From an uncultured Bacteroidota bacterium (lineage in GTDB: Bacteria > Bacteroidota > Bacteroidia > JABEUT01), in NCBI GenBank assembly GCA_903863935.1, contig CAIPDV010000060.1:1-52431 (forward strand): a DNA stretch of 52,431 nucleotides. The letters are read 5' to 3'. A program made the translations under genes and the position numbers. Below are positions 1 to 52,431 of the stretch, one piece after another. Numbering within the stretch: position 1 is the stretch's first letter; each line of letters starts with the position of its first letter. The notes beneath the pieces were generated by a model. The model did no database searches. It was not told the origin of the DNA and saw only the letters and a program-made list of their open reading frames with translations.

Positions 1-108
1 GTATAGTTTATCAGTTTATGATGGAATGAAGGATAAAAGATGATAAATTGTATGGAATCAATGTGATTTCAATCACGATAAAAAAGCATGACAACAAATC
101 AAAAAAGG

Positions 109-738
109 CTATTTCTTGTCTGCATTATCCGTTACAATAATGTTGGTTGGGATGAAATATGCGGCGGGAATAAGAATAAATATTCCCAGGGATATATAAA
201 TGGAAATATATCCGGCAAAAATAGAGATAAGATAAAGTACAACACTCGAAAGGAGCTTAAGCCTTGCTTTTTTGCGAAGTTCAGGCGAAAGATTATCAAT
301 AAAGAGGTGGTCGTGACGGTTTACGTATTCGCGCATCAGCAAAAATGCAAGGGCACACATAAACATATTGAACCCATAGAGAGCGGCTATTTCGGGGCGT
401 TGAAAACCCTGGCCAAGCAGGTTGGTTGGTATGGGCAGCAGGCTCATCCAGAATAACAAATGCAGGTTATACCAAAGCAAGTTACGGTCGGAATGTTTTA
501 ACTGCCTTAAAAACTGGTGATGGTTCACCCACAATACTCCCACCATTACAAAACTTAAAATGTAGGCTATAAAAGGCTCCGTCATACCCTGCACCGTTGC
601 CCAAATCATTTGGGAAGAGGCGTTTGAAGCGATTGTTGGCACCTTAATTTCCAATATCATAAGCGTTATGATAATAGCAATTACACCATCGCTAAATGCT
701 TCAATACGTCCGAGTGGAATGGGTACTTGTTTGCTCAT
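109..738 (-). CDS. TMEM175-family (DUF1211) membrane protein, probable potassium channel
   Basis: A 209-residue integral membrane protein. The N-terminal stretch RIEAFSDGVIAIIITLMILE contains the FSDGV signature of the TMEM175/DUF1211 family, whose bacterial members are potassium-permeable channels of about 200 residues with six membrane helices. Hydrophobic segments are visible near residues 14-36, 55-75, 85-105, 115-133 and a long C-terminal hydrophobic hairpin near 160-200, fitting six helices. The start is the first ATG before the FSDGV helix. The gene stands alone, divergent from the leucine-rich repeat gene at 794. Family assignment is strong; ion selectivity is inferred from the family only. 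Confidence 0.88.
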   Translation of the reverse strand: MSKQVPIPLGRIEAFSDGVIAIIITLMILEIKVPTIASNASSQMIWATVQGMTEPFIAYILSFVMVGVLWVNHHQFLRQLKHSDRNLLWYNLHLLFWMSLLPIPTNLLGQGFQRPEIAALYGFNMFMCALAFLLMREYVNRHDHLFIDNLSPELRKKARLKLLSSVVLYLISIFAGYISIYISLGIFILIPAAYFIPTNIIVTDNADKK

Positions 739-793
739 ATTGGATGATTCTTTCGGTTCAGTAAAAGTAAAGATAGTTTTTTCATGAATAGAA

Positions 794-1825
794 ATGTTCG
801 GGTTGTTTCTATCTTTGTCCGGTATGGCAAAAATGATAACCTTGTTTTTTGTTGCATTTGTTTTGACAGGCAGTGTAGTAGTTGCTCAATCTACAGATAA
901 GAGGTCGGCTGAAAAAATAATTACACGCGCTCTTATCCATGCCGATACAGTTACAATGCTCGACCTTTCCGGAATGGAAATGGACACACTGCCAGATGAT
1001 ATTGCCAAACTTAAAAACCTGAAAATACTGTATCTCGACGAAAACAACTTCCGTACCATTCCGCAAGTGGTTTTTAAATTGAAAAACCTGGAGGTTCTAA
1101 GTATGCGGGGCTGGGGGACATTTGATGATGATACCAATCATCATCTGCTAACCATTGTTCCGTCACAAATAGATAAGCTGACTAGTCTGGTAGAGCTTAA
1201 CCTGGAAAAAAATAATATAACGGACGTGCCCCAGGAGTTTGCACAATTGAAGTCGCTACGGAGGTTGTTTTTGTATGGAAACGGATTAAGTGCGGCCGCT
1301 GTGGGGGGTATTAGCCGGCTTTACATGCTGGAAGTATTGGATCTTTCAGCTAATAACATTACCGGGCTTCCGGCAAGTTTCAGCAATCTTAAAAACCTTA
1401 AATACCTGGGATTGGATAATGAGTGGGAAGAAGGTTGTCCCGTGGGCGATGCCATGGGTTTCCCAAATGTACTGTGCTCATTGACAAACCTGGAAGTTTT
1501 ATCCATGCAGGGGCAGAGTATAGATTCTGTTCCGGCCTCAATTGGCAATTTAAAAAAGCTTAGAATGCTTGATCTGTATGGTAACCAATTTTTATATTTG
1601 CCTGAATCCATAGGAAATTTAACAGAATTAACAAGCTTAAATATCGGGTTGCTGTGCCTCGGAAATATGCTTAAACTATGCGACCTGCAATTTTATTTTC
1701 CTCAATCAATTTGTAATTTACAAAAGTTGAAAAGCTTTTTCTTTGAAGGCAGAAGTATTGCGCCAAAAGAGATGGACAGGATAAAAGAATGTTTGCCTAA
1801 GAATTTATTTAAAACGGAGGAGTAA
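794..1825 (+). CDS. secreted leucine-rich repeat protein
   Basis: A 343-residue protein with an export signal followed by leucine-rich repeats. The likely real start is the internal ATG at 824 or 833, because MAKMITLFFVAFVLTGSVVVAQ is a clean signal peptide and the ATG at 794 would add an odd hydrophobic extension. From about residue 55 on, repeats of the form LxxLxxLxLxxNxLxxLP recur (LKILYLDENNFRTIP, LVELNLEKNNITDVP, LEVLDLSANNITGLP, LRMLDLYGNQFLYLP), about nine in all, the bacterial/plant-type LRR of roughly 23 residues. No sorting domain or lipobox is seen, so its final location (periplasm or surface) is unclear. LRR proteins usually bind other proteins; the partner cannot be told. Confidence 0.85.
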   Translation: MFGLFLSLSGMAKMITLFFVAFVLTGSVVVAQSTDKRSAEKIITRALIHADTVTMLDLSGMEMDTLPDDIAKLKNLKILYLDENNFRTIPQVVFKLKNLEVLSMRGWGTFDDDTNHHLLTIVPSQIDKLTSLVELNLEKNNITDVPQEFAQLKSLRRLFLYGNGLSAAAVGGISRLYMLEVLDLSANNITGLPASFSNLKNLKYLGLDNEWEEGCPVGDAMGFPNVLCSLTNLEVLSMQGQSIDSVPASIGNLKKLRMLDLYGNQFLYLPESIGNLTELTSLNIGLLCLGNMLKLCDLQFYFPQSICNLQKLKSFFFEGRSIAPKEMDRIKECLPKNLFKTEE

Positions 1826-1848
1826 GGAATAAGTAAAGAAAAAATAAA

Positions 1849-2883
1849 TCAAAACCTCCACCACTTTTTCTCCGGATAATTTTCTCCGATAATAACGGGT
1901 TCACCAATCAGGGGTGTTGTAATTGCAACTTTTAATTCTTCCGCTTTTTTAAGCACCCGTTCAATGGGTTCATTCCAGGGGTGAAGTGCAAGGCTGAACT
2001 TTCCCCAATGCACCGGCATAAGCACTTTGGCTTTTATATCCAGGCTTGCCTGAACAGTTTGTTCGGGCATCATATGTATGGTTTTCCACATTTCATTGTA
2101 TTGTCCCGATTCTAGCAATGCAAGGTCAAAAGGACCGTATTTTTCCCCTATTTCTTTAAAATGGGTATCATAGCCGCTATCGGCTCCAATATATATGGAA
2201 TGATTTTTCGATTTTAATATAAATGATGCCCAGAGCGTTTTTGCACGTTTAAAACCTCTGCCGGAAAAATGCCTGGCAGGAGCCGAAGTAAATTTGAATC
2301 CGTCAATGTCCACACTTTCATTCCAGTCAAGTTCAGTTACCTTATTCATATTAATGCCCCAATATTCCAGGTGCGAAGCGGCTCCCAGCGAGGTGATGAT
2401 ATGTTTGGTTTGATGGTTTAATTTCAAAATGGTTTTGAAATCCATGTGGTCATAGTGGTCATGGGAGATCAGGAGGATGTCAATCTGTGGCATATCTTCC
2501 ACACTATATACATTGCTTCCTTCAAAGCTTTTCGCTGAGTTAGTTTTAAACGGCGACGCATATCCGCTGAAAACCGGGTCAACTAAAATGTGCTTTCCAT
2601 CAATTTTAAGCAAGTAAGATGAATGTCCGAACCACACGAGCACAGGGTTCCCGTCAGGTAAATTTTTAAGGTCAGTTTTTACAGATGGAATATGTGCAGA
2701 AGGTTTTGCAGATGCAGGTTTATTAAGAATCTTCCAAAAGATCTTGAAAAAATTCGCAGGACCTCCTAGCAGGATGGTCTCCTTTCGGTTCTGAAATGCA
2801 TCGTTCTTGTAATTGGGCGACTTCATTATCCGTTCCAATCTTTCCCCTAACGGGTCTTTGCCCATCGATCTTAAAATTCCCAT
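1849..2883 (-). CDS. metallo-beta-lactamase fold hydrolase, NAPE-PLD/UlaG-like
   Basis: A 344-residue cytoplasmic protein. The zinc-binding HxHxDH motif is present as LISHDHYDHMDF (His141, His143, Asp145, His146). Further family marks are VWFGHSSYLLKIDG, which precedes the motif, and the later GADSGY and MPVHWGKFSLALHPW segments holding the remaining metal ligands. This layout is that of N-acyl-phosphatidylethanolamine phospholipase D-like and UlaG-like hydrolases, which cut phosphodiester or lactone bonds; the actual substrate is not deducible. The N-terminal MGILRSMGKDPLGERLERI leader is typical of Bacteroidota members. It converges with the LRR gene with only 23 bases between them and no visible terminator. 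Confidence 0.87.
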   Translation of the reverse strand: MGILRSMGKDPLGERLERIMKSPNYKNDAFQNRKETILLGGPANFFKIFWKILNKPASAKPSAHIPSVKTDLKNLPDGNPVLVWFGHSSYLLKIDGKHILVDPVFSGYASPFKTNSAKSFEGSNVYSVEDMPQIDILLISHDHYDHMDFKTILKLNHQTKHIITSLGAASHLEYWGINMNKVTELDWNESVDIDGFKFTSAPARHFSGRGFKRAKTLWASFILKSKNHSIYIGADSGYDTHFKEIGEKYGPFDLALLESGQYNEMWKTIHMMPEQTVQASLDIKAKVLMPVHWGKFSLALHPWNEPIERVLKKAEELKVAITTPLIGEPVIIGENYPEKKWWRF

Positions 2884-2979
2884 ATTTTATATAGATTCTT
2901 CCTTTTTATTGGACGCAAAGAAAACAAATTTGTTTGAAAAACAGACTGCCCGGCTATTTTTTGAGTAAGCGAAATGAAT

Positions 2980-2987
2980 TATATTTG
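2980..2987 (+). promoter_or_regulatory. Bacteroidota-type -7 box TATATTTG
   Basis: TATATTTG fits the Bacteroidota -7 consensus TAnnTTTG. A TTTG at 2960-2963 lies 16 bases upstream as a possible -33 box, slightly closer than usual. The beta-helix gene starts 21 bases downstream. Confidence 0.5.
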
Positions 2988-3007
2988 TACCAGTTAAATA
3001 TTTTACC

Positions 3008-5275
3008 ATGAAAAAACTTACCATCGCTTTTTCACTCTTTATTCTTCATTCTTCATTTTTAATTCTCCACGCACAAACAACCATTACAGGTCCTACTGCC
3101 AGCGGGCACTGGACAATGGCGGGCTCCCCCTACAATGTGCAGAATTCAATTTATATTCCCAACGACTCTACTCTTACTATTGATCCGGGTGTTACAGTAA
3201 ACTTCCAAACAAGCTTTGCACCTTACCTGCATGTGCTTGGCAGATTAGTTGCTATTGGTACTCTTGCCGATAGTATTTATTTTACGGCAACCGACACTAC
3301 AAATGGTTTCAAAGGAATACGCTTTTATGGTATTACTGCCGCCAATGATTCATCAAAATTGGAGTATTGCAAAATACAATACGCCAAAACTTCTTCAACA
3401 ACATTTCCAACAAAGGATGGAGGAGCTGTGTATTTCAGTAAATGGTCGAAAGCAGTAATTGAACATTGTTATATTTCCAATTGTGTATGTGTAAATGGAA
3501 GCGGTGCAGGTATCTGCTGCGATTCGAACAGCAATCCTCTCATCATATACAACACCATAGTTAATAACAGTGATGATTTTTTATATGGTGGCGGAATTTT
3601 TACCAATAACAACAGCACCCCATTAATTTCAAATAATACTATTACAGATAACTATGCAGGATCGGGTGGTGGCGGAATAGGGGTTTATCTTTGCGAAAAC
3701 TACAAGGTTTTAAACAATACCATTTCAGGAAACTCTGCAGCCGCATGGGCATATTACGGAGGTGGCGCAATTTACAGTTTTGAAAGCAAAGGGATAATTT
3801 CCGGCAATTATATTTCAGGTAACTATGCTTATAATGGCGCAGGAGGTGGCTTATATATAGAAGGTGATACTGTATCTATTTTAAATGACACAATACTATA
3901 CAACGCTGAACGTAACTCCGGGTGGGGTGGTGGAATTACCTGCTGGTATACTACCTCCGACACAATTATGAATTGCATCATTGCCAACAACAGTGCTTCA
4001 AATGGAGGAGGAATAACACTTTATAATGCCGGCACTACCTATATTTCCAATAGTACTATTCTAAATAACACAGCAGTTTATTCGACTGGTTTCGGGAATG
4101 GCGGAGGTATATTTTGTTATGCAACAAGCCCCGACATACTTAACACTACCATTGCCAATAATTATGCATATCAGGGTGGGGGATTGTATTGCGATAATGC
4201 TGCCACACCTGTTTCGCGTAACTGTATTTATTGGGATGATATAGGAACAAATGCAGGAAATGAACTTTTCCAGAATGACCAGCCAAGCACCCCTGATTTT
4301 TATTATTCCGATGTAGATGGCGGCACAGTTGCTTTCGGGTTAAATGGTAATTTTTATTATGGAAAATATATGAACAACATTAACTCCGATCCATTGTTCA
4401 ATGCACCATCTGCGGGCCAGGGTGCAGGATATGATGGAATATCGGCAGACTGGACATTGCAGAATAGTTCTCCATGCATTGATAGCGGCGATCCGCTTAC
4501 CAATCCTTATTCCACCACCGATCTGGGAGGTAACCCGCGTATTGTAATTTGCCGCATTGATATGGGTGCCTATGAAAATCAATATGGCATTTCATCCCCT
4601 TTGCAGGTATCTATTTATGGTACCAATAAAGTTTGCCATGGCGATTCAACATTACTTACTGCCAGCGGGGCCACCACTTATTCCTGGAGCCCTTCTGCCG
4701 GATTGAGTTGCACCAATTGCCCAAATCCAATGGCATCACCAACGGTAACAACAACCTATATGGTTATTGGGACAACAGGGAATTGCCAGGCAATGGATAC
4801 AATTACCGTAACTGTAAATCCCTTGCCATTTTTGGTTATTGGAAACAATTTGGATACCCTTAAAATTTCGGGAGCCAAAACCTACTTATGGAGTACTGGC
4901 AGCACCTATGATACAACTATAGTTCACCAAAATGGAACGTACTATGTTACCGCAACCGACTCAAACGGATGTGTTGCAAAAGACAGTATTATTATTGTTT
5001 CCACCTTTGTTGCAGGAATGAATAATTCATCCTGGGTTTCAGTTTATCCGGTTCCTTCCAATGGAGGTATGCATGTATTATTAAATGGTAAAGGCTATTC
5101 TGTTTTGAAGGTGTTGGATGAACTAGGAAGGGAAATTTATACGCAAAATCTGTCCGTTGAAAAAACGGATCAAAACATAAATATCAATTTAGGCAATGTT
5201 GCAGAGGGTGTTTATTTATTGCAGCTATTTTCCGCTGAAGGGGTAACAAGTAAACACATCGTTATCCAAAAGTAA
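3008..5275 (+). CDS. secreted parallel beta-helix protein with Ig-like domain and T9SS sorting domain
   Basis: A 755-residue surface or secreted protein. Residues 1-23 are a signal peptide ending in HAQ; its hydrophobic part (LFILHSSFLILH) is encoded by a repeat like the intergenic ATTCGTAATT family. Residues of about 60-430 are rich in GGGI/GGGL turns and NNTI/SNNT asparagine ladders (YGGGIFTNNNSTPLISNNT), typical of right-handed parallel beta-helix repeats of the choice-of-anchor Q type. An Ig-like segment follows near 530-600 (CHGDSTLLTASGATTYSWSP, VTVNPLP). The last ~80 residues (VYPVPSNGG... GVYLLQLFSAEG... KHIVIQK) are a type A T9SS sorting domain. Beta-helices in this setting usually bind or cleave polysaccharide, but no catalytic motif is recognised. 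Confidence 0.88.
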   Translation: MKKLTIAFSLFILHSSFLILHAQTTITGPTASGHWTMAGSPYNVQNSIYIPNDSTLTIDPGVTVNFQTSFAPYLHVLGRLVAIGTLADSIYFTATDTTNGFKGIRFYGITAANDSSKLEYCKIQYAKTSSTTFPTKDGGAVYFSKWSKAVIEHCYISNCVCVNGSGAGICCDSNSNPLIIYNTIVNNSDDFLYGGGIFTNNNSTPLISNNTITDNYAGSGGGGIGVYLCENYKVLNNTISGNSAAAWAYYGGGAIYSFESKGIISGNYISGNYAYNGAGGGLYIEGDTVSILNDTILYNAERNSGWGGGITCWYTTSDTIMNCIIANNSASNGGGITLYNAGTTYISNSTILNNTAVYSTGFGNGGGIFCYATSPDILNTTIANNYAYQGGGLYCDNAATPVSRNCIYWDDIGTNAGNELFQNDQPSTPDFYYSDVDGGTVAFGLNGNFYYGKYMNNINSDPLFNAPSAGQGAGYDGISADWTLQNSSPCIDSGDPLTNPYSTTDLGGNPRIVICRIDMGAYENQYGISSPLQVSIYGTNKVCHGDSTLLTASGATTYSWSPSAGLSCTNCPNPMASPTVTTTYMVIGTTGNCQAMDTITVTVNPLPFLVIGNNLDTLKISGAKTYLWSTGSTYDTTIVHQNGTYYVTATDSNGCVAKDSIIIVSTFVAGMNNSSWVSVYPVPSNGGMHVLLNGKGYSVLKVLDELGREIYTQNLSVEKTDQNININLGNVAEGVYLLQLFSAEGVTSKHIVIQK

Positions 5276-5299
5276 TAACCTGATAGGTGAAGAAAAGGA

Positions 5300-6079
5300 A
5301 TGGATAATAGTATTGAAATTGGCAAAGAAAAGGTTCCGGCACTGGGCTTGGGTACCTATCAGTTAATGGGTAAGTCCGGTGAACAATCTGTTTCCGATGC
5401 CATTCGTATTGGTTACCGGCATCTTGATACGGCACAGTATTACCGCAACGAAGAGATGGTTGGTAATGCAGTCAGGCAATCGGGGAAGGATAGAAAGGAA
5501 TTTTTTATCACCACAAAAATTTGGCCCACCGATTTCACCAAACGGAGTTTTATGCCCAAAGTTGAACAAAGCCTGCGCGAACTCAATGCAGGTTATATTG
5601 ATCTCCTGTTACTGCACTGGCCTGCCGACGATAACGCCAACGACCTGGCCTGCGATTTGCTGAATGAATGCATTCACAAAGGATATACCCGTCTTGTGGG
5701 TGTAAGTAATTTTGGAATACCCCAATTAAAAAGAGCCCGGCAAAGAATGCCCGTATTTTGCAACCAGGTGGAGTATAACCCATATGTTGACCAAACAGAA
5801 ATGCTGGAATATATTCATGATAATAACCTGCTGATGACAGCTTATACACCTCTTGCAAGGGGACGTGTGAATAAAGATTCGGCACTGGTGGAACTGGCCG
5901 GAAAATATGAAAAGAGTGTTAGCCAATTAGTATTACGCTGGTTTATTCAGCAGAAAAATGTAAGCCCGATACCCAAAGCGGGGAGTGAAAAACATTTGCT
6001 TGAAAACAGCCAGGTATTCGATTTTATTATAACCGACAGTGATATGCACACGATATTTAATTTAGCCATTAAAAAATAA
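5300..6079 (+). CDS. aldo/keto reductase
   Basis: A 259-residue NADPH-dependent oxidoreductase of the aldo/keto reductase superfamily, slightly short for the family (260-280) but complete. The catalytic tetrad is visible: Asp43 and Tyr48 in HLDTAQYYRNE, Lys73 in FFITTKIWP, His106 in LLLLHWP. NADP-binding marks include GVSNFG, NQVEYNPYV, YTPLARG and the C-terminal PIPKAGS. It resembles 2,5-diketo-gluconate reductase-like members that reduce small aldehydes and ketones; the natural substrate is unknown. It starts 24 bases after the beta-helix gene and may share its transcript, although the functions look unrelated. An AAGGA stretch lies just before the ATG. Confidence 0.93.
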   Translation: MDNSIEIGKEKVPALGLGTYQLMGKSGEQSVSDAIRIGYRHLDTAQYYRNEEMVGNAVRQSGKDRKEFFITTKIWPTDFTKRSFMPKVEQSLRELNAGYIDLLLLHWPADDNANDLACDLLNECIHKGYTRLVGVSNFGIPQLKRARQRMPVFCNQVEYNPYVDQTEMLEYIHDNNLLMTAYTPLARGRVNKDSALVELAGKYEKSVSQLVLRWFIQQKNVSPIPKAGSEKHLLENSQVFDFIITDSDMHTIFNLAIKK

Positions 6080-6148
6080 GTGATGATTTTAATTCGGTTG
6101 GCACAAGAAAAGATCTAACAAAGATAGTGAACGAATAGCCCTCTTAAA

Positions 6149-6511
6149 TCAGTATTCCTTAACCAACGTTTCCAAAGGTATATGCCATTTTTCATGAAGA
6201 CTCCTTACCATGCTCAGGTTCAGTTTTCGGTGTCCATTGAATATATCAGTTACACGGCTTTTGCTTCCCAAAACTTTTGCAAGGTCTTTTCTGCTTAAAC
6301 CTTGTTTTTCCATTCTATATTGAATAGCTTTAATAGGATCAGGAATATCAATTATATAATGTTTGTCTTCATAGTCTTTTATAAGTAAGGAAAGAATATC
6401 GGCTTCTTTACTTTCCGGCGTATCTTCTTCTTCCATAAATATCTCTTCCAATCTTTGAAGCATTTTAGTATATTGAGCCTTAGTTCTGATTATTTCCAGC
6501 TGGTTTTTCAT
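6149..6511 (-). CDS. higA: HigA-type antitoxin with helix-turn-helix
   Basis: A 120-residue protein lying directly downstream of the HigB-like toxin on the same strand, in the toxin-first order typical of hig loci. Residues of about 60-115 form an HTH_3/XRE DNA-binding domain (MEKQGLSRKDLAKVLGSKSR, then VTDIFNGHRKLNLSMVRSLHEKWHIPLETLV). The acidic N-terminal half (EEIFMEEEDTPESKEADILS) would be the toxin-neutralising part. It should bind HigB and repress the operon through the palindrome at 6904-6918. Ten bases separate the two genes, so translation is probably coupled. Name based on family resemblance and gene order. Confidence 0.85.
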   Translation of the reverse strand: MKNQLEIIRTKAQYTKMLQRLEEIFMEEEDTPESKEADILSLLIKDYEDKHYIIDIPDPIKAIQYRMEKQGLSRKDLAKVLGSKSRVTDIFNGHRKLNLSMVRSLHEKWHIPLETLVKEY

Positions 6512-6521
6512 ATTGAATGAA

Positions 6522-6869
6522 TTATTTATTTTTATTCTTTTTCGTCTTCTTAGTATGCTTTGCAGGAGAAAATTTGTTGACTATTGCCGCATCTACACGG
6601 TCATATTCTTTATGGGTTCCGATAAATTTTATAAATCCCCATTTTTTTGTATAATTAAACTGAACAATTAATCTGTAATCATTCCTGCATATATTAAAAA
6701 CGACTCTGCTGTTTTTAATAATACTTGCATTACTGTAACTAGTTTTAACCTCATTTGGGTTTTTCCATATTTGTTCTGAAATATCATTGTACCAAAGCTC
6801 TAGTTCTTGCTTACTGTCAGCATGTTTTAACCAGAAATCCAGTAGGGAACTCTTATTGTAAATATTCAC
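6522..6869 (-). CDS. higB: HigB-type ribosome-dependent mRNA endonuclease toxin
   Basis: A 115-residue toxin of the HigB family (PF09907-like). The diagnostic core RVVFNICRNDYRLIVQFNYT followed by GFIKFIGTHKEYDRVDA matches the conserved centre and C-terminal part of that family, which cleaves mRNA on the ribosome. The length is slightly above the usual 95-105 because of a lysine-rich tail (KHTKKTKKNKNK). First gene of the higBA operon; its promoter and operator are visible upstream. The C-terminal basic extension is unusual but may only help RNA binding. Confidence 0.85.
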   Translation of the reverse strand: MNIYNKSSLLDFWLKHADSKQELELWYNDISEQIWKNPNEVKTSYSNASIIKNSRVVFNICRNDYRLIVQFNYTKKWGFIKFIGTHKEYDRVDAAIVNKFSPAKHTKKTKKNKNK

Positions 6870-6888
6870 TTTGGCTTGTTTGACAATG

Positions 6889-6896
6889 CAAATATA
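6889..6896 (-). promoter_or_regulatory. -7 box (TATATTTG on the minus strand) of higBA
   Basis: On the minus strand TATATTTG lies 19 bases before the higB ATG. A TTTG lies 22 bases further upstream as a -33 box. The operator at 6904-6918 sits between the two boxes, a classic repression arrangement. Confidence 0.65.
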
Positions 6897-6903
6897 CGAA
6901 AAA

Positions 6904-6918
6904 TACCCAAATTGGGTA
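6904..6918. promoter_or_regulatory. perfect palindrome TACCCAAATTGGGTA, likely HigA operator
   Basis: Seven-base arms TACCCAA/TTGGGTA around one central base, lying between the -33-like TTTG and the -7 box of the higBA promoter. HigA-type antitoxins autoregulate by binding such palindromes with their HTH domain. Half-sites TACCC and GGGTA recur at about 6939 and 6965, possibly a weaker second site. Confidence 0.65.
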
Positions 6919-7005
6919 CAAAGTATTTAATGATTTTATACCCTCCAGAATTATTGTAGTATCGGGTAAGAATAAAATAGTACATTTAAACTGAAAATTA
7001 AATTT

Positions 7006-7524
7006 ATGATAGCCATCCGCCCAGCTGAAGAAAAGGATTTACCGGAGATACTGGAAATATACAACCATTCAATTTTACATACCACATCGGTTTATTCATA
7101 TAACCCGCACACGCTTGAAATGCGCAAAAAATGGTTCGATGAAAAAATGGCTGCGGGGCATCCTGTATATGTTGCAATATCGGAAAATAAAGTTGCGGGA
7201 TTTATTGCCTATGGCCCTTTCAGGGCTTGGCCTGCCTATAAATATACGGTAGAACATTCCGTTCATATTCATCCTGATTTTCGCAGGCAGGGAATTGCAA
7301 AATCACTCCTGGAAAAAATGATTGATGCCGCCCGGACAAATAACATTCATGCAATTATTGCAGGCATTGATTCAGCTAACATACCAAGTATAAAATTACA
7401 TGCTCAATTCAACTTTAAAGAAGTAGCTCATTTTAAAGAAGTAGGATACAAATTCAATAAATGGCTCGACCTTATTTTTATGGAACTGGTGCTTGAAACA
7501 CCAATGAATCCTATTGGAGACTAA
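7006..7524 (+). CDS. GNAT N-acetyltransferase, phosphinothricin acetyltransferase-like
   Basis: A 172-residue cytoplasmic acetyltransferase. The acetyl-CoA-binding motif A is seen in VEHSVHIHPDFRRQGIAKSL (R-R-x-G-x-A, about residues 82-102), and the overall layout (IRPAEEKDLPEILEIYNHSI at the start; SIKLHAQFNFKEVAHFKEVG and KFNKWLDLIFMEL at the end) is that of the PAT/Bar/YncA subgroup. Members acetylate phosphinothricin, methionine sulfoximine or related amino acids; which one applies here cannot be told. It stands alone, divergent from higBA and convergent with the response regulator. The TGG/GW residues before the C-terminal strand are as in the family. Confidence 0.9.
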   Translation: MIAIRPAEEKDLPEILEIYNHSILHTTSVYSYNPHTLEMRKKWFDEKMAAGHPVYVAISENKVAGFIAYGPFRAWPAYKYTVEHSVHIHPDFRRQGIAKSLLEKMIDAARTNNIHAIIAGIDSANIPSIKLHAQFNFKEVAHFKEVGYKFNKWLDLIFMELVLETPMNPIGD

Positions 7525-7581
7525 CGGTTCGCAATGACGAACGTAGCGGTAATGTGGTAGTTTTTCCTAGCGTAATCCGCT

Positions 7582-8634
7582 TTACGAAAACTTCATAATT
7601 CTTTCCAGTAAGGCAAGGTTTGAAATCCGGATTTCCTTACCATCGGTTTCAATCACCTTTTCATTTTTTAAATCGGAAAGAGTGCGGATGAGAGATTCAG
7701 GAGAGGTGCCGACCAACCCGGCCAGGTTATCGCGCGAAACTTTAATAATGTCTTCTGGTTGCAGTTTATTATGCAGGCTAAAGAGTGCTGAAGCTGTTCT
7801 TGCCCTTACGGAGTTATATGCTAATCCAAGCAAGCGGTCTTCCTTTTCGCTTATGTTATTGGCCAGCATTCGTATAAAACCGGCCGAAATTTGCTGGTTG
7901 TAGGTGATAAGTGCAATAAAATCGGGTTGCGGAATAATAGCTAATTCAACCTCTTCAATAGCGGTAGCCGAATCGGAGTAGGGCTTATTTTCGAGTACGG
8001 AAACATACCCGAAAAAGTCACCCTGTGCAAGGATTCCCGAAACAAATTCCTTTCCGTCGGAACTCATTTTCCAGGTTTTAATTTTTCCTTTATTTATAAG
8101 AAATACAGGTCCGGGCATATCCCCTTCATTGTAAATAACTGCTTTTTTGTTATAATGCTTTATAACGTATTTAGTGGTATCCAGTTCATGCAGCTGAAAA
8201 CGTTTGGCTTCACCAATGAACTGTAAAAGCCCGTCAATATCGCGGGAATAGGTTTTGCGTAAAAAATCGTTGCGCTTTAAACGGGCTTCAATGGCATTTA
8301 TAAGGTCTGCTTTATCAAACGGCTTGGTAAGGTAGTCGTCGGCTCCAAGGTTCATGCCTTTGCGCACATCGCTTTTTTCAGCTTTGGCTGTAAGGAAAAT
8401 AAAGGGTATCCCTTTTGTTGATGCTTCATCATCCAGTGTTTGCAGTACTTTATATCCATCGAAATCGGGAAGCATTATATCGCAAATAATGATATCCGGT
8501 ATTTCCTTTTTTGCAGCTTCAATTCCTGCCGTGGCGTTGGTGGCTTTAATAACGGAATAATTGAAAAGTTCAAGCATTTCTGCTATGTTCTCAATCATTT
8601 CCCGGTTGTCTTCAATTACGAGTATTTTTTTCAT
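7582..8634 (-). CDS. response regulator with receiver, cyclic-nucleotide-binding and Crp-type HTH domains
   Basis: A 350-residue regulator that fuses two normally separate modules. Residues 1-120 are a receiver domain with acidic pocket Glu8/Asp9, phospho-acceptor Asp52 (IIICDIMLPDFDGY), Thr82 and Lys104 (LTKPF). Residues of about 145-265 are a cNMP-binding beta-barrel (YNEGDMPGPVFLINKGKIKT... GDFFGYVSVLENKPYSDSA). Residues of about 280-350 are a Crp/Fnr winged HTH (DNLAGLVGTSPESLIRTLSD, recognition helix). It overlaps the kinase gene by four bases (ATGA), so the two are co-translated and form one two-component system. Output is probably transcriptional activation at Crp-like sites. The stimulus is unknown. 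Confidence 0.92.
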   Translation of the reverse strand: MKKILVIEDNREMIENIAEMLELFNYSVIKATNATAGIEAAKKEIPDIIICDIMLPDFDGYKVLQTLDDEASTKGIPFIFLTAKAEKSDVRKGMNLGADDYLTKPFDKADLINAIEARLKRNDFLRKTYSRDIDGLLQFIGEAKRFQLHELDTTKYVIKHYNKKAVIYNEGDMPGPVFLINKGKIKTWKMSSDGKEFVSGILAQGDFFGYVSVLENKPYSDSATAIEEVELAIIPQPDFIALITYNQQISAGFIRMLANNISEKEDRLLGLAYNSVRARTASALFSLHNKLQPEDIIKVSRDNLAGLVGTSPESLIRTLSDLKNEKVIETDGKEIRISNLALLERIMKFS

Positions 8635-11243
8635 GATTTTTCTTTGTTAACAATGTTGTTTTCATCCGATGGAATTGCATTCACTACAAAAACTTTAAAG
8701 GTGCTTCCTTCATTTTCGCGGCTGTAAAAGGAAATATGCCCGTTTAAAATATCAATATATTTTTTCACAATACTCAATCCAAGTCCGGTTCCTTCAATAT
8801 TCAGGGTGTTTTTAGCCCTGAAAAACCGTTCGAACAAGTTTGATTGTTCATTTTCAGGGATACCTATACCATGATCTTCAACCGTGAATTCAAGTCCTTC
8901 GGTACTTACAAAGGTAGTGTAATTGATGGATGAGTTTTCGGGAGAATATTTTATTGCGTTTGCCAATAAATTAAGCACCACATTTTTCAGCATCAAATGG
9001 TCCATAAACACCTGTGAATCTGAAGTATTATGAATGTATTTTATCTTCTGCCCGTTTTTGAGTTTCGATTGTATCTCGTCTATGATCTCATTCGAAAAAT
9101 CTTTCACGTCAAAATGAGTAGGGTGTGTAGTAGCCTTACCTTGTTCCAGCTGTTCGAGTGACAGAAAGCTGTTCAGGATGCTTACCATATTTTGAATGGA
9201 CGTTTTGATCCGTTTCAGGTGTTTACGGTTCTTTTCTTTTATAATAGCTGCATTTTCACCATCATGTTCTATATATTCTCCAATAAGTTCGGTGGAGGAG
9301 AGTATGGTGCTTAATGGGGTCCTGAATTCATGGGAAGCTAGGGTAACAAACCTTGACTTTAGTTCATTGATCAGTTTTTCCTTTTCAAGGGCCATCCTCA
9401 TATTTTCTTCCGCTACCTTCAGTTTTGTAATGTTTTGTTTTACAAGAAGTATTTCGTTCACCACGCCGCCTGTATTCTCAAGGGGGACACCATGCATTAC
9501 ATAATTTTGTCCGGAGAGTGTCACATCAAATGTAGCATTGTTCCCTTTAAAAATATCGAGCAGGTTACTTTTTATCTCATGTTTTATTTCAGCCGGATAC
9601 CTATTCAAATAAGGCCTGCCCAGTAGTTCGTCTGCATTCAATCCTTCGAGGGCTAATTCGCGTCCGTCTACAAAAATGTAGTTCAAATTGCGGTCGAGCA
9701 CAGTAATAGTTCCATCGGGAAAGTTGCGTGCAATGGTTTTATAAAATCGCTGGCTTTCCTCCAATTCGGCAACATAACGTGCCAGGTTTTTATTCAGTTC
9801 AATAATGGTATCCTCGGTTTTTTTCCGTTCGGTAATGTCTTCGGAAATTCCCAGCAGATATAGGGGCTTTCCTGTTGAATCGTATACCGGAATTTTTTTT
9901 GTGTGAAGCCAGCGGGTACCATTCCTTGTTTTAACGGGCTCCTCTGAAATATCAAGCCCGGCATGGCTGGTAAGCACCTTTTTGTCATTGAAAGTGAAAA
10001 AATCAGCCTGTTCTTTCGGGAAGAAATCATAATCGTTTTTACCCAGTAAGTCTTCCTGTAAATATCCCAATAGTTTTTCCCCGGCTTTATTAAAGCGCAA
10101 AAACCGAAGGTCGTTAGCATCTTTAATAAATATCATATTAGGTATATTTTCAAGTACTGAATCCAAAAACTGGTTTGTACGTCTTATTTCTTCTTCTGTA
10201 TCCTTTCGCTGGGTTATATCGCGTACCACACACTGAAAACTTACAATCCTTTTTCCTTTTCTTATCATAACCACGTTTTGTTCCACCCATTTGGTAGTGC
10301 CTTGTTTGGTTAAAATGGGAAACTCGTAACGGGTTTCGTAGATCTGGCTTTTAAACTGCTGCAAATAAAATTCCTTCACTTTTTCAATCCATTCCGGATG
10401 AACCAGGAAGGTGAAATGTTTTCCCACCAATTCATCAATGGCATATCCGGTTAATGATTCAAGCCTGGAGTTGATAAAAGTAAAACGGCCTTCAGGGTCA
10501 CTGGAGAAAATAACATCGCCCACTTCTTCAACCATCAGCCTCAGTTTTTCTTCATTTTCCCGTATTTTAATTTCAGCCACGCGGCGTTGCCGGATATCGG
10601 CATTTAAACTGATAAGTATGAAGAATATGAATAACAGTGCTCCGGCTGCCGTAAAATAAATAGAGTGGATCGTGTTTTTCTGCGACTCGTTGGCTGTATT
10701 CCTTCGTATAGTAAGCAGGCGGAACTCCTCATTGGCAATTTCGTTGGCCTTGGCGATAATATTATCGATGTAATTTTCGGATGGACCGGCCCTGAAAATT
10801 TTTGGAACTGCGGCAGCCATATCCAGGTTGTTGGAATCAACCCCCGGAAGATTTCGCTCCATATTCATAACCAGCGCACGCAAATCGATCATACGCTGCA
10901 ATTGTAAGGGGTTATCTTTAACCGAGTCAATCAGATTATCCACACTGGCATTCAGGGTAAGTGCATTTTGCCGTGCCGAAACTGCATAATAAGGCTCACG
11001 AGACATGATGAACTTGTCGGATGAGTTTTCGACAACAGTGGCTTGAAATTCGATTTGGTAAACACCTTCAATTATATGGTGGGTATGGCGCACAGAATAA
11101 CCCGTATTTTCGGTAGTGCTGAAATTTACAAATGCGTAATAAACCGAAGCGGCAACAGCTAAAATGGCGGCAATGAAAAGTGCAAGTACAATCCTTTCGA
11201 TTTTCACAACTACAATATTACGAAATAAAGCCGTAACAGCCAT
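8631..11243 (-). CDS. membrane histidine kinase with CHASE3-like sensor and three PAS domains
   Basis: An 870-residue sensor kinase. A first membrane helix lies near residues 15-37, followed by a ~150-residue extracytoplasmic helical region resembling CHASE3 (HTHHIIEGVYQIEFQATVVE...), and a second helix near 195-215. Three PAS domains follow, at about 230-350, 355-475 and 490-610 (GRFTFINSRLESLTGYA; SDPEGRF; ITERKKTED linkers). HisKA has the phospho-acceptor His638 in ASHEFRTPLS. The ATPase domain shows the N box (NLLANAIKYSPE), G1 (DHGIGIP) and G2 (GTGLGLSIVKKY). It phosphorylates the receiver of the overlapping regulator gene. The signal is unknown; the PAS domains may sense redox state or small ligands. 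Confidence 0.93.
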   Translation of the reverse strand: MAVTALFRNIVVVKIERIVLALFIAAILAVAASVYYAFVNFSTTENTGYSVRHTHHIIEGVYQIEFQATVVENSSDKFIMSREPYYAVSARQNALTLNASVDNLIDSVKDNPLQLQRMIDLRALVMNMERNLPGVDSNNLDMAAAVPKIFRAGPSENYIDNIIAKANEIANEEFRLLTIRRNTANESQKNTIHSIYFTAAGALLFIFFILISLNADIRQRRVAEIKIRENEEKLRLMVEEVGDVIFSSDPEGRFTFINSRLESLTGYAIDELVGKHFTFLVHPEWIEKVKEFYLQQFKSQIYETRYEFPILTKQGTTKWVEQNVVMIRKGKRIVSFQCVVRDITQRKDTEEEIRRTNQFLDSVLENIPNMIFIKDANDLRFLRFNKAGEKLLGYLQEDLLGKNDYDFFPKEQADFFTFNDKKVLTSHAGLDISEEPVKTRNGTRWLHTKKIPVYDSTGKPLYLLGISEDITERKKTEDTIIELNKNLARYVAELEESQRFYKTIARNFPDGTITVLDRNLNYIFVDGRELALEGLNADELLGRPYLNRYPAEIKHEIKSNLLDIFKGNNATFDVTLSGQNYVMHGVPLENTGGVVNEILLVKQNITKLKVAEENMRMALEKEKLINELKSRFVTLASHEFRTPLSTILSSTELIGEYIEHDGENAAIIKEKNRKHLKRIKTSIQNMVSILNSFLSLEQLEQGKATTHPTHFDVKDFSNEIIDEIQSKLKNGQKIKYIHNTSDSQVFMDHLMLKNVVLNLLANAIKYSPENSSINYTTFVSTEGLEFTVEDHGIGIPENEQSNLFERFFRAKNTLNIEGTGLGLSIVKKYIDILNGHISFYSRENEGSTFKVFVVNAIPSDENNIVNKEKS

Positions 11244-11316
11244 GGCGCAGATATATAAACAGATATGTGGTGATAAAGAATCAGAACACGGTTAGCGGAT
11301 ACACTTTATATTGGTT

Positions 11317-11324
11317 TATATTTG
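11317..11324 (+). promoter_or_regulatory. -7 box TATATTTG
   Basis: Exact TAnnTTTG match 41 bases before the first GloVer gene, in the 122-base divergent interval shared with the kinase gene. No good -33 TTG is seen at the right distance. Confidence 0.4.
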
Positions 11325-11365
11325 TTCAGTACTAGTACGTGTTAAAATCTGTAATAAATTGAAGC

Positions 11366-12838
11366 ATGATAAAAAAACTACACATATTCTTTTTCACTTT
11401 TTGCCTATCCCTTTCTCCTGCCTTTATTAATGGGCAGATAAACGTTATCGAGGATTTTGATATTGCCAACGGCACATACCCTGAAGGGAGTCTTGTGCTT
11501 TCCGGAAGTACATTATATGGTATGACATCCTACGGAGGTGCAAATAATTATGGAACCATTTTTTCTGTTTCTGTTTTTGGAACTTCGTATACTGACCTTC
11601 ATGATTTTAATGATACCCTGGGGGCAACACCATACGGTTCCTTAACCTTGTCTGGGGTGAAGTTATTCGGCATGGCATGGAGAGGTGGTATTGATAGCGC
11701 GGGCTGCATATTCAGCATGAATATAAATGGCAGCGGATACAAGGTATTGCTCAATTTTGATTCGGCTAATGGAGCTTACCCTCATGGCGATCTGTTGCTT
11801 TCGGGTGGTAAATTATTCGGGATGACCTCACGCGGCGGTTTGCATGATAGCGGAAGGATATTTTCGATAGATACCAATGGAAATAATTATAAAGTACTGT
11901 ATGATTTCAAAGATTCAAATGCAATTCCTTACGGGTCGTTAATTCTTTCGGGTGGCAGGTTATTCGGAATGACGAGTTGTGGCAAGTTTGACAGTATTAT
12001 TTCAAAGATTGATACTATGCTGCACGATACAACTTACAGGGATACCCTGGTGTATGACAGTGGTAGTGTATTTGCTATAGACACGAATGGAAAAAGATAT
12101 AGAACAATTCAAACATTTTATGGGGGCAATGGTGAAACACCCTGGGGGAATTTAACTCTTTCGGGTAAAACCCTTTTTGGGATGACCTCGCATGGAGGAA
12201 CCTTTCATAAGGGATGCTTGTTCCGGGTAGATACGAATGGCGGGAGGTATTCCCGCCTTTTAAATTTTGATGGTGCAGACACACTTGGTTCCTATCCGCA
12301 TGGCTCGCTTACACGCGCGGGGGCAATACTATATGGAATGACAGGTGCCGGGCGACTTAACAACCAGGGTGGTATATTTTCCATTGATACCGATGGAACC
12401 AAGTATACCAACCTGGCAAATTTCAATGATTCAGACGGAGCCAACCCGTTTGGTAGTTTATTACTCTCTTCAGGCCAAATGTATGGCATGACGCAGTATG
12501 GAGGAAGAAACAATGTAGGCGTTGTTTTTGCCTGTAACCAGAGTGGGGCGGGGATAACCGAACTATCAACTAAGAGTGAAGAGGTAAGAGTTTATCCGAA
12601 TCCGTCTAGCGGGAAATTTTATGTAAGAATTGATAATGGACATGGTACAATGAACGATGACAAGCAAAGTATTCAAATTTATAATATGCTTGGGAAAGAG
12701 GTTTTCTCACAATTCTCCGTTCTCCATGGTACATTCTCCATTGATTTGAGTAATACTGCTAACGGTATTTACTTTTACCGTGTTGTTAGCACCAATGGGG
12801 ATATAATAGGAGAGGGGAAGTTGGTAATTCAGAAATAA
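11366..12838 (+). CDS. secreted GloVer-repeat protein with T9SS sorting domain
   Basis: A 490-residue cargo protein. Signal peptide 1-23 (ending FINGQ). Seven tandem repeats of about 40-55 residues follow, each with the core L(Y/F)GMTxxGGxxxxGxIFSxxxxG (LYGMTSYGGANNYGTIFS, LFGMTSRGGLHDSGRIFS), the pattern of choice-of-anchor tandem repeat GloVer proteins. The fourth repeat carries an insertion of about 22 residues with paired 'DT' words. The last ~80 residues (VYPNPSSGKFYV... GIYFYRVVSTNGD... GKLVIQK) are a type A T9SS sorting domain. Seven repeats suggest a seven-bladed propeller. No catalytic motif is seen; likely a surface-bound or released binding protein. Confidence 0.87.
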   Translation: MIKKLHIFFFTFCLSLSPAFINGQINVIEDFDIANGTYPEGSLVLSGSTLYGMTSYGGANNYGTIFSVSVFGTSYTDLHDFNDTLGATPYGSLTLSGVKLFGMAWRGGIDSAGCIFSMNINGSGYKVLLNFDSANGAYPHGDLLLSGGKLFGMTSRGGLHDSGRIFSIDTNGNNYKVLYDFKDSNAIPYGSLILSGGRLFGMTSCGKFDSIISKIDTMLHDTTYRDTLVYDSGSVFAIDTNGKRYRTIQTFYGGNGETPWGNLTLSGKTLFGMTSHGGTFHKGCLFRVDTNGGRYSRLLNFDGADTLGSYPHGSLTRAGAILYGMTGAGRLNNQGGIFSIDTDGTKYTNLANFNDSDGANPFGSLLLSSGQMYGMTQYGGRNNVGVVFACNQSGAGITELSTKSEEVRVYPNPSSGKFYVRIDNGHGTMNDDKQSIQIYNMLGKEVFSQFSVLHGTFSIDLSNTANGIYFYRVVSTNGDIIGEGKLVIQK

Positions 12839-12898
12839 GCCGCCTTAATTTCTTTTCGCTTCAATTTTTTTTGTAGTATTGTATTTGGATTATTGGTA

Positions 12899-12926
12899 AT
12901 ATATTATTTCGTGTGAGATAATATAT
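12899..12926. repeat. inverted repeat ATATATTAT / ATAATATAT
   Basis: Nine-base perfect arms with a 10-base loop in the 210-base interval before the SprB-type gene. It could be an operator or a weak hairpin; the low GC makes chance formation possible. Confidence 0.4.
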
Positions 12927-12976
12927 GGCACTTGCTTTTTAGAATAAGACACACTATTTTATAATTCCACCCGTTA

Positions 12977-12998
12977 TTAATTTCGTTATCGAAATTAA
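12977..12998. repeat. inverted repeat TTAATTTCG / CGAAATTAA
   Basis: Nine-base perfect arms with a 4-base loop, 51 bases before the ATG at 13049. Position and symmetry suit a regulator-binding site or a 5'-leader hairpin. Confidence 0.45.
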
Positions 12999-13048
12999 AT
13001 TATTCATTTTAAATAAAAATTGATATATCCAATTTAATAATCTTCCGA

Positions 13049-14149
13049 ATGAAAACAAAAATACTTTTCACATTTATTTTACTAGCATTGACCTTTTCAA
13101 TGGGTAAAGCTAACGGTCATAATCCGCAAAAGCGCACTGATAATAATATGGCAAATAAGCCGGGTGATAATGTACAAACTTTCACGGATATGGATATCAA
13201 CTGTACCTTTTCACTTACCATTACCACTACATCATTTTATTGCAATTCTTCGGCAGACGGAACCGCAACCGTAGTTGCATCAGGAGGTACGGCACCTTAT
13301 ACCTATCTGTGGTCACCCGGCGGGCAAACCACAACAACAATTACCGGGCTTTCTCCTGCTACATATACCATTACCGTGCATGACAATGCGGGTTGCACTG
13401 CCACAGGAATTGCAACCGTAGTAGCGTACACTCCAATCGTTACAGCCACTGCAACACCAAATCATATTGCAGCCGGCGACAGCACACTGCTGTTTGCGTC
13501 CAGCAGCCTGGCTTCAACTTATATATGGACACCTTCCGTTTATGTTACAAACCCCAATGCCCAAAGCACATATGCCCATCCACGCATTACAACGGTTTAC
13601 ACGGTTACAGCTACTTCCGATACATGCAGACTTTTAGGTTATGCCTACGATACGGTGTATGTTTCGGGGTGCACATTTAATTTAAATACTACCTCAACTG
13701 ATTATTACTGTGCAGGGCTGGAAGGTACAGCTACAGCAAATCCCAGTGGTGGTACACTGCCGTATACTTATTTATGGGCACCCGGCGGACAAACCACGGC
13801 AACAATATCGGGGCTTACAGCCGGAGGGTATTCTGTTACTGTTACCGATTCGGCGGGATGCAGGGCTACAAAAGCCATCACCATTTCTGCAGGAACAATT
13901 ACACTTTCAACATCGGCTAATCCGATGGCAATAACTGCTGGTGATAGCGCGCTGCTTAAGGTTTCATGCAATGTTCCTGCCACATTTTCATGGGCTCCTT
14001 CTTCAACGGTAAGGAATCCAAATCTTGATACTACCTATGCTTTCCCAACAGTAACAACCATGTATACTGTTACCGCTACCACTGCATGTGGAAACATTAC
14101 TGATTCTGCATTGGTAATGGTAAATTGTTTTGTGCTTAATATGACATAA
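13049..14149 (+). CDS. N-terminal part of an SprB/Ig-repeat T9SS protein, ended by an in-frame TAA
   Basis: A 366-residue product: signal peptide (MKTKILFTFILLALTFSMGKANG), then two and a fraction supermodules. Each supermodule has an SprB repeat (GGTAPYTYLWSPGGQTTTTI... YTITVHDNAGC) followed by an Ig-like unit (GDSTLLxxSS... YTVTATxDxC). The TAA at 14147 falls inside the third SprB repeat, between LNMT and TPYYCNSSYEG; the sister repeats have a serine or threonine there (STDYYC, TTPYTC), so a single TCA-to-TAA change explains it. The same frame stays open from 14150 to 16372. I take this as the front half of one broken gene, or of one gene with a sequencing error. Without the rest it lacks a T9SS signal. 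Confidence 0.7.
   Translation: MKTKILFTFILLALTFSMGKANGHNPQKRTDNNMANKPGDNVQTFTDMDINCTFSLTITTTSFYCNSSADGTATVVASGGTAPYTYLWSPGGQTTTTITGLSPATYTITVHDNAGCTATGIATVVAYTPIVTATATPNHIAAGDSTLLFASSSLASTYIWTPSVYVTNPNAQSTYAHPRITTVYTVTATSDTCRLLGYAYDTVYVSGCTFNLNTTSTDYYCAGLEGTATANPSGGTLPYTYLWAPGGQTTATISGLTAGGYSVTVTDSAGCRATKAITISAGTITLSTSANPMAITAGDSALLKVSCNVPATFSWAPSSTVRNPNLDTTYAFPTVTTMYTVTATTACGNITDSALVMVNCFVLNMT
14147..14149 (+). other. premature in-frame stop dividing the SprB-type gene
   Basis: TAA in the same frame as both flanking open segments (13049-14146 and 14150-16372). Alignment with the other four SprB repeats in the protein predicts a Ser/Thr codon here; TCA would fit by one transversion. Confidence 0.8.
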
Positions 14150-14272
14150 ACACCTTACTATTGTAATTCTTCTTACGAAGGTACAGCTACCGTTACCCCT
14201 TCCGGAGGAATTCCGCCGTACACTTATTCATGGGCACCGGGCGGACAAACTACTGCGGCAGTAACCGGGCTT

Positions 14273-16372
14273 TTGGTAGGTACTTACACGGTTACCGTAC
14301 ACGATAGCACGGGCTGCCAGGCTATCTCCACAGTTACTATTAACAGAGGTTTCCCCGTTACTACTGCAACAGCAACACCCAATACAATAGCCGCTGGTGA
14401 CAGTACGTTGCTTGCAGCCAATTGCAATCTTCCGGCAGGGTATAGTTGGCAGCCTTCCTTGTATGTTACCCAGGTTAGTTCACAAACAACCTATGCTCAT
14501 CCGCCTGTAACTACCGTTTTTACTGTAACTGCAATATCCCGCCCTTGCGGTCTGGTTTCGGTGGCATATGATACCGTTTGGGTTACCGGATGCAGTATTT
14601 TTCTTTCAGCTACTACAACTCCTTATACCTGTTCATCGTATCAGGGTTCGGCAACAATAACGCCATCAGGCGGCACGGCCCCTTATACGTATAGTTGGGC
14701 TCCGGGTGGGCAAACCACAGCATTAATAACCGGCCTCTCAGCCGGGGGATATACAGTTACGGTAACCGACTCGGCGGGATGCAGGGCCACCAAGGCAATT
14801 ACAATTTCAAGTTCAGCTCCTACCTATTCTGTAATGGGGAACCCAATAAATATTAACCCTGGAGATAGTTCATTACTTCGTGCATCATGCTCTGTTCCTG
14901 CAACCTATTCATGGGCTCCTTCGGCAACTGTTAGAAATCCGACCAATGACAGTACGTATGCATATCCTCCCGTTACAACTGAATACACAGTAACTATTAA
15001 TACCGCCTGCGGAAGTTTTACCGATTCAGTACTCATAAATGTAAATTGTTTTAATCTTTCTATGAGTTCAACTTCGTCCTATTTCTGTTCCTCTTCCTAT
15101 GCGGGAAGTGCCACCGTTACACCTATTGGTGGAACACCACCTTATACCTATCTCTGGAACCCAGGCGGAAAAACCACTGCAACAATAACTGGTCTTGCAC
15201 CCGGTACATATTCTGTTACCGTGCATGATTCAATGGGATGCAGCGCAGTAAACAGTATTTCCGTTTCATCGATCACAATATCACTTACCGTTTCTGCATT
15301 CCCGCCTATAATTACACTTGGCGATAGCAGTTATCTGTCAGTTTCCTGCCCTGTTCCTGCCACCTATAGCTGGGCACCGGCTGCTTCACTTAGCTGCACT
15401 ACGTGTGCTAATCCCTGGGCTACGCCAACAGTTACAACAGTGTATACAGTAACAGCTATTGATTCCTGCGGACAAACACTTTATGGCTATGACACGGTAG
15501 TTGTAGCGAATTGTACAAATAATTTCAATGAACCGATATGCATTGTTTCAGTGGATACGGCGAATAACCATCCTATTATTATTTGGGGAAGAACCAACTC
15601 GCCTCCGGGTGCAGGTTCGTACACGGTTTATAAAGAAAACTCATCCTTTGTATTTGTGCCCATAGATAACCAGCCGATACATGTATTGAGCGATTTTATT
15701 GATACTGCATCTAATCCATCATTAGGCCCGATTAGTTATAAACTTGCGACCGATGACAGTTGCGGCCAGTCGGCCCTGAGCCCTGTGCATACAACTATTT
15801 ACCTTACAGCAACAGCAGGAGTGAATGTAAATATTTTAAACTGGACTGCATATGTAGGTTTTATTCCTTCGTGGTATCGTATTTTCCGCGGGCCTGCGCT
15901 GAATGCGCTTGTTAAGATTGATTCAGTGCCAAGCACAGTGCTAACCTATCACGATACATTGCCTCCTCCGGGGTCTATGTATTTAGTGCAAGCGGTCAAT
16001 CCATTCAGTTCATGCATACCTTCACTCAAAATAAAAACACGCAGTTTCTCATGGAAACCGGAAGTGGGTTCACTTTCGAATAGCTCTGAAAAGATTGTAA
16101 CTGGTGGTAATACAATTAATCCGCAACAGATCAAGCTGAATATTTTCCCCAATCCAAGCAATGGTTCAGTAACACTGCAATCATCAGTTGTAAGCGGTAA
16201 TTGGACAGTTGGTATTTACAATGAACTAGGACAGGAATTGTTTGCAAAAACCGGAAGTGGAATACTGAATGAAAAAATAAATACAGAAAGTTTTGCAAGC
16301 GGAATTTATTCGGTAAGGGTTCAGGCGAATAATACAATTATGGTGAAGAAGTTGGTGGTGATGGGAAGATAG
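14273..16372 (+). CDS. C-terminal part of the SprB/Ig-repeat protein with fibronectin-like cassette and T9SS domain
   Basis: Continuation in the same frame of the gene starting at 13049; the TTG at 14273 is only the first possible initiator after the stop, and the open frame begins at 14150. It encodes the rest of SprB repeat 3, then repeats 4 and 5 alternating with Ig-like units (GDSSLLRASCSVPATYSWAP). A ~200-residue fibronectin-type-III-like cassette follows (NEPICIVSV... IIWGRTNSPP... LNWTAYVGFIPSWYRIFRG), then a T9SS sorting domain (FPNPSNGSVTLQSS... GIYSVRVQ). SprB repeats are known from the gliding adhesin SprB of Flavobacterium. The restored protein of about 1107 residues would be a surface adhesin. 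As it stands this half has no signal peptide. Confidence 0.7.
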   Translation: MVGTYTVTVHDSTGCQAISTVTINRGFPVTTATATPNTIAAGDSTLLAANCNLPAGYSWQPSLYVTQVSSQTTYAHPPVTTVFTVTAISRPCGLVSVAYDTVWVTGCSIFLSATTTPYTCSSYQGSATITPSGGTAPYTYSWAPGGQTTALITGLSAGGYTVTVTDSAGCRATKAITISSSAPTYSVMGNPININPGDSSLLRASCSVPATYSWAPSATVRNPTNDSTYAYPPVTTEYTVTINTACGSFTDSVLINVNCFNLSMSSTSSYFCSSSYAGSATVTPIGGTPPYTYLWNPGGKTTATITGLAPGTYSVTVHDSMGCSAVNSISVSSITISLTVSAFPPIITLGDSSYLSVSCPVPATYSWAPAASLSCTTCANPWATPTVTTVYTVTAIDSCGQTLYGYDTVVVANCTNNFNEPICIVSVDTANNHPIIIWGRTNSPPGAGSYTVYKENSSFVFVPIDNQPIHVLSDFIDTASNPSLGPISYKLATDDSCGQSALSPVHTTIYLTATAGVNVNILNWTAYVGFIPSWYRIFRGPALNALVKIDSVPSTVLTYHDTLPPPGSMYLVQAVNPFSSCIPSLKIKTRSFSWKPEVGSLSNSSEKIVTGGNTINPQQIKLNIFPNPSNGSVTLQSSVVSGNWTVGIYNELGQELFAKTGSGILNEKINTESFASGIYSVRVQANNTIMVKKLVVMGR

Positions 16373-16456
16373 GCAATATATGAATTTGTTTAGCGTTTAG
16401 GGATCAAGTTCTTTATCAATGTGGAAATAAAATTGCTTTTAAGCGTAAAATATACT

Positions 16457-18436
16457 ATGAAAAAAAATGCATTATTGCTATTTTTATCTCTGTTTATTGG
16501 TTGTGAATTTGTTGGTGCGCAATATTATGTAATGCATAATTTTAATGGTACTGGCGGGGCATGCCCTTATGGCGATTTGGTGCTTTGCGGAAGCAAACTA
16601 TATGGGCTAACATCAAAAGGTGGAGTAAATCACCTGGGATGTATTTTCTCAATTGATACGAATGGTACTGGATTCAAAGACCTTCATGATTTCAATGGCA
16701 TAAATGGTGCAAATCCTGGTGGGTCTTTAATTCTCTCGGTTACGAGGGATACTTTATACGGAATGACTGAGATGGGAGGGGCTTATAATTGCGGCTGTAT
16801 ATTTTCGATTGATACCGGTGGCAAAGGATATGCAGAGGTGCTTAATTTCGGTGCTTCTTCCGGTGCTCATCCGGCGGGTTCATTAACCCTGTCAGGGAAG
16901 ATGTTTTATGGATTAACATCTGGAGGAGGAGCCTATAACGAAGGTGTGATTTTTTCTGTTAAAACCAATGGGAGCGGGTATACCGATATGTATGATTTTC
17001 TGGATGCGCATTATGCAAATCCAAATGGTTCGTTAATTATTGCCGGGAATGTTTTATATGGTATGACATTATGGGGAGGAAGTAATCATGAAGGAAGCAT
17101 TTTTTCAATCCACACGAATGGTTCCGGCTATATTGATCTTCGTGATTTTAATGGTACGGATGGGGGCTATTCCTATGGAGGGGCATTAGCTATTTTAGGA
17201 AACAAGCTTTATGGAATGACTCACTTTGGTGGAATATACGGGACAGGCAATATTTTTTCAATAGATACAAATGGCAATAATTTCAAAGATTTGATGGATT
17301 TTAATGTTACCAATGGACAATATCCTTGTGGCTCATTAACCGTGGAAGGAAACAGATTGTATGGAATGACATATGTAGGCGGAGGATTAGGGTTGGGTAA
17401 TGTTTTTATTATTAATACAAATGGCTCATCGTTTACTGACCTGCACGATTTTAATATGGCTGCAGGCTCCAAACCTTACGGATCACTAATATATTCTCAG
17501 GGAATATGGTATGGGATGACTGAATGGGGAGGTTCAAGCGATTCAGGTGTAATTTTCAAACTCAACAAATGTGCAATTAATGAGTTTAGTGAGCCTGTTT
17601 GCATGCTTACCGTAGATACAGCCACAAATAAATGTGAGCTGATCTGGGGAAGAACAAACTCACCGCCTCAAAATGGTTTTGGTTCGTATAATATTTACAG
17701 GGATACAGGAACAGGCTTAGTCTTAGTCCACAGCCAGGCGTTAAATGTATTAAGTGAATATCTCGATTTAACATCGGACCCCTCGGCGAATTCTGAAAGC
17801 TATGAACTATCCACTGACGATTCTTGTGGAGAGTCTGACCATAGTTCTTCACTTGCAACTATGCATCTAACAACCACAGCAGGGTTTAACGTGTATAAAT
17901 TAAACTGGACTCCTTATGTTGGATTCACTCCTTCCAAATACCGTATTTTCCGTGGACTTACGATGCATTCCATGGTTCAGATAGATTCAGTTTCCAATAC
18001 TACTTTAACTTTCAATGATACATTGCCTCCAATAGGTTCATATTATGCTATTGAAGCTGTAAATCCAGCCGGAGCGTGTATTCCGACTGCAAAAATTAAA
18101 GGGCATAATACACTCGCGACGCTTTCGGGTTCTTTCTCGAACGGTTTTAATACGGGAAATATTCTTACAGGAATGGCAGCCTATAATTCGTTAATCAGCC
18201 TAACGATTTATCCCAACCCGAGCAACGGTTCAGTAACGCTTCAATCATTAGAGCTAAGTGGTCCGTGGGCTGTGAATATTTACAATGAGCTGGGCCAACA
18301 AGTATTTACAAAAACCGGAACTGGAATACTGAATGAAAAAATAAATACAGAAAGTTTTGCAAGCGGAATTTATTCGGTAAGGGTTCAAACTAGTGCAGGA
18401 AACAGTGTGAAGAAGTTGGTGTTAATAAGGAAGTAA
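16457..18436 (+). CDS. secreted GloVer-repeat protein with fibronectin-like cassette and T9SS domain
   Basis: Start taken at 16457 (MKKNALLLFLSLFIGCEFVGAQ, a signal peptide) rather than the ATG at 16421, which would add twelve residues before it; 659 residues. Seven GloVer repeats follow (LYGLTSKGGVNHLGCIFS, LYGMTEMGGAYNCGCIFS, ... WYGMTEWGGSSDSGVIFK). Then comes the same two-domain fibronectin-like cassette as in the SprB gene (SEPVCMLTVDTATNKCELIW, GRTNSPP, LNWTPYVGFTPSKYRIFRG) and a sorting domain (YPNPSNGSVTLQS... GIYSVRVQTS). The sorting-domain DNA is almost identical to that of its neighbours. It is followed after 15 bases by the next GloVer gene, so the two are probably co-transcribed. 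Confidence 0.87.
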   Translation: MKKNALLLFLSLFIGCEFVGAQYYVMHNFNGTGGACPYGDLVLCGSKLYGLTSKGGVNHLGCIFSIDTNGTGFKDLHDFNGINGANPGGSLILSVTRDTLYGMTEMGGAYNCGCIFSIDTGGKGYAEVLNFGASSGAHPAGSLTLSGKMFYGLTSGGGAYNEGVIFSVKTNGSGYTDMYDFLDAHYANPNGSLIIAGNVLYGMTLWGGSNHEGSIFSIHTNGSGYIDLRDFNGTDGGYSYGGALAILGNKLYGMTHFGGIYGTGNIFSIDTNGNNFKDLMDFNVTNGQYPCGSLTVEGNRLYGMTYVGGGLGLGNVFIINTNGSSFTDLHDFNMAAGSKPYGSLIYSQGIWYGMTEWGGSSDSGVIFKLNKCAINEFSEPVCMLTVDTATNKCELIWGRTNSPPQNGFGSYNIYRDTGTGLVLVHSQALNVLSEYLDLTSDPSANSESYELSTDDSCGESDHSSSLATMHLTTTAGFNVYKLNWTPYVGFTPSKYRIFRGLTMHSMVQIDSVSNTTLTFNDTLPPIGSYYAIEAVNPAGACIPTAKIKGHNTLATLSGSFSNGFNTGNILTGMAAYNSLISLTIYPNPSNGSVTLQSLELSGPWAVNIYNELGQQVFTKTGTGILNEKINTESFASGIYSVRVQTSAGNSVKKLVLIRK

Positions 18437-18451
18437 AAGGAATTATAGAGT

Positions 18452-19831
18452 ATGAAAAAAATTCCCTTGTTAGCTTTTGTATTATTCTATTTGGTAATAG
18501 GTGTAAAAGCGCAATATAGTGTGTTACTTAATTTTACCGGGACGAATGGTTCCCGTCCCTGGGGTTCACCTATACTTGTGGATGGGAAACTATATGGCAT
18601 GACACAGTTTGGAGGAGCTAAAGGGATGGGCATTGTTTTTTCGGTTGATACGCTCGGCAACTATTACAAAGATTTGCTCGATTTCGACAGTGCAAATGGC
18701 AGGGCTCCTCAGGGCTCTTTAGTTGAATCGCAAGGCAAGCTATATGGTATGACACAGCGAGGCGGGGCAAATAATTTGGGTTGCATTTTTTCAATGGATA
18801 CTGATGGGGCCGGATATAAAAGATTGTTCGATTTTACAAGTTCAACAGGACTTTGTCCATTTGGAACCTTAACCCTTTCAGGGAATGTATTATACGGACT
18901 TTTATATGGAGGTGCAGGAGGAGGACGGGGTTGCATATTCTCCATTCATACGGATGGGAGTGCGTTTAAAGATCTGCACGATTTTAGTGGAGGAGACGGG
19001 GATGTGCCCACAGGCTCTCTGGCACTTTCCAACGGAATGCTATATGGAATGACTCCGATAGGCGGCATGTACAATTATGGCGATGTGTTTTCGATTGATA
19101 CAAACGGGAACTTTTTTAGCGATATTTTTGATTTTGACAATACCAATGGCGCACAAGGGAATGATGGAGTGATAGTATTAGGCAGTAGATTATTTGGAAT
19201 GAATTATATGGGAGGAACATATAATTCAGGAAGGCTTTTTTCAATGGAAACCAACGGAAGTGCCTATAGGGATCTAATGGATTTTAACGGAATAAACGGT
19301 CAATTCCCCTGGGGGAGATTATTATTTGCAGATGGCTATTTTTTTGGTTTGGCTTCTTTAGGTGGCGTGAATGGTTACGGTTGCATATTCTCGGTAGATA
19401 GTGCCGGCAATAATTATACCGACCTGCATGATTGTACAATAGCTACCGGGAACAATCCATTTGGAAATTTGGTTAGGTCAGGACAAAACTTATATGGAAT
19501 GGACTATATAGGAGGTGCTAATGATTCGGGGGTAGTATTTAAATACACAGATGTAACAATGGGATTAAAAAAAGTAAATATGGAGGTAAGCGATCTGGAG
19601 GTTTACCCGAACCCAAGCAACGGTTCAGTAACACTACAATCATCGACAGTAGGCGGTCCGTGGACAGTTGCCATTTACAATGAGCTGGGCCAACAAGTAT
19701 TTACAAAAACAGGAACTGGAATACTGAATGAAAAGATAAATACGGAAAGTTTTGCAAGCGGAATTTATTCGGTAAGGGTTCAAACCCAAAGTACTATTTC
19801 AGTAACGAAACTGATGGTTCTACAAAGATAA
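18452..19831 (+). CDS. secreted GloVer-repeat protein with T9SS sorting domain
   Basis: A 459-residue cargo protein: signal peptide (MKKIPLLAFVLFYLVIGVKA), seven GloVer repeats (LYGMTQFGGAKGMGIVFS to LYGMDYIGGANDSGVVFK), a short linker and a type A sorting domain (VYPNPSNGSVTLQSS... KTGTGILNEKINTESFASG... VTKLMVLQR). It lacks the fibronectin-like cassette of its neighbours, so the propeller is joined directly to the sorting domain. Gap to the previous gene is 15 bases; the next gene has its own promoter. Function unknown beyond being an exported beta-propeller-like protein. Confidence 0.87.
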   Translation: MKKIPLLAFVLFYLVIGVKAQYSVLLNFTGTNGSRPWGSPILVDGKLYGMTQFGGAKGMGIVFSVDTLGNYYKDLLDFDSANGRAPQGSLVESQGKLYGMTQRGGANNLGCIFSMDTDGAGYKRLFDFTSSTGLCPFGTLTLSGNVLYGLLYGGAGGGRGCIFSIHTDGSAFKDLHDFSGGDGDVPTGSLALSNGMLYGMTPIGGMYNYGDVFSIDTNGNFFSDIFDFDNTNGAQGNDGVIVLGSRLFGMNYMGGTYNSGRLFSMETNGSAYRDLMDFNGINGQFPWGRLLFADGYFFGLASLGGVNGYGCIFSVDSAGNNYTDLHDCTIATGNNPFGNLVRSGQNLYGMDYIGGANDSGVVFKYTDVTMGLKKVNMEVSDLEVYPNPSNGSVTLQSSTVGGPWTVAIYNELGQQVFTKTGTGILNEKINTESFASGIYSVRVQTQSTISVTKLMVLQR

Positions 19832-19896
19832 TTGGAGCAAAGTATCGCCCAAAAGATACCATTCATCAGTAAAAAACTACCAACCGCTCAATTTAA

Positions 19897-19926
19897 TTTG
19901 GTTGGAAGGTTAATTTGTTAAATTTG
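19897..19926 (+). promoter_or_regulatory. Bacteroidota promoter TTTG-N18-TAAATTTG
   Basis: TTTG at 19897-19900 and TAAATTTG at 19919-19926 match the -33/-7 consensus with near-ideal spacing, 20 bases before the ATG at 19947. The CCAACC/GGTTGG dyad (19880-19905) overlaps the -33 box and may be an operator or the terminator stem of the previous gene. Confidence 0.65.
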
Positions 19927-19946
19927 AACTGATTTAAAATAAAATC

Positions 19947-21935
19947 ATGAGAAAAATTTATCTGATTCTGGCTGCTTCATTTTGTTTGGTAAATGGAATG
20001 AAAGCGCAATATAGCGTGCTGCATAATTTTAATGGAACCAATGGTTCCACACCTGATTTTAATTCGCTTATTATCTCTGGCAAGGTGCTTTACGGAATGA
20101 CCTATATGGGTGGGGCAAGTAACTTTGGTTGTATATTTTCAATAGACTCAAATGGAAATGGATTCAAAGACCTCATGGATTTTAATCTTACCAATGGAGC
20201 ATACCCATTGGGGGATTTAACGCTTTGCGGTGGCAGGCTTTTCGGTATGGCATCATACGGTGCTGCAAACGACAGCGGCTGTGTTTTTTCAATAGATACC
20301 AATGGAAGCGGATATAAAGACCTGATTGATTTTACCGGACCTAACGGCGGAAACCCGGAAGGGTCGTTAATTATTTCGGGAAGTACTATGTATGGTATGA
20401 CCCTAATGGGCGGAAAGAACCATATGGGAGTAATATTCTCATTGGATACAAGCGGCAGTAACTATACAAAACTATTTGATTTTAATGATACAACCGATGG
20501 AGGATATCCGCAGGGAACGCTTATTTTGAGTGGAAATGTATTGTACGGGATGACCGCCGAAGGTGGTATGCCATTTGGGGCACAGGGTAATGTTTTTTCG
20601 ATACATACCGATGGAAGCGCATATACCAATCTCTGGTATTTTAGTTTTACCGACGGGGCCAGTCCTTCAGGGGCATTGACCTTAATTGGGAAAACCTTAT
20701 TCGGGTTAACGCCTGATGGGGGAACCTTTTTCGGGAAAGGCAATATTTTTTCAATAGATACCAATGGAAATAATTTTAAAGATTTCTTTAATTTTGATGA
20801 TACGAATGGTTCGTTCCCATTTGGTTCTTTAACCTGGAACGGGAAAAAACTTTTTGGCACAAGTGTTATGGGAGGCCCCCATTATTGGTATGGGCATATC
20901 TTTTCGGTAGATACCGACGGCAGTAATTATGCCGATGAACATGCTTTCGATTCCACTCATGGCGCAAACCCCTATGGCACACTTTTGCTGGCAGACAGTT
21001 CTTTCTATGGAATGACCTATGAAGGTGGTACAACCAATAATGGAGTTATTTTCCGGTTTAAAAGTCTGCCAAAATATAATTGCATAAATAACTATAATGA
21101 GCAGATATGCATAGTAACTGTTGACACAGCCACAAACAAGTGCGAAGTGATATGGGGAAGGACCAATTCACCACCTGCCACCGGCGGATATAATGTTTAC
21201 AGAGATTCAGCCTCCACATTTGTGTTAATCCATAATCAGCCTTTAAATGCTCTGAGTGAATATCTCGATACCACATCAAACCCTAATGCGGGGCCTGTAA
21301 GTTACAAGCTCGCAACTATAGATTCTTGTGGGGAATCAGCATTGAGTTCATCACAATCAACCATTAGCCTTACCGTTAGTTTCCTGGCAAACGTTAATAT
21401 ACTCAACTGGACCCCCTACGTAGGTTTCACTCCGTCAAAATACCGTATTTTCAGAGGACTTACCATGGGAACCTTGGTTCAGATTGATTCCGTACCAAAC
21501 AGTGTATTAACCTATCATGATACACTGCCACCGGTAGGAGTAATATATATGCTGGAGGCTGTAAACCCTGCCGGTGTGTGCATTCCTACCACCACTATTA
21601 AGCATCATGGAATTGCAACTTCAATGTTGTCTGGCTCATTTTCGAATGGATACGATAAAGCTTCAGCCATCCAATCCATTGGTAACTCTCTATCAAATGT
21701 AAAAATATTTCCAAATCCTGTAAATGGACAATTCACATTACAGTCGTCAGTTATAAGTGGTGAATGGACAGTTGGAATATACAATGAAATAGGCCAACAA
21801 GTATTTACAAAATCAGGAAACGGAATACTGAATGAAAAGATAAATACGGAAAGTTTTGTAAGCGGAATATATTCGGTTATGGTACACTCAGTAAATGGAA
21901 TTGTGGTGAAGAAATTAGTGATAATGCAGAAATAG
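19947..21935 (+). CDS. secreted GloVer-repeat protein with fibronectin-like cassette and T9SS domain
   Basis: A 662-residue cargo protein with the same plan as the 16457 gene: signal peptide (MRKIYLILAASFCLVNGMKA), seven GloVer repeats (LYGMTYMGGASNFGCIFS to FYGMTYEGGTTNNGVIFR), the two-domain fibronectin-like cassette (NEQICIVTVDTATNKCEVIW; LNWTPYVGFTPSKYRIFRGL) and a type A sorting domain (FPNPVNGQFTLQSS... SGIYSVMVHSV... KKLVIMQK). The cassette is closest to that of 16457, with whole phrases shared, pointing to duplication or gene conversion within the cluster. The promoter at 19897-19926 gives it independent expression. Confidence 0.87.
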   Translation: MRKIYLILAASFCLVNGMKAQYSVLHNFNGTNGSTPDFNSLIISGKVLYGMTYMGGASNFGCIFSIDSNGNGFKDLMDFNLTNGAYPLGDLTLCGGRLFGMASYGAANDSGCVFSIDTNGSGYKDLIDFTGPNGGNPEGSLIISGSTMYGMTLMGGKNHMGVIFSLDTSGSNYTKLFDFNDTTDGGYPQGTLILSGNVLYGMTAEGGMPFGAQGNVFSIHTDGSAYTNLWYFSFTDGASPSGALTLIGKTLFGLTPDGGTFFGKGNIFSIDTNGNNFKDFFNFDDTNGSFPFGSLTWNGKKLFGTSVMGGPHYWYGHIFSVDTDGSNYADEHAFDSTHGANPYGTLLLADSSFYGMTYEGGTTNNGVIFRFKSLPKYNCINNYNEQICIVTVDTATNKCEVIWGRTNSPPATGGYNVYRDSASTFVLIHNQPLNALSEYLDTTSNPNAGPVSYKLATIDSCGESALSSSQSTISLTVSFLANVNILNWTPYVGFTPSKYRIFRGLTMGTLVQIDSVPNSVLTYHDTLPPVGVIYMLEAVNPAGVCIPTTTIKHHGIATSMLSGSFSNGYDKASAIQSIGNSLSNVKIFPNPVNGQFTLQSSVISGEWTVGIYNEIGQQVFTKSGNGILNEKINTESFVSGIYSVMVHSVNGIVVKKLVIMQK

Positions 21936-22051
21936 ATTTACAGGTTAACTCCTTAAATCTACCATACAATAAGTGAAAGCCACCGGTTAATAAATAGGAC
22001 TCTGAAAAAACTGAATAATAGTAATCTTTGCACATACTGAAAAAATAGAAT

Positions 22052-25000
22052 ATGAAAAAACATCCCATAGTTATTGCTGCAATACTCCTTTTTGGAATGG
22101 GTGTTGTAAAGGCACAAAATACCAACTCAGTCATTTCATCAAATTCAGAAAATCTGGAACAGGCCTTTTCTCAGTGGGATGCCATGATGAGTACCGTGCA
22201 AGCATCATCAGGAGCATCAGATGCTGATTTTGCGACCTTTATAAGGTTTGAGGAAACTGAGTTGCAAGTTGGAAAGAACGCATTTATATCTGAATCCAGA
22301 AAAGCAAACTTCGAACCCATGGCGGTTGCAGCAAGCCTACAGAATACAAAGGAGTATGTATACCTTGTTTATAGAATGTTTAACGACACTAAAAAAACAT
22401 ATCCTTCATCGGTGGAGGAATATAAACACCCGCTTTCGTCCCGTGCTATCTTCACAGCTAATCCCTGTGATTCGCTCGGGTGCTCAAACTTAGGTTTTGA
22501 AAACGGTGACCTGTCGGGATGGTATGGCTATTATGCAGGGCAGCTTAATAATTGCGCAGTCTCTACCATCAGTGGAATTACCGGCGGGGCATTAGGTTCC
22601 GTTACATTAGCCTGCAACGATCCGGTTACAGCCTCCTACAATGGCCTCACTAACGATTATCAGATTTCGATAACCAGTGGCGGACATGATGCAATTGTAC
22701 CAACCATTCCGCGGGTATCTCCTTATGGAGATAAACATTCTGTAATGCTTGGCGATAGTACCTGGGTAGGATATGGAGCAGCTATTTTAAGCAAAACATT
22801 TTTGGTTACTTCAAGCAATACGAATCTGACTTACCAATATGCTGTGTTTTTAGAAAACCCCGGGCATTGTTATGGAAATCAACCCTATTTTTCAGTCTCA
22901 TTGCTGGATGAGAACGGTGACACAATCCCTGTTTGCGGTGCATATAAAGTAACTTCTATGTACAATGTATTCGGATTTGATAGTATAACTTACAATGGAA
23001 CTAAAGTATATTATAAAAACTGGACCAACGTTAGTGTTCCTCTGCAGAAATATATCGGGCATTGTGTAACCATTGTATTCCAGTCGGGCGACTGCGGACA
23101 AGGCGGACATTTTGGTTATGCCTATGTTGATGCTTCCTGCTCACCACAAACCATTGCAACTTCGTCACCTAATTTTTGCGGACAGGATTCACTGCAGTTG
23201 ACAGCTCCGATTGGTTCACCTGGCTATGCCTGGTCAGGTCCTGCAAATGGAATTATCAGCAACCCAAGCCAACAGAGCATTTGGGTAGATAGTGCGGGAG
23301 TTTACACTGTTGTATGTGTGCCTGTAACTGGGCCATCCTGTGCCGATACCATTACCGTTACAGTTGGTAAAACTTCAGGACCGCCTCCGGCACCTCATTT
23401 CACAGCCAATACAGTGTGTGCAGGCCAACCGACCATGTTCACAAATACATCTTCTTTATCCAACGCAAAATTCTCCTGGGATTTTTATAACATCGGTGTG
23501 TATGATATCACCGACACGAATAATTTCAATCCAACCTGGACATATACTCTGCCGGGAACCTATATAGTTAAGCTTCATGAAATATACAACGGATGCGGTG
23601 CAGACACCTTGGTTACTGTAAATGTATTGGCTAATGTAACCGATAGTTTTACTGTTTCCTCAGCCTGCATTGGTTCCCCGGTTACGTTGACCAATGTAAG
23701 CAAAGGAGGTACAAGTTATTTCTGGAATTTCGGCGATCCTGCCAGCACTACGCTTGATACATTAACTTCGTTAAATGGAGTGCATACCTACACCGCAACA
23801 GGAACGTATACCGTAACTTTAATAGGTACAAACGGAGGCATGTGCAACGATACATTGAAAAAGGCAATTACAATTTATGCGATACCAAAACCGGTTATAA
23901 CAGGGAAGGATACCATTTGTTTGGGAGAAAAGGATACACTTACTGTAACCGGCGGCACAACCTATTTATGGAGTAACGGCAAAACCACTTCCGCCATAGT
24001 TGGCACTCCGGCTAATACCGCCACTTTTACAGTGCAGGCCTTTAACGGAACATGCGAGCACGATACTACCTTTACAATTCATGTGCTTCCTGCACCTGTT
24101 ATTACAATTGGAGCATCCAAAAGATTGATACTGCCGGGTGATAGTACTTTGCTTTATGCCTCATGTTCAAATCCGGCAACCTTTTCATGGAAGCCATCCA
24201 TAACAGTAAGGAAGCCATTTTCGGACACAACGGAAGCCAAGCCATTGACAAAAACAACTTATACCTGTACAATAACAACTCCATGCGGAATTTATATTGA
24301 CACCATTACAATTTTTGTTGTAACCTGCTTGAATAACTACAACGAACCAATATGTATGGCAACAGTAGACACAGCTGTTAATAAGGCTGAGATCATCTGG
24401 GGAAGGACCAATTCGCCGCCTCAGGGTGGCTATGGATATTATGCTGTTTATAAAGATACCGCTTCGGCATATCGCCTTACGCACACGCAACCGCTGAATG
24501 TGCTGAGTTATTTTGTAGACAGTAATTCAAATCCTTCGGCCGGGCCTGTAAGCTATGAACTTGCAACAGTTGATTCCTGCGGAAATTCAACGGGCAGTTC
24601 TGCACATACTACCATCTTCCTAACCGCTACTGCAGGATTCAATGTATATGTATTAAACTGGACTGCTTATGTAGGATTCACTCCTGTAAGGTATCGTGTT
24701 TTCCGTGGTGCGACAATGAACACGTTGGTGCAGATAGATTCGGTTGCAAACACCGTTTTAACGTACCGCGATACCCTTGCACCCTATGGTTCTGTTTATT
24801 TAATAGAAGCTGTAAACCCTTTCGGGGTCTGCATCCCGACAGCAAAAATAAAATCGCACAGTGCCATAAGTACTCCTGCCGGTTCACTTTCCAACGGTTA
24901 TAATACATTCATTTTGGGTGTTAATAACCTCTCAAATATTCTAACCAATTTAACCGTTTATCCGAACCCCGGAAAAGGCGTGTTTGTTTTGAACTATTCA

Positions 25001-25198
25001 CTGGCAGAAGCCGGCAAAGTTCAAATAAATGTTATTGATGAATTGGGGCAGGTAGTGTATTCAAATACATGGCAACACCAGGCAGGAAAGGTAAACGAAC
25101 AAATCAACCTTGAAAATTTGGCAAGCGGAATTTATTCGTTACGCGTGCAAACCAATTCAGGCATTATTGTAAAAAAACTTGTTAAGCTAAATAGGTAA
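22052..25198 (+). CDS. large secreted PKD/Ig-like protein with fibronectin-like cassette and T9SS domain
   Basis: A 1048-residue cargo protein. Signal peptide 1-22 (MKKHPIVIAAILLFGMGVVK). Residues of about 25-140 are helical and unrecognised; about 145-365 is a cysteine-containing region beginning LGCSNLGFENGDLSGWYGYY that looks like a jelly-roll of the kind often found at the start of Bacteroidota PKD proteins. Then an Ig-like unit, two PKD-like domains (FSWDFYNIG...; YFWNFGDPAS... GTYTVTLIG), two more Ig-like units (GDSTLLYASCSNPATFSWKP is shared with the SprB gene), the fibronectin-like cassette (NEPICMATV... IIWGRTNSPP) and a sorting domain (VYPNPGKGVFVLNYS... GIYSLRVQTN). A probable surface adhesin or matrix-binding protein. 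The next gene follows after 20 bases. Confidence 0.85.
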   Translation: MKKHPIVIAAILLFGMGVVKAQNTNSVISSNSENLEQAFSQWDAMMSTVQASSGASDADFATFIRFEETELQVGKNAFISESRKANFEPMAVAASLQNTKEYVYLVYRMFNDTKKTYPSSVEEYKHPLSSRAIFTANPCDSLGCSNLGFENGDLSGWYGYYAGQLNNCAVSTISGITGGALGSVTLACNDPVTASYNGLTNDYQISITSGGHDAIVPTIPRVSPYGDKHSVMLGDSTWVGYGAAILSKTFLVTSSNTNLTYQYAVFLENPGHCYGNQPYFSVSLLDENGDTIPVCGAYKVTSMYNVFGFDSITYNGTKVYYKNWTNVSVPLQKYIGHCVTIVFQSGDCGQGGHFGYAYVDASCSPQTIATSSPNFCGQDSLQLTAPIGSPGYAWSGPANGIISNPSQQSIWVDSAGVYTVVCVPVTGPSCADTITVTVGKTSGPPPAPHFTANTVCAGQPTMFTNTSSLSNAKFSWDFYNIGVYDITDTNNFNPTWTYTLPGTYIVKLHEIYNGCGADTLVTVNVLANVTDSFTVSSACIGSPVTLTNVSKGGTSYFWNFGDPASTTLDTLTSLNGVHTYTATGTYTVTLIGTNGGMCNDTLKKAITIYAIPKPVITGKDTICLGEKDTLTVTGGTTYLWSNGKTTSAIVGTPANTATFTVQAFNGTCEHDTTFTIHVLPAPVITIGASKRLILPGDSTLLYASCSNPATFSWKPSITVRKPFSDTTEAKPLTKTTYTCTITTPCGIYIDTITIFVVTCLNNYNEPICMATVDTAVNKAEIIWGRTNSPPQGGYGYYAVYKDTASAYRLTHTQPLNVLSYFVDSNSNPSAGPVSYELATVDSCGNSTGSSAHTTIFLTATAGFNVYVLNWTAYVGFTPVRYRVFRGATMNTLVQIDSVANTVLTYRDTLAPYGSVYLIEAVNPFGVCIPTAKIKSHSAISTPAGSLSNGYNTFILGVNNLSNILTNLTVYPNPGKGVFVLNYSLAEAGKVQINVIDELGQVVYSNTWQHQAGKVNEQINLENLASGIYSLRVQTNSGIIVKKLVKLNR

Positions 25199-25218
25199 TA
25201 ATTATTTCAGGTATATAA

Positions 25219-26420
25219 ATGAAAAAAACACTGCTTCTTGCTATTTTATTGTTCACTTTAGGTGTATCATTTGTCAACGGACAATACAGTGTACTTGTAA
25301 ATTTCAATGGTCCTAATGGCAGGTATCCATCGGGCTCGTTAACCCTGGTGGGAAATAAATTTTATGGAATGACAGGATGGGGTGGGGGCATGACAGTGGT
25401 TGTATTTTTTCAATTGATACGAATGGAGGCGGATATAAGGATTTGTTCGATTTTAATGGTTCAAACGGTTCTCTGGCTTGTGGTTCATTAACCTTATTCG
25501 GTAATAAACTCTTCGGGATGACCTCCTCCGGTGGGCTATACCATTGGGGTACTATATTTTCTATCGATACAGATGGCACAGGATTTAAAGATATATTCAA
25601 TTTTAAATTGTACGGTTCAAATCCCTATGGTAACTTAACTATAGTTGGCCGTAAACTATTTGGTATGACATTAGGAGGCGGCTCGACAGGAGGCGGATGC
25701 ATATTCTCAATTGATTCCGGCGGCAGCGGATATAAAGATGTTTTTGATTTCACCCTGTACGGCACAAAAGGGTATTCCGGATATGGTGATTTAACCCTTT
25801 CAGGAAATAAGTTTTATGGAATGCTTGATCACGGCGGAGCCTTTAATAAAGGAGTGATATTTAGTATTGATACCAATGGAACTTCATACAAAGATATTCA
25901 TGATTTTAAAGGTTCTACAACCGATGGTGCCGGTCCTATAAGTTCAGTAACACTTGCCGGAAATAAATTATACGGTATGACCAGTCTGGGTGGTGCTACA
26001 GGCAATGGAATTGTTTTTTCGATGGATACCAATGGATCTCAATTTACCGACATGGTAGATTTTAACATCCTGAACGGTTATCAGCCAATAGGATCATTAA
26101 TAAATGCCGGGAATAAATTGTATGGAATGACCTGGGGTGGATTTGTAAATTTTGCCGGAACCATATTTTCGATAGATACGAATGGAACCATATTTACCGA
26201 TATGTATAATTTCAATGGAACCACCGGGGGGAATCCGGATTATGGTATTCTGACTCTTGTTGGAAATAGCCTCTACGGGATGGCCTCAGGGGGTGGCTCC
26301 GGAGATAGCGGTGTTGTTTTTAAGTTTGATACAGCATTGTTCTTATCGTTGAAAGTACCTTCGGGTGCAAACGAGCTATCGGTGCGAAGGATGACAATTT
26401 CTGTTCTCCTGTTAATTTGA
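25219..26420 (+). pseudogene. GloVer-repeat gene with a frameshift and no sorting domain
   Basis: The gene starts with a signal peptide (MKKTLLLAILLFTLGVSFVNGQ) and GloVer repeat 1, but the frame breaks at the G5 run 25382-25386 within LYGMTGWGGG. From 25377 on the rest continues one frame over (GHDSGCIFSIDTNGGGYKDL) through repeats 2-7. One extra G would restore the whole. The 3' end is also abnormal: the frame stops at 26420 after KVPSGANELSV and eleven unrelated residues, exactly where the YPNPSNG start of the sorting domain should be. The final codons overlap the antisense OmpA-like gene. I read this as a gene damaged twice, though the frameshift alone could be a sequencing error. Confidence 0.8.
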
Positions 26421-26887
26421 TAAAGAGAATCCCGCTTATGTTTATTTTTCTCTTTCCTGATAACCTTAGTAGGGATAAGAAGCTGTGTGAAGCCCCAACC
26501 TTTCCATTCCAGCCGCGCAGAATCTATCCTATATTTAGATCTCAGATAATTTGCTATTCCGTGTGCACGGGCTTTCGAAAGTGCCATATTATGAGTTTCA
26601 CTGCCTTGCTGGTCGGTGTGCACATAAACGCCTATTTTCAAATTGGGGTTTACTTTCATGAACCACCCAATGGTATCTGCAGCCGGAAAGCTATCAATAA
26701 AAGTAGCATCCAGATTATACAAAACTTCAATTCTTCTTCTTGACCCAACCTCGAATGATTTATCTGTCCAGTTAAAAGTTTTATACGTACTAATAAAATC
26801 TGCGGAGTGGAAGCGATGCCTCATTTGCCCATCAACACTTATAAAAATCAACAAACAAAAATAAATAAAAAAGAAAAGTTTAGGCAT
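26273..26887 (-). CDS. OmpA-domain outer-membrane/periplasmic protein with an altered C-terminus
   Basis: Start placed at 26887 (MPKLFFFIYFCLLIFISVDGQ, signal peptide, 204 residues); the open frame runs upstream to 27016 only because the intergenic repeat at 26891-26971 happens to be open (HCEERSNL... SLAMTN). Residues of about 75-170 are an OmpA-like peptidoglycan-binding domain (NLKIGVYVHTDQQGSETHNM, LSKARAHGIANYLRSKYRID, INRRTEIVIL). After that motif the frame runs on for about 35 proline- and asparagine-rich residues that are the antisense of GloVer codons. The natural stop thus seems lost at the same junction that removed the GloVer sorting domain. The domain itself is intact and may work. 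Confidence 0.75.
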   Translation of the reverse strand: MPKLFFFIYFCLLIFISVDGQMRHRFHSADFISTYKTFNWTDKSFEVGSRRRIEVLYNLDATFIDSFPAADTIGWFMKVNPNLKIGVYVHTDQQGSETHNMALSKARAHGIANYLRSKYRIDSARLEWKGWGFTQLLIPTKVIRKEKNKHKRDSLYQINRRTEIVILRTDSSFAPEGTFNDKNNAVSNLKTTPLSPEPPPEAIP

Positions 26888-26890
26888 GTT

Positions 26891-26971
26891 CGTCATTGCG
26901 AGGCTTTGCGAAGCAATCTCACTCAATTTGCCCTCTCTGTGCAAGAGATTGCTTCGTTCCTCGCAATGACG
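26891..26971. repeat. inverted repeat CGTCATTGCGAGG ... CCTCGCAATGACG
   Basis: Left arm 26891-26920 and right arm 26945-26971 pair over most of their length (CGTCATTGCGAGG / CCTCGCAATGACG and GAAGCAATCTC / GAGATTGCTTC). It lies between the OmpA-like start and its upstream region. Repeats of this wording are widespread in bacterial intergenic DNA; a decayed piece (TCGCAATGACGAACG) sits at about 7528-7543. Confidence 0.75.
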
Positions 26972-27236
26972 TATTACTACTTGGTTCCTATCGATATTTT
27001 TCACTTCACTCCCCATTGCAAAGTCATTTTTGGAAATCGTTCATAATTCATCGTTCATAGTTTTAAAAAAGATTTTTACTAAAAACCAAACCTTTTTGTT
27101 TTTCCTGCGTATCAGTTAAATGAATACAAGAATCAGTTACCCCGATTAAGCTATTTAACACACAGTAAATTTATTAAATTATGTAAGTGTAAAGCTACCA
27201 GTTTTTTTTAGTGCTAACATTAAACAAATCTGGGCT

Positions 27237-28511
27237 ATGAATAAGCTTAAATTTCCTTCAATCGGTACGTGGGTAATTTATTGGTTGATTGCTTCCACAC
27301 TCATTTTATGGACTACCGTTTGCAGCGGACAAGCCTTTACCAAAAGGTTGCAGATCCATTTTGCAACGGGCAAATATGTGCTTACCAAAGAGCATAAAAA
27401 GGAAATCCGGAATCTGTTAGACTCGATACCGAAAGATGATTCCGACTTTGAGGTTGATTATAGCCGCATTGTTGTAAACGGCAATACCGACAATGAAGGT
27501 GACAGCCTGTATAATTTAAACCTGTCGGCAAAGCGTGCCGATGCAGTAATTCACTTTATGCAGGAAAGAGGAGTAGACCAGGGATTACTCAAAAAGAATT
27601 ATTACGGCGAAGCCAAACCCATTGCGCCTAACAAGAATGAGGTGACCAAACTGAAAAACCGCAGAGTGGATATAGCGGTTACCTATATTATTAAGAAAAG
27701 GCACATGACCAACGCTGAGATTGCCGCCAGCGACCCCTGCTCGCATGATACATTAATTACACTGGCTTCGGGAACGCGGGTAAATATGAGCATTTGCGAT
27801 TATGAACGGATGGGCGGTGAGTTTAAAATAAATGAAGTGCTTAGTGGCGAATCGGTGAGGCAGTCGGGGCTTAACACCATGGGCGATGATGGCACTCCGT
27901 TGATGAGCGGCGGTATGTTCAACTTTAAATTCAAGAACGACTCCTGTCTTAAAAAGCCGGTGGTGATAAGGGTTCCGGTAGATACCTGCATAAAGCAGCC
28001 CAAGAAAATGATGAAGTATGTTTACAATTATAAGAACAACCGCTGGAAGAAAACTCGGGCTCACATTAAAGTGGTTAAGGTGGATGGAAAACTCTATTAT
28101 GAGTTCAGTGTGCAATGCCCGGGATTGATGAACATTGACTTTCCACGCTATTTTTCAAAAGGCGATGTAAGGGACTTCTATACTAAAGACGGATTGAAAC
28201 TGGTAAAGCTGAAAATATCCAGCGATTGTCCTTGTTCCATGCTGGAAGCATCTATAAAAAGTGCGGGAAAAAAAGCCAGCGGATGGGTAGCTGAAAAGCA
28301 ACCTGAGCCCTACATTTCAGCAATTGCAGTAGATAAGAACGGAGATACACTGCACATGCAGTACAAACCCATAAGCAGTTTGCAGGGCAAAGGAAATAAA
28401 TCGGTTGTAGGCCACTTTTTGTGGATATTCCCGAAACGGAGTAAAATATATTACGATAAATATTGCATTAAACGCTCCGACTTTGATGCACCTGCAACGG
28501 CTAAAAAATAG
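27237..28511 (+). CDS. secreted protein with N-terminal OmpA-like domain
   Basis: A 424-residue protein with a signal sequence (up to CSGQ, about residue 31). Residues of about 38-150 form an OmpA-like domain (LQIHFATGKYVLTKEHKKEI, VNGNTDNEGDSLYNLNLSAK, KNYYGEAKPIAPN, LKNRRVDIAVTYI), which binds peptidoglycan. The remaining ~270 residues are not recognised; they contain several cysteines in C-x(n)-C spacing and a DTCIKQPKKMMKYVYNY segment. The family, with OmpA first and a long unknown tail, is common in Bacteroidota envelopes. Upstream 27017-27236 holds no gene; the end is followed by an inverted repeat. Confidence 0.8.
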   Translation: MNKLKFPSIGTWVIYWLIASTLILWTTVCSGQAFTKRLQIHFATGKYVLTKEHKKEIRNLLDSIPKDDSDFEVDYSRIVVNGNTDNEGDSLYNLNLSAKRADAVIHFMQERGVDQGLLKKNYYGEAKPIAPNKNEVTKLKNRRVDIAVTYIIKKRHMTNAEIAASDPCSHDTLITLASGTRVNMSICDYERMGGEFKINEVLSGESVRQSGLNTMGDDGTPLMSGGMFNFKFKNDSCLKKPVVIRVPVDTCIKQPKKMMKYVYNYKNNRWKKTRAHIKVVKVDGKLYYEFSVQCPGLMNIDFPRYFSKGDVRDFYTKDGLKLVKLKISSDCPCSMLEASIKSAGKKASGWVAEKQPEPYISAIAVDKNGDTLHMQYKPISSLQGKGNKSVVGHFLWIFPKRSKIYYDKYCIKRSDFDAPATAKK

Positions 28512-28517
28512 TTGTCT

Positions 28518-28583
28518 TTGTCATCCCGAGGAACGAGGGATCTGTTTTAATACAGATCCTTCACTTCATTCAGGATGACAAAG
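28518..28583. repeat. inverted repeat TTTGTCATCC ... GGATGACAAA
   Basis: Imperfect hairpin (outer arms TTTGTCATCC/GGATGACAAA, inner GGATCTGT/ACAGATCC) between the convergent OmpA and DUF1801 genes; probably also acts as a transcription stop. A diverged second copy is at 39717-39784. Confidence 0.7.
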
Positions 28584-28644
28584 TCTCGTTCTTGTTTTTT
28601 TAACTTGAATGACAAAGGTATATTATTGGCAGTCGGCCTCCGGC

Positions 28645-29040
28645 CTACCTTCCGTATTTCTTCATCAATGCTACCATGTCAATTTCAGCGCAGGCGGTCA
28701 TGAACTCTTCAGTAATATCCAAAGGCATTTCGGCTTCATTTTTAAAATTGATACAGCCCTTTTGGAATTTGGCTTTCTTTAATAATTTGCTGAACTTTTC
28801 ATGAATAGGTTTGCAGCCATACATGGGCATAGCATGCAGGCTCATATGGTTTTTGGTACTCACCAGCCCATATACAAAATAGTTTTTCATTTTGTATTGT
28901 ATCATCTCTTTGCCCATCATGGGTGCTACTTCTGCAACCACTTTAGGATTGGTTTTTAAAATTATTTTATGAATTGCAGTGAGCAGTTTTTTTTCTTCCG
29001 GTTCAAGGCTGGCAAGATATTCTGTAGGAGTCATATTCAA
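28645..29040 (-). CDS. DUF1801 family protein
   Basis: A 131-residue soluble protein of the DUF1801 fold (TPTEYLASLEPEEKKLLTAI, then KNYFVYGLVSTKNHMSLHAM and FKNEAEMPLDITEEFMTAC), related to frataxin-like/YdhG proteins. The fold is known but no reaction has been assigned; the family often sits alone. Its ATG is preceded by a leader (29041-29071) made of TTCGTAATT-type repeats, with a TAAATTTG -7 box beyond them. Another DUF1801-containing protein occurs at 39818-40438. Confidence 0.8.
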   Translation of the reverse strand: MNMTPTEYLASLEPEEKKLLTAIHKIILKTNPKVVAEVAPMMGKEMIQYKMKNYFVYGLVSTKNHMSLHAMPMYGCKPIHEKFSKLLKKAKFQKGCINFKNEAEMPLDITEEFMTACAEIDMVALMKKYGR

Positions 29041-29082
29041 GTACGAATTAAAAATGGCGAATTACGAAGTCAATAGAAAATA

Positions 29083-29090
29083 CAAATTTA
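29083..29090 (-). promoter_or_regulatory. -7 box TAAATTTG (minus strand) of the DUF1801 gene
   Basis: Exact TAnnTTTG match 43 bases before the ATG at 29040. The stretch between box and ATG is composed of GAATTAAAAATGGCGAATTACG-like repeat words, so the repeat would be transcribed as 5' leader. Confidence 0.5.
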
Positions 29091-29108
29091 ATTAATTTGT
29101 TTAGTCAA

Positions 29109-29192
29109 CCCCAAACCCCTAAAGGGGCTTCCAGGCACTATTGGTTGGCCACGCCTGTTATTGCAATTCAAAGCCCCTTTAGGGGTTTGGGG
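29109..29192. repeat. 22-bp perfect inverted repeat with CCCCTAAAGGGG arms
   Basis: Arms 29109-29130 and 29171-29192 are exact reverse complements, and each contains the internal palindrome CCCCTAAAGGGG. The loop is 40 bases. Located between divergent genes. A half copy is at 46079-46097, and the same vocabulary appears inside rdgB (31550-31573). Confidence 0.8.
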
Positions 29193-29290
29193 TAAAATAA
29201 ATATGAAACAGATACACTTTTAGAATTTGCTACATTTGTCTATTACATGCGAAAAATGAAAAAAACAGAATAGTAGCGTTTATAGCGGCT

Positions 29291-30358
29291 TTGATAGTAA
29301 GCTCCAGAGCCTTTGCCTTGGATGGTGATGCTAAAAATAATTTCACCAGACAACAGGCCGACACGCTGAGGAAATATTTGTGGAAATTCCCCGTCAACAC
29401 CCAGTTATCTATTGCCATGGTAAATAATGGCAAGGTAACGTATGCCGGAGTTATAGTCGATAAAGACACCTTTCACATTGTGGAAAACCGTGATTCTATT
29501 TTTGAGATAGGTTCGTTAACCAAAGTTTTTACTTCGGTACTCCTTTCAACATTTGTAAATAAAGGGGACGTAAAAATTGAGGATCATATACAGGATTATT
29601 TTGACTATGGTCTGAAAGATGGTAACGTAAGCGGAAAACAGATAACGCTCGGAATGCTGGCCAATCATACTTCCGGCTTGCCGCGGATAGATATGAGCAT
29701 GATGAACAACACTACTGATATGAACGACCCTTATGCAAAGTATGATGAGAAAGCTTTGAAGGATTACCTGCAAAATAAAATGAAACTCGATACAGTTCCA
29801 GGGGTGAAATTCAGTTATTCAAACCTGGGGGGTGGCCTGCTAGGATATATACTTTGCCAGAAGGAGCATAGCACCTATGAAAACTTAGTGCAGAACAATA
29901 TCTTCAAGCCGCTCGGAATGAACAATTCAACAACTTTTCTGGCGTATGTGAAAGACAAAATGGTAAAGGGACGTAATGCAGCCGGTGCTATTACAGCCAA
30001 CTGGAATTTTACCGATGCCACTGCCGGAGCTGGTGCCATTAAATCAAATGCTACCGACATGGTTAAGTTTATGCAGGCTAATTTTACTCCTAATAAAGTG
30101 TATGATCTGCCCCGCGTAAGGAGTTTTACAATAAGCGATAAAATGTTTATCGGGCTAGGATGGCTTTGCAAAGTGGAACGTGCAAAAGACAATATTTACT
30201 GGCATAATGGAGGCACCGGCGGCTACCGCAGTTGCCTTGCTATGGATATTGAAAAGAAAAGCGGGGTCATTATATTGTCGAATGTTTCTTCCTTTCATCC
30301 CTTAAATGCCAATATTGATAAGCTTTGTTTTGCACTGCTAAGTTCACTGTCCCGTTAA
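29291..30358 (+). CDS. serine hydrolase of the class C beta-lactamase / penicillin-binding family
   Basis: A serine hydrolase with SxxK at Ser75/Lys78 (FEIGSLTKVFTSVLL), a Tyr-x-Asn motif near 175 (FSYSNLGGG) and a late HNGGTGGY motif replacing KTG, as in class C beta-lactamases, esterases and D-aminopeptidases. The frame opens with TTG at 29291, but the true start is probably the ATG at 29256: with one more A in the seven-A run 29259-29265 it would read MKKNRIVAFIAALIVSSRAF, a perfect signal peptide continuing into this frame. As written, that ATG runs into TAG after MKKTE. Either a sequencing error, a loss-of-export mutation, or slippage. Without the signal the protein would stay cytoplasmic. 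Substrate unknown. Confidence 0.82.
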   Translation: MIVSSRAFALDGDAKNNFTRQQADTLRKYLWKFPVNTQLSIAMVNNGKVTYAGVIVDKDTFHIVENRDSIFEIGSLTKVFTSVLLSTFVNKGDVKIEDHIQDYFDYGLKDGNVSGKQITLGMLANHTSGLPRIDMSMMNNTTDMNDPYAKYDEKALKDYLQNKMKLDTVPGVKFSYSNLGGGLLGYILCQKEHSTYENLVQNNIFKPLGMNNSTTFLAYVKDKMVKGRNAAGAITANWNFTDATAGAGAIKSNATDMVKFMQANFTPNKVYDLPRVRSFTISDKMFIGLGWLCKVERAKDNIYWHNGGTGGYRSCLAMDIEKKSGVIILSNVSSFHPLNANIDKLCFALLSSLSR

Positions 30359-30514
30359 ATGTAAGAGGCAGTAAGTATTTTTTGAAATTGAATGTGAATA
30401 GCGTACAGGGTGTTTCAAGCTAACGCCTTTAATACTCTATTTTGCGATATTACAAAGGTTAAGAATCATAAATTAAATTCGTATTACACGGTAACAGATT
30501 ATTATTTTTTTTCA

Positions 30515-30522
30515 TAGTTTTG
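30515..30522 (+). promoter_or_regulatory. -7 box TAGTTTTG
   Basis: Matches TAnnTTTG, 48 bases before the ATG at 30570. The leader in between contains AATTTACAATTCACAATTGACAAT-type short repeats. Confidence 0.4.
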
Positions 30523-30569
30523 CCAGATAAGGAAGAAAATCACAATTTACAATTCACAATTGACAATAT

Positions 30570-31262
30570 ATGGCAGTTTACAGGTTTAAGGTATACTTTG
30601 AAGATGATGAGAACATTATCCGTGAGATAGAGATCAAGTCGACACAAACATTTGAAGATTTTCATAAAACAATTCAAAGTTCAATCGGGTTTGATGGAGC
30701 ACATCCAACCTCCTTTTTTGTAGCCACCGAAACATGGCGCAGGGGCAAGGAGATCATATTGTTGCACAAAAGCCACAGTGCCGGAATTAAGGGTACATGG
30801 ATGCACGAAACCAAACTGGCAGCTTATATTGAAGATCCGCACCAGAAATTTATTTATGAGTTCGACCCTGACGGTGCTAACTGGATATTGCAGGTTGAAC
30901 TGATGAAAATTATTCCGGAAGCTGCTGTAACCTATCCACGTGTAAATAAAACCGTAGGTATTGCACCGGCTCAATATAAGGTAACTTCTGCTGCCGAAAT
31001 TCCGGTAGTTGAAGAAGAAGAGGATGAAATAACTCCAATTATTGATGATGCCCAGGATGCATACGTTCACCCCGAAACAGCCCATGAGTTTGATGTGCCG
31101 GATGAAGAAGAGCCAATGATACGCAATATGGTTAAGAAAGCCCTTCCGGTGGAAGCCGTAGAAGAGGAATCATTTGCCGAGGAAAATGAGGATGATGAAA
31201 TTGGCGGCGGTGGGGAAGAGCCCGAAGAAATTGATGCCGAAGACGGCGAAGAGCTTTCTTAA
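30570..31262 (+). CDS. plasmid pRiA4b ORF-3-like family protein with acidic tail
   Basis: A 230-residue soluble protein. Residues 1-115 match the pRiA4b ORF-3-like domain (PF07929 type): YRFKVYFEDDENIIREIEIK, TFEDFHKTIQSSIGFDGAHP, then FIYEFDPDGANWILQVEL. The second half is a strongly acidic, low-complexity tail (EEEEDEI, EEESFAEENEDDEIGGGGEE). The domain is widespread in Bacteroidota, but its role is unknown. It lies 100 bases upstream of rdgB with only a large AATTACG hairpin between them, and may be in the same operon. The acidic tail suggests binding to a basic protein or mimicry of nucleic acid; that is inference. Confidence 0.75.
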   Translation: MAVYRFKVYFEDDENIIREIEIKSTQTFEDFHKTIQSSIGFDGAHPTSFFVATETWRRGKEIILLHKSHSAGIKGTWMHETKLAAYIEDPHQKFIYEFDPDGANWILQVELMKIIPEAAVTYPRVNKTVGIAPAQYKVTSAAEIPVVEEEEDEITPIIDDAQDAYVHPETAHEFDVPDEEEPMIRNMVKKALPVEAVEEESFAEENEDDEIGGGGEEPEEIDAEDGEELS

Positions 31263-31264
31263 TC

Positions 31265-31361
31265 AATTACGAATTACGAATTAAAAATTACGAATCAAAT
31301 ACATTTAAAGCATGATGGTTCTTTGTTTTAATTCGTAATTCGTAATTTTTAATTCGTAATT
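31265..31361. repeat. AATTACG-type repeats forming a large inverted repeat
   Basis: Left block 31265-31296 and right block 31329-31361 are built from AATTACG units; 31273-31295 and 31338-31360 are exact reverse complements (23 bases). It fills the gap between the pRiA4b-like gene and rdgB. It could fold in the transcript and act as terminator, attenuator or mRNA stabiliser. Confidence 0.8.
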
Positions 31362-31362
31362 A

Positions 31363-31962
31363 ATGAAACTGCTCTTCGCTTCTCAGAACAAACATAAAAT
31401 TGAGGAAATAAGGCCATTGCTGCCACCTGCGGTTGAGTTGGTTTCATTAACCGATTTGGGCTTTTACGAAGAGATACCTGAAACCTCGCCCACCTTGCAG
31501 GGCAATGCATTACAAAAAGCACAATTTATTTTCGATAAGTTTCATTCCCTTCTCCCCTCAGAAGGGGTTGGGGGATGCTTTGCCGATGATACGGGGTTGG
31601 AAGTTTATGCTCTTGACGGGCGACCGGGTGTATATTCGGCACGCTATGCCGGAGAAGGCAAAAGTGCCGATGACAATATGGAGAAATTATTGGCTGAAAT
31701 GCAAGGCGTGGATAACCGCTCGGCAGAATTTAAAACCATTATTGCCTTAGTGGGGCTGGGTGAACCCATGTACTTTGAAGGTGCTGTGAAAGGCACCATC
31801 ACCAAGGAAAAACACGGTATGCATGGATTCGGTTACGACCCTGTTTTTATGCCCGAAGGTTTCAATATCACATTTGCCCAAATGAGTTTGGAAGAAAAAA
31901 ACAAACTAAGCCACAGGAGCAGAGCGGTGAAGAAGTTTGCGGAGCATTTACGCGGCATTTGA
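31363..31962 (+). CDS. rdgB: non-canonical purine NTP pyrophosphatase (RdgB/HAM1)
   Basis: A 199-residue enzyme that hydrolyses dITP/ITP and XTP to monophosphates, keeping damaged purines out of DNA. Family marks: FASQNKHKIEEI at the N-terminus, ETSPTLQGNALQKA, FADDTGLEVYALDGRPGVYS, FEGAVKGTI, HGFGYDPVF and LSHRSRAVKKF. Between IFDKF and CFADDTG there are about eleven extra residues (HSLLPSEGVGG, residues 61-71), where other members have only three or four; the DNA there reads like an intergenic CCCCT/AGGGG repeat. The extra residues lie on a loop before the active-site strand, so activity may be kept. The 5' flank is the AATTACG hairpin. Confidence 0.93.
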   Translation: MKLLFASQNKHKIEEIRPLLPPAVELVSLTDLGFYEEIPETSPTLQGNALQKAQFIFDKFHSLLPSEGVGGCFADDTGLEVYALDGRPGVYSARYAGEGKSADDNMEKLLAEMQGVDNRSAEFKTIIALVGLGEPMYFEGAVKGTITKEKHGMHGFGYDPVFMPEGFNITFAQMSLEEKNKLSHRSRAVKKFAEHLRGI

Positions 31963-32049
31963 TTGGCAAATTCAAATTCTTATATAGTATTCACTAAATA
32001 AAAATCTACCGATGGGTACTCTTTTATGCGTAACCCATTTGGTGTTTAT

Positions 32050-32850
32050 TCAGGAAGGATGTTTTGAAAACACTTCAGCCGAATTTTTATCGGTTGAGAA
32101 AAGAATTATTCCTGAATAGGTAAGTAAGAACAGAAAGTTTATAAATAGCGAAAAGACCAGATCAGCCAGAATGCGGTAAATCAAATCATCGTAATTGCCT
32201 TGCCAGATGCCGAATATACCATGAAGGATAGATTCTTCCAGGTTTGAAGTAAATAAACTTAAACAGATACAAACAAAAAGCACAATGAAAGCCGGTTTAA
32301 TAAAGGAATAAAACAAATTGAATTTCTGTTCTCCTTTTGTTGCATACAGGGTTATTAAAAAGGCACCTAAGTAGGGTAAATACCATTCGCCGTCTTCCCT
32401 GCATATGGAAAGAAAATAGATATACGAGGTGCTATCCTGGTAACTGTGATAATGCCATAAGTACTCCAGTGTAAGGCTAAAAATAAAATAAATAATAAAT
32501 ATAACAGATGTAAAAACCAGAATCTTTTTATTCAGGCTTGAAATAAAGTCATGTATTGACGGGGTCCATGGTTCTTTCTTTATCACTTCTTTAAGGTAAA
32601 CGGCAAACAACCCATAAAAAACAGGAAACGAATTAATAAGTACAGTTAACCAATTCTTTAAAAACCGGTAGTTATCACTCCGTGAAAAAAACAGGGCCGA
32701 GGTATCTGTAATTGAAAACCTTTCCTTACAAACAAAATAGGTAATGAATGCCCCTGTCAGCGTACAAATGCCGATAAACTGCAAGTTGAATAAAAGGAAT
32801 GGGCGGAATCCTTTTTTATTTAATTCGAAGGTTGCCTTAAGCGGGTTCAT
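32050..32850 (-). CDS. unrecognised polytopic membrane protein
   Basis: A 266-residue protein with about six hydrophobic helices (near residues 18-40, 70-88, 110-135, 155-172, 182-204 and 228-252). It starts MNPLKATFELNKKGFRPFLL. No family motif is recognised; aromatic residues are abundant. It stands alone, with a large gene-poor stretch upstream. CATACGTATG, a 10-base palindrome, covers its start codon, possibly by chance. Confidence 0.7.
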   Translation of the reverse strand: MNPLKATFELNKKGFRPFLLFNLQFIGICTLTGAFITYFVCKERFSITDTSALFFSRSDNYRFLKNWLTVLINSFPVFYGLFAVYLKEVIKKEPWTPSIHDFISSLNKKILVFTSVIFIIYFIFSLTLEYLWHYHSYQDSTSYIYFLSICREDGEWYLPYLGAFLITLYATKGEQKFNLFYSFIKPAFIVLFVCICLSLFTSNLEESILHGIFGIWQGNYDDLIYRILADLVFSLFINFLFLLTYSGIILFSTDKNSAEVFSKHPS

Positions 32851-33192
32851 ACGTATGCAGTTAACAACTAAGTAATGGGCTCGTTTTCAAAAAGGAACTC
32901 TGGTTTATAATATTACAAAAATAAAAAATAAGTATTAAAATTAACTAATAATTTGAGCGTAATTTAATGCAAAGAAAAATGCGCCTGTAAATTAAAACAA
33001 ATGCATCGTTAGTATTGAGCTTTCAAAAAACAAAGAGCCATGACAAAAATCGTTTGTGCAAATTTTCTGGTTTGCGGTACCGTCAAATAAAAACAGACAA
33101 ACTACTTTTGATGACGCAATAAGAAATTATGCGCAAGGATAAATAAGTGCGAAAGGTTTATCAGCAAAGAGAAAGAGGTAGCGTATAAGAAA

Positions 33193-33318
33193 TCAGGCAA
33201 AAGCCATGATGGCTGAAAGAATTGTAAAGAACAACATAATAGATACTACAATAGCAAGTCTCTGCTTTGCGCTTTTATCTACAACCTCATTGCGAAAGAA
33301 TCGGATAGTATTATTCAT
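33193..33318 (-). CDS. possible 41-residue single-pass membrane protein
   Basis: A short open frame read from the minus strand: MNNTIRFFRNEVVDKSAKQR followed by a continuous hydrophobic helix (LAIVVSIMLFFTILSAIMAF) and a stop. The basic N-terminal half and C-terminal helix give the look of a real tail-anchored small membrane protein. There is no recognisable family, no clear promoter and no Shine-Dalgarno site. It is the only plausible gene in the gap. Confidence is modest because short hydrophobic frames can arise by chance in AT-rich DNA. Confidence 0.4.
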   Translation of the reverse strand: MNNTIRFFRNEVVDKSAKQRLAIVVSIMLFFTILSAIMAFA

Positions 33319-33753
33319 GCATTGTTAATATGTTAGAATTGTTAACAGGTCGTTAATCAATCGGGTACAATATAATAACATAACTTATTAACACTAACTG
33401 ATTGGAATCACTTTTATTAGTATGGATATACAAAAAGGTCATATTCAGTCGATTTATTTCAAAAAATATTCGATTTGGCAATAAATAATACGGTAACGGG
33501 CTATGTTTTGTTATATCTAATTGATATATAGGTGTATTAAGGCATTATTGCAACTACAATAGTCAGGTACTTTTATTTGCAAATTATTGATATTCATATT
33601 GATATGTAATAGTTTTGGGGAGTAAGAGTTCTGAATAATACCTTTCCGAATAAAAATAGGATTAAAATTTAGCAGGGAATTAACCGAAAGGGTTTAAAAT
33701 TTAATTTTTCGGATAAAAAATGGAATTATCGTTTATTTAAAAACCCCTGAAAG

Positions 33754-33769
33754 TGTGATGTATGTCACA
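33754..33769. promoter_or_regulatory. perfect Crp-type site TGTGA-N6-TCACA
   Basis: TGTGATGTATGTCACA fits the Crp/Fnr-superfamily consensus exactly in both half-sites. It lies in the gene-poor interval, about 110 bases upstream of a candidate promoter. The window encodes one Crp-type HTH regulator (7582-8634) that could recognise such a sequence; the link is inference. Confidence 0.55.
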
Positions 33770-33861
33770 GTTTGACAGGTTCATTGTAAAATATCAAAAA
33801 AAAAAGATATTAAATTCTCAAAAAACTAATGCAAATCAAACTTTCGTATTGAAAAATATAC

Positions 33862-33940
33862 TAATCTTGCAATGCTTCCTTTAACGAGGGGGGTGGACTG
33901 GAGGAACTAGCTTCCTTTCTCCATCTCTTTTTTTTTGCAA
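33862..33940 (+). ncRNA. candidate short non-coding transcript
   Basis: A -7-like box TAATCTTG (33862-33869, one mismatch to TAnnTTTG) is followed by an unusually G-rich stretch for this region, a hairpin (TGGAGGAA, loop, TTCCTTTCTCCA; about 33897-33923) and a run of nine Ts (33928-33937). Promoter, stem and U-run without any gene suggest a small RNA of about 65-70 bases. No known RNA family is recognised. Confidence 0.3.
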
Positions 33941-34011
33941 AAAAAGTTCCGGATAATTTTCTAGCGTAGGGTTAAAACCCTTTACCACAGCCATGTTAAG
34001 GATAAAATTAT

Positions 34012-34048
34012 GAATGCCCCTCAGCCCAAGTTGGGCCGAAGAGCATTC
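34012..34048 (-). terminator. hairpin downstream of the BON gene
   Basis: Outer stem GAATGC/GCATTC and inner stem GCCCAA/TTGGGC, 15 bases past the stop of the BON gene. The following T-run on the minus strand is weak (ATAATTTTAT). Confidence 0.55.
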
Positions 34049-34063
34049 AAAAATAAGAATGGA

Positions 34064-34375
34064 TTAATGAATATCGGTATACTGTAACCTTACATGGATA
34101 TTATTAATAATACCCATTACACCTTCAATTTTCTGTACCATGGCTGCAATAACCATTTTCTGATACATCCATTGAACGTGCCCGTAAAGTTCTACGTAGC
34201 CCGATTTAACTGTTACCTTCACCTCCTCTACAGGGGTGTGGGAATACCAGTTTAAGTTTGAGATAATTGAGGCTTTTATCACCTCGTCTGCAGCTGCATA
34301 AATGCTGCTTCTGTTGCATTCCCCTGTTTTAACGATGACAGGATTATGCTCCGTAATGCTTCCTTTTACGTTCAT
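34064..34375 (-). CDS. BON-domain protein
   Basis: A 103-residue single BON domain (ADEVIKASIISNLNWYSHTP, VEEVKVTVKSGYVELYGHVQ, then VQKIEGVMGIINNIHVRLQY). BON domains bind phospholipid or surfaces and occur in osmotic-shock and envelope proteins such as OsmY. No signal peptide is visible, so this copy looks cytoplasmic, like the stress-associated single-BON proteins of Bacteroidota. It stands alone on the minus strand next to the gene-poor gap; a hairpin closes it. Confidence 0.87.
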   Translation of the reverse strand: MNVKGSITEHNPVIVKTGECNRSSIYAAADEVIKASIISNLNWYSHTPVEEVKVTVKSGYVELYGHVQWMYQKMVIAAMVQKIEGVMGIINNIHVRLQYTDIH

Positions 34376-34504
34376 AATTATTGATTTAGTTAATACGGTA
34401 TTTATAACGGCGCAATACTAACACAAGTTACGGAAAAGTTGATTTGAATCATGTTTTTGTATTGAACATATTGATTTTCAGTTTTCTATAAATGCAAATA
34501 AAAA

Positions 34505-34537
34505 GCCCCTGAAACACGCTGTAGGTATTTCAGGGGC
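34505..34537 (-). terminator. Rho-independent terminator of the NHL gene
   Basis: Ten-base perfect stem GCCCCTGAAA/TTTCAGGGGC with a 13-base loop, followed on the minus strand by TTTTTATTTG, 17 bases after the stop codon of the NHL gene. Confidence 0.85.
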
Positions 34538-34553
34538 AAATAAAACAGATAAG

Positions 34554-35903
34554 TTACTTTATAAGTTCTATCCTTTTTGTAGCTACGGTTTTGGCTCCTT
34601 GTATTTCAACAAAGTATATTCCGGTAGAATAACCTTGCAGGTTAACCTTTATAGAGATTGCTGAATTATCCGGATCAAGTTTTTGGTTATAGATCTCTTT
34701 GCCACACAGGTCGAACACTTTAAAAGTAGAATAACCTCCGCCTTTTATATCCGCCGTAAAGTTTCCTGACGAAGGAATAGGGTAGAGGGTAACTCCACTG
34801 TGGGATGTAATAGCATTAATTGCGGCCGGTGTGCCAACCCTGCGGATCTTATTTCCGTTAATATCGGCAATAAAAAGATTGCTGTTGGCATCATATAACA
34901 CATCAAATGGTTTATTTATTTCAGCTGCGCTGGCTGGTCCTCCATCTCCCCATTCGCCTGCAACACCGTTACCTACAAAGGTATTGATGATACCGGAGGT
35001 ATTTATTAAACGAAGGCGGTTATTACCGCGGTCGGAAAGGCACATGTTACCTGCCGCATCAAAGGTGAGTGAGGTTGGAAAGCTTAATTCAGCCGCAGTT
35101 GCCTGTCCGCCGTCTCCATAAAAACCTTGAACTCCGTTGCCTACAGCGGTGCTTATGGTTCCGGAGGTATTAATTTCACGTACTATATTGTAGGTTCCGT
35201 CAATCATGAATAGATTGCCTGAGGCATCGAATTTAACCTGGTAAGGCAAACCGATTTCAGCGGCTGAGGCTGGTCCGCCGTCTCCTGTATACCCGGTAGC
35301 TCCATTACCGGTAAGGGTTGTAATGATGCCTGTAGTGGTATCAATCTTCCGTATGGCATAGTTGAGCCAGTCACTAATATAAAGGTTACCATGGGTGTCA
35401 AAAGTTACCGAACGTGGTAAATGAAATTCGGCTGCCGAAGCAGGTCCGCCATCGCCACTATATCCTGATACGTGATTACCATAAACGGTAGTAATAATGC
35501 CCGAGGTATTTATTTTACGTATAACATTATTACTCTCATCGGCAATATACATATTTCCATTACCGTCGAATATTATTCCATCCGGGCCTGATATTTCTGC
35601 TGCGGTAGCCTGTCCGCCATCACCACTGTATGCAAACACACCGGCAATTCCCGCAATGGTTGTAATAATTCCGGCGTTGTCTATCTTGCGGATCACGGAG
35701 TTATTTCCTTCTCCTTCATAAATGTTTCCGGCGGCATCCATGGCCAAAACCATGGGCTGGTTGAGTTCGGCAGCGGTAGCCTGGCCTCCGTCGCCGCTAA
35801 ATCCCAATGTATCGATACCGGCATAGGTAGATATGGTTTGGGCTTTGGCTCCAATACCAAAAAGCATAGCGAACAACGTAATTTTGTAAATGTTTCTTTT
35901 CAT
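34554..35903 (-). CDS. secreted NHL-repeat protein with T9SS sorting domain
   Basis: A 449-residue cargo protein: signal peptide (MKRNIYKITLFAMLFGIGAK), six NHL-type repeats each with a GDGGxAxxAEx segment and a (G)N(L/M)YIADxxNNxIRKI segment, then a sorting domain (LYPIPSSGNFTADIKG... GIYFVEIQGAKTVATKRIEL). Six repeats fit a complete six-bladed beta-propeller, the usual NHL fold, which binds proteins, nucleic acid or glycans. It is a clear relative of the two NHL genes at 49247 and 50743, although on the other strand and 14 kb away. Terminator seen downstream. Confidence 0.9.
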   Translation of the reverse strand: MKRNIYKITLFAMLFGIGAKAQTISTYAGIDTLGFSGDGGQATAAELNQPMVLAMDAAGNIYEGEGNNSVIRKIDNAGIITTIAGIAGVFAYSGDGGQATAAEISGPDGIIFDGNGNMYIADESNNVIRKINTSGIITTVYGNHVSGYSGDGGPASAAEFHLPRSVTFDTHGNLYISDWLNYAIRKIDTTTGIITTLTGNGATGYTGDGGPASAAEIGLPYQVKFDASGNLFMIDGTYNIVREINTSGTISTAVGNGVQGFYGDGGQATAAELSFPTSLTFDAAGNMCLSDRGNNRLRLINTSGIINTFVGNGVAGEWGDGGPASAAEINKPFDVLYDANSNLFIADINGNKIRRVGTPAAINAITSHSGVTLYPIPSSGNFTADIKGGGYSTFKVFDLCGKEIYNQKLDPDNSAISIKVNLQGYSTGIYFVEIQGAKTVATKRIELIK

Positions 35904-36071
35904 AGGTCGGGGTTTAAAAAGTTATTCTAAGGCGTAAAAATTACGGTAAAGATAAACCAAAGATTTTATTAGTACTAGTGACATACGTAACATTTATATG
36001 CAGGTAGCCTTAGCAGCCCTTCTATCCGCGTGATTTTACCGGTAATAGAAAAGCACTGGTAAGGTTCCGGT

Positions 36072-36320
36072 TCAGTCGCCTGTCGGCTGAATGGCACTGG
36101 TTTCTACCATCAGCATCACCGTCTTTTTGGGTGCACGTGGCCTGTGCATTACACCTTTGGTAATAGTTGTGCCCTGCCCGGGATTTAATTCAATGGTCTG
36201 GTCCTCCAGATCTATTAAGAGTTGCCCTTCCAGCACAAAAAAGAATTCATCGTCGTTATCATGCTTATGCCAATGGTATTCCCCCTCTACAATTCCTACA
36301 CGCACAACGCTGTCGTTCAC
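36072..36320 (-). pseudogene. cupin-domain protein lacking its N-terminus
   Basis: Codes for 82 residues of a small single-cupin protein: GEYHWHKHDNDDEFFFVLEG carries the metal-binding histidines and glutamate of cupin motif 1, and PGQGTTITKGVMHRP motif 2. Relatives are normally 110-120 residues and have about 30 residues (ending in ...GELND/EAND) before this point. Here only a GTG at 36318 is available; the frame upstream (ANTK) meets TAG at once, and the 85-bp repeat at 36335-36422 begins there. The repeat thus appears to have replaced the 5' end. The metal-binding core is complete, so some function cannot be excluded. Confidence 0.7.
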
Positions 36321-36334
36321 TTTGGTATTGGCCT

Positions 36335-36422
36335 AATCTTTTTTATCAGGGCGTAAATACACGGGCTTTCCGTTCCAAGTCCTCGCAAAGCCTGCGGGCT
36401 TTCCACTCCAATCCCGCGCAGC
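36335..36422 (-). repeat. 85-bp dispersed repeat, copy 1
   Basis: Shares AATCTTTTTTATCAGGGCGT, the TTTCCGTTCCAAGTCCTCGC block and GCAATCC/CCAATCC ends with the reverse complement of 45120-45228. It directly abuts the truncated cupin gene. No transposase; probably a non-autonomous or REP-like element. Confidence 0.85.
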
Positions 36423-36505
36423 TCCTTCCCGCATCTTTTCACCCGGTTCCATAAGGTTTGGAGCTTTTGAGTGATAGAACAAATATAATGAACTATCTTT
36501 GACTA

Positions 36506-36664
36506 ATGAAAAAGTCCAAGTCCATACGAAGAACCATACGCGCCGCAAAGTACCAGGAGAAACTTATTAAAAGTGCCACCTTTTCCGATATGGTTAAAGC
36601 ATCAGTAGAAGCCGGAAGAAAAAAGGCGAAGAAGTTGGCGAAGAAGAAATCCAATGAGAAGTAG
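36506..36664 (+). CDS. small basic protein of 52 residues, unrecognised
   Basis: Open frame MKKSKSIRRTIRAAKYQEKL then IKSATFSDMVKASVEAGRKK and a lysine-rich end (KAKKLAKKKSNEK). It is highly basic and predicted helical, like small nucleoid- or ribosome-associated proteins. It is preceded by TATCTTTG (36494-36501), an exact -7 box, only four bases before the ATG, which would give a nearly leaderless message. It converges tail-to-tail with the RloB gene with 4 bases between. The clean coding pattern and promoter argue that it is real; function unknown. Confidence 0.5.
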   Translation: MKKSKSIRRTIRAAKYQEKLIKSATFSDMVKASVEAGRKKAKKLAKKKSNEK

Positions 36665-36668
36665 AGGT

Positions 36669-37280
36669 TTATAGGGAAAGAAGTTTTTCTACGAGTATAC
36701 CGACATCGGTGTAAGGGTTATGTTCCCAAATGTTACCCTGGCCTGTTTGATTGCAATGGGCTATAATTTTCTTCCCGTTATCAATAGCAATGTTGATATT
36801 TGGTTTTAGCAGTTCTTCATAATAATCGACATCCTTTTCATAATTCGGAATATGGGTTTTAAGTTTGGCAATAACACTGTCACAATCATGAAATGGGCGT
36901 GCCGAATATTCAAAGTGAAGTAATAACCAGAATTCAAAGCAGGTGCTGGAAAAAGCGATTTTTATATTCGTGGCATTTGCCCTGGTAAATGCCTCGTGGT
37001 GTTTTGTGTAATTGTCTCTATCAACAACCACCCAAACTTCATTATAAGCGTTTCTTTCACGTATAGCTTCGTGTTTTAAGGATATGGCTTCCTCAACCAA
37101 TTCTTTTGCCGTGTTCTTTTTTGTTTTGTGCAATTCTATTCTCAATCCTGAAAGTTTGTTGACCTTCATTTTATCAGCCTTAATAGCCTTAAAATAAATA
37201 GGCTCCGTTCTTTCTCCTTCACAAAGAATCAGGATTCTGTCAGGAATCTTTAAAGTACTTCTTTTATGGCGATAGGTCAT
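36669..37280 (-). CDS. rloB: RloB-like Toprim-type protein
   Basis: A 203-residue protein of the RloB family: the N-terminal ILILCEGERTEPIYFKAIKA (acidic Glu21/Glu23/Glu26) and VWVVVDRDNYTKHHEAF (Asp87, Asp89) are the Toprim-like acidic sites expected of a metal-dependent nuclease, followed by IAFSSTCFEFWLLLHFEYSA, the most diagnostic RloB phrase. It is the second gene of a two-gene operon and overlaps the ATPase gene by four bases (ATGA). Together they have the layout of ATPase-plus-Toprim defence systems (RloAB, AbiL-like, PARIS-like), in which the ATPase senses phage and the nuclease kills the host or phage. Defence role is inferred. Confidence 0.85.
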   Translation of the reverse strand: MTYRHKRSTLKIPDRILILCEGERTEPIYFKAIKADKMKVNKLSGLRIELHKTKKNTAKELVEEAISLKHEAIRERNAYNEVWVVVDRDNYTKHHEAFTRANATNIKIAFSSTCFEFWLLLHFEYSARPFHDCDSVIAKLKTHIPNYEKDVDYYEELLKPNINIAIDNGKKIIAHCNQTGQGNIWEHNPYTDVGILVEKLLSL

Positions 37281-38545
37281 TTAGAATGTAATTTATAATC
37301 CTGAATATTTGGCACAGCCCCAAACCGTCCTGTTAAATACCACCTGTCAAACGGGATATCCCAACGTACTTCTTTTTTGTCAAAATCACCCAATGAGTAT
37401 AATTGAGTCATGCCTTTTTCATTTTTAGAAGTAAACCAAACCTGGTCCCTTCTAAAGTTTTCCTTAGTCAGAAGAGTCGCATCATGGGTGGTGAAAATCA
37501 ATTGAGCATTTTTAGGATTAGTTTTTTTATTATGGAAGAGGTCTATAATGAATTTACTGAGGTGGGGGTGGAGGCTGTTATTTATTTCGTCGAAAATGAG
37601 GGTTTCACCATTATCTAAAATATCAAGAATTACCCCGGTAAGTTCAAATAATTTTTGGGTGCCTTCTGATTCTTCAGCTAATGGCCATGTTACTGATAAA
37701 GAAGATTCATTATCAAAATAGGTATGCATTACCTCTATATCGTAGTAATCACCAATGCTGAATAATGCACCATTGTCCTCATATTTTTTTACTTTAAAGT
37801 TTTCAATTCCAGTATCTGCTGAACGTAAAATATCAATTACTCTCTTGGTAAAGCTATCATTTTCATTGATTTTTTTAGCCGTATAAAATTTCGCTTCATA
37901 ATATTCGTGAGAGTAATATGTAGTGCCTTTTATTTCATCAGTAAGATTAATATGATGCGAAAAATAAGTGTAAATTATTTGCAACTGTTGGTAGTTACTG
38001 TTAGCTGCTTTTGATAACAAGAGGTTGTTTTTTAACAATTGTTCTTCCAAAACTTTTTTCTCTCCTTTGAAAGAACTACTGAATTGAATTTTTTCCCCCT
38101 TCTTTCTGATAAATAATTTCGTCTCTTTCCTGCTTGTAAATATAGAAAGGTACTCTTCTAAAACTTCCTTTACGGTTGCTTTAAAGCCATAAATATACCT
38201 TATCCCATCTTGTGCAATAAAATCCATTTCAAAACAACTAGGTTCTTTAGGGGCATCTTTTAATAGGCGAAAAGGTTGATAATCCAACTCTTCACCGAAC
38301 TTATTATCCGTAGAATTTACAACTGAATTCTTAAAGAAATGGAGAGCCTTCAACACATTTGATTTCCCCGAAGCATTTGCCCCATAAATAACCGCAGATT
38401 TTAAAAGCGGTATATTCGGGTAGTTCTCGTGATAAAAAATATTATCCAGTGTAGCTTCTTTTCCGGTTAGTTTGGCAGCCATCATGCTTAAGGTTACCTT
38501 ATCATAAATGGAGCGGAAATTTTGTACTGAAAACTCAATAATCAT
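37277..38545 (-). CDS. rloA: RloA-like AAA ATPase (AAA_15/21 type)
   Basis: A 422-residue SMC/ABC-like ATPase. N-terminal IIEFSVQNFRSIYDKVTLSM is the typical start of the AAA_15 family; Walker A is GANASGKS (55-62); Walker B is ETLIFDEINNSLHP (Asp319, Glu320); the switch histidine is His354 in LIFTTHD. Between them lies a helical insertion, as in OLD/RloA proteins. It forms an operon with rloB (4-base overlap). An exact TATATTTG -7 box is found 21 bases upstream. The pair is flanked by repeats on both sides, suggesting acquisition as an islet. Related ATPases act in abortive infection. Confidence 0.87.
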   Translation of the reverse strand: MIIEFSVQNFRSIYDKVTLSMMAAKLTGKEATLDNIFYHENYPNIPLLKSAVIYGANASGKSNVLKALHFFKNSVVNSTDNKFGEELDYQPFRLLKDAPKEPSCFEMDFIAQDGIRYIYGFKATVKEVLEEYLSIFTSRKETKLFIRKKGEKIQFSSSFKGEKKVLEEQLLKNNLLLSKAANSNYQQLQIIYTYFSHHINLTDEIKGTTYYSHEYYEAKFYTAKKINENDSFTKRVIDILRSADTGIENFKVKKYEDNGALFSIGDYYDIEVMHTYFDNESSLSVTWPLAEESEGTQKLFELTGVILDILDNGETLIFDEINNSLHPHLSKFIIDLFHNKKTNPKNAQLIFTTHDATLLTKENFRRDQVWFTSKNEKGMTQLYSLGDFDKKEVRWDIPFDRWYLTGRFGAVPNIQDYKLHSK

Positions 38546-38565
38546 GGCTATTTATAATTAGAGTG

Positions 38566-38573
38566 CAAATATA
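38566..38573 (-). promoter_or_regulatory. -7 box TATATTTG (minus strand) of rloAB
   Basis: Exact TAnnTTTG on the minus strand, 21 bases before the ATG at 38545. A TTTTTTG lies about 24 bases further upstream, a little far for the -33 box. Confidence 0.55.
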
Positions 38574-38660
38574 AGTATAAAAAATGTAGAAAACATGCAA
38601 AAAATGGCTTTATGTAGCGTTAAATTGCTTTTGACCTAAAGTTCATCGCTTTAAAAATGC

Positions 38661-39050
38661 CACTAATTCGGTCCCACTAACTAGTGTCTTTTGGTTATTG
38701 CTAGCAATGATTCCTGTCCTGACCGAAGTGTCATCCATTTCTGCTTTTCACTTTTCACTTATTTCCCGGTCAATGACTTTTTAAAAAAACGTTTTTTCAG
38801 GCAGTATCTTTGCATCGACCGCCAAAGCTTTAGCGACAGGTTATATAATATGAATCAAAAAACAAGCATCCGTCAATCATTTTTATATGCGCTATTTTCA
38901 TTGCTCTATTGCTTGGCATTGCAAAAAGCAATGAGGTTATTTCACAATACACAGAAAACCAGTACTTTTGTAAAATTGCGATTTCAAAATTTCATTGCTA
39001 ATCCATTGCAATTCTATTGCAAACTCATTGCAATTTCATTGCTCTTTTCA
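38661..39050 (+). repeat. ATTGC-array repeat element, copy A
   Basis: First of two inverted copies (other 46153-46527). In order: hairpin remnant CACTA...TAGTG followed by TCTTTT; palindrome ATTGCTAGCAAT (38697-38708); conserved GGTCAATGACTTTTTAA; -7 box TATCTTTG (38805-38812); GCATCGACC and CCAAAGCTTTAGCGAC; ATGAATCAAAAA at 38850; ATTGCAAAAAGCAAT (38918-38932); and five ATTGC words at 38994, 39005, 39016, 39027 and 39038, all 11 bases apart. The open frame starting at 38850 has no stop before it enters the PaaY-like gene antisense, so coding is doubtful. Its end touches the 3' end of that gene. Confidence 0.85.
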
Positions 39051-39053
39051 GGT

Positions 39054-39653
39054 CTATTCGCCTGCTTTCTTTTGCCCCCAGGTGCTGAAATAACTCACTT
39101 GTTTCTTCCGGAATTTAGGTACAGATCGCAACGGTTCACATTCTTTAAGCGTATCCTGAAGTTCTTTCGGCAGGGTCTGGTAAATTTTGGTGCCTTGTTT
39201 TTTCCACGCTTTCATTTCTTCGCTCACTTCTTTAATAATGCGTGCCGGAGTTCCCACCGCAAGCATCCCCGGAGGGATTATCATATCTTCCGGTACAAAA
39301 CACAAAGAGCCTATTATACTGCCTTCGCCAATATCGGCGCGGTCCATGATTACGGAGTTCATTCCAATGAGCACATCTTTACCAATGTGGGCCCCATGAA
39401 TGATAGCACCATGGCCGATGTGGGCGTTCTCTTCCAGAATAACCGTTACACCCGGAAACATGTGGATGGTGCAGTTTTCCTGAACATTGCCACCGTCTTT
39501 AATTATTATTTCGCCAAAGTCGCCACGGATGGCGGCACCGGGGCCAATATATACATCCTTGCCAATAATTACATTGCCTGTAACGCTTGCCAGCGGATGC
39601 ACAAAGCTTGACTTATGCACTACAGGTTTAAAGCCATTAAATTCGAAAATCAT
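39054..39653 (-). CDS. paaY: PaaY-like hexapeptide-repeat thioesterase / gamma-carbonic anhydrase family protein
   Basis: A 199-residue left-handed beta-helix protein. Metal-binding histidines are His64 (NCTIHMF), His81 (HIGHG) and His86 (IIHGAHI), as in gamma-class carbonic anhydrases. The C-terminal helix KAWKKQGTKIYQTLPKEL followed by CEPLRSVPKF is the mark of PaaY, the phenylacetate-pathway thioesterase of the same fold that clears dead-end CoA esters. A PaaJ-like thiolase on the same strand at 42943 supports this reading over a generic carbonic anhydrase. Its 3' end abuts repeat copy A. Confidence 0.82.
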   Translation of the reverse strand: MIFEFNGFKPVVHKSSFVHPLASVTGNVIIGKDVYIGPGAAIRGDFGEIIIKDGGNVQENCTIHMFPGVTVILEENAHIGHGAIIHGAHIGKDVLIGMNSVIMDRADIGEGSIIGSLCFVPEDMIIPPGMLAVGTPARIIKEVSEEMKAWKKQGTKIYQTLPKELQDTLKECEPLRSVPKFRKKQVSYFSTWGQKKAGE

Positions 39654-39716
39654 AGTGAGAGAATAGTGATTAGTGGGCGGTGATTAATGAATAGGAATCA
39701 AAACCGAACGTGAGAT

Positions 39717-39784
39717 TGTCATCCTGACAAAGGAAGGATCTGTCTTAAAAAACAGATTCTTCGTTTCACTCAGAATGACAAAGT
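39717..39784. repeat. second copy of the GTCATCC / GGATGAC-type inverted repeat
   Basis: Diverged copy of 28518-28583 (GTCATCCTGACAAAGGAAGG ... ACAGATTCTTCGTTTCACTC ... AGAATGACAAAGTC), lying downstream of the YdeI/DUF1801 gene, so it may serve as terminator. Confidence 0.65.
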
Positions 39785-39817
39785 CATGGGCAAAGCTTGA
39801 ATTAAGTAAAGCATTTT

Positions 39818-40438
39818 TCATTTCCTGTGCTTGTTTTTCTTCTCGTATTTTTCGTTCAGTTTCCTGTTCTCCGCAATCATTTCAATCACCTTTTTAATCC
39901 GGCGTTCCTTGGTTTCGGTTTGCTTGGCATCGGAAATATATTCGGTATACTCGCGCTTATGCGATGGGGCAAGCTTTTCGAAATACATTTTAAGTCCGGT
40001 ATGCTTGTTAAGTGCGCGCTGCAACTCCTCCGGAATCTCGACAACTATTTTTTTCTTTTCAGGTTTAAGTCCTTGTTTATTCAATTCTGCAGCCTCTTTC
40101 AGGTACTCCATAATTTTTTCATCGTCAATTACCGACGATTCATAAAAATGTATGCTGCGGTTTCCCGTATTATCTTCACCATCATTAAAAAGTGCGTAAG
40201 GGTCTTCCATCAAGCTGCCTTTAAAGAACACCAGTTTCACATGCTTTTTGAAACCCCACACTCCACACACCATTCCGTTCACGTTAAAGTTGGGTCCCCA
40301 TTTCCAGTCTTCTTTCACTTCGGGCAAAGCCTTATGGATAAGGGCGCGCAGGTGTATGCAGAATTTTTTCTGAAAGCCTGTGAATTTTTCAAAGGCTTCA
40401 TCAATTTCTCTGGAGGCATTGGGATTGATTGTAGGCAC
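39818..40438 (-). CDS. DUF1801 / YdeI family protein
   Basis: A 206-residue soluble protein with two linked parts. Residues 1-110 are a DUF1801 domain (LRALIHKALPEVKEDWKWGP, CGVWGFKKHVKLVFFKGSLM). Residues of about 135-200 are the YdeI/OmdA-like 'bacteriocin-protection' helical region (VEIPEELQRALNKHTGLKMY, FEKLAPSHKREYTEYISDAK, KERRIKKVIEMIAENRKLNE). This fusion is common in Bacteroidota; YdeI has been tied to resistance to cationic peptides, but the biochemical role is open. The leader (40441-40480) carries AATTAG-type repeats with a TATCTTTA near-consensus -7 box behind them. Confidence 0.87.
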   Translation of the reverse strand: MPTINPNASREIDEAFEKFTGFQKKFCIHLRALIHKALPEVKEDWKWGPNFNVNGMVCGVWGFKKHVKLVFFKGSLMEDPYALFNDGEDNTGNRSIHFYESSVIDDEKIMEYLKEAAELNKQGLKPEKKKIVVEIPEELQRALNKHTGLKMYFEKLAPSHKREYTEYISDAKQTETKERRIKKVIEMIAENRKLNEKYEKKNKHRK

Positions 40439-40517
40439 GTATAATCAGGAATTAATTATTAGTAATTAGGAATGGTGATTGTAAAGATAAGTAATTAAGG
40501 AAATTTGGTTTTCTGAA

Positions 40518-40826
40518 CTATCCCACAAGTTGTAAGAAATTGTAAATTAAATACCCGAATTCAATTACTGTGACTAGTAGAAAGGCGATGCTCCAGCGTA
40601 TTGCTGGCTTCGTATCGATAATTTTTCCGATAAGGGAAAAGAACACAATTACCCATACTAATAAATGGAACCCAAATGTGAAGATTGCTGCTTTATCTAT
40701 AATACGTTCCAGTAAATTTGAAGTTATGTATATCCGCCAATAGTTGAAATCGAGAATAAATAATAGCTCAATTACAAACATTAAAATATAAAGTGTAGAG
40801 ATATGTTTATTGAGGAAGGGTTTCAT
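40518..40826 (-). CDS. small three-helix membrane protein, unrecognised
   Basis: 102 residues with hydrophobic helices near 10-30, 48-68 and 78-100. It ends with PAIRWSIAFLLVTVIEFGYL, resembling the C-terminus of the 41201 protein (GAFRWSIVMVVLHVIFVIVF), so the two are likely distant paralogs. It is the last gene of a minus-strand run of five membrane-protein genes. No family recognised. Confidence 0.6.
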   Translation of the reverse strand: MKPFLNKHISTLYILMFVIELLFILDFNYWRIYITSNLLERIIDKAAIFTFGFHLLVWVIVFFSLIGKIIDTKPAIRWSIAFLLVTVIEFGYLIYNFLQLVG

Positions 40827-40836
40827 TTAATTATTT

Positions 40837-41160
40837 TCATTGCCATAACATGGAGAACAACGTTGCAACATATACTAATACGATTAAGGAAGTTAAAATA
40901 TAAATTAGGGTAGCGACATAAAGATACCTGTTCTTTTTTATATGTTTTAACCGGAAGAATAAATGCCAACTTACAACAAACGCATAAAGCGGAATTATTA
41001 TAAATACCGAACCGCCTATTCTTACAATAAAATTGGGCAATGACGATTCAGAAACAAATAAAATCAAACCAATTAAATAGAGAACGAATCCAACAATAAT
41101 CAACCATTTGGTCTGGGCGTCTGTCTTTGCAGAAGGGATTTGATTACTTATTTGGTGCAT
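40837..41160 (-). CDS. small three-helix membrane protein, unrecognised
   Basis: 107 residues; soluble N-terminal 17 residues (MHQISNQIPSAKTDAQTKW), then helices near 19-36, 46-68 and 82-104 with a basic loop (RLKHIKKNRY) between the last two. Ten bases separate it from the next gene, suggesting one operon. No family recognised. Confidence 0.6.
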   Translation of the reverse strand: MHQISNQIPSAKTDAQTKWLIIVGFVLYLIGLILFVSESSLPNFIVRIGGSVFIIIPLYAFVVSWHLFFRLKHIKKNRYLYVATLIYILTSLIVLVYVATLFSMLWQ

Positions 41161-41200
41161 TGTAAGTTCGTATTGTCAATTACATTAAAGAAAGTTGTCA

Positions 41201-41512
41201 TCAGCACCAGCGCATATTAAAGAGAAATACTATTACAAAAATAACATGCAGCACAACCATTACTATGCTCCACCGGAATGCCCCTTTATCGCTAATGACG
41301 CTTGTAAATGCGAGCAGAAAAAATGTGATTATAGCGAGCAGAAATTCAATAGCCAAACCTGTTAGTCCAAGGACTTCGAGTACATCACTGATAAAATGAG
41401 GTACTGAATAGCTTGAGATAAAAGAAGAAAAGAAAATAAGTGAAAAGTTAAAAATAAATAATGCAAAAAATACTTTTACAATATATGTATTGATTACCTT
41501 TTTCATGGTCAC
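41201..41512 (-). CDS. small three-helix membrane protein, unrecognised
   Basis: 103 residues; helices near 10-32, 48-72 and 82-100. It overlaps the start of the following upstream gene product's stop by four bases (ATGA at 41509-41512), indicating translational coupling. Shares the A(F/I)RWSI turn before the last helix with the 40518 protein. No family recognised. Confidence 0.6.
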   Translation of the reverse strand: MTMKKVINTYIVKVFFALFIFNFSLIFFSSFISSYSVPHFISDVLEVLGLTGLAIEFLLAIITFFLLAFTSVISDKGAFRWSIVMVVLHVIFVIVFLFNMRWC

Positions 41513-41733
41513 ATTTTACTGAAACCCCACTCTGCAAGTCTTGCCATAACCATAAAAATAGTGGCCATAAGTAAGCAGCCGATTAATGTACCCAACAATC
41601 CGCCGGCCACTTCGGGATAATTGCCCATGTTCAATAAATGGCTGATATAATCACGCTGATAGATAAGCAACAACACGGTGATAACGGAGATATGAATCCA
41701 GTTTTTTGAAAAGAAGTTTTTTACTGTTTTCAT
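41509..41733 (-). CDS. small two-helix membrane protein, unrecognised
   Basis: 74 residues: MKTVKNFFSKNWIHISVITV begins the first helix; a second helix spans GGLLGTLIGCLLMATIFMVM. Coupled by a four-base overlap to the next gene and 13 bases from the one before. It belongs to the same operon-like run. No family recognised. Confidence 0.55.
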   Translation of the reverse strand: MKTVKNFFSKNWIHISVITVLLLIYQRDYISHLLNMGNYPEVAGGLLGTLIGCLLMATIFMVMARLAEWGFSKM

Positions 41734-41746
41734 TTTGGTTGTGCCA

Positions 41747-42502
41747 CTAATCTTTCACATCATATTCCTTGCGGATAAGTGCCGTCAGTTTCAGGTTTAA
41801 TTTATATTGCTCGCTAATCCAAAAAGAATAATTATCACGAAGAATACTTCCGAAATCATCCATTTTATTTGCAAATGAAACCAGTTTAACGCTATCGTTA
41901 ATCATTAAGTAAGCCGAGGAATCGATTTTAATTATATCAAGTCCCGTCACTTTGTCGTACCCGGCAGTGTGTACGAATTTATGGTTGAAGATGTTGTAAC
42001 TATCTGCCGTGGCGTCTTTACCAACCTCTTTGCAATTTGTGCTAATCTGATCTATACTATTTTCTCCTTGCCAATAATCGGCAATTGATTTTGAAACTTC
42101 ACTATTACGGATTAATCTCATTCCGCCTGCCTTTAGCTGAGAAGACGTCTGATCGCTAAAGGTGGGGCCAACAAGTCTATCATAAAGACTAAATAATCGA
42201 TAGGCTCGTACTACATTTATTTTACCCGGAGTTTTATTCATTTCCTGTGATAAGGAATCTAGTCCATTACCAAGTAAACCAGCCCATTTTATTTCGTCTT
42301 TCAACATGGCGCTATCGCTGCGCAAGTCTGTCAGCATTGATTTTACATAATCTTTTTCTTTATCTCTGTCAGTTTCGGTTTCCCGGAATTTTTCAGCAAT
42401 AAAGCCCATCATTACTGCAAGGAAAATCATAATAAACTCCAAAAAATATTCTTTGAATTTTTTGGGCTTGTGTTTCAGGTTGGGGTGGTGGTGTACTTCC
42501 AT
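41747..42502 (-). CDS. single-pass membrane protein with histidine-rich start
   Basis: 251 residues starting MEVHHHPNLKHKPKKFKEYF, then one hydrophobic helix (LEFIMIFLAVMMGFIAEKFR, about 21-40) and a long, mostly helical, charged domain (ETETDRDKEKDYVKSMLTDL...). The N-terminal pattern of MEVHHHP-KPKKxKEY-helix is one I associate with many uncharacterised Bacteroidota proteins, usually encoded next to other small membrane proteins. The soluble part probably faces the periplasm. It is the first gene of the five-gene run. Function unknown. Confidence 0.7.
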   Translation of the reverse strand: MEVHHHPNLKHKPKKFKEYFLEFIMIFLAVMMGFIAEKFRETETDRDKEKDYVKSMLTDLRSDSAMLKDEIKWAGLLGNGLDSLSQEMNKTPGKINVVRAYRLFSLYDRLVGPTFSDQTSSQLKAGGMRLIRNSEVSKSIADYWQGENSIDQISTNCKEVGKDATADSYNIFNHKFVHTAGYDKVTGLDIIKIDSSAYLMINDSVKLVSFANKMDDFGSILRDNYSFWISEQYKLNLKLTALIRKEYDVKD

Positions 42503-42605
42503 ACGGGTTATTTTGAGATAAAAGTATTAAATTTTTTATGTTTTATTACCATTAAAATAAGAAACGAAGTATCTTAAAATTAAAAAAACCTTTATTGGAA
42601 ATTTC

Positions 42606-42899
42606 CTACTTCGGAATTAAAGGCGAATAAATTTCATGTGCCGGGAACACTTCAATTTCGGGCAATATGGCATTAAAGTTAATTTTGGAGACACCAATCA
42701 TCATGCGGTTGTGGGTAAAGTCTTCAAATTCTTCTTCCGATTCCCAGATATCAGTTATATGCATAGCTCCATTACTAAACCCAACTGAATGCAACAGTAG
42801 TCCTTTGGGTGGATTTGCTTCCCATTGTACATGCTTTTTTACTTCCTCGTATTTTTCGGGAGTTACGTCATTCCACTTCATTTTCATAATTATTCTCAT
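42606..42899 (-). CDS. small dimeric alpha/beta-barrel (ABM-like) protein
   Basis: A 97-residue soluble protein (the ATG at 42887 or 42881 may be the true start). The pattern WNDVTPEKYEEVKKHVQWEA, LLLHSVGFSNGAMHITDIWE, SEEEFEDFTHNRMM fits the ferredoxin-like fold of antibiotic-biosynthesis-monooxygenase or EthD-like proteins. No catalytic residues can be named. It lies 43 bases downstream of the thiolase gene and could belong to the same transcript. Confidence 0.6.
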   Translation of the reverse strand: MRIIMKMKWNDVTPEKYEEVKKHVQWEANPPKGLLLHSVGFSNGAMHITDIWESEEEFEDFTHNRMMIGVSKINFNAILPEIEVFPAHEIYSPLIPK

Positions 42900-42942
42900 G
42901 GGGGCTTTTTAAATAATTATAGTATGTGTATTAGGGCTATGA

Positions 42943-44151
42943 TCATGCACGTTCTATTACTGCGGCATAGCCCTGCCCAACACCAATACATAGGGTTACC
43001 AATGCATAGCGTTTGTTTTTTTCGTGCAATTCAATGGCTGCCGAATTTAAAATACGGGCACCGCTCATGCCCAGCGGATGGCCTATGGCAATGGCTCCAC
43101 CATTGGGGTTTATGCGTGCATCATCGTCGGCAAGGCCCCATTTGCGTATACATGCCAGGCTCTGCGCTGCAAATGCTTCGTTGAGTTCAATAATATCAAT
43201 ATCAGCGAATGTAATTCCCGCTTTTTTCAGTGCCTGGTTGCTGGCTTCCACCGGGCCAATGCCCATTATGCGGGGCTCAACGCCTACTACTGCAGATGAT
43301 ACTATTCTTGCCAATGGTTTTAAATTATATTTTTTTACTCCCTGTTCCGATGCCAGCAAAATAGCAGCAGCACCGTCATTCAGGCCCGATGAGTTACCTG
43401 CTGTAACACTGCCCCCTGTTTTTCTGAACGATGGCCTCAGTTTAGCAAGCACCTCCATGGTGGTGGTAGGTTTTATGAATTCATCTTCTGCAAAAAGCCT
43501 TGGGTCGCCTTTCTTTTGGGGTATTTCAACGGGAATAATTTCCTTGTCGAAACGGCCTGCAATCTTGGCTTTGGCAGCTTTGTGCTGCGAATTAAAAGCA
43601 AATTTATCCTGGTCTTCGCGGCTTATGTTGTACATCTCGGCCAGGTTTTCGGCGGTTTCGCCCATGGCATCGGTACCATACATTTCCTGCATCTTAGGGT
43701 TGATCAACCTCCAGCCAAAGCTGGAATCGAACATTTGTGCATCGCGACCAAAAGCCGAAGATGTTTTAGAAATAACCCAGGGGCCACGGGTCATATTTTC
43801 TACTCCGCCTGCAACCACAAGGTCTGCATCGCCGGTGTTAATCATGCGGGCAGCATTAATGCTTGCACTCAAGCCCGATGCACACAAACGGTTTACAGTT
43901 TCTCCCGGAACAGAGTAGGGCATACCAGCCAGCAACAGGGCCATACGAGCCACATTGCGGTTATCTTCGCCGCTTTGGTTGGCGCAGCCTAATAATACAT
44001 CGGCTATATCTGCCGGATCGATGGATGGGTTTTTCTCCATCAGTTTTTTAAGTACGAGGGCAGCCATATCATCAGTTCTTACGACTGATAAAGTGCCTCC
44101 GAAATTTCCGACTGCTGTGCGGACTCCGTTAATTATAAATGCGTCTTTCAT
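42943..44151 (-). CDS. paaJ: 3-oxoadipyl-CoA/3-oxo-5,6-dehydrosuberyl-CoA-type thiolase
   Basis: A 402-residue thiolase with the complete active site: nucleophile Cys90 (NRLCASGLSAS), His358 (GHPLGMSGAR) and Cys388 (LCIGVGQG). Phrases such as VLLGCANQSGEDNRNVARMA, SFGWRLINPKMQEMYGTDAM and MGETAEN are those of PaaJ/PcaF rather than of acetyl-CoA acetyltransferases: the last step of phenylacetate or beta-ketoadipate degradation, giving acetyl-CoA and succinyl-CoA. The PaaY-like gene 3.3 kb downstream supports the phenylacetate route, although no other paa genes are in the window. A TAACTTTG -7 box and a repeat-built leader precede it. Confidence 0.88.
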   Translation of the reverse strand: MKDAFIINGVRTAVGNFGGTLSVVRTDDMAALVLKKLMEKNPSIDPADIADVLLGCANQSGEDNRNVARMALLLAGMPYSVPGETVNRLCASGLSASINAARMINTGDADLVVAGGVENMTRGPWVISKTSSAFGRDAQMFDSSFGWRLINPKMQEMYGTDAMGETAENLAEMYNISREDQDKFAFNSQHKAAKAKIAGRFDKEIIPVEIPQKKGDPRLFAEDEFIKPTTTMEVLAKLRPSFRKTGGSVTAGNSSGLNDGAAAILLASEQGVKKYNLKPLARIVSSAVVGVEPRIMGIGPVEASNQALKKAGITFADIDIIELNEAFAAQSLACIRKWGLADDDARINPNGGAIAIGHPLGMSGARILNSAAIELHEKNKRYALVTLCIGVGQGYAAVIERA

Positions 44152-44153
44152 TC

Positions 44154-44184
44154 AATTACGAATTAGGAATTACGAATTAGGAAT
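44154..44184. repeat. AATTACGAATTAGG tandem repeat in the thiolase leader
   Basis: Two tandem AATTACGAATTAGG-type units directly between the start codon (44149-44151) and the -7 box at 44187-44194. Same word family as 31265-31361 and 29041-29071. Confidence 0.75.
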
Positions 44185-44186
44185 CG

Positions 44187-44194
44187 CAAAGTTA
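44187..44194 (-). promoter_or_regulatory. -7 box TAACTTTG (minus strand) of the thiolase gene
   Basis: Exact TAnnTTTG match; transcription would begin around 44180, inside the repeat. Confidence 0.55.
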
Positions 44195-44267
44195 TAAAAC
44201 GGCATATAATGGTATATTTTGTCGGGAAAAGTATGCTAAACCAGCCAATGCATTTGAGGTTTTAAAG

Positions 44268-45014
44268 CTACAAATGAAAAATAAACCCTACGGTAGCTTG
44301 CATGCTGCCAAAGGTCATCACTAAAGGCATAGGGCCACTTGGAATGGTGAAACTATAAGAGGTATATTCTATTCGGGAATAGGTATATCCAAGCGTATAG
44401 TACCAGCTTATGGTGGGGTTAAGTTCATTCTCGAAACCACCGCTGATATTAAAAGCAGTGTTAACGGAACTTACAAAGCTTGCCTTGAATAGTTGCAACG
44501 AATCGTTGTTGATGGTGTAGGTGGGGTAATTGGCTTGTATAATACCAATCATGGGTTGAATAAATACATGCGAGCGTTTAGCTATTTTAAAACGGAAAAT
44601 AAGCCCCCCGGTTAACTGCCACATTTTATAGCCTCCGCTATAATGCCATGTAGGATTGGCCAGGCTGAAAATGCGTTCATCAATACTGCTAATATCCATA
44701 CCTGCTTTTACTACTATACCTATCTGCGGAATAAAAAGTGCCCCTGCTGTTATATTAAAATGGAATCCGTTTACAGCCATTCCTACAACCCTGTTGGTGT
44801 CGTAAAATACGTAGCTTTTGTAAATGTCGGTGGAACCATAATCGAGCACAGGTATTCCCAAGCCTGCATTTAAAGAGAAAAAGAAATTCCTTTTACGCGT
44901 AGTATCTTTCAGGTAGTTTATAAAACCATGATGCTTCTTTTTTACGGAAACGGCGGTATCCTGTGCCTGGCACATTGACGAAAATAAAACAATTGCCACT
45001 AAAATCTTTTTCAT
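44268..45014 (-). CDS. outer-membrane beta-barrel protein
   Basis: 248 residues: signal peptide (MKKILVAIVLFSSMCQAQ), then a leader segment (KHHGFINYLKDTTRKRNFFF) and alternating aromatic beta-strands (NAGLGIPVLDYGSTDIYKSY, HFNITAGALFIPQIGIVVKA, TLGYTYSRIEYTSYSF), ending in a hydrophobic strand with aromatic termination (ATVGFIFHL). This is the porin-like small barrel type of Bacteroidota. Its neighbour at 45228 is a paralog with the same RKRNFF start and xFxIGVxFHL end. TACATTTG -7 box 32 bases upstream. Ligand unknown. Confidence 0.8.
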   Translation of the reverse strand: MKKILVAIVLFSSMCQAQDTAVSVKKKHHGFINYLKDTTRKRNFFFSLNAGLGIPVLDYGSTDIYKSYVFYDTNRVVGMAVNGFHFNITAGALFIPQIGIVVKAGMDISSIDERIFSLANPTWHYSGGYKMWQLTGGLIFRFKIAKRSHVFIQPMIGIIQANYPTYTINNDSLQLFKASFVSSVNTAFNISGGFENELNPTISWYYTLGYTYSRIEYTSYSFTIPSGPMPLVMTFGSMQATVGFIFHL

Positions 45015-45045
45015 TATTTAACCACCATTTTGCTGATAGTGAGGA

Positions 45046-45053
45046 CAAATGTA
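45046..45053 (-). promoter_or_regulatory. -7 box TACATTTG (minus strand)
   Basis: Exact TAnnTTTG, 32 bases before the ATG at 45014. The paralogous barrel gene has the identical octamer at 46035-46042. Confidence 0.55.
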
Positions 45054-45119
45054 AAATTATATTTTAAAAAATAGAGTAAATAATAATAGAATATATTTAT
45101 AGGAAATGATGTGGCTCTG

Positions 45120-45228
45120 GCTGCGCCGGATTGCAGTGGAAAGCCCACAGGCTTTGCGAGGACTTGGAACGGAAAGCCTGCCTGTTCGGCAGACAGGCCG
45201 GTGTATTTACGCCCTGATAAAAAAGATT
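45120..45228 (+). repeat. 85-bp dispersed repeat, copy 2, with a nested palindrome
   Basis: Reverse-complement match to 36335-36422, extended by about 20 bases in the middle. The extra bases (about 45177-45199, GCCTGCCTG ... CAGACAGGC) form their own palindrome, which copy 1 lacks, so one repeat has been inserted into the other. It lies directly downstream of the 45228 gene's stop and may function as its terminator. Confidence 0.85.
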
Positions 45229-46013
45229 TATAAATGAAACACCACGCCGATAGTAAAATCTAAACTGCCGAAAGCCATGGTAACAGGCGTGTTTTGGGTG
45301 TAGGGTGGCGGATTATAATAGCGGTTGTAACTCATGGTAGGGTACACCAGCTCGGAGCCTGTGTAAGTGAGATTGAACAGAAATCCTGTAGAGTGTGAAA
45401 TCATTTTTTCGCAGCCCAGGCCGAGGGAATAGGCAAAAACATTGGCATCTTCGAGGTTAAAATCGAAATTATAGGTGTTTATGGTAACAGTGAAAGCCGG
45501 GAAGTTGGCACTGATAAGGCCTGCCATACCCTGCAGCCAAATGGTGGTGGTAGGGTTTGTTTTAAAATTACCAAACAGGCCGAGCATATATTGTTTGATG
45601 TAGAAGGGCTCGTTCAGCGTGTATTGGTAATTGAGGCCGTTCACGTAAGCATTCAGGGTGCTAACATCAAAGGTGTTGTAGTCGAGCGCAAATTTTCCCA
45701 TTACGCCAACATGTTTCGAAATGAAGACTCCGGCACTTATGTTGGCATGGAAACCCAGGTTGGCAAAGCCTTTGGCATTGGTACTGTCGGGCCCTATTAT
45801 CATGAAGTTATGGGCTGTGTCTTTACTGCCATATTCGCCGGTGGGGTAGGCAATGCCAAATGCTACCGAGATAAAGAAATTGCGTTTGCGCAGTGAGTCG
45901 TTGTACTTCTGGAAAGGGCGGGTGTAGTTAGGGCGGTTGGTCTGCACATAATCTTGTGCGGTGCAAAACGAGGACCATAAAATGAACAGGAACAAAAACC
46001 GCTTAGTAATCAT
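45228..46013 (-). CDS. outer-membrane beta-barrel protein, paralog of the 44268 gene
   Basis: 261 residues: signal peptide (MITKRFLFLFILWSSFCTAQ), then SLRKRNFFISVAFGIAYPTG, which parallels TTRKRNFFFSLNAGLGIPVL of the neighbour, strands such as GFHANISAGVFISKHVGVMG and the C-terminal TIGVVFHL ending. Same fold and probably a tandem duplication with considerable divergence. The TACATTTG -7 box at 46035-46042 lies 22 bases upstream. The end of the gene touches repeat copy 2. Confidence 0.8.
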   Translation of the reverse strand: MITKRFLFLFILWSSFCTAQDYVQTNRPNYTRPFQKYNDSLRKRNFFISVAFGIAYPTGEYGSKDTAHNFMIIGPDSTNAKGFANLGFHANISAGVFISKHVGVMGKFALDYNTFDVSTLNAYVNGLNYQYTLNEPFYIKQYMLGLFGNFKTNPTTTIWLQGMAGLISANFPAFTVTINTYNFDFNLEDANVFAYSLGLGCEKMISHSTGFLFNLTYTGSELVYPTMSYNRYYNPPPYTQNTPVTMAFGSLDFTIGVVFHL

Positions 46014-46034
46014 ACAGCCCGGGGAGATTTATTA

Positions 46035-46042
46035 CAAATGTA
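46035..46042 (-). promoter_or_regulatory. -7 box TACATTTG (minus strand)
   Basis: Exact TAnnTTTG 22 bases before the ATG at 46013; identical to the box of the paralogous gene. Confidence 0.55.
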
Positions 46043-46152
46043 ATTATTATGGGAAATAAAAGGTTATTTACTTGCTTACTCCAAACCCCTAAAGGGATTT
46101 CCTCACCAGGGTTCACTACGAATTATCAAAAAATAGACTGTGTTCATAATCA

Positions 46153-46527
46153 AAAAAGAGCAACAAAAGAGCAATAGAAATGCAATGGATTTGCAATAAA
46201 ATGCAATGAAGCTTATTTTTAAAATGTGTTGAATATGAACGCGTTGAAAAATATTCTATTGCTTTTTGCAATGCAAAGCAATAGAGCAATGAAATTAGCA
46301 CATATAAAAAGGAGAAACAACTATTTATTTTTTGATTCATAGTATATAACCTCCGTCGCTAAAGCTTTGGTGGTCGATGCAAAGATACGGCACGAAAAAG
46401 CAGTTTCTTAAAAAGTCATTGACCGGGGAAAGAATGAAAAACGAAAAGTGATAAATGAAAAGTAGAAATTGCATTGCTAGCAATAACCAAAAGACACTAA
46501 GTAGTGGGACCGAATTAGTGTCTTTTA
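46153..46527 (-). repeat. ATTGC-array repeat element, copy B
   Basis: Minus-strand copy of 38661-39050. It has a perfect 12-base hairpin AAAAGACACTAA/TTAGTGTCTTTT (46489-46500 and 46515-46526), the palindrome ATTGCTAGCAAT (about 46473-46484), TATCTTTG on the minus strand (46380-46387), ATGAATCAAAAA from 46340, ATTGCTTTTTGCAAT (46258-46272), and ATTGC words (GCAAT/GCAAC on the plus strand) at 46160, 46171, 46182, 46193 and 46203. The minus-strand frame from 46340 to 46116 would give 74 residues (FLYVLISLLYCFALQKAI), similar to the start of copy A's frame, then diverging. Confidence 0.85.
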
Positions 46528-46737
46528 AAATTGGGATATTACCTAACCCAACATGAATTTTAAAGAGTAACCAAATTTGTTTTTTTAAAACATATCATTG
46601 TATTTTGTGATAAATAACTAATAGCTCTTCTGTTTTACATGTATTGGTGTTTTTGCGGAAATTTTCAGTGTTTTTTCTAATAACGCTATTATCTGTCAGC
46701 TAAAGTGCAATATTTAGTGTAATAAAACACCCTATTT

Positions 46738-49212
46738 ATGAAAAAACTATTTGCACTTACCGTTTTAGTTTTTAGCATTGTACTAAAAACTTTTGCCCAA
46801 CCTTGTATTAACCCACCATCCGTTTCAATTTCGGCAACAAGTTCAGCAATTTGTGCAGGCACAAATGATACACTTACGGCCGTATCTTCTACAGCAGTAT
46901 CATATACCTGGTCTACCGGTGCCCACACAAGTTCAATAGTGGTTGCGCCCATTATGGCTGCTATGGCCAGTTACACAGTAACAGTTATAGATGCCAACTA
47001 TTGTTCGGCGAGTAATTCAATTACCTTAGGGGTGAATCCGTTGCCGGGTATAACCATCCATTCATCAGCAAATCCGTTGTGCGGAGGTACCGCTGATACC
47101 CTTATTGCTTCGGGTGGGGGTAATTACGCTTGGTCGGATGCTGAAACCGGAGATACAATAATTGTGACACCTACAGTTACTGCAACGTATGGGGTGACTG
47201 GAAATAATTCGTACGGATGCATAGGCTCTGCATCAGCTACAATTACGGTTGAGTACCCACCGCCAACCCCTATAATTACTGCTATTGATGCCGACAGCGT
47301 TACATTTGTTGCAAGCACGGGCGGAATAGCTGCAAGCGGACCCATTAATTACCATTGGACAGCTTTTGATGGCTCTGGTCATGTTTTTTCAGGCGATACA
47401 CCTGATACCATAAATTTGATTTATTATTTGCGAAATTGTACACTGAATGTAGTTGCGTCGTATGTTTCTTCCTCTCCTTCTTCAATTCCAAACCCATGCA
47501 CAACCTCGGCTACACTTACTATTACCCATGCCATTGTTTCAACGGCATCTGTTAATTACAATTTACTACGTCCTTTACGTCCCTCTAAACGTGGAATGTA
47601 CCTTGAGAATTGCTGTGATTATATTGGAAGTGCAGATAGTGCTATAAAGATTGCCAATTTCTGTAGAAAGAATCAGATTAACTACGTTTTGCTAGATGGG
47701 ACCTCTTTATATGGAGGCCCTTGTGCGGTTTTCGGGCAGGATTCAATATATGTTGATTCGCTGAACGCCATCATACTTGGAAATTTTATTGATACATTGA
47801 AGACTCTTGGCCGCGTTGCTCAAGTAGGAGTGGTTGTTTACCAAGATTTAAGTACAAATGCTGACAGCAATGCGATTAATGTTGCACTTTATGATTTAGA
47901 CAATTTCAGTAATTCTGTTCGTATATATAACTGGGCTCAACCATGGCCCTACAAGATTGATATTTTAAGCTTTGATGAAGAATTTTCAAATCCGGATAAG
48001 TATTCAACTTATGCTTCGAGCGTATCTGATTTTCATCAAGTACACATGCCCATGTTAAAAGCCATGTATAATGCAACCCGCCATTGTCCGGAGAATGACT
48101 TAAGAGTAGAGGATTATATCGAAGCGCCTTTAAATATAGACACCCTTTATACTAACCCAACCCAGTCTATGGAATTAGATTCTATTGCACTGTATGCCGA
48201 TAGGATTCTATTATCCTCATACACCTATTATTCCAATGTGTTGTGGAACAGGGGAGATTGGATTCAGGCCGATTCTGAAATCGGGCGCAATCCTTATAAA
48301 GCCTACTACAAAAAAGAAGTGTGGCCCGTATTCGGGGCCGAAAATGAATATTACTCTGGCCCCAAATGTTTTGAGCATGTTGGCGATGATTATTCCGGGC
48401 ACTGGATGCGGCAAAAAGGCGAAAAACCCGATTCAATAGAACAAATTTATTATGACAGCCTTAATTTCAGCCAAAAACATCAGGTGTGGACAGATGATAA
48501 TTATAATTATACTAAAACCTCCCCTATGCTAGGGGATACTTGTATTAATATTTGGGGGAATATGTGGTTTCAATATAAATGTTTGAGTTTATTTGCATTT
48601 GATACTAATGTCGCTACAAGTGCAAGACGATATTATGTTACACTGCCGCATGATTATCAATGGTCTGTGCCAAGTGTAATGCCACCTAAAGCGGATACGA
48701 TCAAAGCTGTAGTGCATGGCGGGAAAGCCCCATTTACCTATTTTTGGTTTGATGCAAGCAATGGATTCTTGCTTAAATCAGGCCCAAGTGACACATTGAT
48801 AGCTCGTTATTATTATCCATCTTATCCCTCTCAAATACAAGTTATTGCTCTAGATGCAAATAATAAGGCTGTTACCGACTACATGAATATTTACCAAATT
48901 TGCCAGCAGGGACCACAGGAAAAACCGGTCCTTCCGCAAAAGAAACATGGCAAAACTGAGCAACCAAGTATATACAGTGTTAATGTCTACCCTAATCCTG
49001 CCCATTCAGTATTGAACATACAAATGCTATCTAGTGGATTATGTTATTTTCAATTATATAATACTTTGGGGCAAAAAGTGAAAGAAGCGGAATTAACCAA
49101 TATGAATAATATATTGGATATTAGTTTGTTACAGAGCGGTGTCTATTTCTATAGGGTGATTAATACACAGAGTACTTTGATGAAATCGGGTAAATTGATG
49201 ATAATAAGATAA
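46738..49212 (+). CDS. T9SS cargo with Ig-like domains and an unrecognised central domain
   Basis: An 824-residue secreted protein. Signal peptide 1-21 (MKKLFALTVLVFSIVLKTFA). Three Ig-like units span about 22-275 (AICAGTNDTLTAVSSTAVSY, CGGTADTLIASGGGNYAWSD). From about 280 to 640 is a compact domain without repeats: RPSKRGMYLENCCDYIGSAD, INYVLLDGTSLYGGPC, AQVGVVVYQDLST, IDILSFDEEFSNPDKYSTYA, VEDYIEAPLN, DRILLSSYTYYSN, FGAENEYYSG and DTCINIWGNMWFQYKCLSLF. Alternating strands and acidic residues at strand ends suggest a TIM-barrel, perhaps a glycoside hydrolase, with Glu/Asp of FDEEF as candidate acids; this is inference. Another Ig-like unit and a type A sorting domain (VYPNPAHSVLNIQ... GVYFYRVI) close it. 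Confidence 0.82.
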   Translation: MKKLFALTVLVFSIVLKTFAQPCINPPSVSISATSSAICAGTNDTLTAVSSTAVSYTWSTGAHTSSIVVAPIMAAMASYTVTVIDANYCSASNSITLGVNPLPGITIHSSANPLCGGTADTLIASGGGNYAWSDAETGDTIIVTPTVTATYGVTGNNSYGCIGSASATITVEYPPPTPIITAIDADSVTFVASTGGIAASGPINYHWTAFDGSGHVFSGDTPDTINLIYYLRNCTLNVVASYVSSSPSSIPNPCTTSATLTITHAIVSTASVNYNLLRPLRPSKRGMYLENCCDYIGSADSAIKIANFCRKNQINYVLLDGTSLYGGPCAVFGQDSIYVDSLNAIILGNFIDTLKTLGRVAQVGVVVYQDLSTNADSNAINVALYDLDNFSNSVRIYNWAQPWPYKIDILSFDEEFSNPDKYSTYASSVSDFHQVHMPMLKAMYNATRHCPENDLRVEDYIEAPLNIDTLYTNPTQSMELDSIALYADRILLSSYTYYSNVLWNRGDWIQADSEIGRNPYKAYYKKEVWPVFGAENEYYSGPKCFEHVGDDYSGHWMRQKGEKPDSIEQIYYDSLNFSQKHQVWTDDNYNYTKTSPMLGDTCINIWGNMWFQYKCLSLFAFDTNVATSARRYYVTLPHDYQWSVPSVMPPKADTIKAVVHGGKAPFTYFWFDASNGFLLKSGPSDTLIARYYYPSYPSQIQVIALDANNKAVTDYMNIYQICQQGPQEKPVLPQKKHGKTEQPSIYSVNVYPNPAHSVLNIQMLSSGLCYFQLYNTLGQKVKEAELTNMNNILDISLLQSGVYFYRVINTQSTLMKSGKLMIIR

Positions 49213-49246
49213 ATATTTTTATTATCTTCGGTTTTAATTTAAAGTC

Positions 49247-50710
49247 ATGAAAAGATTACAGGTATGCAATTTTAATATGAAATGGACGATGCTACCAATC
49301 ATAGTGCTCTTTAACTTCTCCTTTATCTATTCGCAAAGTGGAATAATAAATACAGTAGTAAGTAAATGTTGCACCCGGGGTTACTATGGTGATGGTGGGC
49401 CTGCTTCAAATGCTGAGCTTTATAACCCTGAAAGTATGTACTTTGATACTGCTGGAAATATGCTCATAGCTGATATGTACAATAATGTGATACGAAAAGT
49501 TGATCACAATACAGGTCTTATAAGTACATTGGTGGGAAACGGATATGGAGCAGGTAAACTTATTGGTGGATACACTGGTGATGGTGGAAACGCAAGTGCC
49601 GCAGAAATGGATTTTCCATCTGGAGTTATAGTTGATAAAACCGATAATATTTACATATTTGATGCGGCAAATAATGCTATTAGAAAAATCGATACTATTG
49701 GAGTAATTACTACAATTGCTGGAATTGGTCCACTAGGTCAAGGGTATAGTGGAGACGGAGGCCCTGCTACGTCAGCGGAGTTATTTTTAAATAGGATGGT
49801 TTATTCATCATATCCTAAGGGCATGGTTTTTGATAATGGAGGAAATTTATATATCACTGATGCAGGAAATAATGTTATTCGCCGCATAGCAAAAAATACA
49901 GGAATTATTACCACCCTAGCAGGCAATTATTTACTTGGCTCAGGATATAGTGGAGATGGAGGCCCTGCTACCGCAGCGGAATTGAACAATCCAAACGGAT
50001 TAGCGATTGATAAAAATGGAAATCTTTATATTTCAGATTACGCTGATAATGTTATACGGGAAGTAAATTTAGCGGGAGTCATTTCTACATTTGCAGGTAA
50101 TGGGTATAAGGCAGGTACAGGCCTTGGTGGCTATAGTGGGGATGGTGGGCAAGCTACAGTTGCTGAGTTATGGCAACCTGATGGGTTAGCATTTGATACT
50201 GCTGGAAACTTATATATTGCTGAAACTGGTAATATGGTGATTAGGGAAATAAATAAGATGGGAATAATAAATACAGTAGCAGGTAGTAATATTAATGGAT
50301 ACAGTGGAGATGGTGGACTTGCTACGTTAGCGGAACTAGCTTATCCTTCGGGAGTTATATTTGACAATTCAGGAAATTTATTTTTAGCCGGTGGCAATGT
50401 TTGTTGTAGTTCTATTCGCGAAATAAATTATTCATTTAATACTGGAATTGAAAAAATACAAACAAGCAAAATTTCAGTATACCCCAACCCCTCCAATGGC
50501 AACTTCAACCTAACATTATCAAACATAAAAGAAAACTTTAATGTGGAGATCTTTAATATTTTGGGAGAGAAAGTTTTTTCTCGATTGACAATTGATAATG
50601 AGCAATTGTCAATTAATCTAGGCGGGCAGCCCAACGGAATTTATTTATACCGTGTTTTAAGTAATAATGGCAGATTGATAGGAGAGGGGAAGATAATAAT
50701 TCAGAAATAG
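49247..50710 (+). CDS. secreted NHL-repeat protein with T9SS sorting domain
   Basis: 487 residues (the ATG at 49277, MKWTMLPIIVLFNFSFIYSQ, gives a cleaner signal peptide than the first ATG at 49247). Six NHL-type repeats follow, each with YxGDGGxAxxAEL and a GNLYIADxxNNVIR-like strand (YSGDGGPATAAELNNPNGLA). The sorting domain is VYPNPSNGNFNLTLS... GIYLYRVLSNNGR... GKIIIQK. A six-bladed propeller is expected. Follows the 46738 gene after 34 bases and precedes a sister gene by 32 bases, so the three may be co-expressed. Confidence 0.9.
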   Translation: MKRLQVCNFNMKWTMLPIIVLFNFSFIYSQSGIINTVVSKCCTRGYYGDGGPASNAELYNPESMYFDTAGNMLIADMYNNVIRKVDHNTGLISTLVGNGYGAGKLIGGYTGDGGNASAAEMDFPSGVIVDKTDNIYIFDAANNAIRKIDTIGVITTIAGIGPLGQGYSGDGGPATSAELFLNRMVYSSYPKGMVFDNGGNLYITDAGNNVIRRIAKNTGIITTLAGNYLLGSGYSGDGGPATAAELNNPNGLAIDKNGNLYISDYADNVIREVNLAGVISTFAGNGYKAGTGLGGYSGDGGQATVAELWQPDGLAFDTAGNLYIAETGNMVIREINKMGIINTVAGSNINGYSGDGGLATLAELAYPSGVIFDNSGNLFLAGGNVCCSSIREINYSFNTGIEKIQTSKISVYPNPSNGNFNLTLSNIKENFNVEIFNILGEKVFSRLTIDNEQLSINLGGQPNGIYLYRVLSNNGRLIGEGKIIIQK

Positions 50711-50730
50711 GAAAAGGTGCTAAATTTTGT

Positions 50731-50738
50731 TATATTTG
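50731..50738 (+). promoter_or_regulatory. -7 box TATATTTG
   Basis: Exact match only four bases before the ATG at 50743; the following GAAACAT is repeated after the box at 52130. Such close placement would give an almost leaderless message. Confidence 0.45.
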
Positions 50739-50742
50739 AAAC

Positions 50743-52122
50743 ATGAAACGGTCATTATTTTTGTTTCTTTTCATTTTTAATGTTTCACTTATTAGTTCTC
50801 AAACTATTTATACAGCCGTGGGGTTCTTTCCGGGACCCCACGGTTATACAGGTGATGGAGGACCTGCTACTTCTGCGAGATTGGATTATCCCAGTGATTT
50901 GAAGTTTGACAAAACAGGAAACTTATACATTGCAGAGTTTACTAATAATATTATCCGAAAAGTGAATACTTCAGGAATTATTACAACGATAGCTGGAAAT
51001 GGGTATATGGCAGGTACAGGTAATGGTGGCTTTAGTGGAGACGGTGGTCCAGCTACGGCAGCAGAATTATGGGGACCTACTGGAATTGCCTGTGATACTT
51101 TTGGGAACATATATATAGCCGATGTAAACAATAATATAATCCGCAAGGTGAATACTTCTGGGACTATTAATACTATTGTCGGAAATTTTTCGTATCTACC
51201 CGGTTACAGTGGAGATGGCGGTCAGGCTACAAATGCCGAAGTAAATGGACCTTATTGGGTTGCTACAGATATTTCGGGAAATGTTTACTTTACAGATGTT
51301 GGTAATAATGTAATTCGAAAAGTAGATACTAGTGGGATAATTGAACCATTTGCCGGAAACTATTCGTATGGAGGTGGATATAGTGGCGATGGAGGTCCTT
51401 CAACGGCAGCCGAATTAAGTGTTCCCGAAGCAATAGCGTTTAGTCCTTCCGGTAACCTTTATATTGCCGATGGAGCTAATCAAGTTATACGAATGGTTAA
51501 TAGTTCCGGAACTATTTCCACCATAGCTGGGAATGGAATTTATGGCTATTCAGGTGATGGGGGACAAGCTACGGCAGCAGAGTTTAGTCCCTATGGTATA
51601 GCTTTTGATGTTTCAGGCAGTTTATACATTTCCGATGCTGATGCTGATGTGATTCGCAAAATTGATAATTCAGGAATTATAACGACCGTTGCCGGTTATG
51701 GTTGGCATCTGGGATATTCCGGCGATGGGGGGCTTGCCACATTGGCTAAAATGAATTTAAATAATGGTATAACTCTTGATGTTTCAGGTAACTTGTTTAT
51801 AGCAGACCAAGGTAATAATGTTGTTCGTGTAGTAAAAAATATTTCAACTTCCATTAAACAACCTATCGCTTCAAATAATATTTCCGTTTACCCCAACCCA
51901 TCTAATGGTAGCTTTACATTGGAGTATGGGCTTCCAACTACAGAATCAGGTAAGATTGTTCTTTATAACGAATTTGGAGAAAAGGTAGGAGAATATCAAT
52001 TAGATGCGGGTAAGAATAAGATGAATATTACCAATAATAATCTAAGCAACGGGATTTATTTTTATCAAGTATTTGTTAATAATAAAGGAAGTAAGAGAGG
52101 TAAACTCATTATTACTAAGTAA
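50743..52122 (+). CDS. secreted NHL-repeat protein with T9SS sorting domain
   Basis: 459 residues: signal peptide (MKRSLFLFLFIFNVSLISSQ), six NHL-type repeats (YTGDGGPATSARL, FSGDGGPATAAEL, YSGDGGQATNAEV, YSGDGGPSTAAEL, YSGDGGQATAAEF, YSGDGGLATLAKM), and a sorting domain (VYPNPSNGSFTLEYGLPTTE... GIYFYQVFVNNKG... GKLIITK). Close paralog of the 49247 protein; whole repeats are near-identical. A six-bladed propeller at the cell surface or released; ligand unknown. Confidence 0.9.
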   Translation: MKRSLFLFLFIFNVSLISSQTIYTAVGFFPGPHGYTGDGGPATSARLDYPSDLKFDKTGNLYIAEFTNNIIRKVNTSGIITTIAGNGYMAGTGNGGFSGDGGPATAAELWGPTGIACDTFGNIYIADVNNNIIRKVNTSGTINTIVGNFSYLPGYSGDGGQATNAEVNGPYWVATDISGNVYFTDVGNNVIRKVDTSGIIEPFAGNYSYGGGYSGDGGPSTAAELSVPEAIAFSPSGNLYIADGANQVIRMVNSSGTISTIAGNGIYGYSGDGGQATAAEFSPYGIAFDVSGSLYISDADADVIRKIDNSGIITTVAGYGWHLGYSGDGGLATLAKMNLNNGITLDVSGNLFIADQGNNVVRVVKNISTSIKQPIASNNISVYPNPSNGSFTLEYGLPTTESGKIVLYNEFGEKVGEYQLDAGKNKMNITNNNLSNGIYFYQVFVNNKGSKRGKLIITK

Positions 52123-52129
52123 AAAATAG

Positions 52130-52137
52130 TATATTTG
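52130..52137 (+). promoter_or_regulatory. -7 box TATATTTG
   Basis: Exact TAnnTTTG followed by GAAACAT, as at 50731-50744; 20 bases before the ATG at 52158. Confidence 0.45.
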
Positions 52138-52157
52138 AAACATAAGAACATACAGCA

Positions 52158-52340
52158 ATGAGAAAGTTCTTCTACCTTTTACTATTTTTTACAATTAAAA
52201 CTTCCGTTTTTTCTCAAAGTTTTGTAAAAATTTATAGTGACCTTGCTCCTACTTATGCAGGATATAATGTTCTTTTAGATAACAATAAGCAAATAACGGT
52301 TTCTGGTATTTATAATGGTGGTTGTATGTCTTCAAACTAA
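52158..52340 (+). pseudogene. start of a secreted protein, broken or cut short at the window edge
   Basis: MRKFFYLLLFFTIKTSVFSQ is a signal peptide, followed by SFVKIYSDLAPTYAGYNVLL and DNNKQITVSGIYNGGC, which reads like the first blade of a repeat protein. A TAA at 52338 ends it after 60 residues. In another frame just after, YVFKLNCTYA and later FYSGSILNFDNT look as if coding continues, interrupted by stops. Either a decayed gene or low-quality sequence at a contig end. The remaining 91 bases hold nothing else. Confidence 0.5.
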
Positions 52341-52431
52341 ATTGTACTTATGCTTAGATAGTGTTTCTTGTTAATTCAAATGTAGGTTAAATTTTTTATT
52401 CTGGCTCAATTTTAAATTTTGATAATACAAC

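Follow-up and report, generated by a model that had tools for sequence, protein, structure and literature searches.

Can an intergenic palindromic repeat become coding sequence within a housekeeping enzyme of the Bacteroidota, or are the extra codons in one rdgB gene an ordinary feature of that gene? Protein-coding palindromes are best known from Rickettsia and the Rickettsiales. We analysed a window of 52,431 nucleotides from an uncultured Bacteroidota bacterium (assembly GCA_903863935.1, contig CAIPDV010000060.1), for which an initial annotation had proposed that repeat-like DNA lies in frame inside rdgB, that its codons are the vocabulary of the CCCCTAAAGGGG repeats (family A below), and that the case resembles the palindromic elements of Rickettsia proteins. 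The features that bear on these proposals are collected in Table 1.

Table 1. Location of rdgB, of the palindromes in the window and of in-frame family A copies elsewhere in the genome (C, contig; other positions are those of the window).
Feature	Location	Strand	Remarks
rdgB / HAM1 (dITP/XTP pyrophosphatase)	31363..31962	+	199 aa; PF01725, 4bnq
Imperfect palindrome ATTCCCTTCTCCCCTCAGAAGGGGTTGGGGGATG	31544..31577	+	In rdgB; translated (H)SLLPSEGVGG(C)
Second, unrelated palindrome, AATTACGAATTACGAATTAAAAATTACGAAT + inverted repeat	31259..31367		3' arm over rdgB start codon
Family A REPIN-like intergenic pair, CCCCAAACCCCTAAAGGGG ... CCCCTTTAGGGGTTTGGGG	29109..29192		Related in form to the rdgB insert, not its parent
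Degenerate single half-element of family A, AAACCCCTAAAGGGA	46083..46097	+	
Family A 60-bp palindrome in MtaB	C73:2637-2696		In frame
Family A 60-bp palindrome in NadE	C74:46741-46800		In frame
Diverged family A copy in CysS	C89:about 8667-8726		In frame
Family A 60-bp palindrome in GT28-like glycosyltransferase	C126:22890-22949		In frame
Family A 60-bp palindrome in oligopeptide ABC ATPase	C89:4225-4284		In frame

The rdgB product was assigned to Ham1p_like (Pfam PF01725, E 1.7e-61), with the required domain and the fold both present. The best structure by sequence was 4bnq (2.4e-34), and the alignment to it showed an 8-residue gap exactly at the extra codons. A whole-genome search found one copy of rdgB, with an intact ORF. 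Around the insert the DNA reads GAT AAG TTT, followed by the extra codons (CAT TCC CTT CTC CCC TCA GAA GGG GTT GGG GGA) and then TGC TTT GCC GAT GAT, which gives D K F H S L L P S E G V G G C F A D D in frame and the peptide HSLLPSEGVGGCFADDTGLEVYALDGR across the region. The interval between F60 and C72 is HSLLPSEGVGG here and three residues in close relatives (QVP, KTP, KMP). The net gain over the relatives is +24 nt, or 8 codons, a multiple of three, and the frame used contains no stop codon within the element. All residues invariant in the family alignment were kept, for example N9, K12, E15, D76 and S183-H184-R185. The extra in-frame codons proposed at 31543-31578 were therefore borne out by the sequence, by the alignment of relatives and by the gap to 4bnq.

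To place this gain among relatives, we aligned 58 RdgB proteins of the class (57 relatives and the protein itself; a strict motif filter removed 12 other loci). The distance from N48 to E80 was 25 residues in 54 of the 57 alignable relatives, 26 in one, and 33 in the present protein. Two distant genomes reached 34 and 32 residues, and the extra DNA there was ordinary. The short loop was found in every same-genus RdgB recovered, with the additional eight residues only in the present species. A long loop as an ordinary Bacteroidota trait is ruled out by these counts, and the possibility that most RdgB proteins of the phylum carry a loop of this length, against which the initial annotation had asked to be judged, was not what the alignment returned. 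As far as the aligned sequences indicate, the loop between helix and strand appears to tolerate growth, yet the short form is the rule. The element would have entered rdgB in the lineage of the present species, after its split from the nearest sequenced relatives. Because the long loops of the two other genomes consist of ordinary DNA, lengthening of the loop here does not require a mobile element, and the extra codons could be the outcome of slippage or a small local duplication, G/C-rich filler that resembles a REP by chance. We regard this explanation as unlikely for reasons that lie in the DNA of the insert itself, described below.

The structural setting of the insert was predicted with AlphaFold2 from a 50-sequence alignment. 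The model had a mean pLDDT of 94, falling to 71 for the block 61-70, and residues 61-68 formed the coil that joins helix 45-60 to strand 69-81. The fold was unchanged, with a TM score of 0.89 to 4bnq and 0.88 to E. coli RdgB (2q16). The expectation that the insert occupies a surface loop agrees with this predicted coil, which links a helix to the active-site strand. Placed in such a loop, the insert should leave RdgB able to fold, and it survived selection; we infer that the enzyme is active. The insert ends a few residues ahead of the active-site pair D75-D76, and this proximity would suit a reading in which it was kept since it alters RdgB (its activity, oligomerisation or substrate access); altered activity is one possibility considered by Di Nocera et al. 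(2013, PMC3733652) for replication and repair genes tagged by REPs. We consider such a role very improbable, as the insert is conserved in one species only and insertions in unrelated proteins (MtaB, NadE, CysS, GldB and the ABC ATPase) argue for tolerance over function.

The insert forms a two-tier hairpin with outer arms TCCCTT/GGGGGA, inner arms CCCCT/AGGGG and a CAGA loop. Its RNA fold of -17.4 kcal/mol had a z of only -1.1, which is unexceptional for the G/C-rich composition and which, taken by itself, fits chance loop expansion. A search of the genome (3.76 Mb) with the 23-mer CTCCCCTCAGAAGGGGTTGGGGG found one further copy with 2 mismatches on the minus strand at C45:31525-31547. This copy sits in the intergenic spacer between two tRNA genes, the sole copy outside protein genes, and folds into the same two-tier hairpin (z -2.1). 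When the match was extended over the 34 nt of the rdgB element, 30 of 32 aligned bases were identical, with one 2-nt gap, and the expected number of such second copies was 9.5e-5 under a first-order Markov model of the genome. Among 294 other class genomes, 0 contained the 23-mer, and the 84,980 species scanned yielded one match, in Halomonas, which is close to the chance expectation of about 0.5 (21-mer, two twofold positions, 257 Gb). Both the near-identical copy in the tRNA spacer and the lack of such a sequence in these other genomes speak against loop expansion by slippage or duplication. The tRNA-spacer copy also upholds the claim that a palindromic repeat which occurs between genes is now coding in a housekeeping enzyme.

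Copies of the rdgB element are few. In the present genome and nearby genomes the contig-45 copy was the only other one within 3 mismatches over 23 nt, and a looser 16-mer search gave matches no more numerous than its reversed control. A search allowing 6 edits in an 832 kb sample, about a fifth of the genome, gave one weak candidate. With two copies known, the rdgB-type element is barely a family.

Family A, by comparison, is abundant in the same genome, which has 44 exact CCCCTNNAGGGG cores where the reversed control gave 0. Many of these cores pair head-to-head in a 60-bp near-perfect palindrome, CCCCAAACCCCTAAAGGGGCTTTGAATAgtgcTATTCAAAGCCCCTTTAGGGGTTTGGGG, with a fold z of -10.5. At least one copy was found in 8 of 10 sister genomes, and five of them held more than a dozen; outside the genus there was a handful of matches, mostly with one mismatch, which makes the family nearly genus-confined. 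The intergenic repeats cited by the initial annotation were present in the window, one as an inverted pair and the other as a single degenerate half (Table 1).

Comparison of the rdgB element with family A showed a common layout, CCCCT-loop-AGGGG followed by TTTGGGG in family A and by TTGGGGG in rdgB. The two differ in the loop (CAGA against TT/AA), in the tail (TTGGGGGATG against TTTGGGG) and in spacing. The family A core and its TTTGGGG tail are absent from the rdgB insert, which has CCCCTCAGAAGGGGTTGGGGG instead, and an exact family A copy is ruled out by loop, spacing and tail. Within the genome, the insert is closest to the contig-45 element and not to any of the 44 family A cores. From these motifs the rdgB element appears to be a cousin in form of family A and not a copy, and its link to the family of the intergenic pair in the window is only a resemblance. 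The claim that the extra codons are the vocabulary of the CCCCTAAAGGGG repeats stands for the general plan and fails for direct copying, so that the earlier interpretation as a whole is partly supported. A derivation from family A itself, as a degenerate single or collapsed copy, would be compatible with entry of a REP-like palindrome and would account for the common plan in a genome where family A is often in frame within genes. We regard it as possible and rather doubtful, given the different loop, spacing and tail and the nearer contig-45 copy; a separate subfamily is as likely, because GGGGTTGGGGG-tailed sister forms, hairpins similar to the rdgB element, occur in other Bacteroidota.

We examined how family A itself behaves inside genes. 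The 60-bp unit has a single open frame, which reads PQTPKGALNSATQSPFRGLG (20 codons), the two other frames having stops, and the in-gene copies use this open frame. In addition to the copies in Table 1, a diverged copy was found in a PMT-like membrane protein, and copies near the N-termini of GldB, a PA0069-type radical SAM protein and a PAP2 protein, which may precede the true start codon. Three in-gene copies (NadE, CysS and MtaB) were compared with relatives. NadE reads AEYVNEITT[20]QYPDGIIP here and has the empty site AEYVNELHPGLIP in sister genomes, and CysS reads NWNGNSQ[20]QDVEKALSSF here against the empty site NWNGTTVNLEVEKTLSSF in relatives. At the MtaB position the closest relative, G005 (85% identical), has another palindromic-looking insert of unlike sequence, RGPTGNYSKSALGGLG, which ends AGGAGGTTTGGGG, and this suggests a site where insertions are recurrently tolerated; the remaining relatives have no MtaB insert of comparable size. 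In the predicted structure the MtaB insert is coil, with pLDDT <50 at 230-248. In G005, a methyltransferase-like ORF (named by sequence motifs only) likewise contains a 66-bp variant in frame. Because MtaB, NadE and CysS of the present genome contain bona fide palindromes in frame, the comparison with Rickettsia made at the outset was apt. BshC contains one family A half, which was not counted as an insertion, since 4wbd aligns there without a gap. Separately, a short tandem repeat at the BshC domain boundary encodes the run VDPTPLVKQGVNPTPLVKQGVNPTPLVDPRV, with about 36 residues missing in 4wbd.

Another palindrome family with in-frame copies is CGTCATTGCGAGG (translated SLRGSAKQS...), which looks like the CGTC-tagged REPs of Di Nocera et al. 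It was found in frame in the NadE linker (residues about 275-325) and at C80:123688-123714 in a chorismate-synthase-like ORF, named by sequence motifs only. The 832 kb sample, of which the window is a part, contained further interspersed palindrome families (GTTATGAGTTATAA, GTTCATAGTTCATA and GTCATCCTGA...TCAGAATGAC).

In a draft of 126 contigs an assembly or binning artefact has to be considered, as repeats break assemblies and several copies of family A are located at the end of a contig (C21:7, C65:3). Such an origin of the rdgB insert is hardly credible, with the insert 31.5 kb inside its contig, the frame kept, and in-frame palindromes present likewise in the independent relative G005.

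To look for a source of mobility, we searched for RAYT-like Y1 transposase genes (PF01797, Y1_Tnp) and found 7 in the genome. Family A or the rdgB element flanked 0 of the 7, and most of these genes have their own distinct flanking REPs, for example GTCCCTAAGGGAC and CCACGACCTAAAGGTCGTGG. No target-site duplication was identified at the rdgB insert. The gain in rdgB (24 nt) is smaller than the repeat (34 nt), and therefore about 9-10 nt of target were replaced or shared. The element would have moved as a mobile unit. Upstream of the insert, the unrelated AATTACGAATT palindrome lies between the preceding gene and rdgB, with arms at 31259-31299 and 31327-31367 that are 83% complementary and an RNA fold of -33.3 kcal/mol (z -6.8); it could occlude rdgB translation initiation.

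Taken with the copy in the tRNA spacer, the loop lengths and the in-frame palindromes of other proteins, the rdgB insert is probably a short REP-like palindrome that entered the gene and survives as a passively tolerated, translated selfish repeat, as RPEs do. In form the element would be related, at low copy number, to the genus-specific CCCCTAAAGGGG REPIN family; freedom from stops, the kept frame and the loop position would explain its retention, and it is presumably neutral otherwise. For the genus as a whole, the chances seem to us about even that an untagged REPIN-like system repeatedly enters conserved enzymes in frame and yields recurrent new protein loops outside the Rickettsiales; this reading is founded on the 60-bp unit being a multiple of three with one open frame and on the two palindromes at one MtaB position. 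If it is true, before-and-after pairs are available in close relatives, and the MtaB, NadE, CysS and RdgB inserts with the empty sites of relatives would be clean pairs for studying neutrality, movement and the seeding of loops in essential enzymes.

Several known systems resemble these elements in part. REPINs and BIMEs are paired REPs mobilised by RAYT Y1 transposases. Family A is similar in being mostly an inverted REP pair with near-fixed spacing that forms one long hairpin, in a genome with RAYT-like genes; it differs, as does the rdgB element, in flanking none of the 7. REPs within coding regions have been described from Rickettsia (RPE), Opitutus, Thauera, Xanthomonas and others (PMC3733652; PMC10969869). 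As summarised in these two accounts, the Rickettsia RPEs of Ogata et al. (2000, 2002) occur between genes and in frame in unrelated housekeeping genes, where the protein fold is predicted to accommodate them. The present elements have in common with RPEs that they are short palindromes, intergenic and in frame in unrelated housekeeping genes. The RPE-1 type, however, is about 150 bp long and belongs to obligate intracellular Alphaproteobacteria, whereas the rdgB element is 34 nt and family A 60 bp, in Bacteroidota. RPE-4 and RPE-6 are CGTC-tagged and family A is untagged, with no shared sequence seen, the RPEs being compared through their published descriptions. Coxiella QMITE1/2 (PMC5896051) are likewise small and palindromic and in some cases lengthen genes by in-frame codons, but they are at least 150 bp long, have terminal inverted and direct repeats, and lie mostly at gene ends or in hypothetical ORFs (PMC5896051).

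A further published parallel is that of the intragenic GTAG/CGTC REPs, which as singles and head-to-head dimers inside ORFs encode 20-30 aa, also in tRNA synthetases (PMC3733652); CGTC REPs have been reported from Bacteroidetes (Di Nocera et al. 2013, PMC3733652). The CGTCATTGCGAGG... family of the present genome likewise has copies inside ORFs. GTAG/CGTC REPs are tagged at the end, and family A and the rdgB element have TTTGGGG or TTGGGGG tails instead. Direct reading found no CGTC end, as defined for RPE-4/RPE-6 (PMC3733652), in the rdgB insert or family A, and no GTAG end, the ends being ATTCCC and GGGGGATG in rdgB and CCCCAAA/TTTGGGG in family A. The rdgB element would work like an RPE or an intragenic REP; lacking both tags, it belongs to neither the GTAG nor the CGTC superfamily. 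For in-frame palindromes in Bacteroidetes, the literature search returned only the CGTC/GTAG survey (PMC3733652); it returned no description of an untagged Bacteroidota family with an in-frame insertion, which is weak evidence of novelty as the search covered few subscription papers. Translated REP elements are already described, and what the present case would add is a lineage-specific, untagged family in the Bacteroidota.
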